Below, piece after piece: positions 1 through 64,000 of a stretch of DNA of 64,000 nucleotides; the stretch's first letter is position 1, and every line of letters starts with the position of its first letter. The notes below the pieces were generated by a model that ran no database searches, was not told the origin of the DNA, and saw only the letters and a program-made list of their open reading frames with translations. A program made the translations under genes and the position numbers. The stretch comes from Daphnia pulex (taxonomy: Eukaryota > Arthropoda > Branchiopoda > Diplostraca > Daphniidae), in the NCBI RefSeq assembly GCF_021134715.1, contig NC_060021.1, positions 6,014,001 through 6,078,000 of the forward strand, written 5' to 3'.

Positions 1-710
1 AGCGGTTCTTTTTCTGGAAGGGAGGTCGAATCGGTGGCAGGGTCACGGAGATATATCCGCGGACTGCTTGGTGGATGAATGGATGGCTTTTTTCCCTTTT
101 GGGAACAAAAGAAACGCACATACGTACGGTCGTTTGAATAGCCGAGTAGATGGGCGATAGGAAAATGTGTATACAAAGAACAAAAGAGGAACAAACTCGG
201 GGGCTGACTCCTTGTTGTTTCTGTGGAGGAATTCTTCGAGACGTGTTCGAATGTGGCGACCTTGAAGATGGATCTGCTGTCGGTATCCATTGGGCTAGAA
301 CCAGGGCCTCTGTGACTCTCCTTTGGCTTCTATTTCATTCCTCCCCTTCCACGGAAAAATAAAATAAAAAATAAAAAGTGTGTTGAGGCGATGAGGAGGG
401 TAGTCTACGTCATTAGGCAAATCAGCTGTTTCTACCTGTGTGTGTGTTTTCTTCTTCTTCTTTCGAATCATCACACAAACATATCCACGACGACTCCGCC
501 TTCCGCTGGCCGCTTCAAAAGAATAGATTCTATTCAATTAGGGACTGTGAATTGGAAATGCTAATTCCCATTGACCTTAATGATCCCGTCTTGTTGTGTA
601 GGCGCATGTATCGCTTTTGACCATCTTTTCTTCTGCTGAGGTTTCCCCTCTAATTGCTCCTTTGTTCTCCTTCATTCATTCATTCATTGATTCATTGTGT
701 TTTTCGTTAG
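1..710. other. Intronic or 5' flanking sequence of Sulf
   Basis: No coding exon was recognised. The stretch ends in a polypyrimidine tract and TTAG acceptor at 701-710, so at least its right part is intron of the sulfatase gene whose earlier exons lie outside the window. A short ATTC tandem repeat sits at about 672-690. Confidence 0.5.
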
Positions 711-1529
711 GCCGTCGAATAACGCCGGACGGATTGGGATGTGCCCTTGTGTGGACATGAATTGGTCTCCCCGGAGTCGCGAGGCCCGGAACGAGGAGCG
801 TCTGGTGCGTCAGGCGAATCGCCGCAAGATCAAGGAGGAGCGACAGAAGCGACGCCAAAAGAAATTGAGCCGCAAACGGGCCATGGTCGAGTCTCACAAC
901 GGCCAGTGCAACTACGAGAAGATGAATTGCTTCAGCCACGACAAGGATCATTGGCGGACGGCCCCGTTGTGGAACGACGGCCCCTTCTGCGTCTGCATGA
1001 ACGCCAACAACAATACGTACTGGTGCGTCCGCACGCTCAACACGACCCACAACTCGCTCTACTGCGAATTCATCACCGGATTCGTCACCTACTACGACAT
1101 GCGCATCGACCCCTACCAGCTGCGCAACATCGCCCACACCTTGTCTGAAAATCAATTGGCCTTCTTTCATCAGACGCTCGAACGGTTGCGCGTCTGCAAA
1201 GGAGCCGACTGTTTCGTCAACACTCATCCCTCCGCCGCCAAATTACTGGCGGCTAATGGGCCCGCAAAGTCGGATCCCGAAGAGGGCAAAAACGCCAGTT
1301 ATCACCTACAAAGTAGTCACCTGCTCGACAATGGGTAACGATGAATCTCAAGTTGCTCGTCTATTTGCAATTAAAGTTAAAAACGTGTCTGTTTTTCTTT
1401 TCAAAAACAAAAAAAAACAGGAGGTTGGCTAAAGTCAAACCGAGACGTGACGGATACTGGCGCCGGTCGAAGCGGCGAGAAAGGCAGACGCCAGATGTTG
1501 TTGTTGCGTCATCCAGCGCCGCCGCGTGA
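711..1529 (+). CDS. Sulf1: Extracellular heparan sulfate 6-O-endosulfatase (Sulf), C-terminal end, two exons
   Basis: Sulfs are secreted or cell-surface enzymes that remove 6-O-sulfate from heparan sulfate and so tune Wnt, FGF and BMP signalling. Only the C-terminus is here; the catalytic domain must lie upstream of the window. Exons are 711-1334 and 1421-1529. The first carries a basic segment (KIKEERQKRRQKKLSRKR), the region corresponding to the end of the hydrophilic domain, then the Cys-rich Sulf C-terminal domain with MNCFSHDKDHW, NNNTYWCVRTLN, CEFITGF and YYDMRIDPYQL, matching vertebrate SULF1/2. Reading straight on gives a stop at 1336-1338, but a GTAACG donor at 1335 and an acceptor at 1420 join in phase (GG|G) and add a basic tail ending TPDVVVASSSAAA with stop TGA at 1527-1529. 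Family identity is firm; the spliced tail is inferred from signals and phase. Confidence 0.88.
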
Positions 1530-2795
1530 TTGATCTCCGTCGTCCCTCACGGCTTCCCTTTCTTTTTCACTCCGCCTTCCCTCCTCGACAAAGTTCACTA
1601 ACTACCCCCGAGAGATTATTATAGGACACAGATGGATATAAAAGAGCAGCCAGACTCGGTCAATGTTTATATCCCCCTTCCCCTTTTTTTTTTGTTTTTA
1701 GGAAAAATTCTTCGCCTTTTTTTTTAAATCGTTTTGATTTTGTTATTTTCGCCGGATCGTTTATATCCCCTAGATGTTTATCGTTCGCGGTTTTCTGTAA
1801 AACAGATGAAGGATTCACATTCTCAGTCGTGTCCCGACTTTTCGTATTAGAGCGGGAGCAAAGTGCCAAAACGTCACATTTTCTTGCCGACGAATGGGAA
1901 TCGGATCTTGACAAAATTATTGACTTCTTTCTCTCCCGTTTCTTTTTTTAATTATTATTCTACACACAAACTTGGATGTTTTTTCCTTTTTTTTTGCTTT
2001 ATTAATTTTTTATTAAAAACTCAGAAAGAAAAACGAGAAAAAAGAAAAAAAAAATGTTGAATTTTGTTATCAAGTTTTTTTGTTTGCCATAAAATGTTTT
2101 GACTGTGGCCTCGACTTTGACTCGCGGCCACACACGAAAAATTTCTCGATATTTTTTCCCCTCTATATTTTCCTTCGTTACGCCCCGTTGTATTTTGTAT
2201 ATATTACTGAACTGCCAGAGATGTACTCCCGGATGTCGTTAGGTGGCTCTACCATCTGGAATTTTGTTTTTGATTTCACGTTGCTTACCTTTTCCGTGTG
2301 TGTATAAACACCCGACAGTTCCACGGCGAGGAACAAGGTGAAAAGAAAAACAACGGAGACGAGCAATGCCCTAAATTGCCGTTTCAATATTGTTCCATGG
2401 ATTTCTTCTCTTTGGATGTTAAAATCTTAAAAAAGGCTGTGTTCATTATTTCTGAGCTGGTTTCTGTTGACTATAAGTGTGTAGCCATATTTTTGTGTAT
2501 TTGTTGATTCTCTCTACGTTCAAATGATGTGAATACTCCGTCATCTCTATTTGCCATTTCAAACTGTTCATTTTTTTGTCGTAAAGTGTTTTTTTTAATG
2601 TCGTTGATTAAACACGGAAAATCACGGAAAATACATTGACTATTTATTCGCGTTATGCTGAAAAAAACTATATTTGAACATGGGTTTGGAAAGATGGTTG
2701 TCAATGACCATTTTGGCAAACTTTACAGCAAGCATAAAGAATTTGACAATTATTGTGAAGTTAATCATCTTGGAGAATAATCTGCTTTTTGGTTT
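1530..2795. other. Intergenic, AT-rich, with an isolated TATA-like element
   Basis: No coding exon recognised. The first part should be the 3' UTR of Sulf. A TATAAAAG element lies at about 1637-1644 on the plus strand with a GAGCAGCC tract after it, but no gene clearly starts from it. The rest is A/T homopolymer-rich. Confidence 0.5.
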
Positions 2796-4500
2796 GTGCT
2801 GCACTTGAAATTGGCTTTTAATAGCTCGAAACTCCTCCCATGGGATGGGTTAGTTGTTGGCACCAAAGTTACACAAGTTATAGAATTTTATATCAAATTT
2901 TTATCAGCTTGGTTTCGTTGCAATACAGACTGCAAAAATGATCCCAAAAGCTGCATAAGGTATGCATTGTTTTACACAGTACTTTTTGGTTTACACAAGT
3001 ATTTTTAATTTTTTAAGATTTATTTCAACATTGAATGTTTAGTGAAAACTTTATAAAGATGGCTGCTATCAGAGTGTCTGAAGGATATTGCATCTGAAGG
3101 ATATCGACCAGCAAAAGGTATATTTCACTTTTTTCCTTCTCAAATTTAACTATGACTTAATTTTTACCTGGTTGTCATTTCAGATACCAAAGAGCCTGCC
3201 ACTCTTGAGACCTATCGCATAAAGTCGGAAGATTTTACACCTTTCATTGATGTGCCGTCAATTAATTGAAAATTATTTGCTGCTGTCGCAAAAGGATCTA
3301 CAGGTCTGGGAAACAAATCCGGAAGAATTTGGTAATTAAACTGATTTTTTAATTCCTTAATTTTGAATTTAAAAAATATATTTGTTTTACTAGCCGCTGA
3401 AGAAGGTGGAGAAGCTTGGAAATACAGTCTTAGGGTGTGTATGGAAATACTAAATTATAAATATCGTATTGCGACTATGAATTCTGTCGTTTTTTTAGCC
3501 TTGTACGGGATGTTTACTTCTAAGTCTCTTCCAGGAATATCAATCGATCTTGAGTCCCGTACTGATTTCAATGCTCAACGAGAGCATGGGACTGATACCA
3601 CCAGATGATATGAATCGTATAATCAAGAAGGATTATGCGATGCTATTGGACTTGCAGCCTTTGAATTATTCGATGAGGTGGATTTTGATCGCTGGTTTAG
3701 TCAGGTTAGTAACATTTGACAACTATTTGTAACAGTAACTGATTCCCTTCCATTCAAAGGTTTTGTTGCAAGAACTTCGCGTTAAAGAGAATAACTACCG
3801 TATTCTACGACGAAGGGTGGTCTGGCTATTGGGTCATTGGATTGGTGTTAAACTACCTGTTGACCTCCGACCCTTGATTTACGAAACGGTAACAATTGTC
3901 ACTTCTTTCTCCCATATTTGTGTGATTACGTCGTTTTTGTGTTTAAACTAAAAGGTCATTGGTTTAATGGAACCCAGCGAAGATCTTGTCATTTGACTGT
4001 CTGCTGCTGTGACATTGCGATCAGCTCCGGATGACTTTTGAGTTCAACGCCGAGCAATTTCTTCCGTTTCTAGAACGCTCTTTCTCATTGTTATTCACTC
4101 TTTTGAAAGAGACTGAAGAATGTGAAACCAAAGTTTGTTACATAAATTTTTGTTCGATCAATACTTTTGTTTTTCATTGTTATCTTTTTGCCTTTTAGAT
4201 GAATGTGTTAAATGTGATGTCGCTTCTCATCGAATTACTGGGGAACCAAATGAAGCCTTTTCTCGGTACGTTGCTGCAACTCCTTCCCGCTTTATGGGAT
4301 GCTTCTGAGGAGCACAATCTTCTACGGTGCGCTATTATTAGCACCCTCGTTCATGTTGTTAAGGTAAATTGTATTTTTTAACTATGTATTATTGGCCTGT
4401 TTAATCACTTTATTACTATTAAACAACCAGGGAGTAGGAGGTAATAGTGAAGATCTGCTTCATTGTCTGCTACCAGTTGTTTTCCTTATTGTTTAGAACT
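2796..4500 (+). pseudogene. Decayed, intron-retaining partial copy of importin-11
   Basis: Importin-11 (RanBP11) is a HEAT-repeat nuclear import receptor of about 970 residues. Translated exons here match its central part in order: EGYRPAK (about 3090-3117), a block from 3184 with LETYRIKSEDF then RQLIENYLLL in another frame, AAEEGGEAWKYSLR (3395-3439), PCTGCLLLSLFQEYQ (from 3500), FELFDEVDFDRWFSQ (to 3703), VVWLLGHWIGVKL (3760-3888), a block from 3955, MNVLNVMSLLIELL (4199-4363) and GVGGNSEDLLHCLLP (from 4431). Splice sites between blocks are still recognisable, so this is not a processed pseudogene. Breaks seen: frameshifts near 3253, 3632 and 4037, and an in-frame TGA at 3994-3996 where the family has Arg (a CGA-to-TGA change would explain it). 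N- and C-terminal parts are missing; a functional copy is presumably elsewhere. The left limit is uncertain. Confidence 0.85.
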
Positions 4501-5706
4501 AGGATCTGAAAATCTCATTATATGCTGTGATATTCTTATAATCGTAATTTTTCACTAGTAGATGGAACAGGGATTCCTTAACCTTATTTCCTAGATGGGG
4601 AATTTATTTTAGCGATGCGGTCGTTTTCCATGTGTTTCTATATGGAATTTAATGTCAGAATATGTTTCTTTGTGTCTCCCATTAGTCTAATATGGAGTTT
4701 AAAAATTTTTTAAATGTTCAAGCTGCAATAATATGTAACAAATCAATACTAAATGAGAACTCGGAAAATTGTAGCCTTTTTTTCTGCTGAGTTCATCGTT
4801 TTACCTGTGTCTTATTTTTTTTCTAGGTAAAATTACAGTTGAGTTTTACAGTACGTAAGTACCGTAACGTTAACTTAAGCTCTCTGCAAACAGGAGTTCT
4901 GGAGAAGTACGTGATACCGAGGTAATAACTAATAAAGGAGACGCTAGACGAACGAACACATTTCCGCGTTGATATCGTGCTTCGTATAAATTTCACTCCT
5001 GTCGTGTTGCTCTCTATTTGGCTATTCGAACGTAGTATTAGTTTACAATAATACTTACAATAATTGCCGGAAGTGGAATCACGGACGACGGACAAGCTCG
5101 ACACACTGGATCACGTCATCACCGCCACTAAGACCGTCATATCCGTATCCGACGCACCGGTTCGGATTTACCAATCCGTGTTTTAATTAGTCTGTTTGGC
5201 ACCTCAAGCTCATCAGATTTATTTGTATCCGATTCTTTTCTCGTGATGTTAACATTTGGTCCTTCGAAAAGCAATCCATCCGTTCCGTTCAGTCGTTCGT
5301 GGCAAGCGTGGATGAAACTATTGGCTGTTAGTAGGTGGCTAAAGTTACGAGGTGTATTCGTGAAATTCCACCATTTAATTTAGAGATACTGATTGAAAAT
5401 GTTTTCTTAATCCACGGCAGATTTATGATATCTTATATATTCAGTAAAAAAAAACAATGGTCCTTGTGGTTAACTACATCTTTTTTCTTTTCTGCCTATA
5501 CGTTTTAAAACACAAGTTACAAATAATCCGGTAAGCAAATAAGCTGGTGGGTACACAGTTAAGCATTTGTATTGGTTTACATCATAAAACCTGTCGACAG
5601 AAACTTAAGTTTGTATCCCCAATTTAAACATTTCGGACAATTTGACAGGTCATGAAAGCAAATTACTCAAATAAAATCTTGCGAACCATCTTGTTTCTGT
5701 TCTTAC
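4501..5706. other. Intergenic, with a compositionally distinct block near 4.84-5.35 kb
   Basis: No coding exon recognised. The block at about 4840-5350 is less AT-rich than both flanks and holds a possible polyadenylation motif (AATAAAGG near 4931). It could be an old repeat such as a solo LTR, but no terminal repeats or target duplication could be identified by eye. Sequence from 5440 on is AT-rich and leads into the 3' end of the putative snoRNA host gene. Confidence 0.3.
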
Positions 5707-5867
5707 CCCAAACTTTCCGGTACGCCAAAACTAATACCTGGGAACAATCAACTTTACATTTGAGATGGGACCAATATTTCAGCCAGTTCGCTCAAAAACC
5801 TGTATAATTTAATTTAAATAAATTACATGTCTACATAATAATACTGATTTTAATTGTACGGCATTAA

Positions 5868-5941
5868 GTATCAGACTGCAAGGAGTTTTTAAATCAGTTG
5901 TTCATACAATTTTTTGCGAACCATCCTGTTTTCATCACATT
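5868..5941 (-). ncRNA. Candidate C/D-box snoRNA, copy 1
   Basis: On the minus strand a perfect C box (GTGATGA, plus 5932-5938) and a D box (CTGA, plus 5871-5874) are about 68 bases apart. The sequence just before the D box (ACTCCTTGCAGT) and an internal block (GGATGGTTCGC) are shared with the copy at 7235-7309, while the rest differs, as expected for paralogous guides. A terminal stem is weak. The target RNA was not assigned. Confidence 0.55.
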
Positions 5942-6532
5942 CTAAACATACCATATAAATTAAATGAAACATGCAATACCTAATCTCCAAACGCGTGTTA
6001 CACCAATGTCGCCTTTAATTCAGCCAACCATCATGTGTATTTCACATTTTAGTCCCAACTTCAGATGGCCAGGATTCCGAAGCATTCATCCCTTTGTTAC
6101 TGCCAGAAAGCACAATGATACCAGGAGAGGCAAAAGCCAACATTAGCAATGCAGTTTTACTTGTTCAGGAAGAAACGATCTGGACAGTATCGTACCATCA
6201 AAGTGTCTGTCCCCTGAAATGTTATAGAAGCACACCAAGCACATTTAGAAAATCCGCCATTCAAACGCAAATGACGTCTTTACTTTAAATTCAGAAGGTG
6301 CTAAGTAGACACAGAGATGAACTAACCTGATTTTAAGTAAAAGACCGGACAGCCCGCCATCAAACCGTTGATAACTACCACTGACAGTGAATCCTGACAA
6401 CATAAATGAATGTTTAAAAGTGTTTTTTTTAAAGAAAAACCCATTCAACATCAGTAAGAAGTATTGTCCACACAGAATATTTTCAGGTTTCAAATGTCTA
6501 AAAGCATCAAAGCATAAAAATAGTCGACAAGG

Positions 6533-6629
6533 ATAATTATAAATCGCTTACAATTCAGAAGAACACGGAAACGCGCTGAATAATTATAAATCGCTTACAA
6601 TTCAAAAGAACACGGAAACGTACAGCTGA
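6533..6629. repeat. Direct tandem duplication of a 47-50 base unit
   Basis: Unit 1 (6533-6579) and unit 2 (6580-6629) are nearly identical, each starting ATAATTATAAATCGCTTACA and ending in GCTGA. They differ by one substitution in the middle and a few bases before the end. The duplication lies inside the putative snoRNA host gene. Confidence 0.85.
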
Positions 6630-6757
6630 AACCCAGGTCGGCGGATACTGCTTGTAGAGTTTTGCGATACTTAACCGCCGAATCCTGCAAATACAAGCAT
6701 AAAAACCACATGTGTAGTTACACTGAATACCATATTTCATTTCATGCTTGAATTAAT

Positions 6758-6832
6758 CAATCAGATAAAAATTTCCACATGATATGGTACACATCTCGGC
6801 AGGAACCATTGAATTAATATTTACATCATTTG
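6758..6832 (-). ncRNA. Candidate C/D-box snoRNA
   Basis: On the minus strand a near-consensus C box (ATGATGT, plus 6823-6829) and a D box (CTGA, plus 6761-6764) are about 69 bases apart. The bases flanking the boxes (CAA before C, TTG after D) form a three-pair terminal stem. It lies about 43 bases inside an intron that starts with GTAAGC at 6871 and about 75 bases before the next acceptor (6684). It shares a GGTTC block with the other two candidates. The target is not assigned. Confidence 0.45.
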
Positions 6833-7234
6833 CGAAATTGCTGATCAAGAATAACAAAGATATATGCTTACCATCCACGCAGACCCACACTGTGCCGCGT
6901 AGTTTCCCTCGAAATTGCCAACTAGCGAACAGCCTGCATTGACTAAAATTTTAATTTAAACGATTACACCAATGACCAAACTTCAGGGTTATCAGACATA
7001 AAACTTTCAGAGGTCAGTACCAGAAATCCCTTTCATTACATAAATTCAATGACAATGTCTAGTTTATTTGTCCTCATTCTTAAAAAAAAAAGTAACAAAA
7101 AAAATACTCACATAAACCAAGCAATGAAGCCGCCATCAACAACCAGACCTGCACCAGACCTGGTTGAAACATGACAAGAAAAAAGTATTTAAGACTAATT
7201 TCCAAACCCCAATCACTAGACAATTCAAAATTAG

Positions 7235-7309
7235 TTTTCAGACTGCAAGGAGTTTAGAAATCACAGTTGCTCATTCACAATTTAGCGAACCATCCTATTT
7301 TCATCAAAT
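7235..7309 (-). ncRNA. Candidate C/D-box snoRNA, copy 2
   Basis: On the minus strand a C box (TTGATGA, plus 7301-7307) and a D box (CTGA, plus 7238-7241) enclose about 68 bases. The D-box-proximal guide ACTCCTTGCAGT is identical to copy 1 at 5868-5941 and the GATGGTTCGC block is kept, whereas the sequence between has diverged. It sits in an intron between candidate exons 7354-7392 and 7112-7148. Conservation limited to boxes and guide supports a functional pair. Confidence 0.55.
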
Positions 7310-8322
7310 AACAATACATAAAATGAAAAATGAAAGAGCATTACTTGACTTACTCGTGGTTTCATCCCAGCTGCCATATCAAGTCAGTGGCCCTATACTC
7401 AAATTAAAGAACAATAACAGTTAAAAAGGGTATGAATAGCAAGATGGGTTTCACATCTTAAATATTAACACTCTAGATTGGACATCATTTCGCCCTAGTT
7501 CAAGCAAATTCTTTCTTCACGCTAATTAAGCTCAGGAACCATGAAATAATCATTTGACCAATTTAATCAACATATTATTAAGCATCCATTGCTGGAATTT
7601 AAAAAAAAGCGATGTAAACTTTAAAAATAGGCCTACATTTACCCAATTTACATCGCCACGTGAGAATGACATCAGATTTCTGTAAGATGAAGGAACAACC
7701 AATACCTCTGAATCATACAGCAGCTGAGACAAGAATGATTATTTAAATCTTTCTTTCCTTATAAGAAAACAAGAAAACCATTGGTTTAAACAACGTTGCC
7801 AAAAAGGTCTCCTGGCGTGCTGGCAATTAAGAAAATAAATTTAAATTGTAAAATGTTAATTGTAAATAAAAGATAAGAAACCAAGGCCTACAAAATCTAA
7901 ATTACATTTCTAACAGGACTAGTCTTCCTATGAAATTAGGAATTTCTGAGGTGCTAAGAAGTAGAAGTAGAACCAGAGATCAGCCAGGCCAGAGCAGAGA
8001 CTTGGGAGTTGGGAGTAGTTCAATCTGAGTTCACTGATTTTAGAGCGCGCTCAGAGATTCAACACCACAGAGGTGCCAACCATGAAGCACGATAATGTCC
8101 TTGACACGTGTCAGAGCTATGGAATACTTTTAAACTACTTTACTTTTTTTACTGTTTAAATTTTCTTTTATCTTGGTTCTCAATATTCTGATCAGGCAAC
8201 GCAGGAGGTTGCAGCAGACGACTTTTCGATATACGAGTTGTGCACATTCACACGTGCTCTCAATCGAATGTCAGATTTTCGGTTGATTTGAATTATTTTC
8301 ATATTCTTTACCTTGTTCGAAA

Positions 8323-11300
8323 ATGGGGTTGACAAAGCAATATCTTCGTTATATTCCCGGTCCAATATTCAATGTGATTGCAAGCTTAAAGTCCAATGCC
8401 GTGTTTGTCGAATTGAGAGCTCAAGTTGGTCGATATGTGGCTGCCGGAGCTTGCGAAAATGTCATCATTTGGGACTCGAAAACTGGAGAAAAGGTCTATA
8501 AACATTTCTTTATAATTTGTAGATAAAACTCACACTCTTTTATTTTTGTTTGCAGATCAACACTTTGTTGGGTGAGAAGCATTGTGTCACTATGTTGAAA
8601 ACGAGCCCCAATAACAGACAAATCGCTGTTGGATACGAAGATGGTGTTGTCAGACTATTTGATCTTAACAGTGGAGAATGTTTGGTTACTTTTAGTGGAC
8701 ATAAAAGTGCTGCTACATGTTTGTCATTTGACATAGAAGGCATGAGGCTTGTGTCTGGAGCAAAAGACACAAACATCATTGTCTGGGACACTGTGGCGGA
8801 AGCTGGCCTTTTCCGATTGAGTGGGCACAAGGGCCCCATTACTAAATGCTGTTTTCTTGAGAGCCAAAACATTTTGGTTAGTAGTTCACTGGACACGTTG
8901 GTCAAATTCTGGGACCTCGACACCCAGCACTGTTTCAAAACCCTGGTGGGTCACAGATCTGAGGTATGGGAAATGGTCGTCATGAAAAACGATCGCTACT
9001 TGGTCACTGGATGCGGCGACAGTGAACTCAGAGTGTGGAAAATACGCTTCCCTGACTCTGAGGAAGATGACGAGAAGCAGAAAGCCACTCCCAAGAAAAC
9101 CCGGAGAGATTCCGACGATGAAGAAGAAAAGAATGAAGATGGCAACGAAGAAGAGGATGATGACAACAGCATTCTTCAGTGCACCAAAATTGGAACAATT
9201 TTGAGACAGGGTCGCGATCGAGTCCTTAGCATGGTGACGGACCCGAGTCGTACTATTTTGTCGTGCCACGGAATGGATTCCATCGTGGAACTGTTTCGTT
9301 TCCACGACGAAGAAGAAATTCAAAAAATATTCAGCAAACGCCAACGGAAATTCAAAAAGCAAAATCCAGAATCGACGGAAGAATTGACTGTTGCCCTGCA
9401 AGATGAGGTGCTGCGAATCAAATCCGTCCAGGCTTCCGGCAAAGTCAAAGCTATCGACGTCCACGTTTCTACCAAAGGAGAGCTCAGGTTGTTGGCATTG
9501 TTACGCGGCAATTCGTTCGAGATCCACGTTGTGGATACCAAAGTCTCCAACAAAAATGACGCAACTAAAGTCGGGGCTCTGTCCATCCCCGGACATCGCA
9601 CAGATGTACGAGCCCTTTGTTTCAGCTCGGACAAGATTGCTTTGGCATCAGCCAGTGGCGAGTCATTGAAAATCTGGAACCGAGGCTCCCAGAATTGTAT
9701 CCGAACAATGGCGTGTGATTACGCCCTGTCGATTCTCTTCGCCACTGGCGACCGCAACGTGATCGTCGCCACGAAGACGGGCAAGCTTCAAATCTTCGAC
9801 ATTGCAGCCGGACGACTGCTGGAAGAAATTCGAGCTCACGAGGGCGAAGCCTGGACTGTGGCCATGAGCCCAGATCTTCGAGGAATAGCCAGTGGAGGCG
9901 CCGACAAGAGCGTGAAATTTTGGCAATTTGAATTGGTGGTGGACAAGGCAGTGGAGGAAGAAGATGAGGACGGCCAGATGAGAGGACACGGCGGTAAAAG
10001 AATGAGTCTGACCCACACGAAGACGTTACAGTTGGAAGAAGATGTCCTTTGCGTTCGATTTAGCCCCGACCAACGTCTCATTGCGGTTTCTCTGCTCGAT
10101 TCGACCGTGAAAATTTTCTTTGCCGACACGCTTAAATTCTTTTTGTCACTCTACGGTCACAAGTTCCCCGTTCTCTGTATGGATATTTCTTACGATTCCA
10201 CTACCATCATCACCGGTGGTGCCGACCGCAACATCAAAATTTGGGGGTTAGTTGGGACACAACAGATGATCAGCGATCTTAAAAATTAATCCCTATTGAA
10301 TTCTATTAATAGATTGGACTTTGGCGATTGCCATCGGTCCATTTTCGCTCACGAGGACAGCATCCTGGGACTGCAGTTCGTCTCCAAGACGCATCTCTTT
10401 TTCTCCTGCGGCAAGGACGGCAAGCTGAAGCAGTGGGACGCGGACAATTTCGAGAACATCACGACCTTATCGGGTCATCACGGACAAGTGTGGACGCTGG
10501 CCGTTAGTGAGGATGGCAAGTACGTCAGCACGGCTGGACACGATCGCTCTATTCGTTTATGGGAGCGCACCCAGGAACCGCTGGTGCTCGAGGATGAACG
10601 CGAGACTCAGCGTGAAGCTGAAGCCGACCAGGTTTTTCTTTCTTTCTTTTTGGTCTTGTTTTCTTTCTTTTCTTTTTTTCCCTCCCGATTTGCCGCTAGA
10701 AAAAACTTGCTCCCATTCCACTTGAATTATTCCAATTGGCGTTTGGGGGCAACCTTCATTTTACAAATCGGTTAATAATATTCGCAACATTCCCCCATAG
10801 CCTCGAGCCTTTCAAATTGCACGAACCATAGAAACATTCAATTCCGCCTCTTCTTCTTGAACAACAACAACAACAAAAAAAGAAAGAAAATAATTGAGAC
10901 CGAGGAGTTATTTTTGGCCCCGCCGGCAAAGAGAAAGGCTGGGCCATTGCTCTCGTGTTTCTTGTGAAATAATAAACTACCATCATGATTTCGCCCCCTA
11001 TTTTCATTGATTTGTATTGATTTGTCCTTTTGTTATTTTTATCTGCGATTTTGTCAGGCATTGGCTCTTGGCGAGGACCGGGTGATGCCCGGCATCAAGG
11101 CGGGCGAGGAAGCCTCCCTGCCCGGCCGCAAAACGGTGGAAACTGAACGGGCAGCCGAGAGGATCATGGAAGCTGTCGAAGTTCACAAGGAAGTCTCGCA
11201 GCAGTTGGCCGAGTACCGTGAAAAAATCGATCTTCATCAGCAATCCGGCCGGAATGCCAGTGAAGCTCCCGCCGCTCCTCAACTCCATCCGCTGATGGTG

Positions 11301-11750
11301 GCGTATGACACGACCGATCCCGACAGGTATTTGTTGAAGGTGTTGCGCCAGGTGAAATCGAGCGAAGTGGAGGAAGCCCTACTGGTGCTGCCCTTCCATT
11401 ACGTCGGCAGCCTGTTGTCCCTGCTGGATCAGTTGCTAGAAAAAGGCTGGGAAACGGAATTGGTGATGAGGATCCTGCTCTTCCTCGTTCGTCTCCACCA
11501 CGGCCCCCTGTCCAACACTCCTTCCCTGCTGCCGATCCTGAACCGACTGCAAGGAGTGGCCCGCAAACGCGTGGATCAAGTCCGCGATCGCATCGGCTTC
11601 AACTTGGCCGGACTTCAGTACCTGCACCGAGAACTGGAAGAACGCGAGGCCGTACAGTTATTCGCCGACGCTTCCGACCGTGTCAAGCAGAAACGCAAGC
11701 AACGCCGCAACAAAGACAAAGTCAAACAAAGGGCCATTCTGACACTGTAA
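8323..11750 (+). CDS. WDR3: WD repeat protein 3 (UTP12/DIP2), small-subunit processome component
   Basis: WDR3/UTP12 is a nucleolar UTP-B protein needed for early 18S pre-rRNA cleavage. Exons are 8323-8493, 8556-10246, 10313-10631 and 11058-11750; phases join and give 957 residues, close to human WDR3 (943). Two beta-propellers are visible as repeated WD units: an N-terminal set with VIIWDSKTG and IIVWDTVAEAG, an acidic/basic low-complexity insert (PDSEEDDEKQKATPKK), then a second set through KIWGLDFGDCHRSIFAHED, where the second intron falls. The C-terminal UTP12 domain follows, with RKTVETERAAERIMEAVE, EEALLVLPFHYV and a basic tail. Stop codons reached by reading past 10246 and 10631 are intronic. 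The start MGLTKQYLRY matches the family N-terminus. The gene is divergent from the putative snoRNA host gene on its left. Confidence 0.97.
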
Positions 11751-13380
11751 AATTATGGAAAAGAAATAATGACAGAAAAAAAAGAGAAAATTCCAATAAA
11801 AAAAAGTTAATGAAATGAAAAGAAATCATTTTTGTAGGGAAAAGTAACAGAAAAAGGGGATGGAGAACATTAGTCATTTTGGGTCGGTTGGTAAGAAAAA
11901 AGGGGAAAATTCCCTTGGAAAGAAACGATAAATTTAAGGCAACAAAAAACTGTCACAAAGAAATGTGTCAGCGACTTGGGAAAGAAAAAATAAAGTTGGA
12001 AATGTTAACGACCCGGTTGACGACGTCTATCGTCTTGATCAAGTCAAGAAAAATTTTGTCGAGTGTAAAATAATTGAATGTTTTTGCGACGATTCATTTG
12101 TGTTTCTCTGTTGAAAAAGTAGCGTTGGTTGCTCATCATTTTCATCATTTATGTGGCTGACGACATCAAACTTTGTTTGTGTTTAACGAAGTGTGTAGCC
12201 AGCAGAGAGAGAGGAGAGAAGATGTGGGTCTTTTGCAGGTACTAACTAGGAGAAAACGTCCCAGAGACTGGGGGATTGAGAAAATGAGGCGGCGTCGACT
12301 GACCTGTTGACCTACTGAGACTTGAAATATCAAAAGGCAACCAGGAGAAGAGTAGTGGACAGACGGGATTGTAGCCCCGGATGTCTGCCTGCGCACTGCC
12401 CTATGCTTGCCTTTAACTTACATTTTATATCTCCCTCCTCTCTATATATACCGTATCTTCTTTGGTTTATGAATTGTAGTAGAACAGCTACTTTAGTTTG
12501 TCTTTTTATCTTGTTCTAACCCCCTAAAAAAAGAAACTCGAGGTCTTCTGCGTCGTCGTGTCTTCTCTTTCCTTCCTTTCTCCCCCGTTTTTTTTTTCCC
12601 CTTTATTTGGTTTCGTTTTGTTTTCTCGTATTATTATTATTCCCTCTCTTTTGAGACTCGTTTCTTCGAAGGTAAAGGTGATTGGAGTTGTGTACGGTAC
12701 GGCATTCCCGGAAATGAGCACACACACCGGTTCTTCTCGCGCTGCTAATAGGAAAAAGAGCTAGGTTGATAGTTACCAACATTTAACTTTGTCAATGTTT
12801 TATTTTCGTGTTCAGATAAATTGTCGAATCATCTTTTCCTTCATGTGAGAAAAACAAATAATAAATCTTGGCCAGCCGAGAGAAAACCTGGTGGACCCGA
12901 TACCGAATCAACAGCACAAGGTGTTGTAGACACACCAGGTAGAAGACAAAGAAATCACCGCTACACACAAGAAGAGTTAAGCAGCGCGTGTATTATATAC
13001 AAAGGTAAGGTTACTACTAACAACCCAGTGCCCGGTGTTTCGATCCTCTTATGCACATTCAAGTCAGTTAGTCCATATATATATTTTTTATTTTAACAAC
13101 CTTCTTTTTTACTTTTTCGTTTCCATGTGTTTGTATATGCTGACCACACGGACCACCTGTCTTTCTAGCTCTTGGGTTGTGCGCCAGCGTGTTCCCCTTT
13201 TCTCTTTCATCTCCTTTTTATTCTCTCTCTATCTATCTCTCTCTCTCTCTTCATTCTCCTTCTCGTAGTGTAGTGGTGGTTTTCTTTTTTTCCGAGTTTT
13301 TCGCCCATCCATTCGGGGGTCCGTCCTGTTGGTTGGCGTACGCGCCCCTTAAACTATCTCGTCGACGAGTACCGCTCTGC
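11751..13380. other. Intergenic; one possible non-coding exon
   Basis: After the WDR3 3' UTR there is no recognisable protein. A segment at about 12816-13004 is bounded by a CAG acceptor and a good GTAAGG donor on the plus strand and could be a leader exon of a downstream gene. T/C-rich and TC-repeat sequence lies at 13221-13252. Confidence 0.3.
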
Positions 13381-14036
13381 CGACACTCAGTCCACGTTGA
13401 GCCGTGGGGCACTTCACAACTCCCCACAACCGCTCCTCTCTTCTCGTTTCCTTCCTCTCGTCAACAAAATCACTCGCTTTGATTTATTTTCTTCGAGGTG
13501 GGTGAGACGACGATTCTTCGTGGTTCGTCGCTACTGTGTGGACAGAAAACTAGAGTCAGGAAACGGACGGAAAACCTCAAATCCTAATTTGTTCCTCCCT
13601 TTTTCCTTGTGTGTAAATAATCCAGTCGATCGTCCGGCAAGGGTTGATCCGCGGTGCGTGCGTTCCAGTCATCCCCCTTTGTTTTGTAAACAAAAGACAA
13701 CACACACACAAAAAACAGTCTCGAACAATCAGTTGTGAGATTTCAATGTGCGATCTCCACTTTCTTTCCGTCGCTGATTTGGAAATGGCAACAGGAAATT
13801 GAATCGAAAAATAACAAAAACACAACAACCATGTGCCCAGACACGCTACCGTCCATGTTACATTAAGTTTCTTTTCTTTTCCCTCCGTACCATCGACCAA
13901 TCCTCTTCTCTTTCTTCCACTTCCGACTGCAATAAAATCATCACTCGAATTGTTACGACGACCGGAAAGGACTTCTTCCATTTAGCCACCACCAAGTTGT
14001 CGACATCCAAGACGGATTCAATCACCCCAAAATCAG
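13380..14036 (+). promoter_or_regulatory. Possible transcription start region and 5' leader exon
   Basis: A TCAGTCC initiator-like element near 13388 is followed by about 650 bases without long ORFs that end in a strong donor, ATCAG|GTAAGA (about 14035). This could be the untranslated first exon of the serine protease whose coding part begins at 21.8 kb, since that gene has an acceptor in front of its start codon. The link is inference only. Confidence 0.25.
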
Positions 14037-17000
14037 GTAAGACCCCAAATCGATTGTTATTAGAAAGTTGAGTTCAGTTTTGGACGGTATTTAGGGTGTG
14101 AGTCACGTTGACTCGTATTTCTTGGGTTGTCAGCCAAATTGGCAAAGAAGTAGGAAGAAGAAAAAAAAGCTCAGGTGAAAAGAAGAAGAAGAAACTCTTA
14201 AAAGAGGACGCGCCTTTCACGGCACACCGGGGGGATTTGTTTTTTGTGTTGTTTGTTGTTGTGTTCAACGAACCGGCGATTGGCGCTCTAACCTCGATTT
14301 CTTTTTATTCCACCAACGAGTAAAGTTGTTGCAACCCGCCTTCGTGGTTCTCGTTGTTTAGTCCGATGATTTTCGGTGGACGACTTTGTCCGACGACGAC
14401 CGACGTCCTTTCTTTATTGTTTCCTCATGTCGGTCGATTATTCAATTCAAACGACCAAGTCGATTATCCGTCATCGCGCGTCGTCAAAAAACTTTCACGT
14501 CCTCACCTATTGTTCCGCTTTCAAATCCGGTGTTGGGTCGCGTGCTGTCATTTCTCAATTCTTTGGCAGCGGTCGTACTCTCTCTCTCTCCTCCGCCGAA
14601 CCGCAGTTGCTAATGTTTTCGTCATTTCATCGCTCACCAAAATTTACGGTAGTTGACTATTATCATTCGGGTTGCAATTTTTTTGTTTTTCATTTTCTCT
14701 TCCTCGACCGCGATTTCAATGAAATAAAAGAAACCCGTGGCCGCATGCCATTGACGGAGAAACTCGCATCTATGCAGCATCTTTTTTTCCTTTGCGGGCG
14801 GCCGCGGTTTCCATCGTTCGTGAGTAGGGGAGACCAGATCTCTACATTCTGAGGGTCAGTTTTTTGAAACTTTTTTTTTATTGATAAATCTGATCACGTA
14901 ACGGCGGTTTTGGTTGCTGAGCCTATTTTCACGATCGCTGTTTTTGGTTTGACCATACGGTCCACACGATCATCTGGGCTGTTGTTATTGGTCATGAAAG
15001 AAGAAGCACGTGCCGATTCCTTGATCTTCTCGGCTCGCAAATGTTCATCGAGGATTACGACTTTTGATGTCCCCATCTTGGGATCCGTAGAATCCGTTAT
15101 GTGCGCCTCCTCTCTTGTGCTTTTTTGAGAGCACAGCTGATTGCACTTTTGTGAACTAGCGCAGCCCCTCGAAAAGTTTCAAGTTTCTTCTTCTTCTTCT
15201 TGGTAGTAGCCACAAGGCCAACAGCTTCGCCAGTAATTCCATAACTCGCTTGGTGTTGTTATTATGACGACCTTATTCATTGCAGTAGGGAACCCTTGGC
15301 CACTGTAGAATTTCCAGTGGACTATTTTTGTTTTGTTTTTGTTTGACCGTTTGAAATGAGGTTGTTGTTTTTTTCTTTTTCTTTTTTAACGTTGAACTTT
15401 GGAAGTAAATCGGACAAGTGCTGACGGATGGGTTGACCGGAATTCCTACACACACCTCCCAATGGGGTTGAATTCTAGTTGTATAGAATTAAAAATGGAT
15501 GTAGTCTATATAATCCCCGATTGAAGAAATAACTCTGTTGGATCCCATCGTGTGACACGAGGAAAAAAGACAATGCTTGCAGCTGGAGCATTCCTCTTAT
15601 CGGACGGATGGGAAAATCCGTCAGTGTCGTCGACAATGCCAAGATGAGAAACAAAAGAAATTTGGAAACATTATTTAGACGGGGAGGAGGGAATGATGGA
15701 TTTTGTTTTTTGAAGGGAGGAAAAAATCCGTTTTGGCGATACCGACGAATCACGTTTTTTTTTCTCTCTCATCACCTGCCTCTTATCTTTTCGTTCGTCA
15801 CTAGGACGCGACCTTGTTTTCTTGTATTTTTTGGAACCTTTTTTTTTCTTTATAAGCGATGGACGAGCCCTGAGCAATGGCGTGAATATCTCGGCCACTA
15901 GTCGAATTGAATTCGAATCCTATAGAATTGATACGATTTACAGCCGTTTTCTCGCCTGAATGGACGTTGAATAGTGCCACTATTAGAATTATTAAGAAAT
16001 CTCCTTTTCTTTTTTCTGACTGGGTTGTTGCTTTTCTTGTCAGCTCCAAAGTGCTCTAGTAGATTTAATGGGGTCGTCCGGTGAAACACATTTTCTCGTT
16101 CAACTGTCGTTCACTCAGTAACAAAAATAAAATGGGTGCAATTCAGTTTTAAGAGCAGGAGGAAGAATTAAGAAGTCTTCTTCGTGAGTGCTCTCAATGT
16201 CGAGATCGCCGCCCGGGTTGTATGTGGCTTCTAACCTCAATATTTTCATTCCGGCCCGTCTGCATTGTTGTATTATAGCCGTTTCGCTCGGTAGAGCCCT
16301 GCTGACTTACTCACCGAAAACTCACGGTGGTAAAATCGTCTGTGACAATGAAGTTGAGATCGGTTCCATCCATTCATCCGCTACCAAACTCTGTTCCTTT
16401 TTTTTTAAAGTCGCCGTTTGAATCCAACTGGTGTAACGTTCGGCGTGCAGTGGTGCTTGTAACATTGTTGTGGCCCAGCAGCAGCGGCACTTTCTTTAAT
16501 AGCACAAAGAAGAAGTATGATCCTTTACCCCATAACTTTGGGTGGATGTCGTTTCCACTGAAAAGTCACGGATGAACGAACCCGACCCAGCTGCCAATGA
16601 GGCCACACGTCGCAGTTCAATAGGGAAACGATAGAAAATGATCAAATGGGGAAAAAGAAAAAAAAACTTTTCTGGGAAAGAAACGATTTTTTTTTTTATT
16701 CGTCGATATAAATCCGGGATTGGTTGTTTCGATTCGTCTGGTGAATGTATTTTATTCACGAGATTCAACCTACCTTTGGAATACTAAAAGACCGAAAATT
16801 CCCATTTTCGGATGGGGAAAACAACAGCAATATAAATATTTCGTGATTCTCTCTGTCCTGGTCTTTTTTATTAATATCAAAGAAAAAGTAGGATCTCATC
16901 GAGAAAGAGAGAGAGATGATTTACAGTACTGCATGTAAGACTACCTGGTACTGAAAAAGTGATTCGGCGGATGCATTAGTGGGATAGACCCTTATGCTTC

Positions 17001-20000
17001 TTTATTTCCCTTTGTTGAGACACGCAACCGTCTGCAGGTCACTAACCCCCTGCCTACCGAGACGGTCCGAGACAATCAAATGAGGCGGAGCCACAGACAG
17101 AGAAAAGTTAACTTAGATACACCGGAAGGTCTTGTCTTTATCTCGTTCGCGCTATCAGATAAACACACGCACGTATAGGCTGCAATTCTGCGGGTCATTG
17201 AAAGTGATGATCGTCGCTCGGAATCTTTTTACACATTCTGGGACACCATTTTCTCTTTGCTGGCCTTGTTCTTTTCTTTTCAAAATCGGAGAAATGGAAC
17301 GTGACAAACGGCATTTTAAGTTTGAAAAAAAAAACTCCAAACCAACACGCACAATTTTGAAGAAGACAAAACAAACGGATCTTTTCTTTCTTTTTTCATC
17401 CGTCAGCCGTTGGGATCATTTTCAAATGGCACCTGTCACGGAGATAATTCGGAGACAAAACTGCCAAGTCCAGTTATAACATCGTCAGCCTTTTATCAAC
17501 AAACTTGCCGTGGACGGTTATTTCCTATCGTAAAACGGAGAAGAATGAAAAATAAAAAGGCAATTTTCATACATAAAATTGTGTGAGTCTTTTCGTTGCC
17601 GCCGATCATTGGAGCATCGGGACAAATGCCACTCGGCCCACAAAAATTTCTTTTGGCTCAAGAGGAACACTTTGCGTGTTTTGTCCGATTGGCGCTAGAT
17701 TTTATGTGCCGCAATCGACTTCCTCCTTCTGACTGAATTCGTGAGGCTGCATTTAACTCGTCCCAAATCAGAAAAAAAGAGAAATGCAACTGCAATTGCA
17801 CCGTGTCTGGATGAATAACTCACGCTCTCAATAGTCTAGGCACTTGTTTTGGCTCATTATTTTGTGAGTAGCGCGTGAAGAGGGGGAAAAAAAAGAATGG
17901 AGGAAGGCGTGGATCGTCTGCGAAAATCCGGAGCGAACTGATGAATGAGCTGCTTATTCACTTTGATGTAGGTTGTCTGTGTCAGAGAATGAAAGAGCAT
18001 TGCATAATCGTGAGCATATATTGTCTGGCCGGAGTACCCGCAGTGGCCGTTTGGCATTTTTCTAGTTTGAATTTCACCGCCCAAAACTGTGTTGTTTTCC
18101 CCCCTCCATTGAAACTATTTGAGGCTGGTTCGGCAAATCTGCCATCAACCAGTTGCCGAAATAAATTAGCTAGTCGAACAAGTCCAACAACATCTTTTTG
18201 GTTTACTGCTCAAAACCCCCCAGTCTCCTCTTTGTGTCTATTTGGCTGAAACTATACGAGGAAAAAGAAGAAGAAGAAGACCAGAGGCTCGGTCGTCACA
18301 CTGGTTACTCCGTTAGATCGCGTATAGAGCCAAAGGGCTATAAGAAACACAACAAGAGGCTATCAGCAAAACCGGTTTTCCCGTCTTTTTTTAGTTCTTC
18401 TTCTTCTCACTATTTATTCTCGTCTCCTTTTCGCCGCACCATTCTTTCGACTGGCCGCCACTATAACTCACGGCTCGTCGTCACCACCTTTGAATACGAA
18501 ATGATTTTTCGTTCAACTTGGACGGCGACGACTGAAAAAAAGAAAAGACAGGTTTCCGTTTTTTTCTTTCCCTGTTGTGAGCATTTTGGAGGTGACGGAT
18601 CTAGGCCGATGTTGTATGAGATATTCATCCAGATTTGGAGTTGTTTCGTGTTTTGATTTGGTAATTATTGGGCAATCAAACAGCAAGCGGAAGTTGGTCT
18701 GCTCTCCTTAGCTCTCACTTCCTGGTCCAAACAAAAAAGAGAGAAAATTTCATTTAAATGGCGATTAACCTCTTCGCGGCCAACATTGTGTGGGTTTGAC
18801 ACGGCGGCGCCCTTTTTAAAATTGGCACGCGAGCCGTTTTTCTTGTTTCCACTTGAAATTGTTTTTAAGGTCGCCAGGTTATTATTTAATCTTGAACCAG
18901 AAAAAGCCAAAAAACAAACTGGTTTGCATCTTCTTCTCCCCGAGATGCAAATTTAGTAAAGAGAAATAACACATAACAGAGACGGGGGGCCCCACTTCGT
19001 TCACGCAGCCAAAAGTGGACGCTCCTCGTTTTAATAGGTCAAACCCAGCTGATCCTTTATGTGTTATTGTCTCTCGTTCAACTCCCTATAAAAATCTGGT
19101 CCTTTCAGAAGTTGATTCAGTTGGTTGTTGTTTTTTTCTTGTTTTGTTTTTTCTTAAAACAGGAGTTTTGGGTGGGAAGTGAACTAATTTGGATGTCGCT
19201 GACCACTTTTTAGCCATATTGGGAGGAGGAAAAAGAACCACAAAAAGGAGAACAGAAATGTAGGTGCACACACGGATGGAGGAGGATAGGATAACGTCAT
19301 CATCTTTCACGGGCGAGCGGGGGGGAATGTGGGTCGACTTCTTTCTCTCTCCAACTATTTTTCGAACGATTCTTTTTGGCGTTTTCTCTAAACGCACGCG
19401 CGGTACAGGGCCGAAAGAGAAAACCCGCCCACTCAAACGAGGACTTAAAAGTAGAAAATGGGAGGAATGATTGCCCGCGCATTATGCATATTATCAGAGA
19501 GAGAGAGGTATGCACGTGAGCAGCAGGAGTAGTAGTAGTAGTAGTAGTGGTAGAAGCAAGTTGCTTATTGTCCATCCATCACACACCTGTGGTGCTTTGC
19601 TTTCTCCATTACTACACGACTTACTCGCCTGACATCCAACTCTCTTTCTCTTCTTCTTCTTGGGGGTATACATAGTCTCTGGGGGTACACGACGGGCACC
19701 GGCATCTGGGCGGACCGACCGTGCAGGTTCCTTTTATCTCTCAATCTCGTTGGTGGTGCTCGTTACGCCAACACAATTCTAACCAGACGAGCCAGATTGA
19801 TGGATAGTTTTTCTTGCTCGTGTGTGCAAGTGTAGAGACAAAGACGCCCTGGATTTTTCTGAAAATTAAACTCAGTGGGACAGCAGCAGCACTCTACACT
19901 GGATTTCAGCTGCTGAACCAAACCCCGTTCGGTGGCATTGCGGGACGAGAAAAAAAAAACAACCGTTGGTCTATGACACCGTCAAGAAAAGGAAGAAGAA

Positions 20001-21753
20001 GAAGAAAGAAATTTACGCGTCTAATAAAAAAGAATAACTCGGCTGGTCTCTTTACCCCTTGGGGCTCTCTTGCGTGTAATAAAATGACGATGATGAACGT
20101 GCAACCAACTACAAAACTCTCGAGTCATTTCTTCTCATCGGAAAAGAAGAATTTTTTTTAGTTAGAAGAAGATGCTGAACATTTTTTCTCTTGTGTGTGA
20201 ATGATTGGGTGTACACGGGATTATGTTTTTTAACGGTAATGCCCTGGTAGATTACGCGTTCACCGGTATGTTTCCTAGGGGTGTAAACCCCACAGAAAGA
20301 CCTTTGACTCTTTCCGAACTCCCTTACGGTGGGGCCTTGAAAAAGTAAAAAAGGAGAAACAAGTGGGAAAATTTGTTCACATTTTTTCACACGGTCATTT
20401 TCTTTTTCTTCCTGGCGTCCTTTTACCTTTCACCGTGGCGGAGCGGAACCGCGGCGACGGGAACAACGTTCCAGGCGACGAGTACCGTTTTCTTCTTTTG
20501 TTTTAAATTGAAAATGCCAGTCTTGTTCGTCGAGGAGAACATTTTTTCGGCCGCCGACAATCGCGACAGCGACCACGTTGGAATGAATGGCAAGAAAACA
20601 GCAGTTGGGTAGGAACTTGACGAGCCGCAAATCCAACGCCCGCCCGTCACAACTTGAGCTATAGAGTCACGCTTCTGCAACTGCTCACAAAAGAAAATGA
20701 CATATCGCCCGTACGGGTTTCCAGACAGCGCAGGATTACATGAGATATTCCGAAAGGGATGGCCCATTATTTGTCATGAGACGACCATCGGTCATTTCTT
20801 TTTCCCCCAGTCGTTTTGAAATATGGCGGCGGGAAGATAAACGACAGTAGGAAATTGAGAAACATCTAATAATGTTTCGCCGCGCTCCTGTCCCATATAA
20901 GAGAGGGACAAGTAAACGCACGATCACGAGCAACAGTCGTTTGATTGACCCGTAATTTCCTTTGATCATATTCGGGGGCTTTTTTTTTCACGGGCGATAA
21001 GAAAGAAATATTTTATTTGACTTTAATCGTCTGAGCTCCTCTCGACTGTCATTGCGATGATGAATCTGTCTGATCATTAAATTCCTTCCTTTTTTTATTT
21101 TTCTTTTGTCTGATATTTCGGAATATTATCGAGTCACGCCGGTAGCTCGGCTCCAGTCAATAGTTAATAAGCCCTCTGAACACGGAACACTATTCTAACG
21201 GTGTTGTTCTCTCCCGCCGACTCACGGGACACACACACACACAGAGACATAAGTAAAATCAACTCTGGCGGACTTCTCTCTCATTCTCTTTTCGGCGTGA
21301 CAAACTAACCAAGTGACCGACATTTATGTCTTTCCCTCCTCCCTTTTGGGGGCCATCATTACGGCTGCCACCATAGAGAGGCAGTGCAGGTTTGGCTTCA
21401 ACTTGGACTGGACTGGTGAGTACACCTCGACGCAATCGGCCAATTAAAAGAATAGAATTACGACGTGATATCACACCGCCGCCCACGTGACGGCATAATT
21501 GGCGGCTCCCCGCTTTGCTTGAAACGCAATTTTCGGTTGCAGTGGGGTGGCGGTTATCATTTCGCTCTTTTTATTACGAATTTATTTCCAACCGACGCGA
21601 TACTCGAAACTAATTTCCAACCAAAATTCCGCTTGCGGTAGAATATCATACTATCTATAATAGAGTTGTAATAATGGTCAACATGGTCGTCCAATCCGAA
21701 ATGGTTTTTTATTTTATTTCTTCATAATTTTGTTCAATTTTCATTTTGGCCAG
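14037..21753. other. Long stretch without recognisable genes (probable first intron)
   Basis: Open frames up to about 158 codons occur, but none shows family motifs or consistent splice-phase support. Simple repeats include an AGT array at about 19528-19548 and many A/T homopolymers. It ends at the acceptor TTGGCCAG (21753) that precedes the coding exon of the serine protease, so it most likely is intron with embedded regulatory sequence. Confidence 0.4.
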
Positions 21754-21808
21754 GAAGTTCACATCACGTCGGCTTCGTCGTCGTCGTGCAGCCTGTTCCG
21801 GGACGTCC

Positions 21809-24800
21809 ATGATGATGACCCGGCTACTGGCCTCATTCCATGGGTTGTCATTCCTTTTCATCTTTGTCATTTTCACTTCAGTCGAGAGCACAGGTAAAGT
21901 CCAGTGAAACACACACGAATGCAGCACGTTGTTAACAGTTGTTTGCGCTTGATATAGATGGACAGTGCGAAAGTTGCACGTTGACGGTGATGTGTTGGAT
22001 GAACGGCGGGATCAGAGAGGGAGGATGTCCAGGTCCGTCGTGGTTGGTGACGTGCTGCGTCCCTCAGGTGACACGCAACAGCGAAGACGACACCATCATC
22101 CAGTCGGACCTTCGGGGACCGCCCCTCACCGCTGGACTCCGATCCGCACCAGGAGGCGCTCCCTTCATCCTGGCCAACACGTTAGGAGAGTCGATCGCCA
22201 ACCTTCAGGGCCGCGATGATTGTAAGTTGGACCATTTTCTTTTATTCGCCGAAATCTCTCTCCTTGTTTTAACTGTATCAAACTTTATGGGCCCTCGGTG
22301 TCGGTGGGATCGAGTGCTCCGTGTTGCTTTTGTTTTTGCATGATGCGTTGCTCTCCAAATACTTTTCCATTTCATTTGTAAATTTCCCATTAGAGAGAAA
22401 AAGGGGCGGGCGAAATAGGGGGGGAAGCCGGATTCCCGTTCACTTGAGCGTGAGTTGTGAAAGGAGGGAAACACCTTCTCCCATGAACCTACCGTAACTT
22501 TGCGAGGGGTCGTGAGCTGTGTGTGTGTGTGTGTGTTTTGAGTGAGGAAAAAACGAAGCAAAACGGAAAAGAGCTAACGGATCTCTAACCGATTAACACA
22601 TTCAATTACCCCCTTTTTATTTATTCTCTTGTCGTTCCCCCCGCCGACCTTATCTCGTTGTTGCTCGACATTCGTTTATTCTGTTTGCCCCCACTGCTTA
22701 AAGCAGCTGGGAAACGGCAGGGAAAAATAGGGTCCTCCACACCATATTTCACCTGTATAATTTAGGAGGAAATTTGATTAGTCTAAGCGTTGCTCTACAA
22801 TTCAGAAATAACTGCTTCTTGTGCTTCTTTCTCCTTTTCCTATAAAACAATTTCAATAATTTGTAATTCAAAATTCAACCTAACCGAATCCTGTTTGGTG
22901 TTGACCCAATTAAACAAAAAAAAAAAAAAAAAAAACCAAAAAAACCAAACCAAAAAAACAAAAACAAAAAGTCCGTGGAGGTGGAGGATCATCCAGTCCA
23001 CCGTTTATCTCGCATGCTCGGTTCTATATGCCGCCTAACCACCCGAGTCTGTTCCTTCGCTTTGAACCTCGCTTGAGAGAACCTCCTATCCTGCCTCCTG
23101 CGATGCCAGCGTTCGAGAACGTCATCACTACCACGACAGGTAAAAATATTTAAAACAAACAGCAAAAGCACGAGAAATTCAGTCATGGAACAAAACCGGA
23201 CAAACTTATACTCATCGAACTTCTAATGGACCGGATGCCCCGATTGCATCTCGTCACGCTAGAAAAGAGGAAAAAAAACAAACAATAATAGTGTCTTTTA
23301 AAAGACCGTTCAAACGGTACAACTACTAAAAATAAACTAAAAGTTTGAAGGTGTTGTTGGTGTTGGTCCAAAATCACTAATATTTAAATTCTTTAACAAT
23401 GCTAATTGCTTTCTTCTTTCTTGACTCGATATTGAAAAAAAGGGATGTCAACGTCACCATCGCAAAATCACTATTTCATCAAGAACAACAACAACAACAA
23501 CAAGGCTCCGGGAAGTCCGTTCTCGTCGTCAGCCGTGCCATACAACCAGTTGCAGCCACCTCTCCCACCGCCGCTGCCCCCGTCACCGCCGCAACAACAA
23601 CCACAACATCATGTGATGACACAGCAGCAGCTCTACCAGCACAAGAATTTCCAAATGCAACAGCAGATGTTCCCGCAACAGCCGCACGGCTACATCGGCC
23701 TGAATAGTCTCAACAGTCTGTCAGGGCCTCGGCCCGTCTGTGGCGTCCAGCCGCTCAAGTCCAGCAAGCTTCAGAAACGGATCATCGGCGGGGATCAGGC
23801 CGCCTTCGGAGAGTTCCCGTGGCAGGCTCACATCCGCATCGCTGGATTCCAGTGCGGAGGAGTCTTACTCAATCACCAGTACATCGCCACGGCTGCCCAC
23901 TGCGTTCACAGGTGACTTTTTCCTAATTTGCTTCTGACCGCTACCTACCGTTTAGGCTCCCCCCCCCCCTTCTTGCTGCTCAGTAAACTGAACAATTGAC
24001 CGCTACTAAACGCTTGCTGACCGCAGTCGAGTAAGCTGGACTCGTGTCTGTCCCAGCGCACGGTCTGTCCGCTGCTGCCCAAAATGAAGCGAAAACCGCA
24101 TTAGTCTCGTTTAATGATTCTTTTCTTTTGTGACCCGCAACCGCGTCCGTTATTGAGTTATTGCGGTCCTCCGCTTCTTTTGTCTAATTAGAATTCTCTG
24201 TTTTTGTATCACAAGTGAGGAGCCTGCTGCATTCCGTGAGACGACGGGACTGCACGCATTCCTTTTCCTTGTTGTCACTGATGTGATCGAGTGTTTCAGA
24301 TTCTAATCTTGTTTTTCTCGACTCGCAGGGCCAAACTATCGCAAATCATCATCTACCTGGGAGAGTACGATACAAAGGACTTGGACAAGGCAGAAATTCT
24401 ACCCAAAGAGACACTTGGCGTCGTCGAGAGAAAGATTCATCCGCAATTCAAATATATGCTGACTCAACCCGACCGGTAAAAAATAAGAAAAAATGTGTTG
24501 GTCTTTCTCCAGTAATAACCGTCATTTGTTTGTTTTTTTCTTGTCGAATTTTTGATTTGATTTGTATGTGAATTCCTTGTGGTTCCGGTTTCGTTCGGTC
24601 ACCAAAACGCTGCCATAAAATCGTCCACTTTGACAGCTACGACGTGGCCGTTCTCAAGTTGAGCCGCTCGGTCGGCTTTCGCGACAACATCCTACCCATC
24701 TGCCTACCACCGCAGGGCAAAGATTACGAAGGAGCCCTCGGCGTTGTGGCTGGATGGGGAAAAACGGATACATCGTTCGGTACGAGTTGCTTTCGCCACT

Positions 24801-25667
24801 GTTTGCGACCTTTTCTTTCATATATTAATATAAAAAACAACATTCACCGTACAGTCGTACCTACTGTTGTACATATACCCCACTTTTTTCCGCCACATCA
24901 CCCACCCAATGCACCCTAACAACGAAAGCTCCGACCGTGACTCACGCAAGAGCACACATTGGCCTGTTGGTTCCGTGTGACTCCCTCCCACGTTCATTTC
25001 ATTTATAGGCGACACTAAATTCTTAATTGAAGACTCTTTGTTGTTTAAATTATTTGATCTATCGTGTGATGATCATATTTCTGTGTTTGTTGTACAGGAA
25101 AAACGGGGACCAACTTGCTTCAAAAAGTCTACGTACCGATCATCAACAATCGAGTTTGCTACGCCTGGCACGAACTCAAAGACATCATTTTAGAACTGCA
25201 CGATGAAATGTTCTGCGCCGGACACGAACAGGGCAAAATGGATGCATGTCTCGTAAGTCCAATCAACACAATTCTATTCCACATCAACGATACGTTCTAC
25301 CCTGTAGTCCTGTACTACTGCGATGTCTATCTGTCAACATGTCCTTGTGACATAAAACACACACAAAAAAAAAAAAAACAAAAAAAAAACAAAAATAAGA
25401 TTCGGCGTTTAGCCATTATGACAGTCACGATTTCGTGTCTGATAGCATTTAACAGAAAAACAATAAAGCAGTAAGATTTTCATGTAATTTTTTTTTTGTG
25501 TTTTTCAGGGCGATTCTGGAGGACCATTGGTGGTGAACGATGGAGGCAGATGGACATTGGTCGGAATCACTTCGGCCGGGTTCGGTTGCGCAGTGGACCA
25601 TCAGCCGGGAATTTACCACAAAGTCAGTAAGACGGTACCTTGGATCTTGGCGAATATCAACGATTAA
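21809..25667 (+). CDS. Secreted trypsin-like serine protease with an N-terminal Cys motif and Gln/Pro-rich linker (CG8170/CG8213-like)
   Basis: Exons are 21809-21893, 21958-22221, 22972-23139, 23443-23911, 24329-24475, 24637-24779, 25098-25252 and 25509-25667; phases join to 529 residues. The first exon is a signal peptide, preceded by a UTR acceptor at 21753. Exon 2 holds a clip-like Cys motif ([22 protein letters not shown]). Exons 3 and 4 give a Gly/Pro then Asn/Gln/Pro-rich linker. The S1 domain starts after KLQKR at Ile286 (RIIGG). The triad is complete: His325 (TAAHC), Asp380 (YDVAVL), Ser480 (GDSGGPL). Asp474 in DACLGDSGG predicts cleavage after Arg/Lys. The architecture resembles Drosophila CG8170/CG8213, non-digestive extracellular proteases. 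The acceptor of exon 3 follows an A-rich tract and is the least certain junction. A polyadenylation signal lies near 25854. Confidence 0.9.
22222..22971. repeat. Intron with GT repeat and poly-A tract
   Basis: The intron between protease exons 2 and 3 holds a GT dinucleotide run (about 22519-22536) and, just before the acceptor, an almost pure A/C-poor adenine tract (about 22914-22970) in place of a polypyrimidine tract. Confidence 0.7.
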
Positions 25668-25953
25668 ATTAACGAGGAAAAAAGAAGTAAAATAACGCGA
25701 CGATTAATGACAATACTTAATTAATAATACAAACGAAGCGAATTCATCGGTCTTGTGATCCTATTTTCCACACACGCCTTTTCCTTATCTTTCGTATGTC
25801 TCTTAAGTAAATGTGTTATGATATTTTAATTTTCAAAGTATCGGGACAACACAAAATAAACGACAAAAAATGATGCCATCTGGCAAATTACAAAACGAAA
25901 GGTTTATTTTTTACTTTTTTCTCATTCGAATTCATATTTGATGGATAGGTTTG

Positions 25954-26816
25954 TTATTTCTTCTTGCGTTTTTCTGCTTGCATATAATCAGTCATGGGTC
26001 GGCCGGAAATTCCACAAGTTCCAACTCCAACTTTACCGCCAGGTCCATCTGGGGTGGCAAAGATGGACTTTTTGACTATTCCACCTTTCTTGGTTTTCAG
26101 AGCCTGAAAGAAGAAAAGAAAGAAAGAATGGTAAATGTAAAAAAAAAAAAACACATTAAATTTAGGACTGTCAAAAGAATGCCAACATACTTTGGCATTG
26201 AAAGTTTGCCATTTGCTTTTCTCCTCTTCCCTGGCCTCTTCCAGTTCCTTCATTTTCACCAATTTCTTTTGTTTCTTTTGCTTCAAATACTCTCGCTGCT
26301 TTTGAAGCTGCTCCTTCCTAAATAAATAAGAAAACATAGATGAAATATAAAGCATTTCAATGATTTCTTTTTTACTTACTTGGTTTTGAGTTTCTCTGCC
26401 AAGCTCTTGTCTGACATCCCACCTTCAAGCCCCCGTGGTCTTTCTTTAAGTTTGTCAGTAGTTGTTACATCTGAATTTCCGTAGGCATCAAAACGAATGG
26501 AGACTTCTCCATCTTCTGACAGTGCTTCAATTGTGCAATCATAATATTGCTTGTTGTTGCTCCATGGAGCCATGCACTTGTCTCCAACGGACCACTGAAT
26601 TACTTTTTTGTGTGACCCTCTATCGCTGCTTTTGTTTTTAGAATCATCTTCGGTTTCCCGCTGGGCATTGATAAGTTCGTTGGTAAGAGCAATCACTTCA
26701 ACTAGATCTTGCTTCAATTTCAGCAATTCCTCGCTCGTTGCGTCTGCAGTTAATGCAGCTTCAACTTGCTGTAGTTGAAGTTTGTATGTATCTAAGCTAA
26801 GTCTGAGTTCTTCCAT
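25954..26816 (-). CDS. SMNDC1: Survival of motor neuron-related splicing factor 30 (SMNDC1/SPF30)
   Basis: SPF30 is a nuclear Tudor protein that binds symmetrically dimethylated arginines of Sm proteins and is needed for tri-snRNP joining in spliceosome assembly. Minus-strand exons are 26816-26380, 26317-26191 and 26103-25954, giving 237 residues (human 238). A helical N-terminus (residues 1-55) precedes the Tudor domain at about 75-127 (WSVGDKCMAPW, YYDCTIEAL, IRFDAYGN); W85, Y91/Y92, F109 and Y112 would form the aromatic cage. A basic coiled segment with KEQLQKQREYLKQKK follows, then the conserved tail KSIFATPDGPGGKVGVGTCG. The gene is convergent with the serine protease: the two polyadenylation signals (25854 plus, about 25903 minus) are only some 45 bases apart. 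It starts 150 bases after the TBCC stop. Confidence 0.97.
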
Positions 26817-26966
26817 CTTAATTAAAACTGTAGGGGATTTATTTTGAAAATATTGTTCTTGTCAAAATAATGTAGAATAATAAGCTAAGAGAAACGACGA
26901 ATTTTACTATACTGATGTATTTGTGTTACTTAAGCCTGTGATTACAACACCTGTTACTTCTGTAAC
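26817..26966 (-). promoter_or_regulatory. TBCC/SMNDC1 junction with polyadenylation signal and acceptor-like CTACAG
   Basis: Within 150 bases the minus strand carries AATAAA (plus 26838-26843), then CCCCTACAG ending at plus 26828, then only 11 bases to the SMNDC1 start codon. The AATAAA would serve TBCC. The CTACAG could be the acceptor of a leader intron of SMNDC1 or a trans-splice acceptor. Confidence 0.45.
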
Positions 26967-27874
26967 CTACAACTTAATTCTTTTATCTTCAGGCAAGATT
27001 GACCAATTAGGTGATTGTTCTACAGACAGCCAGTTGAAGTCATCGATACAGTTCCAGTGATTGACAGAAAGTTCCAAATTTGCACGACTGAATTCTTCGG
27101 CCTTCTCGCAATATTCTCTATACAAAAATCAAGTTATTAATTTTCTTGAAGACCTTTAATAAATCTTAATATATATATATACCTGTTGTATGGGGCGAAA
27201 CGGCAAGCGAAGCAATCTTCAACTATGACTCGACTGCAGATATGGAGATAAAAGTCGCACTCTTTACTTTTGTGGATACGCATTTGTTGACAACCCACAA
27301 CAAATATCGAATGAAAGCAGTCTTCTAGAAAGACAGATGTCAGAACTGGCCCTCCAATAATTTTACAGTCATGTAAATTAGTCATGTGAAGTGCACTTGG
27401 AATTCCTTTGATTATGATTGTGCTTTTTTCCAAATTATCAAGCCAAATATCTTTACTTGATGATTCCATTGAATCAATTGTTATGGTTTCATTTGTCAAG
27501 TTGATTAGTGTAGGAAGTAACCCTCTTGAAGGTCTTTCAGTAGCCGAGCTAATTTTTTCTCCTGGGCATTCAGTAGGCGGGGACATAACTTGAGGTTTTT
27601 CCTTGTTAGTCCTGGTAAACTTGAATTTTCCTTGACGTCTAGTTTTCTCTTCGATTTCTAAAATCCTAGTTTTTAACTTCATTATTTCTCCATGTGCTCT
27701 TCTCAGTTCATATGCTGGAAGACTAGGGGCATTTTCGGACACAAATCTGGTTAAATTTTGAAGAGCTTCACTTGCAACATTAGTATTCACATTTTCACCA
27801 CTTACTAAATTATTAACTTTTTGCTCCAATAAGTTCAATTCACTGAGAAATGCTGCTAATTGTTGTTGAGACAT
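26967..27874 (-). CDS. TBCC: Tubulin-specific chaperone C (TBCC)
   Basis: TBCC is the GTPase-activating cofactor that releases native alpha/beta-tubulin from the TBCD-TBCE-tubulin supercomplex. Minus-strand exons are 27874-27183 and 27117-26967, giving 280 residues, shorter than human TBCC (346). The N-terminal spectrin-like helices are at about 1-85; a linker is at 86-125. The beta-helical C-CAP/TBCC domain runs from about 130, with repeated short strands such as STIIIKGIP, HDCKIIGGPVLTS and FLEDCFHSIFVVGCQQ. Arg199 in QQMRIHKS aligns with the catalytic arginine finger of TBCC and RP2. The second exon holds the typical end with NCIDDFNWL and SPNWSILPE. The stop reached by reading through the first donor is intronic. 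The gene begins 73 bases after the UQCC3-like stop with no AATAAA between. Confidence 0.95.
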
Positions 27875-27947
27875 TGTTATGCAACTATAGACGCTATTGG
27901 AAGGTTTACAACACTGCTGGATTTCTAAAGTTCACTACCAGAGTTAT

Positions 27948-28205
27948 TCACTTGTCACTTTCTTTTTTCACATGAATCATGTGTTGTTGTGATGTTGGAT
28001 AGTGTTCTTTTGTTTTTTTGTTGTCTGCTGCATTTTTTATTACCTCCATCATAAGCTTTTTTTTCTTCTCTGCATCTGTGGCAGGCTCTGCTGATGGTGC
28101 AAGTTCTTTTAGAAGTTTATGTTCATTTAGTTCTGTGAATTTTAGTGCACCGTAGCCTAAAGCTGCAAAACCTCCAACATAATAAATTATTTTGAACAAA
28201 GCCAT
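27948..28205 (-). CDS. UQCC3: UQCC3-like small mitochondrial membrane protein
   Basis: This is an 85-residue, single-exon protein. It starts MALFKIIYYVGGFAALGYG, so a transmembrane segment spans about residues 4-21, followed by a charged helix with LLKELAP and EKKKKLMMEVIKNAA. Length, layout (N-terminal TM, then TP/NE..K..LLKEL, then an Ala/Lys helix) and the GYGAL motif fit UQCC3, an inner-membrane assembly factor for cytochrome b and complex III. The similarity is short, so the assignment is moderate. A start at the upstream TTG (28214) is unlikely. The ATG lies 11 bases after the stop of the CEBPZOS-like ORF, with no room for a promoter or splice acceptor of normal form. Confidence 0.65.
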   Translation of the reverse strand: MALFKIIYYVGGFAALGYGALKFTELNEHKLLKELAPSAEPATDAEKKKKLMMEVIKNAADNKKTKEHYPTSQQHMIHVKKESDK

Positions 28206-28216
28206 GTTAATCAAAA

Positions 28217-28480
28217 TTATGAAGACTGTTTCTTTTCACATTCCCAGATTTTTGCATCCAATGAGCGAATATTGTTGGTCGAATCAAATTTTTCGCCGAG
28301 ACTGTAGTAACCTTCGAGTATATAAGGAAAATTATCTAGTATCGACTTACGGAACGGCCTAGATTTGTTCATGCGGTTCCACACAAAATAACAACCCGCA
28401 AATGCAACGACTTCTAAAACAAGAATTCCCTTTAAAAAATTTTTGAAATCATAACCTCCACTACGAGGGTATTTTTTCAT
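28217..28480 (-). CDS. CEBPZOS: CEBPZOS-like mitochondrial protein
   Basis: This is an 87-residue, single-exon protein with one transmembrane segment at about 17-35 (GILVLEVVAFAGCYFVWNRM). The C-terminal half matches human CEBPZOS nearly block for block: FRKSILDNFPYILEGYYS versus the human FRQ...KFPFILEVYYK, then IRSLDAKIWE versus IRELDQKTWL. CEBPZOS is a small mitochondrial membrane protein of poorly known role. It is the first ORF of a head-to-tail series; the UQCC3-like ORF follows after 11 bases. It is divergent from MGAT1, with 491 bases between start codons. Confidence 0.88.
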   Translation of the reverse strand: MKKYPRSGGYDFKNFLKGILVLEVVAFAGCYFVWNRMNKSRPFRKSILDNFPYILEGYYSLGEKFDSTNNIRSLDAKIWECEKKQSS

Positions 28481-28971
28481 TCTAGATTTTTCTTACTTTT
28501 CACGGACATTATATAATGTCGACGACGGAAGCAAACGAGCAGACAACATTACTCGCCTTAGGGTTGCCAAAATTATATATATTTTTGTTTATTCATTATA
28601 AACTATAGTTTATGGACGAGTATTTATATTTTCTTAAAATCCTTATTGAATTTTGCAATGAAAAGAGTAAACAACCCACAATATTTACTGGCTATTTACA
28701 TAATGACACGTGTCATTACTTTTTATAACTGGCAACTGTTATCTATCTGTCATGTCTGCAGTCTGCTATTGAAAAACTACTTTCTCTTGTTATGCTTTTC
28801 GAGTTTTGACTAATACCCAAACATATTTACAGTTAGAAAAACTATACTTACGTCGTGATAGATCGAAACCCGGAGTCAAGAACCTTATTGTTGTGCGTAA
28901 AACGGAATGAGATTACATCATGATTATTAAGGAAAAAGTCATACAAGCTCCAGATTTCTGAAAAGAACAAC

Positions 28972-30753
28972 ATGAAATATAAGCGGCTCGGATTTATTGT
29001 GGCTTTTTGCTTCGCTAGTTGGCTTGTCCTTGCCTTTGTCATCTTTAATGAAAATGCAGTGAAAAAGATTGATGTTGAGGTAATTTTAAATTTTAAATTT
29101 ATTATTAATTTAGTTGGGTGTAGTATCCTTTCATCTTTAAGACGAGAAAAGGTTCCCTGTTAAAATACATCCAAGAACTTGAAGTGCAAATCAGCCAACA
29201 GGAAGAAACCTACAAACTACTTGTGGACAAACTAAAAAAATTGACACCAAGGCCTGAAAGTATTTTGCATGTTTTGTTTTTGTTTTTTAATTTAAAATTA
29301 AATTTGTAATCTATACCAATGTTTTTCATTTTGAAGATGTTTTACAAGCCTTGGAGATTAAAGCATCTCCTCTTGAAAAACACAAAGTTCCATTTCCAGC
29401 CACAAAAAAAGATGTTACAAAAGACATAATTCTTCCTGTGCTCGTGTTTTCTTGCAATCGCCCAGACATTCGTCGTAGTTTAGATGGTTTGCTCAAATAC
29501 AGACCAGATGCCAAGAAATTCCCTATAATAGTCAGCCAAGATTGTGCTCATGGTGCTACTGCCAAGGTCATTCGCTCATATAGTGATGCATCACAAGTAA
29601 CTTATATACAGGTAATTCATTAATAATTTTAAAAGAAACATACCAAATAAGATCATTTTTCAATGTGATTATTCAGCAACCTGACCAAAGCGAACCGATT
29701 GTTCCGCCCGGAGAGGCAAAGTTCAAAGGCTACTTTAAAATTGCACGGCATTATTTATTTGGCTTGAGTCAGGTGTTTCGCACGTTCAACCATACCGCCG
29801 TTATAATCGTCGAGGGTATGAACTGAATATTAATTTTTAAAAAATATATATAATTAATAATACTTTTCGTACCTGTGCAGATGATTTAGACGTGGCCCCT
29901 GACTTTTTTTCATATTTCGCCTCAACATACCAGTTATTGAAGAATGACCCTTCGTTGTGGTGTGTCTCTGCTTGGAATGATAATGGCAAAGCAAGTTTAG
30001 TTGACGTCGACCAGGGAAGCAAACTTCTTTATCGCAGTGATTTTTTCCCGGGATTAGGCTGGATGATCACGAAAGAATTGTGGGATGAGCTAGAACCAAA
30101 ATGGCCAAAATCGTAATTATTTATTATTATTATTTTTTTAATCTCCACACATTTTAAATTGAAAAATGAAAATTTCTTTGTTTCAAATTAAAGGTACTGG
30201 GATGATTGGATGAGAAGACCAGAGCAGAGAAAAGATCGTGCTTGTATACGACCTGAAGTATCACGCACAAGAACATTTGGCAAAATTGGAGTTAGCAAGT
30301 AAGTTTTAAATCTTTTCCACTACTCTTCGTCGAATCTGTGGACTAAATCAAGAAAATTATTGTGATTGTTTTAGTGGTTTGTTCTTTGACAAACATCTCA
30401 AATACATCAAACTCAACGAAATACCAGTGGATTTTTCCAAGGAAAATATGAGTCGTCTAACACAGTCTACTTACGACGCTGATTATATCCGGAACGTGTA
30501 CAGCCTTCCGCTGGTATCAGCCCCAGACGTTCGCACCAATGTAAATTTGCCGTTCGACGGTCCAGTTCGAATTACCTATCACACCAAAGATACCTTTAAA
30601 AGTGCTGCAAAACTTTTGGGACTGATGGACGACTTTAAGAGTGGCGTCCCTCGAACAGGCTATCACGGAATCGTTTCCTTTTTCCTCAACGGTCGCAGAA
30701 TCTATCTGGCTCCTCATTCCAATTGGAAAGGATACGACCTAACTTGGAGTTGA
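28972..30753 (+). CDS. MGAT1: Alpha-1,3-mannosyl-glycoprotein 2-beta-N-acetylglucosaminyltransferase (GnT-I)
   Basis: GnT-I adds the first GlcNAc to Man5GlcNAc2 in the medial Golgi and so opens the route to hybrid and complex N-glycans. Exons are 28972-29079, 29142-29259, 29337-29611, 29677-29815, 29881-30112, 30194-30298 and 30375-30753; all phases join, giving 451 residues (human 445). It is a type II membrane protein: a short cytoplasmic tail, a TM segment at about 7-26, then a coiled stem ([17 protein letters not shown]). The GT13 domain shows [20 protein letters not shown], the metal-binding EDD motif at 213-215 ([14 protein letters not shown]), [32 protein letters not shown] and [16 protein letters not shown]. 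The EDD codons are split by an intron. Its 3' end converges on PSMB4, with 233 bases between stops. Confidence 0.97.
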
Positions 30754-30986
30754 TGTGCCAGTAAATGATGAATTAGACATAATAATGTTAAAAAAAATAC
30801 AGATAAATTTATTGATTAAGATAATATTGTTTTAAAATTGGTGAACTGTTTTGTGTGATAACATTGCACGAGTGAAAGGAGACTTATTTGCTTTTTTTTT
30901 ATACTTCCAAAAGACACCCATTTTATTGGTACACAGGCGTGAGAAATACACGTTTTTGCTTTTTGAATGAAATAAAAAGTATACTC

Positions 30987-32122
30987 TTACTCGTAGCCAA
31001 CAACAAAATTGGCTACCTCCCAGTTAGTGTCCAATTCAATGTTGTTTTCAATGGTCACTCCTTCCTTCGTTATGGTAGCGATTTGATGCTGCAATGAGTA
31101 ATAAGTAAAACATTTTCTTAGTACAGGAATACTTGACAGATGGATAACACCAGACATACCTTATTCAAAGCTCGACAGTCGCGATAGAATAGGACTCTAA
31201 GACAGTTGATGAGCAAGGCGCGAGCTTCTTCTTGTGTCATTTGCGGTTTCTTTTCCAAGCCCTCACGCATCAGAGGCAGAGCAATATGAGCTCCATACCC
31301 GGTAGCAATCTTGGAGTCACTGAAAGCGGTGCCGATCTTGTCTACACAGCCCAAATACGGCTCGCCATCCTCAATACCTGCCACCAGAAATGTGTTCCAA
31401 AGTGGGTCAAATTTTGATCGTCTATTGTAGAGCACTCTGGTCAACCAGGTGTGCAGAGCCTTTGGCTTCAACGTGAAACCATCATCAGCACAATCTTCAT
31501 CAATCCTGCAAAAGCAAACTAAAACATTAAAATTTGCTAAAGTAAATAGTTATTAATTCACTTACACTTTCTGTTCAATGATGGATTGCAAATGCTGGAA
31601 ATCAGCAATATCTCCAGTAGCTCCAAGCACAGTAGAGTTGTTCACCTTGATGATCCTTTCAATTGATCGAAACTTTGCCATACTGCCATAAGATCCCAAC
31701 ATATCACCAGCCAGCATGACACCACCATCAAATATCAGACCAAGGATTGAAGTACCTGTTGTCACTGGTGATCTGTAATTTGAGTTTGAAATCTAATGAG
31801 CAAACTGAATCACCACTTAGAATGTGGTAAGAATAAGATACATGGAAAAGGAAAACAAATCAGGAGAAAACAATGCATCACACTGAAGATGACTTGACCA
31901 CATACTATTCAAAATTAAACATTAACTAAATAAAATTGATCAAAAGTAAAACTCTTAAATTGTTTTAAAGAAGTGTAATGGAATTTACTGAGTTCGTGTG
32001 ATGATGCCTCCATTGGATGTGGTAGGGGTGACACCGGTTCCAGGAAAGTTAAAAAAGCATCCCGGTGCAGGACCGTTAGGCCACAATGAAGGATTGATAA
32101 TGGAGTTTGGATTAGCGTACAT
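30987..32122 (-). CDS. PSMB4: Proteasome subunit beta type-4 (beta7)
   Basis: Beta7 is a non-catalytic ring subunit of the 20S proteasome whose C-terminal tail clamps the two half-proteasomes. Minus-strand exons are 32122-31989, 31772-31566, 31505-31160 and 31088-30987, giving 262 residues (human 264). The first exon encodes a propeptide-like leader. The expected mature N-terminus follows it at Thr44 ([14 protein letters not shown]), matching the family TQNP...TGTS. The body shows [65 protein letters not shown] and the tail ending [12 protein letters not shown]. The short last exon and the first exon are not obvious without splicing. A polyadenylation signal AATAAA is at about 30922-30927 on the minus strand. 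Confidence 0.97.
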
Positions 32123-34899
32123 ATTGTTACTCGATCAACGACTGAAATGTTTTAATTGTCAAACGTTTTCCTTGAAGACGGCGATGTAATGGAGAGATCG
32201 TTTCACTTTGAAGTTTCTGCAATCTCACTGCGCTTCGGAAGAAGTTGATGGTTACACCGCCAGGTGTCTATTTCGTAAATAACAAATTGCCACGCTTTTT
32301 GAAAATGCTCGCACATCAGAAGAAAAATCTCAAATGTCAAGTGAATTTATGGGATATTCTAGTGAGATCGCATCCCACACATGGAATCGATTTTGAAATT
32401 TGCATGAAAATGCGTTAAGTCGTATCGAGAAGGTATTTCGATTCACAGCCGAAATCGATGCAAGTCAGGATGAGTTCTGCATATGGACGAGCAGTCGCCT
32501 CTAAGTTATGATTCGGCCGCGATTGCCATAATGATACGCGATTTGCACACAAGTATAGCTTTACCATAACAATGCCATGAATGAATTCTGTCGGTTCTTC
32601 TTCGTGCGGACTTTAATAACACACAAAAAAATTGGTAAAAGGGAAAACTAGGATTTGGAATATTTATCGTTCCTGACAACGAAACTCTCGATGGTTGCGT
32701 ATAATCAGTCTTTGGTCAAAGTTTTAGGTTACTCCTTTTGTAAAGCCGCACAGCGATGACGAAAGTGGTGGAAAGTGATGCGCGCAACATTTCAGAGCGC
32801 GCATGCATAATCATGACAAATGAGACGAAATATTAAACCCGACTTGTTTGTTCAGTTAAACGCCAGTAATCAGAACACATTTGCTAGCGTGTATACACTT
32901 GGTAAGGAGAGAGAGAGAGGTCGAAATGACGATCAGCACGACGATGCGCTAATTGTTGTGTCAGGTGGGCGTCTACGTGCCATCAGCACGAGATCAAACG
33001 GGATGCAACAACAACCAAAATGTGTGTGCGGTGGTGAAAGGAACTAGAAAGAGATGTAGAGAGAGCAGAGCTACTACTACAGTGGGTTAATGACGTATTG
33101 TATGTATATATTCAAACGGAAATTCCCGCGAATTTCAAGCGCCCAAACAAAGTTCTCGGCTGGCTGCTGCAGCATATGACAGGCGGTGGAAACGAGACGA
33201 TGATCGCGAGGTGGGATGTAACCGCGAGAACAGGAAACAAAAGACTCGGGGGTGATGGGCAACAAGATTGATGGGTGATATATTGGCGAGGCCATCAACT
33301 CGGTTGTGTACTATACTTATATAGTGATCCTGGTTCATCCCATATCTCTTTATTTATACATGAAAAGGAGAGTCGATGTTGGCTGTTGTCACCTGTTGTA
33401 TGCTAATGAATACTACAGGCGCCATACCTCTGCGTGATGGGAAGATATGGACGTTCGACAGTCACTGAAACTCTTGACTGTGATAGTGCGCGGTTCGTCG
33501 TGTAACATCAAGTCCGGTAATAAAAAGACACCAAATGTCGTTGTCTCGTTCTTTTTCTTTTATCATCGAATGAATCGAATAAAGAAAAAAGGAAGGAATA
33601 CAATCGACGACTTTATGTGCATTCCAAGGACAATTCTTATTCGTCAGTGGTGATTCGCAGAATCCTAGAAAAGGGTTTTTCTTTTTTTTTCGGGCAAAAT
33701 AAAAAGTCAGGGGATGATATTTATCGCCGAGTCATCGATACGTACAGCGTGAGAAAAATCCATCGGCGCTTTATTATACTAGTGTATATCTTTTTGCGTT
33801 CAATTTGATAAGCACTCCTCCATGCAACCCCGTTTGATTCAATTTGGAATATAAATTTGAGAGATTGTCATCTCCGACCGAAACATGTGCCGGTACTGTT
33901 GCGGTCTCCCAAATAGGGCCATCAAATCTGTATGTTATTATGTAGCCTGCCCTGGCGGTTGGGTCAGAAGAGAGTCTTCTTCTTCATCTCGGCTCTCATC
34001 TCTTATGTACATTGTAACCTCTGAAGATGCCAGCACAAGAGTCTCTCTCATCTCATGTCAGACGAAAAAGCAGCAGCGGCTGCGCTTTCACCTGTTATAG
34101 ACTTTCAGCGTTGTTGTATTTATGCCGGATGGCCTACATGATGTTCTTCTCTCTCTCTTTCTCTTCTGCTGGCCCTTCTTTTAAACGCTCTTCTCTTGGG
34201 CTTCTCTCATGTCCTTGTGCGTCTTGCTGCGGCCCCCAAACCGAATAGCGTCTTCTTCTCTCCCCAGGCGCATACGCGCAATCTGCATAGCATTATACAA
34301 TACTACGCTATATACTATTCACCTTTCTCTCTCTATTCTTCTCTTCTCCTTCTTCTTTTTTATTTAAAAAAGAAAAAAAAAAGATTATCCGATGCGAGGA
34401 ATGACGACCGGATAGACACGACTGCTTAATATTCAAAATAGGTGCTGCCCAATCAGGCCATTTTCCCGCATTTTCCCCAATAAATTCTACAGTGAAAGTG
34501 TCGTGAAATCCGGAAAGGAGAATCAAAAGAGAGAAACATGTGCGATTCTTTTTACGTTAAACCAGAAGAAAAGGGCGAAACAATCATGCACGAAATTTGG
34601 GTTTTTTTGTTTTGTATTTCGGTAGTGATTTTGATACATAGCAGCCGTACACGACACAACAACATTTTAGAATTTGCGGGCAATCAAGCGTACACTTTTT
34701 TGCGGGTAGATGTTAAATCAAAAATGGTCGGGATGAAAGTGAAAATAATGCCCCGACCGGTAGAGAAATTCTGTAACTACATTTTCATTGCTGTGCGAGA
34801 AATAATGGGAAGAAGACGAAATGGCCCACCCCTTTTGTTTGATTATATTTACAGGCTTGCTGATGGAATCATCGAAAGTTGGAAGACGAGATGTGCTGC
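32123..34899. other. Intergenic, no recognised gene
   Basis: Nothing recognisable as coding was found on either strand. The left end must hold the PSMB4 promoter. A run of GAGA repeats occurs near 32906-32919 and a TATA-like TTATATAG near 33319, but no gene model could be attached. Confidence 0.4.
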
Positions 34900-35564
34900 T
34901 CAAGCCTTGACGGTGGTGGAAGGAATGACGCCGAAATTCTGGTTGAGGTTGTAGAAAGACGCGGCCTCTGAGCAGGGGATGGCGTCGGTGGGGAAAGTGC
35001 AAGTCATACTCTCCTATTATTCGACGGTGATGTTAATTTAATCAAGTCAACAGATACAAGCTGCGAAACAATCGCTAATATTTGGTTAGACAGACCTGGT
35101 TGAAGATGGTCTCCTCCGGGCAGATGAAGCTCCACTTGAAAGTTTGCTTAGTTCCATCGGCCAATTCGACGGGGTAGCAGATGTGGAAGAGTTGGCACTC
35201 GTTGTCGACATCAGCGTAGTAGCCGTAGATCTTTCCGTCGCACGAAAAAGTGTCGACAATGTTGTTGCGGATGGCGGTGGCGTTGCTAGGTAATCCCAAT
35301 TTCTCCTCGATCGTTCCAGCCTGTCGTCGGACCTAAAGAAAAATAAACAGCCATCCAATCGAATTCACATATTAGAATCGAATTCATTTAAGTAAAAGAA
35401 TGCCAAGAAACTTACTCGGTGATCTCCGAAGGGAGAGGCCAAGACGACAGCGAAGAGAGCAAGACCTTTACAAGAAATCGAAAGTAGAATTAGATTTGAA
35501 TAGAATTAAAAGAGAAGAAGAAGAAGCACTAGAACTCACCGCAGATGACAGCTAGTGAGTTCAT
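34900..35564 (-). CDS. Secreted single chitin-binding (peritrophin-A/CBM14) domain protein
   Basis: Minus-strand exons are 35564-35540, 35465-35416, 35332-35096 and 35013-34900, giving 141 residues. The signal peptide MNSLAVICGLALFAVVLA is followed by a dibasic HRVRRQ site and a short linker. One six-Cys chitin-binding domain follows: CDGKIYGYYADVDNECQLFHIC, FKWSFICPEETIFNQ, then, across the last intron, ESMTCTFPTDAIPC. The tail is SFYNLNQNFGVIP. Reading straight on from exon 3 gives a stop after CLTKY with only five Cys; the GTCTGT donor at 35095 and the acceptor before 35013 restore the sixth Cys in phase, which argues strongly for the spliced form. The layout fits cuticular proteins analogous to peritrophins with one domain, which bind chitin in the cuticle. 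A TATA box lies upstream. Confidence 0.88.
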
Positions 35565-35614
35565 TTTTGTTCGTTCGAGTAACAAGTGATGCTTTAACAG
35601 GGAAAGTCACGCGG

Positions 35615-35622
35615 CTTTTATA
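35615..35622 (-). promoter_or_regulatory. TATA box of the chitin-binding protein gene
   Basis: TATAAAAG on the minus strand lies about 51 bases before the start codon at 35564. A TCACT initiator-like motif follows at about 35585-35590, 25-30 bases downstream, the standard arthropod core-promoter spacing. Confidence 0.65.
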
Positions 35623-38600
35623 CCATCGGCGCATCCCTCCGACCCGCTGGTCCCGCGGTCGAAAGAAGAAAATGGCCGGCAGGTTTTTTTTTTTTTTTTC
35701 AAAGCAGATTCCTCCCGCACCTGCTCCAGCCCCCTTCCATTGGGTGGAGGTGGTGGGTGGCGGGAGAAGAAGAGAGAATCTTTCACGCTCTGCTCCATTC
35801 CCCCCCCCCCTCCCCCCAAAAAAAAATACCCTCGCCGAGTCTCTCTCGTTCATGTATTTAGGACCCACCCCTCCCCCGCCATGGGATATTACACAATAGA
35901 ATACTACGTGTATACACTATTCTGGTGGATGGGTTGTAGATGGATGGACTACACACATCGTAGACACTCCCGCCCTCAACCTGATGGTCATTCCCATTCA
36001 TATCGTGTACACACGTACATATACAATCCTCATATTCCTTCGTACTACCAAAATGGGTAGAACGAAGAAATCTAATTCAACGCGCCCACCCATTTTTGGA
36101 CGATTGTTAAAGTTACATCCATCATTGCAATGGCTAATTTATCCTAAGTTTCTAACATTTTCCCTTTGTGTGAGCGCGCTGATCCCTTCAAATTGCTGCC
36201 GCACCGACTCCCTTCACGACCGGTATCGAGGCAATCGGCAGCTGCGGACTTTTTTTTTTTGTTTTCTTTTTTTTTTTTTGCATCGTGACACACAAACAGT
36301 AGGACGTGATTCATCATGTGAAAATCTTAAAAAAGAAAAGAAGAGAGAGAACGGTCAGGCGAGCGGTCCATTGTCAAGGCGTTTTCGAGAGATCTTTTTT
36401 TCTTTTGCCATAGTTCACGGGTTAGTTGATTTTCCCTTTCGACAGGTCAACCCGAGTGAAAGGCGTTCGTCCTCCGAGCAGACATTTCGTCCACCCATTT
36501 CGTTTTGATTCCACCGCGACGCTGGTCGTATCTATCGGGCTATGAGGAAGATGTAATTCAAACAATAACGAATGAATCACCAGCTCGTAAACGAGGAGAA
36601 AGAAGGAAACGTGAAAAAAGTGAAAGGGCGAAAAATATATCCAAAGATTCCAATCTCTCTCCTCGTTTTATTTTTTATTTTCTCATCTGATTTATTATCA
36701 AAAGGAACTTCTTCTTCTTCTTCTTCTCCTCCTGCGCATGGCCTACAGGGGGGAAACAAAAATGAGGATTTCGTGAGTTTGTGTTTGAACTACCGAGAGA
36801 TCAAAACACATAAAAACCCTTACGAATAAGAAACTAAATAGAAAGAAAGAAGAAGAATAAAGAAGGTTTGAGCTATTAACTAGCGTGTGATGTCTGTATA
36901 GAATCAAGCGCATAGATCCTAAAGCATTTGAGATAGAGTAGGAATGATGGGGCGCTTTATAGGCATCGTACTACAAACACAACAAAAGAAAGAAATTCCG
37001 GACACTCGTACACAGAAAAGTGTCTCATCTCTATGGGGTTTAAACCCGTGAAAGTTGTGCACCGAGCCGGATAATTTTTCGGCTTTGAATGATGGGCTTA
37101 AGATTTTACCCCTGTTGAAAACTGGATCCATTAAAAAGAAGAAGAAAAAAAGTGAGTTTATGGGGCAAGTCAGTCAAAAGTCAGTCATGGGATGTGTCAT
37201 TTTTTGAAATAAAATGTAGTCAAGTCAAAGTGTAAGTTAGGCGCAACCCTTGACCTAAAATAGTGTGGGATGTAGCATTTGCTGCTGCCCTTGGGCAAGG
37301 TTCACTTGTTGTCTTCGGTGGGGATGTTTTCTCTCTCACTCGTTGATGAGACGTCAATTGTGACACCTTTCTCATAAGGCACCGACTTGGGAACCCGGCA
37401 AGTCTGGCGAATCCAATCTAATCACGAATACATCCAGCGTGCAACGAAGAAAAAACAAAAAAACAAAACATGTTCACCTTGCTGTTTTGCAAGCGCATGC
37501 GAAAAGTCGATCGAGCCGATGAATAATGGATGATTCATTCGCTAGCGCAGGATATCCATCAGTCGCTGGGTATTGTACGGAACCTTTTATTCAATTTCGG
37601 GACAAAACGCCGTTGCCAAAATAGCGGCGGCCAGAAAATTGCTGTTGCAAGGTCTGTTGAAAGGTGGTTGAGAACACCCTGAATAAGAGGTGGAGGTTGT
37701 CTCTCATCTATAATTACAACAACGCAGAGAGATAATAGTTATCTGTGAAAATGGGTGGGATCGGGGAGGTGTGTAGGTTTTTAAATGCCGTTTCCCGCCT
37801 GTCCCGACTGCCTGCCTTCCATTGCTTTTGCCCAAAAAAATGGAAAATCCCGCACGAAACAACCGACACCCAATTATTAAACGAGTCCATGAGCGACGTC
37901 GGAGGCCATCACCCGACTATGACGTTGTTGTTGTTCTTCTTCTTTTTTATTAGAAATAAAACTATCTGAAAGAGAAAAATCCAAATCATTTTCTCAGTCC
38001 AGGAGACGGACGGGTCATCTCTTTTCTCTTTCGTCACGACGCCGCTTTAATAACGCTGGTTGTTGTCTATTTTCTCTTTCGTTGGGTTCGTTCAGGAGGG
38101 AAAGAACGAACGGCATACCATATATTTCCTCTTCAAGTCGGAATCGAATGGCCAAGGACGTGGAAAAGTGAAAGGAAGATGCCAGCACCACCACCACAAG
38201 GAAATCAAAGAAGAAAAAAAACCTTCTCTCCCCTCAGTCTGTTGCTGCTTCACGTATAGTTTTATTATATTAGCTCTTTCTTTCTCTTTCTGACTATTTG
38301 ATGGGCCGCAGCGCTACCTACTGTATATATCTACCTGGTTCAAATCGTGTTGTTATGCGCGCCGCCTCACCACCCCAAAAGAGAAAAAAAAAAACTTCTT
38401 TTGGGTTGATGAGAGAGGATAGAGCCTTCTCTCTTTCGTCACGGCTCACTATTCCTGCTTAACCCCCTTTTTTTTATCCTTGTTCATTCATTTTCTGTCT
38501 TTCTTCACTTGCGACTCGTGGGGAGAAAATAAATCTCGGCGTCATGAGAGAATAAACAGACCAACCGCAACTACAACACAAACCGGTCATAAGCCACCGA

Positions 38601-40420
38601 CCGAAACGAACGGCGGCACGAAAGCAAAGAAACGTCACTCACACGAAAAAGAATTGTGAATTTTCTTCGTGTTGGGAAGCATTTTTCAAGTTGTTTTTGG
38701 CCAACCAGCGCACGCACCCGATGTCGGACATTGTTAAATTCCCCTCCTCGCCGGCAAATTGCGTGTTGTGCAGCCGCAAAAAGAGGTTTTAGGCTCCCGA
38801 TTTCACCGCAGTTGATAAACTGGGCAGACACACAACGGCGATTAAAACGTGTCGACCAGTGAAGAGGCGGGACGGCGGTTGTTGATCAAAACTGGCCAGC
38901 ACGATCCTTCCTTCTATCTTCTTTTTTTTTTCAGATAATTCCCCGTGGCGTTGAAACAACGAATCGTTTTGGCAAATGCTACATCATCATTGATCATTGA
39001 TTAGGTACTACCCCATTCTGCGCGAGTCTAATTCGTTTAATATTTAAAAACGGCGCCTATTTGAGACTTGTACGTGTGTCGCTGTATTTTATTCCTTTCC
39101 CATTGACTCTCTCTCTCTCTGCACCAAGTGCTGACAAACGACTTTCCCGACCTGTTCTGACCTTCCTCCCCGGTGTAGTTTTTCTTTCTTTACAACATCC
39201 TGTCTGTCCGCCCCCAAAGGGCAGAGAAGGATACGTTACACGTACGCGCACGAATGTATCACATCATCAATTTTGCTTCTCCAGCCAATTTCATAACTCT
39301 GAAATGGAAACAAAAGTGACAACTCATCAGTTGCGGGGCCGAAAAGAGAGAAATCCGTAACTAGTCAGACAAAAAAATAACATAAATTTTACCCGTTGGA
39401 AAACGAAACTGAAAAATTCAGACAATCGCGGAACGTGATACGCAAAAATTTCAATACAAAACTGCTGGGGAAACACGACGACGACGACGACCAAAACAGT
39501 TAATAACTGTGTAGGGGGCAGCAAGAAAAAGAGAAATGAATAAAAAGAAAAAAACTGTTGTCCTTGAATAACTTGTTTGAGAAAAGAGAGAAAAAATCTT
39601 CATCAGGACTCTTCTTTGATGATGATACAGTGTAACTTTATGGCGCATGGATCAAGGACATTTCGCCGTTGTCCTGTCCAATAAAAATGTAAAAACGAGA
39701 AAAAAGAAAAGCCGTCAGCGATAGGTGGTAGTAGTCGAGTCATTTTATATGGGTACTATAGTAGGACTGTGGCGAAAATTTCATCGCTCGTGCGCGACGG
39801 GCGAACGACTCCATTTGTGGCTCATCTTGTTGACGGGGGGTCAGAATATCATTCGCATTTATAGCTCGTTGCCGATTATTACTAAAAACTATACGATGAT
39901 ACTTTAGACGGACGGAGGGGGCGAACGAGAGGGCGGCATTGTCCCGGCATTTTCCCTTTGTCTTTTTTTCTTTCGAGACTTAATGGCTTTCGTAGATGAC
40001 TAGAGTGGATAAACACCTTCGGCATCGTGACCGGAATTCTCTCATCAACTCGGGGAGGAGTTGACTCCACTCAATAAAAGAATAACACTAATAAACCGCA
40101 ACAGCCTTAAAAGATATTCTTAACTTTTAAATCTAAATTGCACGTTTGGTGGACTGGTTCGGTCCCAAAAACAAGCCGTTTAGAGCTGCCAAGTACACTG
40201 GCATTCGTCATACATACAGACGGTTATTTTAACGATGGAAAATTTCCAGAAAGAGAAAGAAAAACGAAAACTGCCGAGCCACTCACAAGATATTCACGTG
40301 TGTGTGTTTGCACTTTTTGTAATCTCGCGAAATAAAGGTTGGAATTTTCCCATTATAAAGCTCACCATTTACTTTTGGGTGAAGGTGGGAGATTACTGAG
40401 AGAGATGGCGGGATGTTGGT
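35623..40420. other. Intergenic, simple-sequence rich, no recognised gene
   Basis: About 4.8 kb without a recognisable coding exon on either strand. It holds a poly-C run at about 35800-35817, T-tracts near 36250-36280 and many GA-rich patches. The left part should contain upstream control sequence of the chitin-binding protein gene; the right edge is the 3' flank of OTUD6B. Confidence 0.45.
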
Positions 40421-41797
40421 TTATTGGCCGCCGTCATTGTCCTCGTCGTCGGCTGGCCGAGGCTGGACGCTGTTGTAATGTTCTCCCAAGCCGTACATGT
40501 GGCGATGGTAAGTGAGCAGTACCGGAGTAGATGATGGATCCGTGAATTCTTCGCCTATGATAACAGGACGACCTTCAGCCTGCACGACTTCAAAGGGACG
40601 TCGTAAAACTTGACTTAAAGCTCGCAACTGCAGTTAAGTGTTGTTATTGTTGCCGCAAGGGGTCAGAGGCAATGGATAAAAGAGAGAAAAAAAAAATACA
40701 CAAATGGAAATTAGTTTTCATCCATTCATCGTCAACGGAAAGGCCCCAAGGTTGTGCGCATCTCCTAAAGAGGAGGCTCCATCATCAATCGAAATTTTCC
40801 CTCCCTCCCTCGACAGGCTAAGCAATAGTTATTCATATTTTCACTGAGCGCAACAACAGCGGTCAAGAATGAAGAAGATTGTATTGTATGTACCTCCAGC
40901 TGGCTACCCCACGTGGCGGTTCGTTGGAGATCGTCGCAGTATTTCATGTATTGTTCTTCGTTTTCCACCTCGTCCATGAACGGCATGAAATCGTCCACGT
41001 TTGAACGCATAAATTCTGCCGCAAGATTGCGAAGTTGCTGCACAGACTGTGAGACACCTCCGCGGTTAATTTGGTGCAGTATGGCCGCGAACATGCTGGG
41101 GAAACAATGAAATATATTACGTCTTGTACGAAAATGAATTATGTAGAAAGTACCAGTTGCCATCAGATGGTATTTCAAAGAAAGTCAGATTTTGCTTGGC
41201 CAGTATTGCTTTGATTTTCTGGGTTTCAGTGTGCCTGACTCCCAAAAGATTAGCTTTCTCCTGTTCTTCAATCAACTGCACCCTTTCTTTGGCTTGGTCC
41301 TGTTTTTTGTCTCTTCTTCTTTGAGCCTTTGTGACTTTTCCTTCACCCTTGGCTGCCAAGTTTACATCTTCTAGTTGCTCAGAGATTTTCTTGGTTTCAG
41401 CTGTGGATTCCTTTTAAAAAATTAATTCAAAACATGACACAAACATATTTATCATATCAATGGGCTGCACAACCTGAAATTTCTTCAATTCTGCAGCATG
41501 TTTAGTCTCTATTTCAGTTTCTAGCTTGGCAATCTCCTCAGCCACGTCCTTCTTTTTCTTTTTGTCTCCTTTCGTTGCTGTCTTCTTCAAAGCTTGAATC
41601 TTTGCTGTTTGAATAAATATCAATAAGCAAAAAAATATAAATAAACAAATATTCTCCGAGAATATGCAATTTTGAAAGTCCAAAGAACCTTGAATATCTT
41701 TTTTTTCCTTCCGGTGCCGAGCCAATAATTCTTCCTCGCCGTCCAACTCTTCAGCCTTCTCTTCTATTAATTCATCGGTGGAATTTTCTTCGGCCAT
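40421..41797 (-). CDS. OTUD6B: Deubiquitinase OTUD6B
   Basis: OTUD6B is an OTU-family cysteine deubiquitinase linked to translation and proteasome function. Minus-strand exons are 41797-41689, 41604-41474, 41410-41154, 41095-40894 and 40627-40421, giving 301 residues (human 293). The N-terminal half is a charged coiled coil (ELLARHRKEKKDIQG, KLETEIETKHAAELKKF, KAQRRRDKKQDQAKERVQL). The OTU domain begins FFEIPSDGNCMFAAILHQ: the catalytic Cys166 codon is split TG|C by the third intron, so it is invisible in the unspliced frame. His283 in MYGLGEHYNSV is the catalytic His. The polyadenylation motif AATAAA (40420-40425, minus) overlaps the stop codon. Confidence 0.96.
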
Positions 41798-42701
41798 TCT
41801 TTCTTTTCGAATGATGATTACAACACCAAAAAGCTCTGTAATCTCATGCGATCATAAATAAATGTACCTCAATAGGCACATAAATATACCAAGAATCCCC
41901 TACTAAACTGACTGAGCACACATGAGAAATGAGAATTTTCGAAAGCTAGCAGACGATGCCAGCTCATTTGAAACTAAACAGCATCCTTTTTGTATAAACA
42001 CACGAGGACAATCGATTACCCAAATTCAACGGTAAAAATTGCCGTAGTTGGTAGATGGTGATGACTATTCTTCGGTTTTTTCATCAGGTCTTTTGGTTTT
42101 TGGGGCTGCATCGATACAAAGAGATCGAGGGTTACCCCTTTCCTTTTTTTGTTGTTTGCATGGCGAGGCGTTTCTGTTGTATACGCGCGCGTCCTTGACT
42201 AGCTAATCTACACACAAGACATATGGAATTGTGCGCGCTTTCTAATAAGACAGCAAAATTTCCTCAGGCTCAAGATGCGCTTGCTCAAGTCCAACAACGA
42301 TAAAGCTCCCTTTGTGATGCAATAGTCAGCAGCTGCATACCATTTTTCTCATTGCCCCGCCAACGTGAAGCAAGCCATTGCTAAAACACATTCAATTTGC
42401 AAATAACTGTGCATTTCTCAAAACCACTTAAAAGTCAAATTTTAGCGGCACTTAATGTTGAACGTGTATTCGGTACATCAATCATAAAATTCCAAAAAAC
42501 TTAGCGGAATGCAAAATATGCCATTCTTCCACGGGTTAAATCTTCAGACGATGCTAACAAACTAATATGTCGCCATGGGAAGCTATTTGATCAGATTACT
42601 AAATAATAATGAAGAAGAAGAAAGAGGCAAGAAATAATTCGCTATCTTTTGCCATCAGCGTAGTATCGATAATAATGGCCTTCAATTTGACTCAGAAAAA
42701 C
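41798..42701. other. Intergenic between OTUD6B and HD-PTP
   Basis: No coding exon recognised. It should hold the OTUD6B promoter (right of 41798) and the 3' UTR of HD-PTP (left of 42702). Confidence 0.4.
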
Positions 42702-45700
42702 TTATTTAGCCAATGACCACAAAGGATCGAGTTGGCTGAGCGGATCAGAAGGATCAGACATTGAACCGAGCTGAGAGGCGTTTTTAAAACTTTCTTTTGT
42801 AACGCGGTGTCTATTTGTTTGGCCGCCGTCCAACGTGAAGTTTGCCGGATCAAGGATAGCCAACGCCCCTAGAGCCTGGCTCTTTTTTGGCGTAGGTGTG
42901 TCTGTCGTTTGCAACATCGCTGCTGGTTCTTCTGTTACTTGGGGAGCCACTTCTTCCGTTGCTGTCGTTTCTTTCAAAACATTCGCCGCTGCCTCCAACA
43001 CAGGTGTCGCATCTACAAAGATCGAACGCGTCATAAATCAAATGCAAAATGTTGGCAACGGTTAAACATTTTTACTGTTCGAAGGAGTTGGAATCGGTGA
43101 ATGAATGAAATCTTGCGATGGATGATGTTTCTTTATAGGGGATCCTTGCAATGAAGTCGTTCCCGACAAAATTCCTCCTATATTCAAGCAAATTATTGTT
43201 ATTGTTATTTTTTATTATTTTTTATGTAAAATCTTTTAGAGTTTATTGAAAAACTTTTACTTTTCATGAGTAAATCCTGGGCGTGATAAAGTAAGGCTTG
43301 GTAAGCAAAGAGCAAGTGTTCACGATCTCGGAACATGTTGCGTCGATGCTGGCAAAGGCTCGCCGCAACCCGTACGACGTCCAACAGTCCATGGCCTATC
43401 AGAAAAGGATTCATCATTATTTCATGCAAGTAATGTTAAGCTTGTACAAATCGTATGATGGATGAGCTTACCTGAAGTAAGGTCATTGAGGGCCGTAGAG
43501 AGGAGGCAAAAAAGACCAGTACGTCCTGCGCCCGCCAGACAATGGACAACGATCGGATGGGTTTTGCTTCGTTGCTGCTGCCAACAGTGAAGCACTTCAT
43601 TCGTCAATTGAAGAAACTGGGCAGGCGAAGCGGGAAAGCTACTTCCAGGCCAGGCTGTAAATTGTAAGTGTATGACTACACGCTGTTTGGCTTCTCCCTA
43701 AAACAAAACAAAACAAAAAAGTCGTCAACTCTCTGCATGGATGAATTTAAAAATTCATAGAAAATGGAAGTTGTAAAAATAAAATTACGTTTTTGCTGAG
43801 ACCAAGGATTCGTTCGTGGCAATACGAGCGGATGTTACTGCTCTGAAGTGTTATGGTCCAGGGGCCAGAGATGACATCACGGCCCTTCTCTACAGGCCAA
43901 TAAATAGCTGTCGTTGAAGGGCTGGGCTTGGGTATTTCGGCGTCCGAAAGTAAACAAACAACAATTTCAACCGATTGTTGCCATATCATCGTCCAAAAGT
44001 CCTGCTGGCTGCAAGGCAATGGCGTTTGAGTGGCGATGAAAGAGGGAGCGCCAGGCGATAAAGCAGGAACCAAAGAGGCGTTAATGTAATCATCCTTTGT
44101 AGTGGGCAGCTCCACACGATTGTGGTCGTAAGGTAGCACATCTGGGAGTCGGTTCTTCATGGGATAACACCGCGCCACCGAAATACTGTGACGAGTTGAC
44201 TCACGCTCTTGCAATTCCAGCACTTCCTTCCAGCGGGTGTCCAGTGAGGTTGGTCCATTGAGACTTTTGCGAGTCAGGCCGTCCACCAACTTGTCCAACT
44301 TCTCGACATCCACAGCCAGTTTACATGCTAATTCAGCGTCAGCTAAAGGATCTTTGTGGCCAGTGGTTGGGAGCGTGGTTAGTTTCACTTCAGATTTGGT
44401 AGGTGATTCGTGAAAAGGAAAAGATTCAGTAGCGGAGGAGATGGACGTGGGTTTGATTGGATCAGGCGTGGCAGCGGGAGTCATCATAACCGACTTGATG
44501 GTTGAATTGGTCAGCGTAGTCGTACCTTGTGTACTCCCACCAGGAGTTTGAGCCTCTCTAGGTTGGGGCTCCAATAGGCCACCGATAGGAGCCATAGGAA
44601 CAGAAAGATCTAAAAGCGTCAAAAGCTCTAAATTGCTAGCGACTTGTCCAACGCCTGTGGGATTTGGCGGCACGGTGGCGGGTAAATGAGCTACGGGAGC
44701 CTGAGCAACAGTAGGAGCGGCAGGAACTGATGTGGGAGCCAACGGAGTAGGCTGAAGAATTTGCTCTGCGGCCGGAGGATAAGAATTGGCAGCCGGATAG
44801 TAAGATCCAGGATGCTGGTAGTGATAGTTATTGACTGGATCAACTGGATTTGGATAGTAAGGATAATGTTGATACTGTCCGATTCCGGAAGCCGAAGCGG
44901 CGGTTATTAATCCCGGACCTTGATGTCCGGCTGACTGAGAGAGAGCCGAATTATTAGTACCTGTTACTCCGTGTTGATAACCCCCACTCCCGTCTATGTT
45001 TGGATTGGACGAGCTGTATCCGTACGGATATTGATGCATTGAAGCTGCAGCCGCTGTTGTTGTTGCAGGCGGATAGCCGTACATGGAACTGCCCGGATAA
45101 TAGGGATACTGTTGTTGCTGAGTTGGAGGAATGTTTACATGAGTGTTTGGATAAGACAAGGGACCCGATTGGGTTTCTCTCCCAACGGATGGTTGGTTCA
45201 GATAACTCGCAACCCCATAAGTCTGCTGCTGTTGAGATACGGCAACAGCCGTTTGGGAAAAAGATGAAGGAGCTGCAGAAGATGGTTGCTGTTGGGTTGC
45301 CGGGGCAAAGTGAGGAGCATAAGCCGATGAAGTTCCTCCATTAGGAGTCATATAACTCGCTGTTGGGTAATTGGTTGAGGAATTAGAAGTTGTTGTTACG
45401 GGAACACTGGGGGTAGGTTGTTGCCCCATTTGAGAGACTGTAGGGTATGCTTGTTGCTGCATCGACAAGGCGATGTCGTACGATGTCGCACCAAGAACTT
45501 GGCCATAATAGTTGGAAGTAGGTGGATAATTCTGAGGTTGCATATGTTGAGTTGAACCAAAAGACTGCGGGTTGTTTCCTCCTCCTCCTCCTGACGGTTG
45601 CTGACCCAGATACGCCTGACCTCCTGCTGATGGATAAGACGGTTGTTGGGGTTGGCTAGTAGGAATCGGATGCGGATTGACTGCAGTGGTGGGTTGCTGA

Positions 45701-48700
45701 TGAAGGGGAGAAGCCGAAGGAGAAGGATAATTGTAGCTGGATTGAGCCAAACTAGAAGCACCCGGTTGGGTGGCTGAAAACGACGAAGACCTATCAGTTG
45801 TTTGGAAACCACTACTATAAGTTGGTCTTGGTGGATTTGGTCCAGAAGGCGGGAACCCACTTTGGGAAGTATTATTTTGATAGTAATAAGAATTGCCGTC
45901 AGGCACATAGGGCGTCGATTGCGGATGGCGATCACTCTGCTCGGCACCAAGAGGAGTCGGACGTTGATACGGGTAACTAAACGGGGCGACGGCATCAGCT
46001 CCAGCAGAACCCGGTGGAGGTGCTGACGATGTGGTTGGAATAAAAGATGGTTCCATTCCAACTCGATCTTTTTTCATTAAATGAAGAAAATCTTTCAACT
46101 TCGGACCGCTCGTTACATCAGTAGATTCTGGAATTTCGGGTCGTGGGTTGGTCACAGGAGTGGGGCGATTGCGTTCTCGTGCAGCCTCCTGCTGTTCACG
46201 CTCTTCCTGTTGGACACGACAGACGGATCGCAAACGCTGCAAGAGTTTCGTGACATTCGTGTCCATCTTCCTGTAGAATTCGAGACCTTTTTGGCACTTT
46301 GCAATCAGATCTGGATAGGCCTCGGCGGAAGCCATCAGAGCAGCTACGGTTGCAATTCGACGCTGCTGAATGTCGGCAGTGGAGCGTCGCGTGTCTGCGT
46401 ATCGAGCATTGGCTTCCGTTAAAGCAACGAGGATCTTCTCCTGGGCTGAAAGATTTTGTTCGATTAACGAAGTCAACCGTTGGTGCTTTGCCAACTCCTG
46501 GGTAAATAGGACCTCTAAATCCGTCTGGTGGGTTGCCAATTTGGTGATGTCATCGGCTTGAAGGGCTTCACGTAATTGAGTGTAAAGCATTTGGCGTTGT
46601 TTGCGCATCTCTTCCACCTTGTCGAGAAGCCGATGCAACTCTTTAATAGCTGCTTGGTCTTTACTTGATTCCAGCACTTGAATACTGGGTAACTGAGCTT
46701 GGATTTCAGATAATGGAAGGCTTAAAGTCCGCAAATTGCCCAAATGTGAATTGATGGCCTTATGCAGGAGCATGTTGGAATCAGCAGCTTTTGCGTGGGC
46801 TTCGACAAAGCGACCAGCTTCAAGCGAAAGTTCTTTTAAGATCATTGAAGGGGGTCGTTTGCCTTGGCCTTGATAAATCCTTTCATTTTCTTGTTCTTCG
46901 CTCAAAAGATTTTGGATTTCGGCCAATGAAGACTCTACATCAGTGTAGACTGACGACAGCTCACCCATGGCATCAATCAGACTTTGGACCACGTTTGTTT
47001 CGACACTAAACGCTGCACAGAGATCAATCAACTCCTGCGGTAGACCCGATGGTTCCAAATGCACTCTCAATTGGTCAACCTGCATTTCAGTAACAAATAA
47101 ATCATTTGTATGTGGCTAAATGGAGAACTATTTAATATTAACCTGAAGTGATGTTAAAAACAATGCCAATTCTTGATCTTTTTCTTCGACATTTCCACCA
47201 ACTCGACGTAGTAGTTTGGCTTTTTCCTCACTGATTGAAAAACAAACGAAACATTAACTTTGGATGGCTTTGAATAATTCAACAACAATCGTGCAATACC
47301 TGTAGAGTGAAGATGCTTCGTGAGCTTCCATGGGTACTAATCGATGAAAAATATCCTGGCCAGCGATTTCAGGGTCTGTAACATCGAAAGGCGTGCCTTT
47401 CACAAGAGATGCGCCCTTAATGTCAGGTAATGAAGCGCGGTCGGGAACTTTTTCATGGTAAACGAATTCGTTTTCTTTCTCGGCTGCCTTGAGTTTGCCA
47501 CCAACAACGTCATGGACGAAAGAAATCGCATCATTGACACTTTCTGATTTATTTTCTAGTTTTTTGGCTTTTTTGGTCGCCTCTGTAAGTTTATCCATTG
47601 CAGCCTGTTAATACAAAAAAATCGTGCTGAATTCTAAAGAAAGATAAGTTAAAATGTCAAGGAATACTACCTGAAAGTAAGCAAGTCTTTCTCCCATCTT
47701 CTGCATCTCCTCACTATGTATACCCATGTAGAGCAAAGCCACACACTGATGGAACGTCATCTTGAATTCGCTGTACTTTTTCCAAATATTATAAGCTTTG
47801 ACTCCGGCAACTTCGACTAGGGCATTACTGTATGTGGTAATTGTATGAATTAGTATGAATCTAAACTATGTGTAGGATCAAGTTAAATAAGGTAGGAGTC
47901 TTCCTAAGCACTCACATAACCTTACTTAACCTCTTTCTAAATCTTTATTGAATGAACATTACCCATCTGGATGGTTGTCACCCTGATCCAGCACTTTAAC
48001 AGCTGACTTGTAATAATCAACAATCTGGGCAGCTACCTGTAACCAGTTATTGAAATGTTTTGGATTTGCTGAAATGATCACTGACTTGTTAATAATTTAC
48101 CTTTGCCACTATTCCAGGTTTCCGCCCATCAATAATGCTCTTTTCTAAAATGCATTCTTGAGCCTGGGCAAGTGAAACTGTTGCAAAAAACTTGACAAGA
48201 TCATAGCCCAAATCTGTCTCTCTCTGTTGAGGATATTTTTCATTGAGCTGTTGAAAAGCCCAAGCAGCACACTGAAAGTGAGAACAGCTTATCTTCATGC
48301 CATCAGCAGTCTGACGACTGTCCATGGCACCCAAGTTCATGTGTAGAGCACCAATATTGTACAACACACACGCCATTTCATGCTTGATATCAGTTGTTGA
48401 ATATGCCAATCCAGTGTACATATCACACCTGAAAACCAGTGTAATAATATGAACATGTTTTAAATGTTAAATTTATATTAACTGTTATTTGAATCTGGGT
48501 ACCATGTAAAGAAGACTTCATCTCTTCCTGCTTCACTAAATGTGAATCGATTTTGCAGAAAATTAAGTTGACAGTAGTATTTTTTTAATAGAGAGCAGCC
48601 AGTAAAATCTTGGGGTGGATGGCATGCTGCAGCACGAAGAGTTTCGAGTTCTCTGGTTTCATTGGCATAGCTGTTCGGATCCTCGTTAAAGTGCTCTCGA

Positions 48701-48860
48701 ATTTGCTTGAAGATGAATCATCAACAATTACGAAACGTACAGCAAAACAAACAGCTAAGGACAAATCAGTTACCCATTTAACTTTTCGACTAAAATCTGT
48801 TCTTTCCGGGGATGTCTTTAGAGATGTCCGTAACATGTAAAGTTTAGGAACTCCTTCCAT
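42702..48860 (-). CDS. PTPN23: HD-PTP, Bro1-domain tyrosine-phosphatase-like protein (PTPN23)
   Basis: HD-PTP is an endosomal ESCRT adaptor that sorts ubiquitinated receptors (myopic in Drosophila). Twelve minus-strand exons: 48860-48774, 48705-48503, 48428-48101, 48036-47963, 47827-47671, 47604-47300, 47230-47143, 47079-43789, 43697-43472, 43395-43261, 43177-43076, 43012-42702. Phases join to 1768 residues. The Bro1 domain is about 1-385 (ACVLYNIGALHMNLGAMDSR, CSHFQCAAWAFQQL); the V domain is about 386-740. A long Tyr/Gln/Pro-rich linker (about 750-1350) holds many PYGY and YPYYP units. The PTP-like domain is about 1359-1615. Its motifs are degenerate: WPG (1527-1529) replaces WPD, KNRL replaces KNRY, while the P-loop HCLAGAGRTG keeps Cys1564 and Arg1570. 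The C-terminus SDPSDPLSQLDPLWSLAK matches the human end. The first exon is divergent from the nucleoside kinase. Confidence 0.96.
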
Positions 48861-49139
48861 CTTTGATTGTTATTAGTGTTTTCTATAAATTGAATTAACA
48901 AACAGTCAAACACTGCGATTCTCCATAATCCGACGAATTCCAGCAAATTCTGTTTGACACCTATGACAGGAGAATGAGTTTCTGCGATGGACCCCTAGAT
49001 GACTCTTTAACTAGTAAAGTAGTAAATAAAGTTGAAAAATCGTCTGCAAACCAAGAAAGTGTTTTTTTTTTTCTGTCCATGTGTGAAATTTTTTTCAATA
49101 TTACTGGTCAAAATTGCTCAAGATATATATACAGAAGTA

Positions 49140-49218
49140 ATGACAAGTCGTTTTGTTCAAAAATGGAGTCAATTAGTGTACTCAATGATGAGGAATACTC
49201 GCAAAACTGTGAAATCAG
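49140..49218 (+). CDS. Candidate alternative first exon of the nucleoside kinase (mitochondrial-type presequence)
   Basis: An ATG at 49140 opens 26 codons plus one base, ending in a donor TCAG|GTAAGA at 49218/49219. Joined to the acceptor TTTTAG at 49382, the frame runs for 17 more codons straight into the kinase start at 49433 with no stop. The added 43 residues begin MTSRFVQKWSQLVYSMMRNT and are rich in Arg/Lys/Ser with no acidic residue in the first 26, as in mitochondrial targeting sequences. It is inferred from splice signals and phase; no transcript evidence is available. Confidence 0.5.
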
Positions 49219-49287
49219 GTAAGACTATTGATTTTTAATTTTTTGTCTTTGAGTGAATTCGCTCGGAAGCGCCAAGTCGATAATGCG

Positions 49288-49312
49288 GGGAAAATTTTAT
49301 TGGCGCGAAATT
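49288..49312. promoter_or_regulatory. E2F-like sites in front of the short kinase transcript
   Basis: GGCGCGAAA at 49302-49310 is, on the other strand, TTTCGCGCC, a full match to the E2F consensus TTTSSCGC. A second, weaker G-rich element GCGGGGAAAA lies at about 49285-49294. Both sit in the candidate intron between the presequence exon and the start at 49433, where a promoter for a cytosolic isoform would be. E2F control is common for S-phase nucleotide metabolism genes. Confidence 0.4.
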
Positions 49313-49432
49313 TCGTGATTTCCGGTTGAAAACAACGGTTAGATCGTCTCTCTCTCATGCTGCCTTCCATTCACGATTTTAGATTCACGACCAAGCGACT
49401 TTCCTCACCGCACACTCCCTTTTTTAAAAAGC

Positions 49433-50334
49433 ATGGACAAACGAAACAAACCTTTTACTGTTGTAATTGAAGGAAACATTGGTTCAGGCAAGACCACACT
49501 TCTTAATTATTTTAGTAAATACAGAGATGTTGAGGTTTTGCAAGAGCCTGTTGAGAAATGGAGGAATGTTGATGGACATAATCTTTTGGTAAATTTGCTA
49601 TTGAAATGTGTGTAATTTTAAGTTAATATGTTTTGTTTATTTGATTAGAGCTTACTGTATGATGATCCAGCCCGTTGGAGTCTGACTTTTCAGACTCATG
49701 TACAATTGACCATGCTTGATCATCACACTAAGGAGACATCTGCTACAGTAAAACTAATGGAGAGATCCTTATTTAGTGGGCGCTATTGTTTTGTGGAAAA
49801 CTTGCATGAAAGCAAATTGATGGAACCCGCTGAGTATGCAGTCATTTCAGAGTGGTTCAAGTGGATAACGAAAAATGTTGATGTTGAAGTTGATCTCATT
49901 GGTAAGTCTTGGAAAAGTTGAAATCATTCACATGTTGTTGTATGTATTATATATTCATTTGTTTAATAGTTTACTTGAGATCTGATCCTGAAGTAGTTCA
50001 CAAAAGGATTTTGCAGCGTGCTAGGAAGGAAGAGAAGACTGTCCCCTTAAGTTATATTGTAGCTTTGCATGAAATTCATGAAGATTGGTATTATTTCTAC
50101 TCTTAGTTTCCTTTTCATCAAAATATTACTTTATACTTCATTAATTGCAGGCTTCATCACAAAGTTTCTCATCCCGTGCCTGCACCAGTCTTGGAAATCG
50201 ACGCCAATGTCGATTTAACTGAAATGCTAAAACAAATATCTTTAGTCGAAAATCAGATCTTGAACAGAAAAGCAATCAAACGTGTACTCTCGTCACCTAG
50301 TTCCTCACCATCTAAATTAGTTTCTCCTGCATAG
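49433..50334 (+). CDS. dnk: Deoxyribonucleoside kinase (dNK/TK2-like)
   Basis: This enzyme phosphorylates deoxyribonucleosides with ATP to dNMPs in the salvage pathway. Insects have a single multisubstrate dNK related to vertebrate TK2, dCK and dGK. Exons are 49433-49588, 49649-49901, 49970-50087 and 50151-50334, giving 236 residues from this start (Drosophila dNK 250). The P-loop GNIGSGKTT is at 14-22, the catalytic ERS motif at 90-92 ([17 protein letters not shown]), substrate-side residues in [17 protein letters not shown] at 138-144 and the lid [11 protein letters not shown] after it. A Ser/Pro-rich tail ([14 protein letters not shown]) ends the protein. The start [14 protein letters not shown] fits a cytosolic form; an upstream exon may add a mitochondrial presequence. 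The polyadenylation signal at about 50449 nearly meets that of the convergent gene at 50568. Confidence 0.94.
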
Positions 50335-50567
50335 TCAAACCCAACGTGATGGATTGTTCGTTGCTGGTGACCAAATGAATAGCTATTTTGCATTGTATCG
50401 AGTAGCATTCATGTAATAGTTTTCATTTCCAATCATTTTCTTAATATAATAAACACGAATTTATCATAAATTTTATTTATTTTCGAATGTTTTTTTTCTG
50501 ATGTAAAATTAGCTTGCAAATTAGAAACAAATTGAAGGTGGTAATCAGTGTTCTTAGATCCATAAGC

Positions 50568-52027
50568 CTAGCCTAGCTTTGCTTTCTTCATAGGCGATTC
50601 CTCCAATGACACAACTTCACCAGGAAACAGATCGTTCGAGGGCATTTCATAAGATTCGGAAGACGCATTCGTATCTGACTTGATTATATCAGAAGTATTG
50701 GCAATCACCTTGGTAGTCGACTTGGTCAGGGTCGTTGTCTCTCTTTTATTGACGCTGAGAAGTAGAGCTTCGCTTAGTTGTGCTTCGGGAAGATCGCTTG
50801 TAGTAGGAGCAGGACCCGATGTGTCCAAAATCGTTAAAACCTCCAGGTTGCTGTAACTTGTTGTTATGGTAGTGTTCCCAGCGACCGTATTTGTTGGGAC
50901 AACGTCAACCGGTAAGAGGGCAATAGTGGGATCGCGAGTGAGAACTGACTGGAGTATTTTGTCGGAAGGAGAGAGAGAGTTAACTGGATTGTAGGGATAT
51001 TGCTGGTATTGTCCTATTCCAGAGGATGCTGCGGTTAGTCCCTGATCTTGCTGGTGCCCTGCCGACTGTGAAAGGGCAGAATTGTTAGTACATGTTGTTC
51101 CATGTTGATAACCGCCGCTTCCATCCATGTTTGAATTAGACGAATTGTAGCCGTACTGTGCTTCTGAATAATAGGGAAGATTTTCTTGTTGTTGCTGTAC
51201 TGGAGCTGCCACAGTGGTTGGCGGATGAGAAACAGAAGACGATGGTAGGTCGTTTCTACCAATTTCGGAATTCAAATCTTTCTTTACCCCGTTGGTCGCC
51301 TGTTGGGATACCGCATTACCGTTCGTCGGAGTAGAAGTACTCATTGCTGAAGATGCAACAGAAGTTGGGAGCTGTTGATCTGTTACATTTACGGAGCTCT
51401 TGGCCATGGCTAAATCAGTTGATTTTGAATGGTAAGGATAATGTTGGTACTGTCCGATTCCGGATGACGAAGCGGCTGTTAATCCTAGACCTTGATGTCC
51501 GGCTGACTGAGAGAGAGCAGAATTATTGGTTCCTGTTGTGCCATGTTGATAACCTCCACTTCCGTCAACGTTTGAATTCGATGAGTTATAGCCGTACGGA
51601 TATTGATGAATGGATGTTATTACTGTATTTGTTGAGTTTGTGGAAATCATTCCACCAGTAATGTTGACCATAGATTGTTGCCCCATGTGTGACAGATATG
51701 TTTGCTGCTGCAACAATAATGATGAAGAGAGGTGGGGTTTAACATGGTTAGCGTCAGAATCTTCATGGCCATGGCTGTCAGAATTTGTAAGATAATTCTG
51801 ATGTGACATTTGTTGACGAATTACACCAAATGAACATCCTTCTTCTGTTGGCTTACGAGTAGTGTGAACTGCTTCTTTGTTGGATTGATCTCTCATAAGC
51901 TTTAAAGAGAAACTAGATTTAATAAACAAATCTTTAAAAAAATTAGGAAAAAATGCAATACTCTGTTCTCCGAGGAAGTTTCCAGGGCCGTACGCAGGAA
52001 GTTTGAAGTAATCTTATCTCCATCCAT
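50568..52027 (-). CDS. Chimeric partial paralog of HD-PTP: first exon plus duplicated Tyr/Gln-rich linker
   Basis: Minus-strand exons are 52027-51962 and 51899-50568, giving 465 residues. The first exon (MDGDKITSNFLRTALETSSE) resembles the HD-PTP start MEGVPKLYMLRTSLKTSPE, and even the leader bases before the ATG are alike (TTGTTAATT then TAGAAAA). Exon 2 opens with about 80 unassigned residues, then carries two copies of the HD-PTP linker block: SSNSNVDGSGGYQHG (plus about 51421-51616) and SSNSNMDGSGGYQHG (plus about 50985-51165). HD-PTP has one copy (SSNPNIDGSGGYQHG, plus about 44810-45040). A later block YSNLEVLTILDTSGP matches HD-PTP ASNLELLTLLDLSVP, and the end SLEESPMKKAKLG resembles PFHESPTKSEVKL. 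Bro1, V and PTP domains are absent. The frame is intact for 443 codons. Function is unknown; the composition is disordered and prion-like. Confidence 0.75.
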
Positions 52028-52741
52028 CTTTTTTTTTCTAGTTTTCAATTAACAAGTAGTAACTAATTCTTCAACATTATTAATACAATTGGGTGGATCA
52101 GTTCCCAACTGGGTCCTTTACTTATGTTCAATAGCGATCCAGCTGTTAAGTAAAATTGATTTGCTGTCAGAATGCCTGTCGTCTGCAAATCTAATTTTAC
52201 GCACAACAAATTTATTCAAATATGAATTTTTAAAATTCTTAAAAGATAATATATCAGTAATTCCACGTAGAATATTTTAATTTCACATTTACACACAGAT
52301 TTATCGGAAAAAGTCAAAACTCGTGAAATAAATCCACAACAAATCCCATAAAAGTAAAGTTCCTTCGCTCAGTTCGCTGAGAAAGTGAGAAACTAACTAC
52401 ACTGTCTGGCTACTCTGTATTTGAAATGCGAAAATTTTAATTCCTTAAAATTTGATGTTTGAAAAAGGTTTGTAAAATAGAAAAGAACCAGAATAACATA
52501 AAACATAAATGCTAACTTACTTTTAAGAAATAATAAAAAGATTGGATTTGAAGAAAAGTGAGTTGCGCGACAGCTTTAAGCAGTGAAAGAGCATATAAGG
52601 AGAGCAAACGAGAGCAGAAGTGATACTGACTTTCAAAGAAGATCTAAGAACAACGTTCCAATATAAATCTAGATAATCTTTCGACAAGCTAAAAAAGCAG
52701 CTCCCAAAGAGAACCGTATCAAGGACAGCAAAGGATCGAAG
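52028..52741. promoter_or_regulatory. Divergent intergenic region with TATA-like element
   Basis: This separates the HD-PTP paralog (minus) from the acidic orphan gene (plus). A CATATAAGG element at about 52590-52598 lies about 145 bases before the orphan start codon and may be its TATA box. A CGTCTGCAAA sequence near 52170-52190 also occurs near 49040 upstream of HD-PTP, a sign that the duplication included upstream sequence. Confidence 0.4.
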
Positions 52742-53602
52742 ATGGAATCACAGGATAACAGCACGGAAATGGCACTTCCGATCATGGCTAAAGTTGGTGA
52801 AATCGATCCTACCACCAGTGAAGAAATTATCAATGACTATCACGAAAATATTTCTGAATTTCCCCCTGAATCGAATGACGCGGAAAATACACTCCCAGAC
52901 GAATCACTTGAAAACATCCCTGAGGATCAGCCAGATCCTGTCACGCAACCAGAAAGTGATGATCTGAATGAAGAAATAACGCTTGAAGATCCAATTGAGG
53001 AAACCTCTCAATCAGAATTAGATGTTGCGAGTATTCCTAATTTTGAGAATCCCGAACTTATGGATAATGAAAGCACTGGCGATCAGTGGGAATCAGAAGT
53101 CGCGCAACCGGAAACTGTCCCGATCATGATTAAACAGCGAAAGCAACCGAAAAAACTTGAAGTTTATTCAGACCGTCACACGACCAATGATGCTGTAGAG
53201 TCTGAGAAACTCATTCCTCGCAAACCGTCAAACTTTGTTCGAAACAAGCTGAACATGAGCGAAGCGTTTCGTTTGGCACCAAGAGACACAACTCCAAAAT
53301 ACGGCCGTTCACGAAGTGATACCCTCGAAGAAGCAGAAGAGCTTCGAAGACAATATTATAACCAAAATCAAAAACAACAAAAATTTCGTTGCGACTGTGG
53401 ATGCGACTGTGATTGTCACAACGAAGACAACAACCGACGGATGGTGCCTGTTCAATTGCCAATAAATGTCACAACTCGATATGACTCGAATCCGAATGGC
53501 TATCCCCCCGTTGTTAATGTCAGTTTGCAGTTACCGAATAGCATCCCAGGTGATGTCCAACCCAATCTACCGTGCTCTCTGAAAGTTGAACTCGAGTTCT
53601 AG
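52742..53602 (+). CDS. Uncharacterised acidic protein with a Cys cluster
   Basis: A single-exon ORF of 286 codons; I do not recognise a family. The N-terminal 130 residues are strongly acidic and Pro/Ser-rich (ESDDLNEEITLEDPIEE). A basic stretch follows (KQRKQPKKLEV). The middle has KPSNFVRNKLNMSEAFRLAP and an RSRSDTLEEAEELRRQYY helix. At about 217-226 is a tight cluster CDCGCDCDC, ending in CH, that could bind metal. The C-terminus is Asn/Pro-rich and neutral (PPVVNVSLQLPNS). There is no signal peptide or membrane segment. A TATA-like element lies upstream at about 52590 and polyadenylation signals downstream (about 53711), which support a real gene. Intronless and without a recognised relative, it may be a lineage-specific gene. 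Confidence 0.7.
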   Translation: MESQDNSTEMALPIMAKVGEIDPTTSEEIINDYHENISEFPPESNDAENTLPDESLENIPEDQPDPVTQPESDDLNEEITLEDPIEETSQSELDVASIPNFENPELMDNESTGDQWESEVAQPETVPIMIKQRKQPKKLEVYSDRHTTNDAVESEKLIPRKPSNFVRNKLNMSEAFRLAPRDTTPKYGRSRSDTLEEAEELRRQYYNQNQKQQKFRCDCGCDCDCHNEDNNRRMVPVQLPINVTTRYDSNPNGYPPVVNVSLQLPNSIPGDVQPNLPCSLKVELEF

Positions 53603-53791
53603 AACGATTGCGGCCGTCACCCTCGTTGAACTGGAGAAGAACAATCAGCGGATTTAAATTGTGTCCTAACTTCAGATAACAAAAGTAATAAATGCATTCA
53701 TTCTGTATTCCAAATAAAATTGTCTTGGAATTAAAAATACAAATCAAATTCTCATCATCTACTTATGTTTTCGGTTATTTTTTGGTCGGAT

Positions 53792-56113
<2,322 letters not shown>

Positions 56114-57690
56114 CGTATAAGGCTTTGTTACCTGACTGACGAGACGCCACTTCATCACCGGGTTACTAATAAGTTGGAAATTTATGTAATATCGTCCTTA
56201 CTGCGATGCAAAGTCATGAAAATTTCATATTTTATCGTGCTCTGTCGTGTCGTGTCAACAGATCAAAAATCAGTAAAACTCACAGATAAAAGGCTGATAA
56301 AGGATTGAAAAGCTTTTTGATTGGTCGAAATAATAAAAATTCATGCCCAGCAACAAAGTAAGTAGTTGACATTAACAAACTAATTCTATTTAGTAGCTTG
56401 CGGCTTGGAAAAATAGAACTGATCGTAAATTTAAGTTCTCGTTAAAAGATCGTACTTTTATTAACCAACTGCGATTTATTTTTAGCTACAATGTTATTAA
56501 ATTTCGTATTATCAAGACGACGACGTTTAGGCATTATTATATAAAGCGATTTCTTATTAGATAGGCAATTAGGCCACAAGTAAATATGAAATGTTTGTCA
56601 GTCAAAAGTATCAAGATAAAAAAACTTGGATGACTCATTGATAAATTTTATTGTAGACAAGATTGTGGCGCCAGACTTTACTTTACTAATTTTTAAAATT
56701 TATAATTGTAATATATGCGACATTTTGACGGTAACAGTAGTCTTGACGCGACTCAATAAGCCTCCTCTCTCTAGAAATCGAGTCCAAGTGCTAAAAACGT
56801 TAACTTTTGGACCATAATTCTGCACTAAAAAAATGTGATAAACATTGCAATTATTTACACAGTAATATGAACAACAATCTTGTGCTAAGACTAATCTAAA
56901 GCTGATGGCCATATTTAGTTGGCAAAATCTCGCGAAAACACATAACATTGAATGGACTATTGTATTGCCCAAGTTGATTTAAGGTTGGTCCATTCACATC
57001 CCACTATAAGGTGCACCCTACTATATAATTGCTTCCACAAAAACTTCCCAAAAAGTTAAACTGAAATCTTACTATATCACACCATTATCTCATTGACAAC
57101 TGAGTAAACGTGAAGGTCTTACTGTGGAAAGTCATTCCAGGGATTTAAAAAATGAATCCAACATTCCGGCGCAGAGGATTTTATGTCATTTTAAACTTTC
57201 TGCCAGCTGTCTGCTTCTAGAACATGTGTTGTGTTCTTGGGTTGCCGAATATTGCCAAATTGATATTGTACCTAAACTTTTTCTCGAAATTATTTTTAAG
57301 TGTAGAGATAATAAATGAAATTTTAAATGTATCAAATAAAATTTTTTTTCGTTGATATTTTACTCAATGAAAGTTTGTCTCGCACCCTTTAAGAAACTGT
57401 TAGGCAAGTTGTCAGATCAATGTAAACACTGGGACCCTCTGATTCCGGTCCGGCGACTTCACATCCGTTTAAAAATAGATTTATCTTGTCACTTATTTAG
57501 TGATGTCATGTGTTAAGATTGGTACCTCAAACTAAAGAACACTTGAGTTCAATTCTCAACAAGGCAGCTTTACAGTGCAGTTTCGACCTTCAAAACAGTT
57601 TATTCTTTGCCAAAATAGGTAAGACATGAATGATGTCAAGTCATTTTAGTATTACATTCAAAGAAATTGAGTGAAAGTAATTTGATTAAG
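56114..57690. other. Intergenic, no recognised gene
   Basis: AT-rich, no coding exon recognised. The left part holds the alpha-glucosidase promoter. The right part ends in a probable TatD leader exon with a donor AATAG|GTAAGA near 57619. Confidence 0.45.
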
Positions 57691-57801
57691 ATGTTATTGC
57701 CGTTTAGGCCACTAAGATCATCTTTCACCAGTTGGACAGTGGGGCTAGGGCTGCTGCCTTGTTGTGTCAACATCTGGACGGGCCATCCACAAAAGGATAG
57801 A

Positions 57802-59043
57802 ATGGCAGACAGTAAAGAAAAATCAGACAACCCAGAAAAAGTTGCAGATGGCATGTCAGCCCTGAAAATTAAGCAAATTGAAGATGAAGTAGCATCCAGT
57901 TACCTTCTTGTGGACATTGGTGCTAATCTGACAAATTCAAAATACTCCCGAGATCTGGATTCAGTAGTGGAAAGAGCAAAAGATGCAGGTATTTCAGGCT
58001 GATGAAATTAAATTATATTAACTAATTGAACTAATTATTACTTTCACAGGTGTAAAGAAAATTATGGTGACAGGTGCTTCAGTTCAGTGCAGTAAGGAAG
58101 CTTTACGCCTAACCAGGTTGTACCCAGGAATGTTGTACTCATCAGCTGGTGGGTTTCTCATTGAAAACATCAACTTTGAAACATTCTTCATTTCATCCTT
58201 CATCTTTGAAATGTCTTTTAAATAGGCATACATCCTCATGATGCCAAGACATGGACAGATGACTGCTATGATGTGATTAAAGAGTTGGCTAGCAACCCAG
58301 AATGTGTTGCCATTGGAGAGTGTGGATTGGATTTCAATCGTAATTTCTCACCACAAGATGTTCAGATGGAAGTGTTTGAGAAGCAGGTCCAATTGGCTTG
58401 TGAAGTTGGCAAGCCGCTATTTTTACATGAACGTGACGCTCACGATGATATGGTAAGGATTCTCGGAAAATTCAAAGATCGCATGCCTCCGGCAGTGCTT
58501 CACTGTTTCACGGGAACGACCGCCCAGGCGCTGAAATATTTAGAAATGGGTCTTTACATAGGATTGACAGGTCAGTAGCAATTCTCAACACGTGTGCAAA
58601 AAATCCGTGCAGTGCAGCCAGGTGATTCGTTTGTCTTTGCTACTAAGGTTTCCTGTGGAAAGACAAGTCAGACGACGGAGTACGATCGATCCTCGAAAAG
58701 GGACTTATCCCTCTCGACCGATTGTTAATCGAAACAGATGCCCCGTTTATGTATCCAAACGTCCGCGGGTCGAAAATCCCGGCCAACATCAAACAAGCCT
58801 TGAGCGACAGGTCCTACAAAATTTATTCCCACTTGTAAATACGAGATGTTTTAATGAGATTGATTTCCATTTTTGACTTTCAGATCCCTTTCGTTCTTGA
58901 ACCGTTACTGCACCTTCCAGCGCAATGAACCCTGTTCTCTGCCGGTAATTGTTGAAATGATTGCAGCCTACATGAAACGACCTGTGGAAGAAGTGGCCAT
59001 GGCCACGACAATCAACGCCATCAAGCTATTCGGTTTCAGTTGA
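57802..59043 (+). CDS. TatD family metal-dependent nuclease
   Basis: TatD enzymes are metal-dependent TIM-barrel nucleases acting on DNA 3' ends, with roles in DNA repair and apoptosis. Exons are 57802-57988, 58050-58148, 58226-58570, 58648-58810 and 58884-59043, giving 317 residues. Metal-site motifs are: VDIGANLTNS near the start, IGECGLDFNRNF with the ligand Glu, PLFLHERDAH and VLHCFTG with His, and LIETDAPFMYPNVRG with Asp. The tail is typical (FLNRYCTFQRNEPCSLPVIVE). The DxH motif at the N-terminus reads DIG, as in other animal members. An in-frame ATG at 57691 would add 37 residues but lies in front of a TTTAG acceptor and is probably intronic. Reading past 58810 gives a false early end. 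Which of the animal TatD subgroups it belongs to is not settled. Confidence 0.92.
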
Positions 59044-59861
59044 AAACTTGCCTTACACTAATCCCTTCACTCGAGAAGACGACTAAGACAGCAATATGAC
59101 AATAAGGACGACTCTCTTTTTGAAAATGGTTAATGGATAAAAAAAAAGGAAAAATGTAAAAAAAATAAAGGATGAAGAATATACTATACATTCAGATCCA
59201 CAGCCCTTACTTGGTGTTTGTCATTTCTTCTTAATTCCTTTCTCTTCATAACGTTAGCTCTTTTTGGTACCTCTTTACCGCTAACTTGAGTTACTGTATG
59301 CGATATCTTGTAAATGTACTGAAAAAGATGTGTTGGCCATTTTACTGTGATGTCTGGATTATTTGTTCGCTTTCCGATATTCGAATTGAAATAGGAATTT
59401 GATTGACCTTCAGAAATGGAATTTTTCAGATTCAGCACACGTGTTACCAATCAGACTCCAGGGCATTCTTTGTTGCGAACGAAATGCACATTTACCGGTT
59501 TGCTGAATAAAACACCCTGAAGCTGTGGAGTGTATCAGTTCCTTTGGAAATCAAAGTCACTGAACGCAAAGTTTTTTTGTCATCAGTCGCATCGGGAAGA
59601 CGAAACTCTTTGTCCGATAAAGAGACTCCGACCTTATTTGATTCATCCCATGATAGCCAATTAAAATTTGAACAAACTTCTTAGAAGAACAAAGTCAAAT
59701 ATAACGACGTTGGAAAGATTAAGCAAGAGATCAAGTAAGTTCTCTTGTTTACTTTTCCTTTGGTCGTTATCTATAAGTACTCGACAATGCAAACGGCCAC
59801 TATTTTCAATAAATGTATACAAAGAAACGTACGTTGTTTTGTCCTCAGCTTACTTGCAGAT
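59044..59861. other. Intergenic between TatD and the P450 relic
   Basis: Short 3' UTR of TatD with AATAAA at about 59164, then no coding exon recognised on either strand. Confidence 0.4.
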
Positions 59862-61997
59862 ATGATGATCATTTCGTGGATCGACTGGGGTCCTTTATTA
59901 TTGGCTTTGTTGGTCTTGGCCGTCTTACTGGCCAACTGGATATGGCGCGTTGTTCCCGCTTTTAACGACTCATCATCAACCTCTTCTGTACTAGGCAATC
60001 TCCTCCACCTGATAAAATATTCTCTTGAAGGTGATTCATTTATTTATTTTTTACATTCAAATAATTTGTCATTAAAAATAATCAAATTTGTTTCTACAGT
60101 ATGAGCACATTTACCGGATACGGATCACTTACTACCCTGTCGTTTTCATGGCTCACTTTGAGCTGCTCAAGGTAAGACAAGTTGTCTGTTCAAAATATTT
60201 CACAAGTTTCGTTAATTGACAGCATTTGCTTTCGCACTGGAATATTCAGTCCATTTTATCAAACCCAATGCTGATCAGCAAACCACACGTATTTCTTTCA
60301 CCGTGATGAAAGCCTTGTCCTCTTTAAAGGTGAGACTCGAATATTATTAATAAAATTTCAGTACTCTTTAATTTATTCTCGTGTTCACAGATGAGAAATA
60401 GAGAATTCGCCACCGTATGCTGGCACCAGCGTTCCATTTTAATAAGGTTCTTAACGGCTTCGTAGATGCGTTCAATGACATGAGCAACGCATGTGCTTTG
60501 AAAATTGAAGGCATCATTCAAAATTCAAGGCATAATTCAAAACAAAGAGTTGGACGTCGTTCCGATTTCGTATAAATTGATTTTTGATATTCTCTGCGGT
60601 AATAAACCCCGGTTTGTTGTTGTTTGTTGTTTTGTTTGTTGTTTAAAATAAAATTTTAAAAAACTTAACGTTAAAAACAATATTAAAAATTAATCGGACT
60701 CGAGAACTTCCATGGGACAAAAAAACATGGAGCGAACAGGAAATGAGGAATTATGCAAATGGTCTTTACGGATAAGATTTTACCGCTTTAAAAAACGTCG
60801 TTTTCAGAATGATTTTTCTTTTTCTATTGACAGATTAGAGCGGGGTTTTACGCAACGCGCATTCCACAAACCATGGCTAAGACTGGATTGGATTTTTGAA
60901 TTGAGTTCACTTTACCGCCAAGAAAAGCAATACATCTCGGTCACGAACACCTTGATCTAAAAGGCCATTCAAAACCGTCGTGAATTTCCAAGAAGTAAAG
61001 GAGAGAAATAAGCCAGTCAGACCCGATTAGTTTTAACACGAATGAAGAAGAAGAAAACGAGTGTACTCGACGACCAAGTAAATTCATTATACTTCTTTTT
61101 TATAACTATACTAACTGATTTTATTTAAAATCTAACCCCTGGATCTGCTATTTAAAGCATCCGAGGAGAACCCAGATTTCAACGACGAAGAAATCAGAAA
61201 TGACTAAATACTAATTTGACTAAATAAAAATGTTAAAACTTTGCTGTACAAAGAAAAAACATGATTACATCTTTTGGGCCTAGATAAAATTTCATTGACC
61301 TTAATTTGCTTTTTTTAACCCATCGCTAAACACCCCGAACAGCAGGTGTTAAAATTCGCATCCAATCAAAATGCTGATGGTAATTGTTTTTGTCGTTCAG
61401 CAATTGTTGATGGACGAGTTTGATCTGATTTTCGGGGACTCTGATGATCAACCGGTTACTGCACAGAACGTGACTGAGTTCAAATATTTGGAGTGTTGCA
61501 TCAAGGAAACCATGAGGTTATATCCGCAATTACCGCTCATATCCCGACGTTTAACGGAAGATGTTCAAACAGGTTTTAGTTTAATTAGCTAGTCGGTCCG
61601 GTTTCTCTGAATACCCGAATGTTAACTTTAGGAGACTTTACCATACCAAAGGGCTTAACAGTCTTGTTCAATAATTTACCGCAATCCCGATGTTTACTCC
61701 GAGCCGGAATCTTTCAAACCGGAACGTTTCCTTCCCGAAAACACGCTTGTTCACATCTGTATCGGTAAGTTTTGTTCTATTTGTGCGTGTGTAATTAAGC
61801 ATTTCCTTTAATTTCAAATATCAGGGCACAAGTACGCCATGTTGAAACTCAAAGTTATTTTGGTTAATTTACTGCGTCGGCTCCGGTTTTGCGTCAGCGA
61901 TCCATCGGCTCCTCTAGAAATTCCGGCTATGGAGCTCACTTCCAAATCCAAAAGCGGCCAATGTAACCTCATCGCTTCAAAACGAATCGCTTCATAA
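59862..61997 (+). pseudogene. CYP4-family cytochrome P450 pseudogene
   Basis: CYP4 P450s are membrane-bound haem monooxygenases of fatty acids and related lipids. Pieces in family order are: membrane anchor MMIISWIDWGPLLLALLVLA (59862), YEHIYRIRITYYPVVFM (about 60101), ILSNPMLISKPHVF (about 60250), HRMLAPAFHFNKVLNGFVDA (about 60410), SMGQKNMERTGNEELCKWS (about 60710), RAFHKPWLRLDWIFELSSLY with a stop soon after (to about 60960), LLFKASEENPDFNDEEIRND (about 61145), YLECCIKETMRLYPQLPLI (to 61570), YRNPDVYSEPESFKPERFLP (about 61680) and KYAMLKLKVILVNLLRRLRF to the end. Defects: stops, a frameshift near 61675, loss of the oxygen-binding AGxDTT helix, and a deletion in the haem loop so that PENT is joined to CIG without the FxxGxR part. 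Introns are retained. The product cannot bind haem normally. Confidence 0.9.
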
Positions 61998-64000
61998 TTA
62001 ATAATGCTCTTTAACAGTCTAACGCGCCAGGCCGCTACAAAATACATTTAAAAAAAATACATTTCGGTGTAGTAGACATTCTTTGTCGTTCCCTCAACGT
62101 TCCCTATAATGGTTTTCGGATCGCCGGGTTTGAAAGCGAATGAGCGGTATTAGTTGTCGGCGATGCATGAATCATTCAATGCCGTTGTGTGTGTGAGTGA
62201 ACAAGATACAGTTGCACCAATCAGGTACTGGCGGCCCATTCGGCGTGAAAAGCGTCAAGTTTTTTTTTCCCTTTTTTCTTTTGAAATTTCCGCTTCTGTC
62301 GTTGCAAACAATTCATTGAAAAAGAGGAACTGCCATCTCTCTTATAGAGGACGAGCCACAAAGTTGTTAATTAGTCGGGCGTAGAGTTGAAATTCGCGAT
62401 AGAATTTCCCTTTGAAGACAATTTTGAAGAATGGCTCTTTTCTTTTGACAGGACAATCGGTTGGATGTCAACGTAGTAGACTTTGATTTTCACTGCTTTT
62501 ATTGAATAGGGAAATTTTCATTTAGTCGATTGCTGTCACCCAAGTGAACAACCATCCATGGTGATTGCCAGCCACAAAACCAGTTGCATCATTATCAACT
62601 TCTCTTCCGACTCTCTCTAGGGGTGAATGTATGGTCGTCGCAGTTTCCAGTCGAGAGGAGTCCGTTAATTTACCGATTCTCTCTGTACTACTCCTGGTTG
62701 GTCCCCACGAATTCAAAAAAAAAGAAAGAAAGAAACGAAATAACTGCAATTGTCGTGTATAGTACCTGTTCACCGTGGCACAGGTTATTTTGGTCTGATG
62801 GATCCCGGTTTGGCGTGGCCCGTGAGAGAGTAAACAATACAATAAGAGGCCACACACACGCACCCTGTTCACTCACACACACACCTCTACTCAGACACAC
62901 ATACACACACACACACAGCTTATAGGACACGAGAGAGGGCATTAAGGGGCTCCGGTCGGCACCACTATTGGGTCGCGGTGCACGACCGAAATCCATAAGG
63001 AGAGAATCACGCGAGAGAAATTATTCGGGTCCCATACCAAAAATGGGCGTCGACCATTTGAGAGAGAAAGAAAAAAGACCTACCTCATCCGATTGATTGA
63101 TATCTACAGCGATGAAGTGTGTGTAAGTTGCGCTGCTGTTTAGTAGACGTCGATCGACACATTCCATTGGCCATATTAGCACCGAAAGCCATCCGCTTTT
63201 TCTTCTTCTTCTTCTTCCTTGCTCCTTTCAGCCTATAAAAGGAAAAGACGGCAGCAGGCCGCAGCAGCACCCAGAGAGAAGAGAGAAAACAAAGAAGGGC
63301 TTCTTCCTTCTTTAGGCACCTTATCCGGCACTTGAGTTAATAACGGCTCATGTAGGTCGGCCGCTCGCGTGATGGTCACCTTAACCTATAGAAATGAAAC
63401 AAAAGCTAAAGCAAGTCTTCCGGCTTGCTCAGGATAATCCTCCACACACACACACACACCCATAGGGGGTTCTCACCGTTGAAAAAACGTGGAAGCTCGA
63501 CAGTCAGATCCGCAACAACCGTGTTTTTCTCGTTTTGGGGCTGAAGAAGAAGAAGAAGACGAAGAAAGACAAGAGTGGGAAACACAAGAAAACAATTCCC
63601 CTGGTATTTTTTCCAGGTAATCAGATTCCTGTTGTTCTTGTACAAGAAACGGGAGAACGCGGAGAGAGGACTCATGACATGTTCGACATCCATCACGACC
63701 GTCTTTTTGATTGTCGGGACATTGATCTAGGGCCTCTGATCATTAAAAGGGCGGAAGTTATCTAATAAATAAGAAAGAAAATAACCGAAAAATAAAAAAT
63801 AAAAGGGGCCAGACCGTCGTGGGTCGCGACCCACTGCTTCATCCTCCGGGCGATTTTTCCACGGTTCCTCTATGCACAACCTTTGATTATCAACATCCGG
63901 GGGGGAGAGAGAAAGAGAGAGAGAAAAGAGGAGGATGAACCGTTTCTTCTTCTCTGGAGAACCTGCATATAACTGCTCTGCTCTGTTTGAGAGAGAAAAA
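61998..64000. other. Intergenic to window end, CA-repeat rich
   Basis: No coding exon recognised. CA repeats lie at about 62868-62917 and 63443-63459 and a CTT run at about 63198-63215. A short Lys-rich frame at 63535-63765 has no motif support. Confidence 0.4.
63233..63300 (+). promoter_or_regulatory. Possible TATA promoter facing the right edge
   Basis: CTATAAAAGG at about 63233-63242 on the plus strand is followed 25-30 bases later by CAGCAGCACCC and a purine-rich stretch resembling a leader. If real, it starts a gene whose coding part lies beyond the window. Confidence 0.35.

What the first reader, a model, noticed from the sequence alone, without database searches (positions are those of the whole stretch)
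50568..52027. A new gene assembled from HD-PTP: exon 1 plus a duplicated disordered linker, all folded domains lost
Seen directly: the first exon and the leader bases resemble those of HD-PTP 3 kb away, and the second exon carries two copies of the Tyr/Gly/Gln-rich block that HD-PTP has once, in a 443-codon open frame with its own stop. Bro1, V and phosphatase-like domains are gone. This looks like a tandem duplication followed by a large internal deletion and a second local duplication, with selection keeping the frame. A stand-alone HD-PTP-like disordered linker could compete for ESCRT or SH3 partners or form condensates. That function is inference.
Basis: partly seen in the sequence, partly recalled or inferred. 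Interest (0 to 1): 0.88.

Follow-up and report, generated by a model that had tools for sequence, protein, structure and literature searches.

The report
Domainless HD-PTP offshoot, conserved disordered gene
A water flea carries, next to its HD-PTP gene, a second small gene made mainly of that protein's floppy middle part with its best conserved piece present twice, and a related lineage keeps the same reading frame intact, so it looks like a real working gene and not a relic.

Summary
On the minus strand, exon 1 (52027-51962) and exon 2 (51899-50568) join across a 62-bp GT-AG intron into a 465-codon frame. It has no Pfam domain, resembles the disordered linker of HD-PTP, and carries that linker's conserved block twice. 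Two database relatives (98% and 72% identical over exon 2) keep the frame and both blocks. Neutral drift to 28% amino-acid change left none of 400 runs without a stop (mean 7.0). It is very probably a selected gene. (1) It is old: synonymous distance to HD-PTP is 1.1-1.6 outside the blocks; the tree places it, without firm support, outside the window-like, D. magna and D. carinata HD-PTPs. (2) The 3' part of block A differs from HD-PTP at 1 of 55 bases while its 5' part is equidistant: gene conversion (p = 0.00015). (3) TSG101, ALIX and class I/II SH3 patterns are absent, so ESCRT/SH3 competition is not supported. Best mechanism, inferred: a disordered two-site ligand for the block's unknown partner. 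Transcription is untested.

The parts
51962..52027 (-). exon 1, ATG at 52027, 22 codons, resembles the start of HD-PTP exon 1
   Evidence: DNA match good with the leader, peptide match weak alone
51900..51961 (-). predicted 62-bp GT-AG intron, phase 0
   Evidence: no transcript evidence was available
50568..51899 (-). exon 2, 443 codons plus stop, HD-PTP linker-derived
51432..51608 (-). block A (aa 120-178), extra copy of the HD-PTP linker block, placed where HD-PTP has none
51432..51516 (-). part of block A exchanged with HD-PTP by gene conversion (1 of 55 gap-free aligned bases differs; a short variable piece inside was left out of the count)
   Evidence: permutation p 0.00015
50991..51155 (-). 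block B (aa 271-325), the copy in the position homologous to the HD-PTP block
50823..50852 (-). SNLEVLTILD motif (HD-PTP: SNLELLTLLDLS); the leucine after LLD is a threonine here
50709..50738 (-). TTTLTKSTTK motif (HD-PTP: TTTLTNSTIK)
50571..50597 (-). C-terminal SPMKKAKLG, short basic tail absent from HD-PTP at this place (NLS-like by recall of monopartite signals, untested)
50472..50481 (-). two overlapping AATAAA poly(A)-signal-like words, about 90 bases past the stop
44851..45036 (-). parent block in the HD-PTP big exon (aa 683-744 of the 43747-47082 frame)
42705..48860 (-). HD-PTP (PTPN23-like) parent gene: Bro1, V and phosphatase domains present
   Evidence: D. magna HD-PTP aligns piece by piece over residues 1-1757; Pfam

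Best explanation
This is a conserved protein-coding gene, an old partial duplicate of HD-PTP that kept the start of exon 1 and the disordered linker and lost every folded domain. Shown or strongly supported: frame, usable splice sites, descent of exon 2 from HD-PTP, doubled block, purifying selection on the blocks, a gene-conversion tract with HD-PTP. Inferred: it is transcribed and translated; it is disordered; it works as a two-site linear-motif ligand that binds the same, still unknown, partner as the HD-PTP linker block, without HD-PTP's endosomal machinery, and so competes for or bridges that partner.
For: Two relatives keep the full exon 2 frame and both blocks. Neutral simulation to 28% amino-acid divergence: mean 7.0 stops, 0 of 400 runs without one. 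Blocks A and B, SNLE and TTTLT are identical at 132 of 142 aligned residues between this gene and the 72% relative, against 145 of 246 (plus 14 gapped) in the unlabelled rest, Fisher p 4e-14; two further stretches that I labelled apart, 17 of 18 and 17 of 23, are in neither group. Between blocks A and B pN is 0.05 while pS is 0.76; in the 3' part 14 of 14 B-to-HD-PTP differences and 13 of 13 A-to-B differences are at third codon positions. Columns that HD-PTP conserves are kept more often here: 23 of 33 in the most conserved class, 24 of 114 in the least. The motifs occur in the parent's order, with A as an added copy.
Against: No RNA or protein evidence was reachable, and no ortholog DNA, so ortholog dN/dS is not computed. 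The 96-98% relative alone proves nothing: at 4% divergence 132 of 400 neutral runs have no stop. Pieces outside the blocks evolve fast (dN about 0.6 against HD-PTP). The block's partner is unknown. Exon 1 is not visible in the relatives, so its conservation is untested. I named the conserved modules after seeing alignments. AlphaFold without an alignment gave pLDDT 36.9, which fits disorder but is weak evidence.
Confidence: 0.55

Rival explanations
1. Conserved gene, but the blocks are kept for a bulk physical property (tyrosine/glycine/glutamine-rich self-association or condensates), not for a shared partner.
For: Composition: S, T, N, G and Q together make up 48% of residues, Y 4.1%; P falls from 14.7% in the HD-PTP linker to 4.9%; no folded segment predicted.
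Against: Bulk properties tolerate substitution, yet the blocks are nearly invariant residue by residue (55 of 59 and 49 of 55 identical to the relative) while synonymous sites differ widely between A, B and HD-PTP.
Confidence: 0.2
2. The conserved protein moved to the nucleus: an export-like, clathrin-box-like leucine pattern was lost and a basic tail gained, so it acts as a nuclear regulator or decoy.
For: The patterns L[LI][DENS][LF] and LxxLxxLxL-like are present in 13 of 13 HD-PTP linkers and 0 of 3 copies of this gene; KKAK at the C-terminus in 3 of 3 copies. The overexpressed human linker is diffuse in cytosol and nucleus (PMC3002266, passages).
Against: Short pattern matches; the motif meanings are recalled and not tested; net charge of the protein is -15, and the K-K/R-x-K/R pattern also occurs at another place in 12 of 13 HD-PTP linkers.
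Confidence: 0.15
3. Non-functional fragment of HD-PTP that is open by chance.
For: No transcript data; fast-evolving pieces outside the blocks.
Against: 0 of 400 neutral runs stay free of stops at the observed divergence; strong excess of synonymous change in the blocks; blocks far better kept than the rest. The six gap runs against the 72% relative are whole codons only by construction of a protein alignment and are not counted as evidence.
Confidence: 0.05
4. The frame is translated as part of a longer or different transcript, with another start or upstream exon.
For: Exon 1 peptide similarity is weak alone; exon 1 cannot be seen in the two relatives.
Against: Leader plus exon 1 DNA is the window's best match to HD-PTP's first exon outside HD-PTP itself, and the 96% relative lacks the internal MRD start (it reads LRD), which fits a start upstream; the 72% relative does have MRD.
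Confidence: 0.1

Closest known systems
HD-PTP / PTPN23 (Drosophila Myopic), Bro1-family ESCRT adaptor
   Same: Linker block, SNLE and TTTLT motifs in the same order; start of exon 1
   Different: No Bro1, V or phosphatase domain; proline-poor; block twice; leucine after LLD lost; basic C-tail
Partial gene duplicates (for example fog-2 from ftr-1 in C. elegans; review PMC3449122, passages)
   Same: Truncated copy of a longer ancestral gene; that review notes that internal amplification of short tracts can accompany it
   Different: Only a disordered motif region plus a short first exon survived, the main block doubled, with a sequence exchange with the parent
Human HD-PTP 'Histidine Domain' (residues 705-1128; PMC3002266, passages)
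   Same: Corresponding place in the protein, disordered binding region
   Different: The human region binds Grb2/GrpL SH3 domains, endophilin A1, Tsg101 and ALG-2; the class I/II SH3 and P[TS]AP patterns are absent here

Membership tests
HD-PTP / PTPN23 protein family | Bro1 domain | tested here: not met
   0 Pfam families at E <= 0.1 in the 465-aa protein
HD-PTP / PTPN23 protein family | V (ALIX_LYPXL_bnd) domain and phosphatase-like domain | tested here: not met
   Present in the parent exon, absent here
HD-PTP / PTPN23 protein family | Linker block and SNLE/TTTLT motifs of the HD-PTP relatives found here | tested here: met
   Block core pattern in 3 of 3 copies of this gene (twice each) and in 10 of 13 HD-PTP linkers; SNLE and TTTLT patterns in 3 of 3 and 13 of 13
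Partial gene duplicate | Shorter copy collinear with a longer ancestral gene | tested here: met
   aa 35-445 align in order to HD-PTP, 33% identity, E 4e-43; full-length HD-PTP in D. magna and D. carinata shows that the long form is ancestral
Partial gene duplicate | Expressed | not testable with these tools
   No RNA data held
Pseudogene | Frame decay under neutral divergence | tested here: not met
   0 of 400 neutral runs free of stops at 28% divergence, observed none

The most novel reading that the evidence does not exclude
A motif-only offshoot of an endosomal adaptor, made two-site and relocated (leucine export/clathrin-like pattern lost, basic tail gained), became a dedicated antagonist or bridge for the adaptor's linker partner, and gene conversion with the parent keeps the recognition block matched to it.
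Probability: 0.2. Interest if true: 0.7.

Novelty: new variant of a known kind. Interest (0 to 1): 0.5.

Why it matters
It isolates, by natural deletion, the part of the HD-PTP linker that selection protects. If confirmed, it points to a binding motif in branchiopod HD-PTP (block core GGYQHGTTGTNNSALSQSAGHQ) that none of the papers I saw mentions, gives a clean bait for finding its partner, and is a tractable case of a gene that survives with little more than a disordered, motif-bearing part of its parent.

Tried and rejected
Rejected: that the intron's 3' part and the exon 2 start descend from the HD-PTP stretch GPKLKDFLHLMKKDR (486 of 3000 shuffles score as well). Rejected: my first reading that block A as a whole is a late copy from HD-PTP. 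Overall it is closer to HD-PTP than to B (codon differences 11 against 21 among 39 codons with one amino acid in all three; 122 of 10,000 bootstraps disagree), but the breakpoint test shows that this is confined to its 3' part, and with three sequences the site counts (52, 24, 20) only show that B has the longest branch. The direction of the exchange is not known. A tree date is not firm: the gene lies outside P0003 (99% like the window's HD-PTP) plus D. magna, D. carinata and P0006, support 90/88, and placing it next to P0003 is not rejected (p-AU 0.141). Searches that found no relative: viral contigs, genome contigs; a profile search returned only the same two proteins. Each protein search scored only about 8000 candidates sharing most words, so 'two relatives' is a lower bound. 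The organisms of P0001 and P0002 are unknown, so I cannot say which Daphnia lineages have or lack the gene. No dNK remnant in 52027-52672 by blastn. Paper searches: 'HD-PTP'+'Daphnia' 0 papers, 'Daphnia'+'PTPN23' 0 papers; some searches gave listings, from which I read passages of three papers and no whole text. The bacterial promoter/terminator scan is not apt for an animal and was not used.

Full report
Setting. The window is G000:C5:6014001-6078000 of a 133.19 Mb, 13-contig genome. Its HD-PTP linker is 61-62% identical to that of annotated D. magna and D. carinata HD-PTP; with the genome size this suggests D. pulex or a close ally, but the species name is my inference. HD-PTP runs from 48860 to about 42705 on the minus strand, and D. 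magna HD-PTP aligns to it piece by piece. A deoxynucleoside kinase gene (plus strand, Pfam dNK E 4e-17) lies between HD-PTP and the finding.

Observation. The spliced protein has 465 residues and no Pfam family at E <= 0.1. In the whole genome, exon 2 matches only itself and one HD-PTP stretch (aa 90-162 of exon 2, 77%) at E <= 0.001.

Anatomy. Collinear alignment shows the exon 2 parts in the order of the HD-PTP linker: an N-terminal piece (SFG..QM..QNY, then QQQTYxSxMGQ), a middle piece, block B with its flanks, the ILQ piece, SNLExLTxLD, and TTTLTxSTxK. Block A is an extra copy set between the N-terminal and the middle piece. AlphaFold2 from the single sequence gave mean pLDDT 36.9 with 441 of 443 residues under 50; without an alignment this is only compatible with disorder.

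Is it a gene? Protein searches returned two relatives, P0001 (96% of the spliced query, 98% of exon 2) and P0002 (70-72%), each standing for a cluster of 13 sequences. Both keep exon 2 end to end with blocks A and B; their organisms are not named. This genome has a single copy, so P0002 comes from another lineage. Unconstrained substitution to 28% amino-acid change gave 7.0 stops on average and no stop-free run in 400; to 4%, 132 of 400 were stop-free, so P0001 alone is no evidence (substitutions only, half of them transitions). Against P0002, the blocks and the two motifs are identical at 132 of 142 aligned residues and the unlabelled rest at 145 of 246, with 14 gapped. Two further labelled stretches (17 of 18 and 17 of 23) and the 22 exon 1 residues that P0002 lacks lie outside both groups. 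I named the modules after seeing the alignments, so the p-value of 4e-14 is descriptive.

Age and exchange. Against HD-PTP of the same genome, Nei-Gojobori dS is 1.20, 1.14 and 1.56 in the N-terminal, middle and C-terminal pieces, with dN 0.63, 0.66 and 0.61; in the blocks, A to HD-PTP has dS 0.52 and dN 0.06, while A-B and B-HD-PTP have pS 0.76 and 0.78, beyond correction, with pN 0.05 and 0.15 (by eye the last figure is raised by one misplaced gap). In the tree of 16 proteins and 320 columns the three copies of this gene form one clade (100/100), outside P0003 (99% like the window's HD-PTP) plus D. magna, D. carinata and P0006 (that group 90/88; sister to P0003 not rejected, p-AU 0.141). Over 45 gap-free codons, the 5' part of block A is about equally far from B (14 of 80 bases) and from HD-PTP (17 of 80), whereas the 3' part differs from HD-PTP at 1 of 55 and from B at 13 of 55; the breakpoint statistic is reached in a fraction 0.00015 of 20,000 permutations, the run of ten A = HD-PTP sites in 0.00325. 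Ectopic gene conversion between the two genes, direction unknown, explains this best. Because of it, the A to HD-PTP dS of 0.52 is not an age.

How it formed. Same orientation with dNK in between fits duplication of an HD-PTP + dNK unit followed by loss of the second dNK; dNK is single-copy in the genome at E <= 0.001 and no remnant was seen. This is inference.

What it does. In human HD-PTP the corresponding Histidine Domain is reported to bind Grb2, GrpL, endophilin A1, Tsg101 and ALG-2 (PMC3002266, passages), and the proline-rich region TSG101 and STAM2 (PMC5567221, passages), so the linker in this group may use other ligands. What selection keeps here is the block, almost word for word, while synonymous sites changed widely. 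I therefore favour a two-site ligand for the block's own partner. The loss of the LLDL-type pattern (13 of 13 HD-PTP linkers, LLDL itself or LLSL in each; 0 of 3 here) and the C-terminal KKAK (3 of 3 here) hint at a change of place in the cell; the meaning of these patterns is recalled, not tested.

Verdict. A real, probably functional, old partial duplicate; unusual in keeping little more than disordered, motif-bearing sequence. Partial duplicates as such are common (PMC3449122, passages).

Noticed in passing
48860-49433: HD-PTP (minus) and the deoxynucleoside kinase gene (plus, ATG of the P-loop frame at 49433) lie head to head with under 600 bases between those start codons; dNK is single-copy in this genome at E <= 0.001.
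   Followed up: partly
50448-50481: The dNK gene and the HD-PTP offshoot converge, with AATAAA words on both strands within 34 bases.
   Followed up: no
52742-53602: Plus-strand frame with an acidic first part and a CDCGCDCDCH cysteine cluster later on; no Pfam family at E <= 0.001.
   Followed up: no
43515-43544, minus strand: The HD-PTP phosphatase signature reads HCLAGAGRTG (the same in D. magna): leucine where active phosphatases usually have serine (recalled).
   Followed up: no
44851-45036: The linker block is recognisable by eye in HD-PTP of all 13 relatives found; the pattern [YF][QN]HG.TG[ST] matches 12 of 13, P0015 having a two-residue insertion. A deep conservation inside a fast disordered linker; the paper listings and passages that I saw do not mention it, but no search was aimed at it.
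   Followed up: partly
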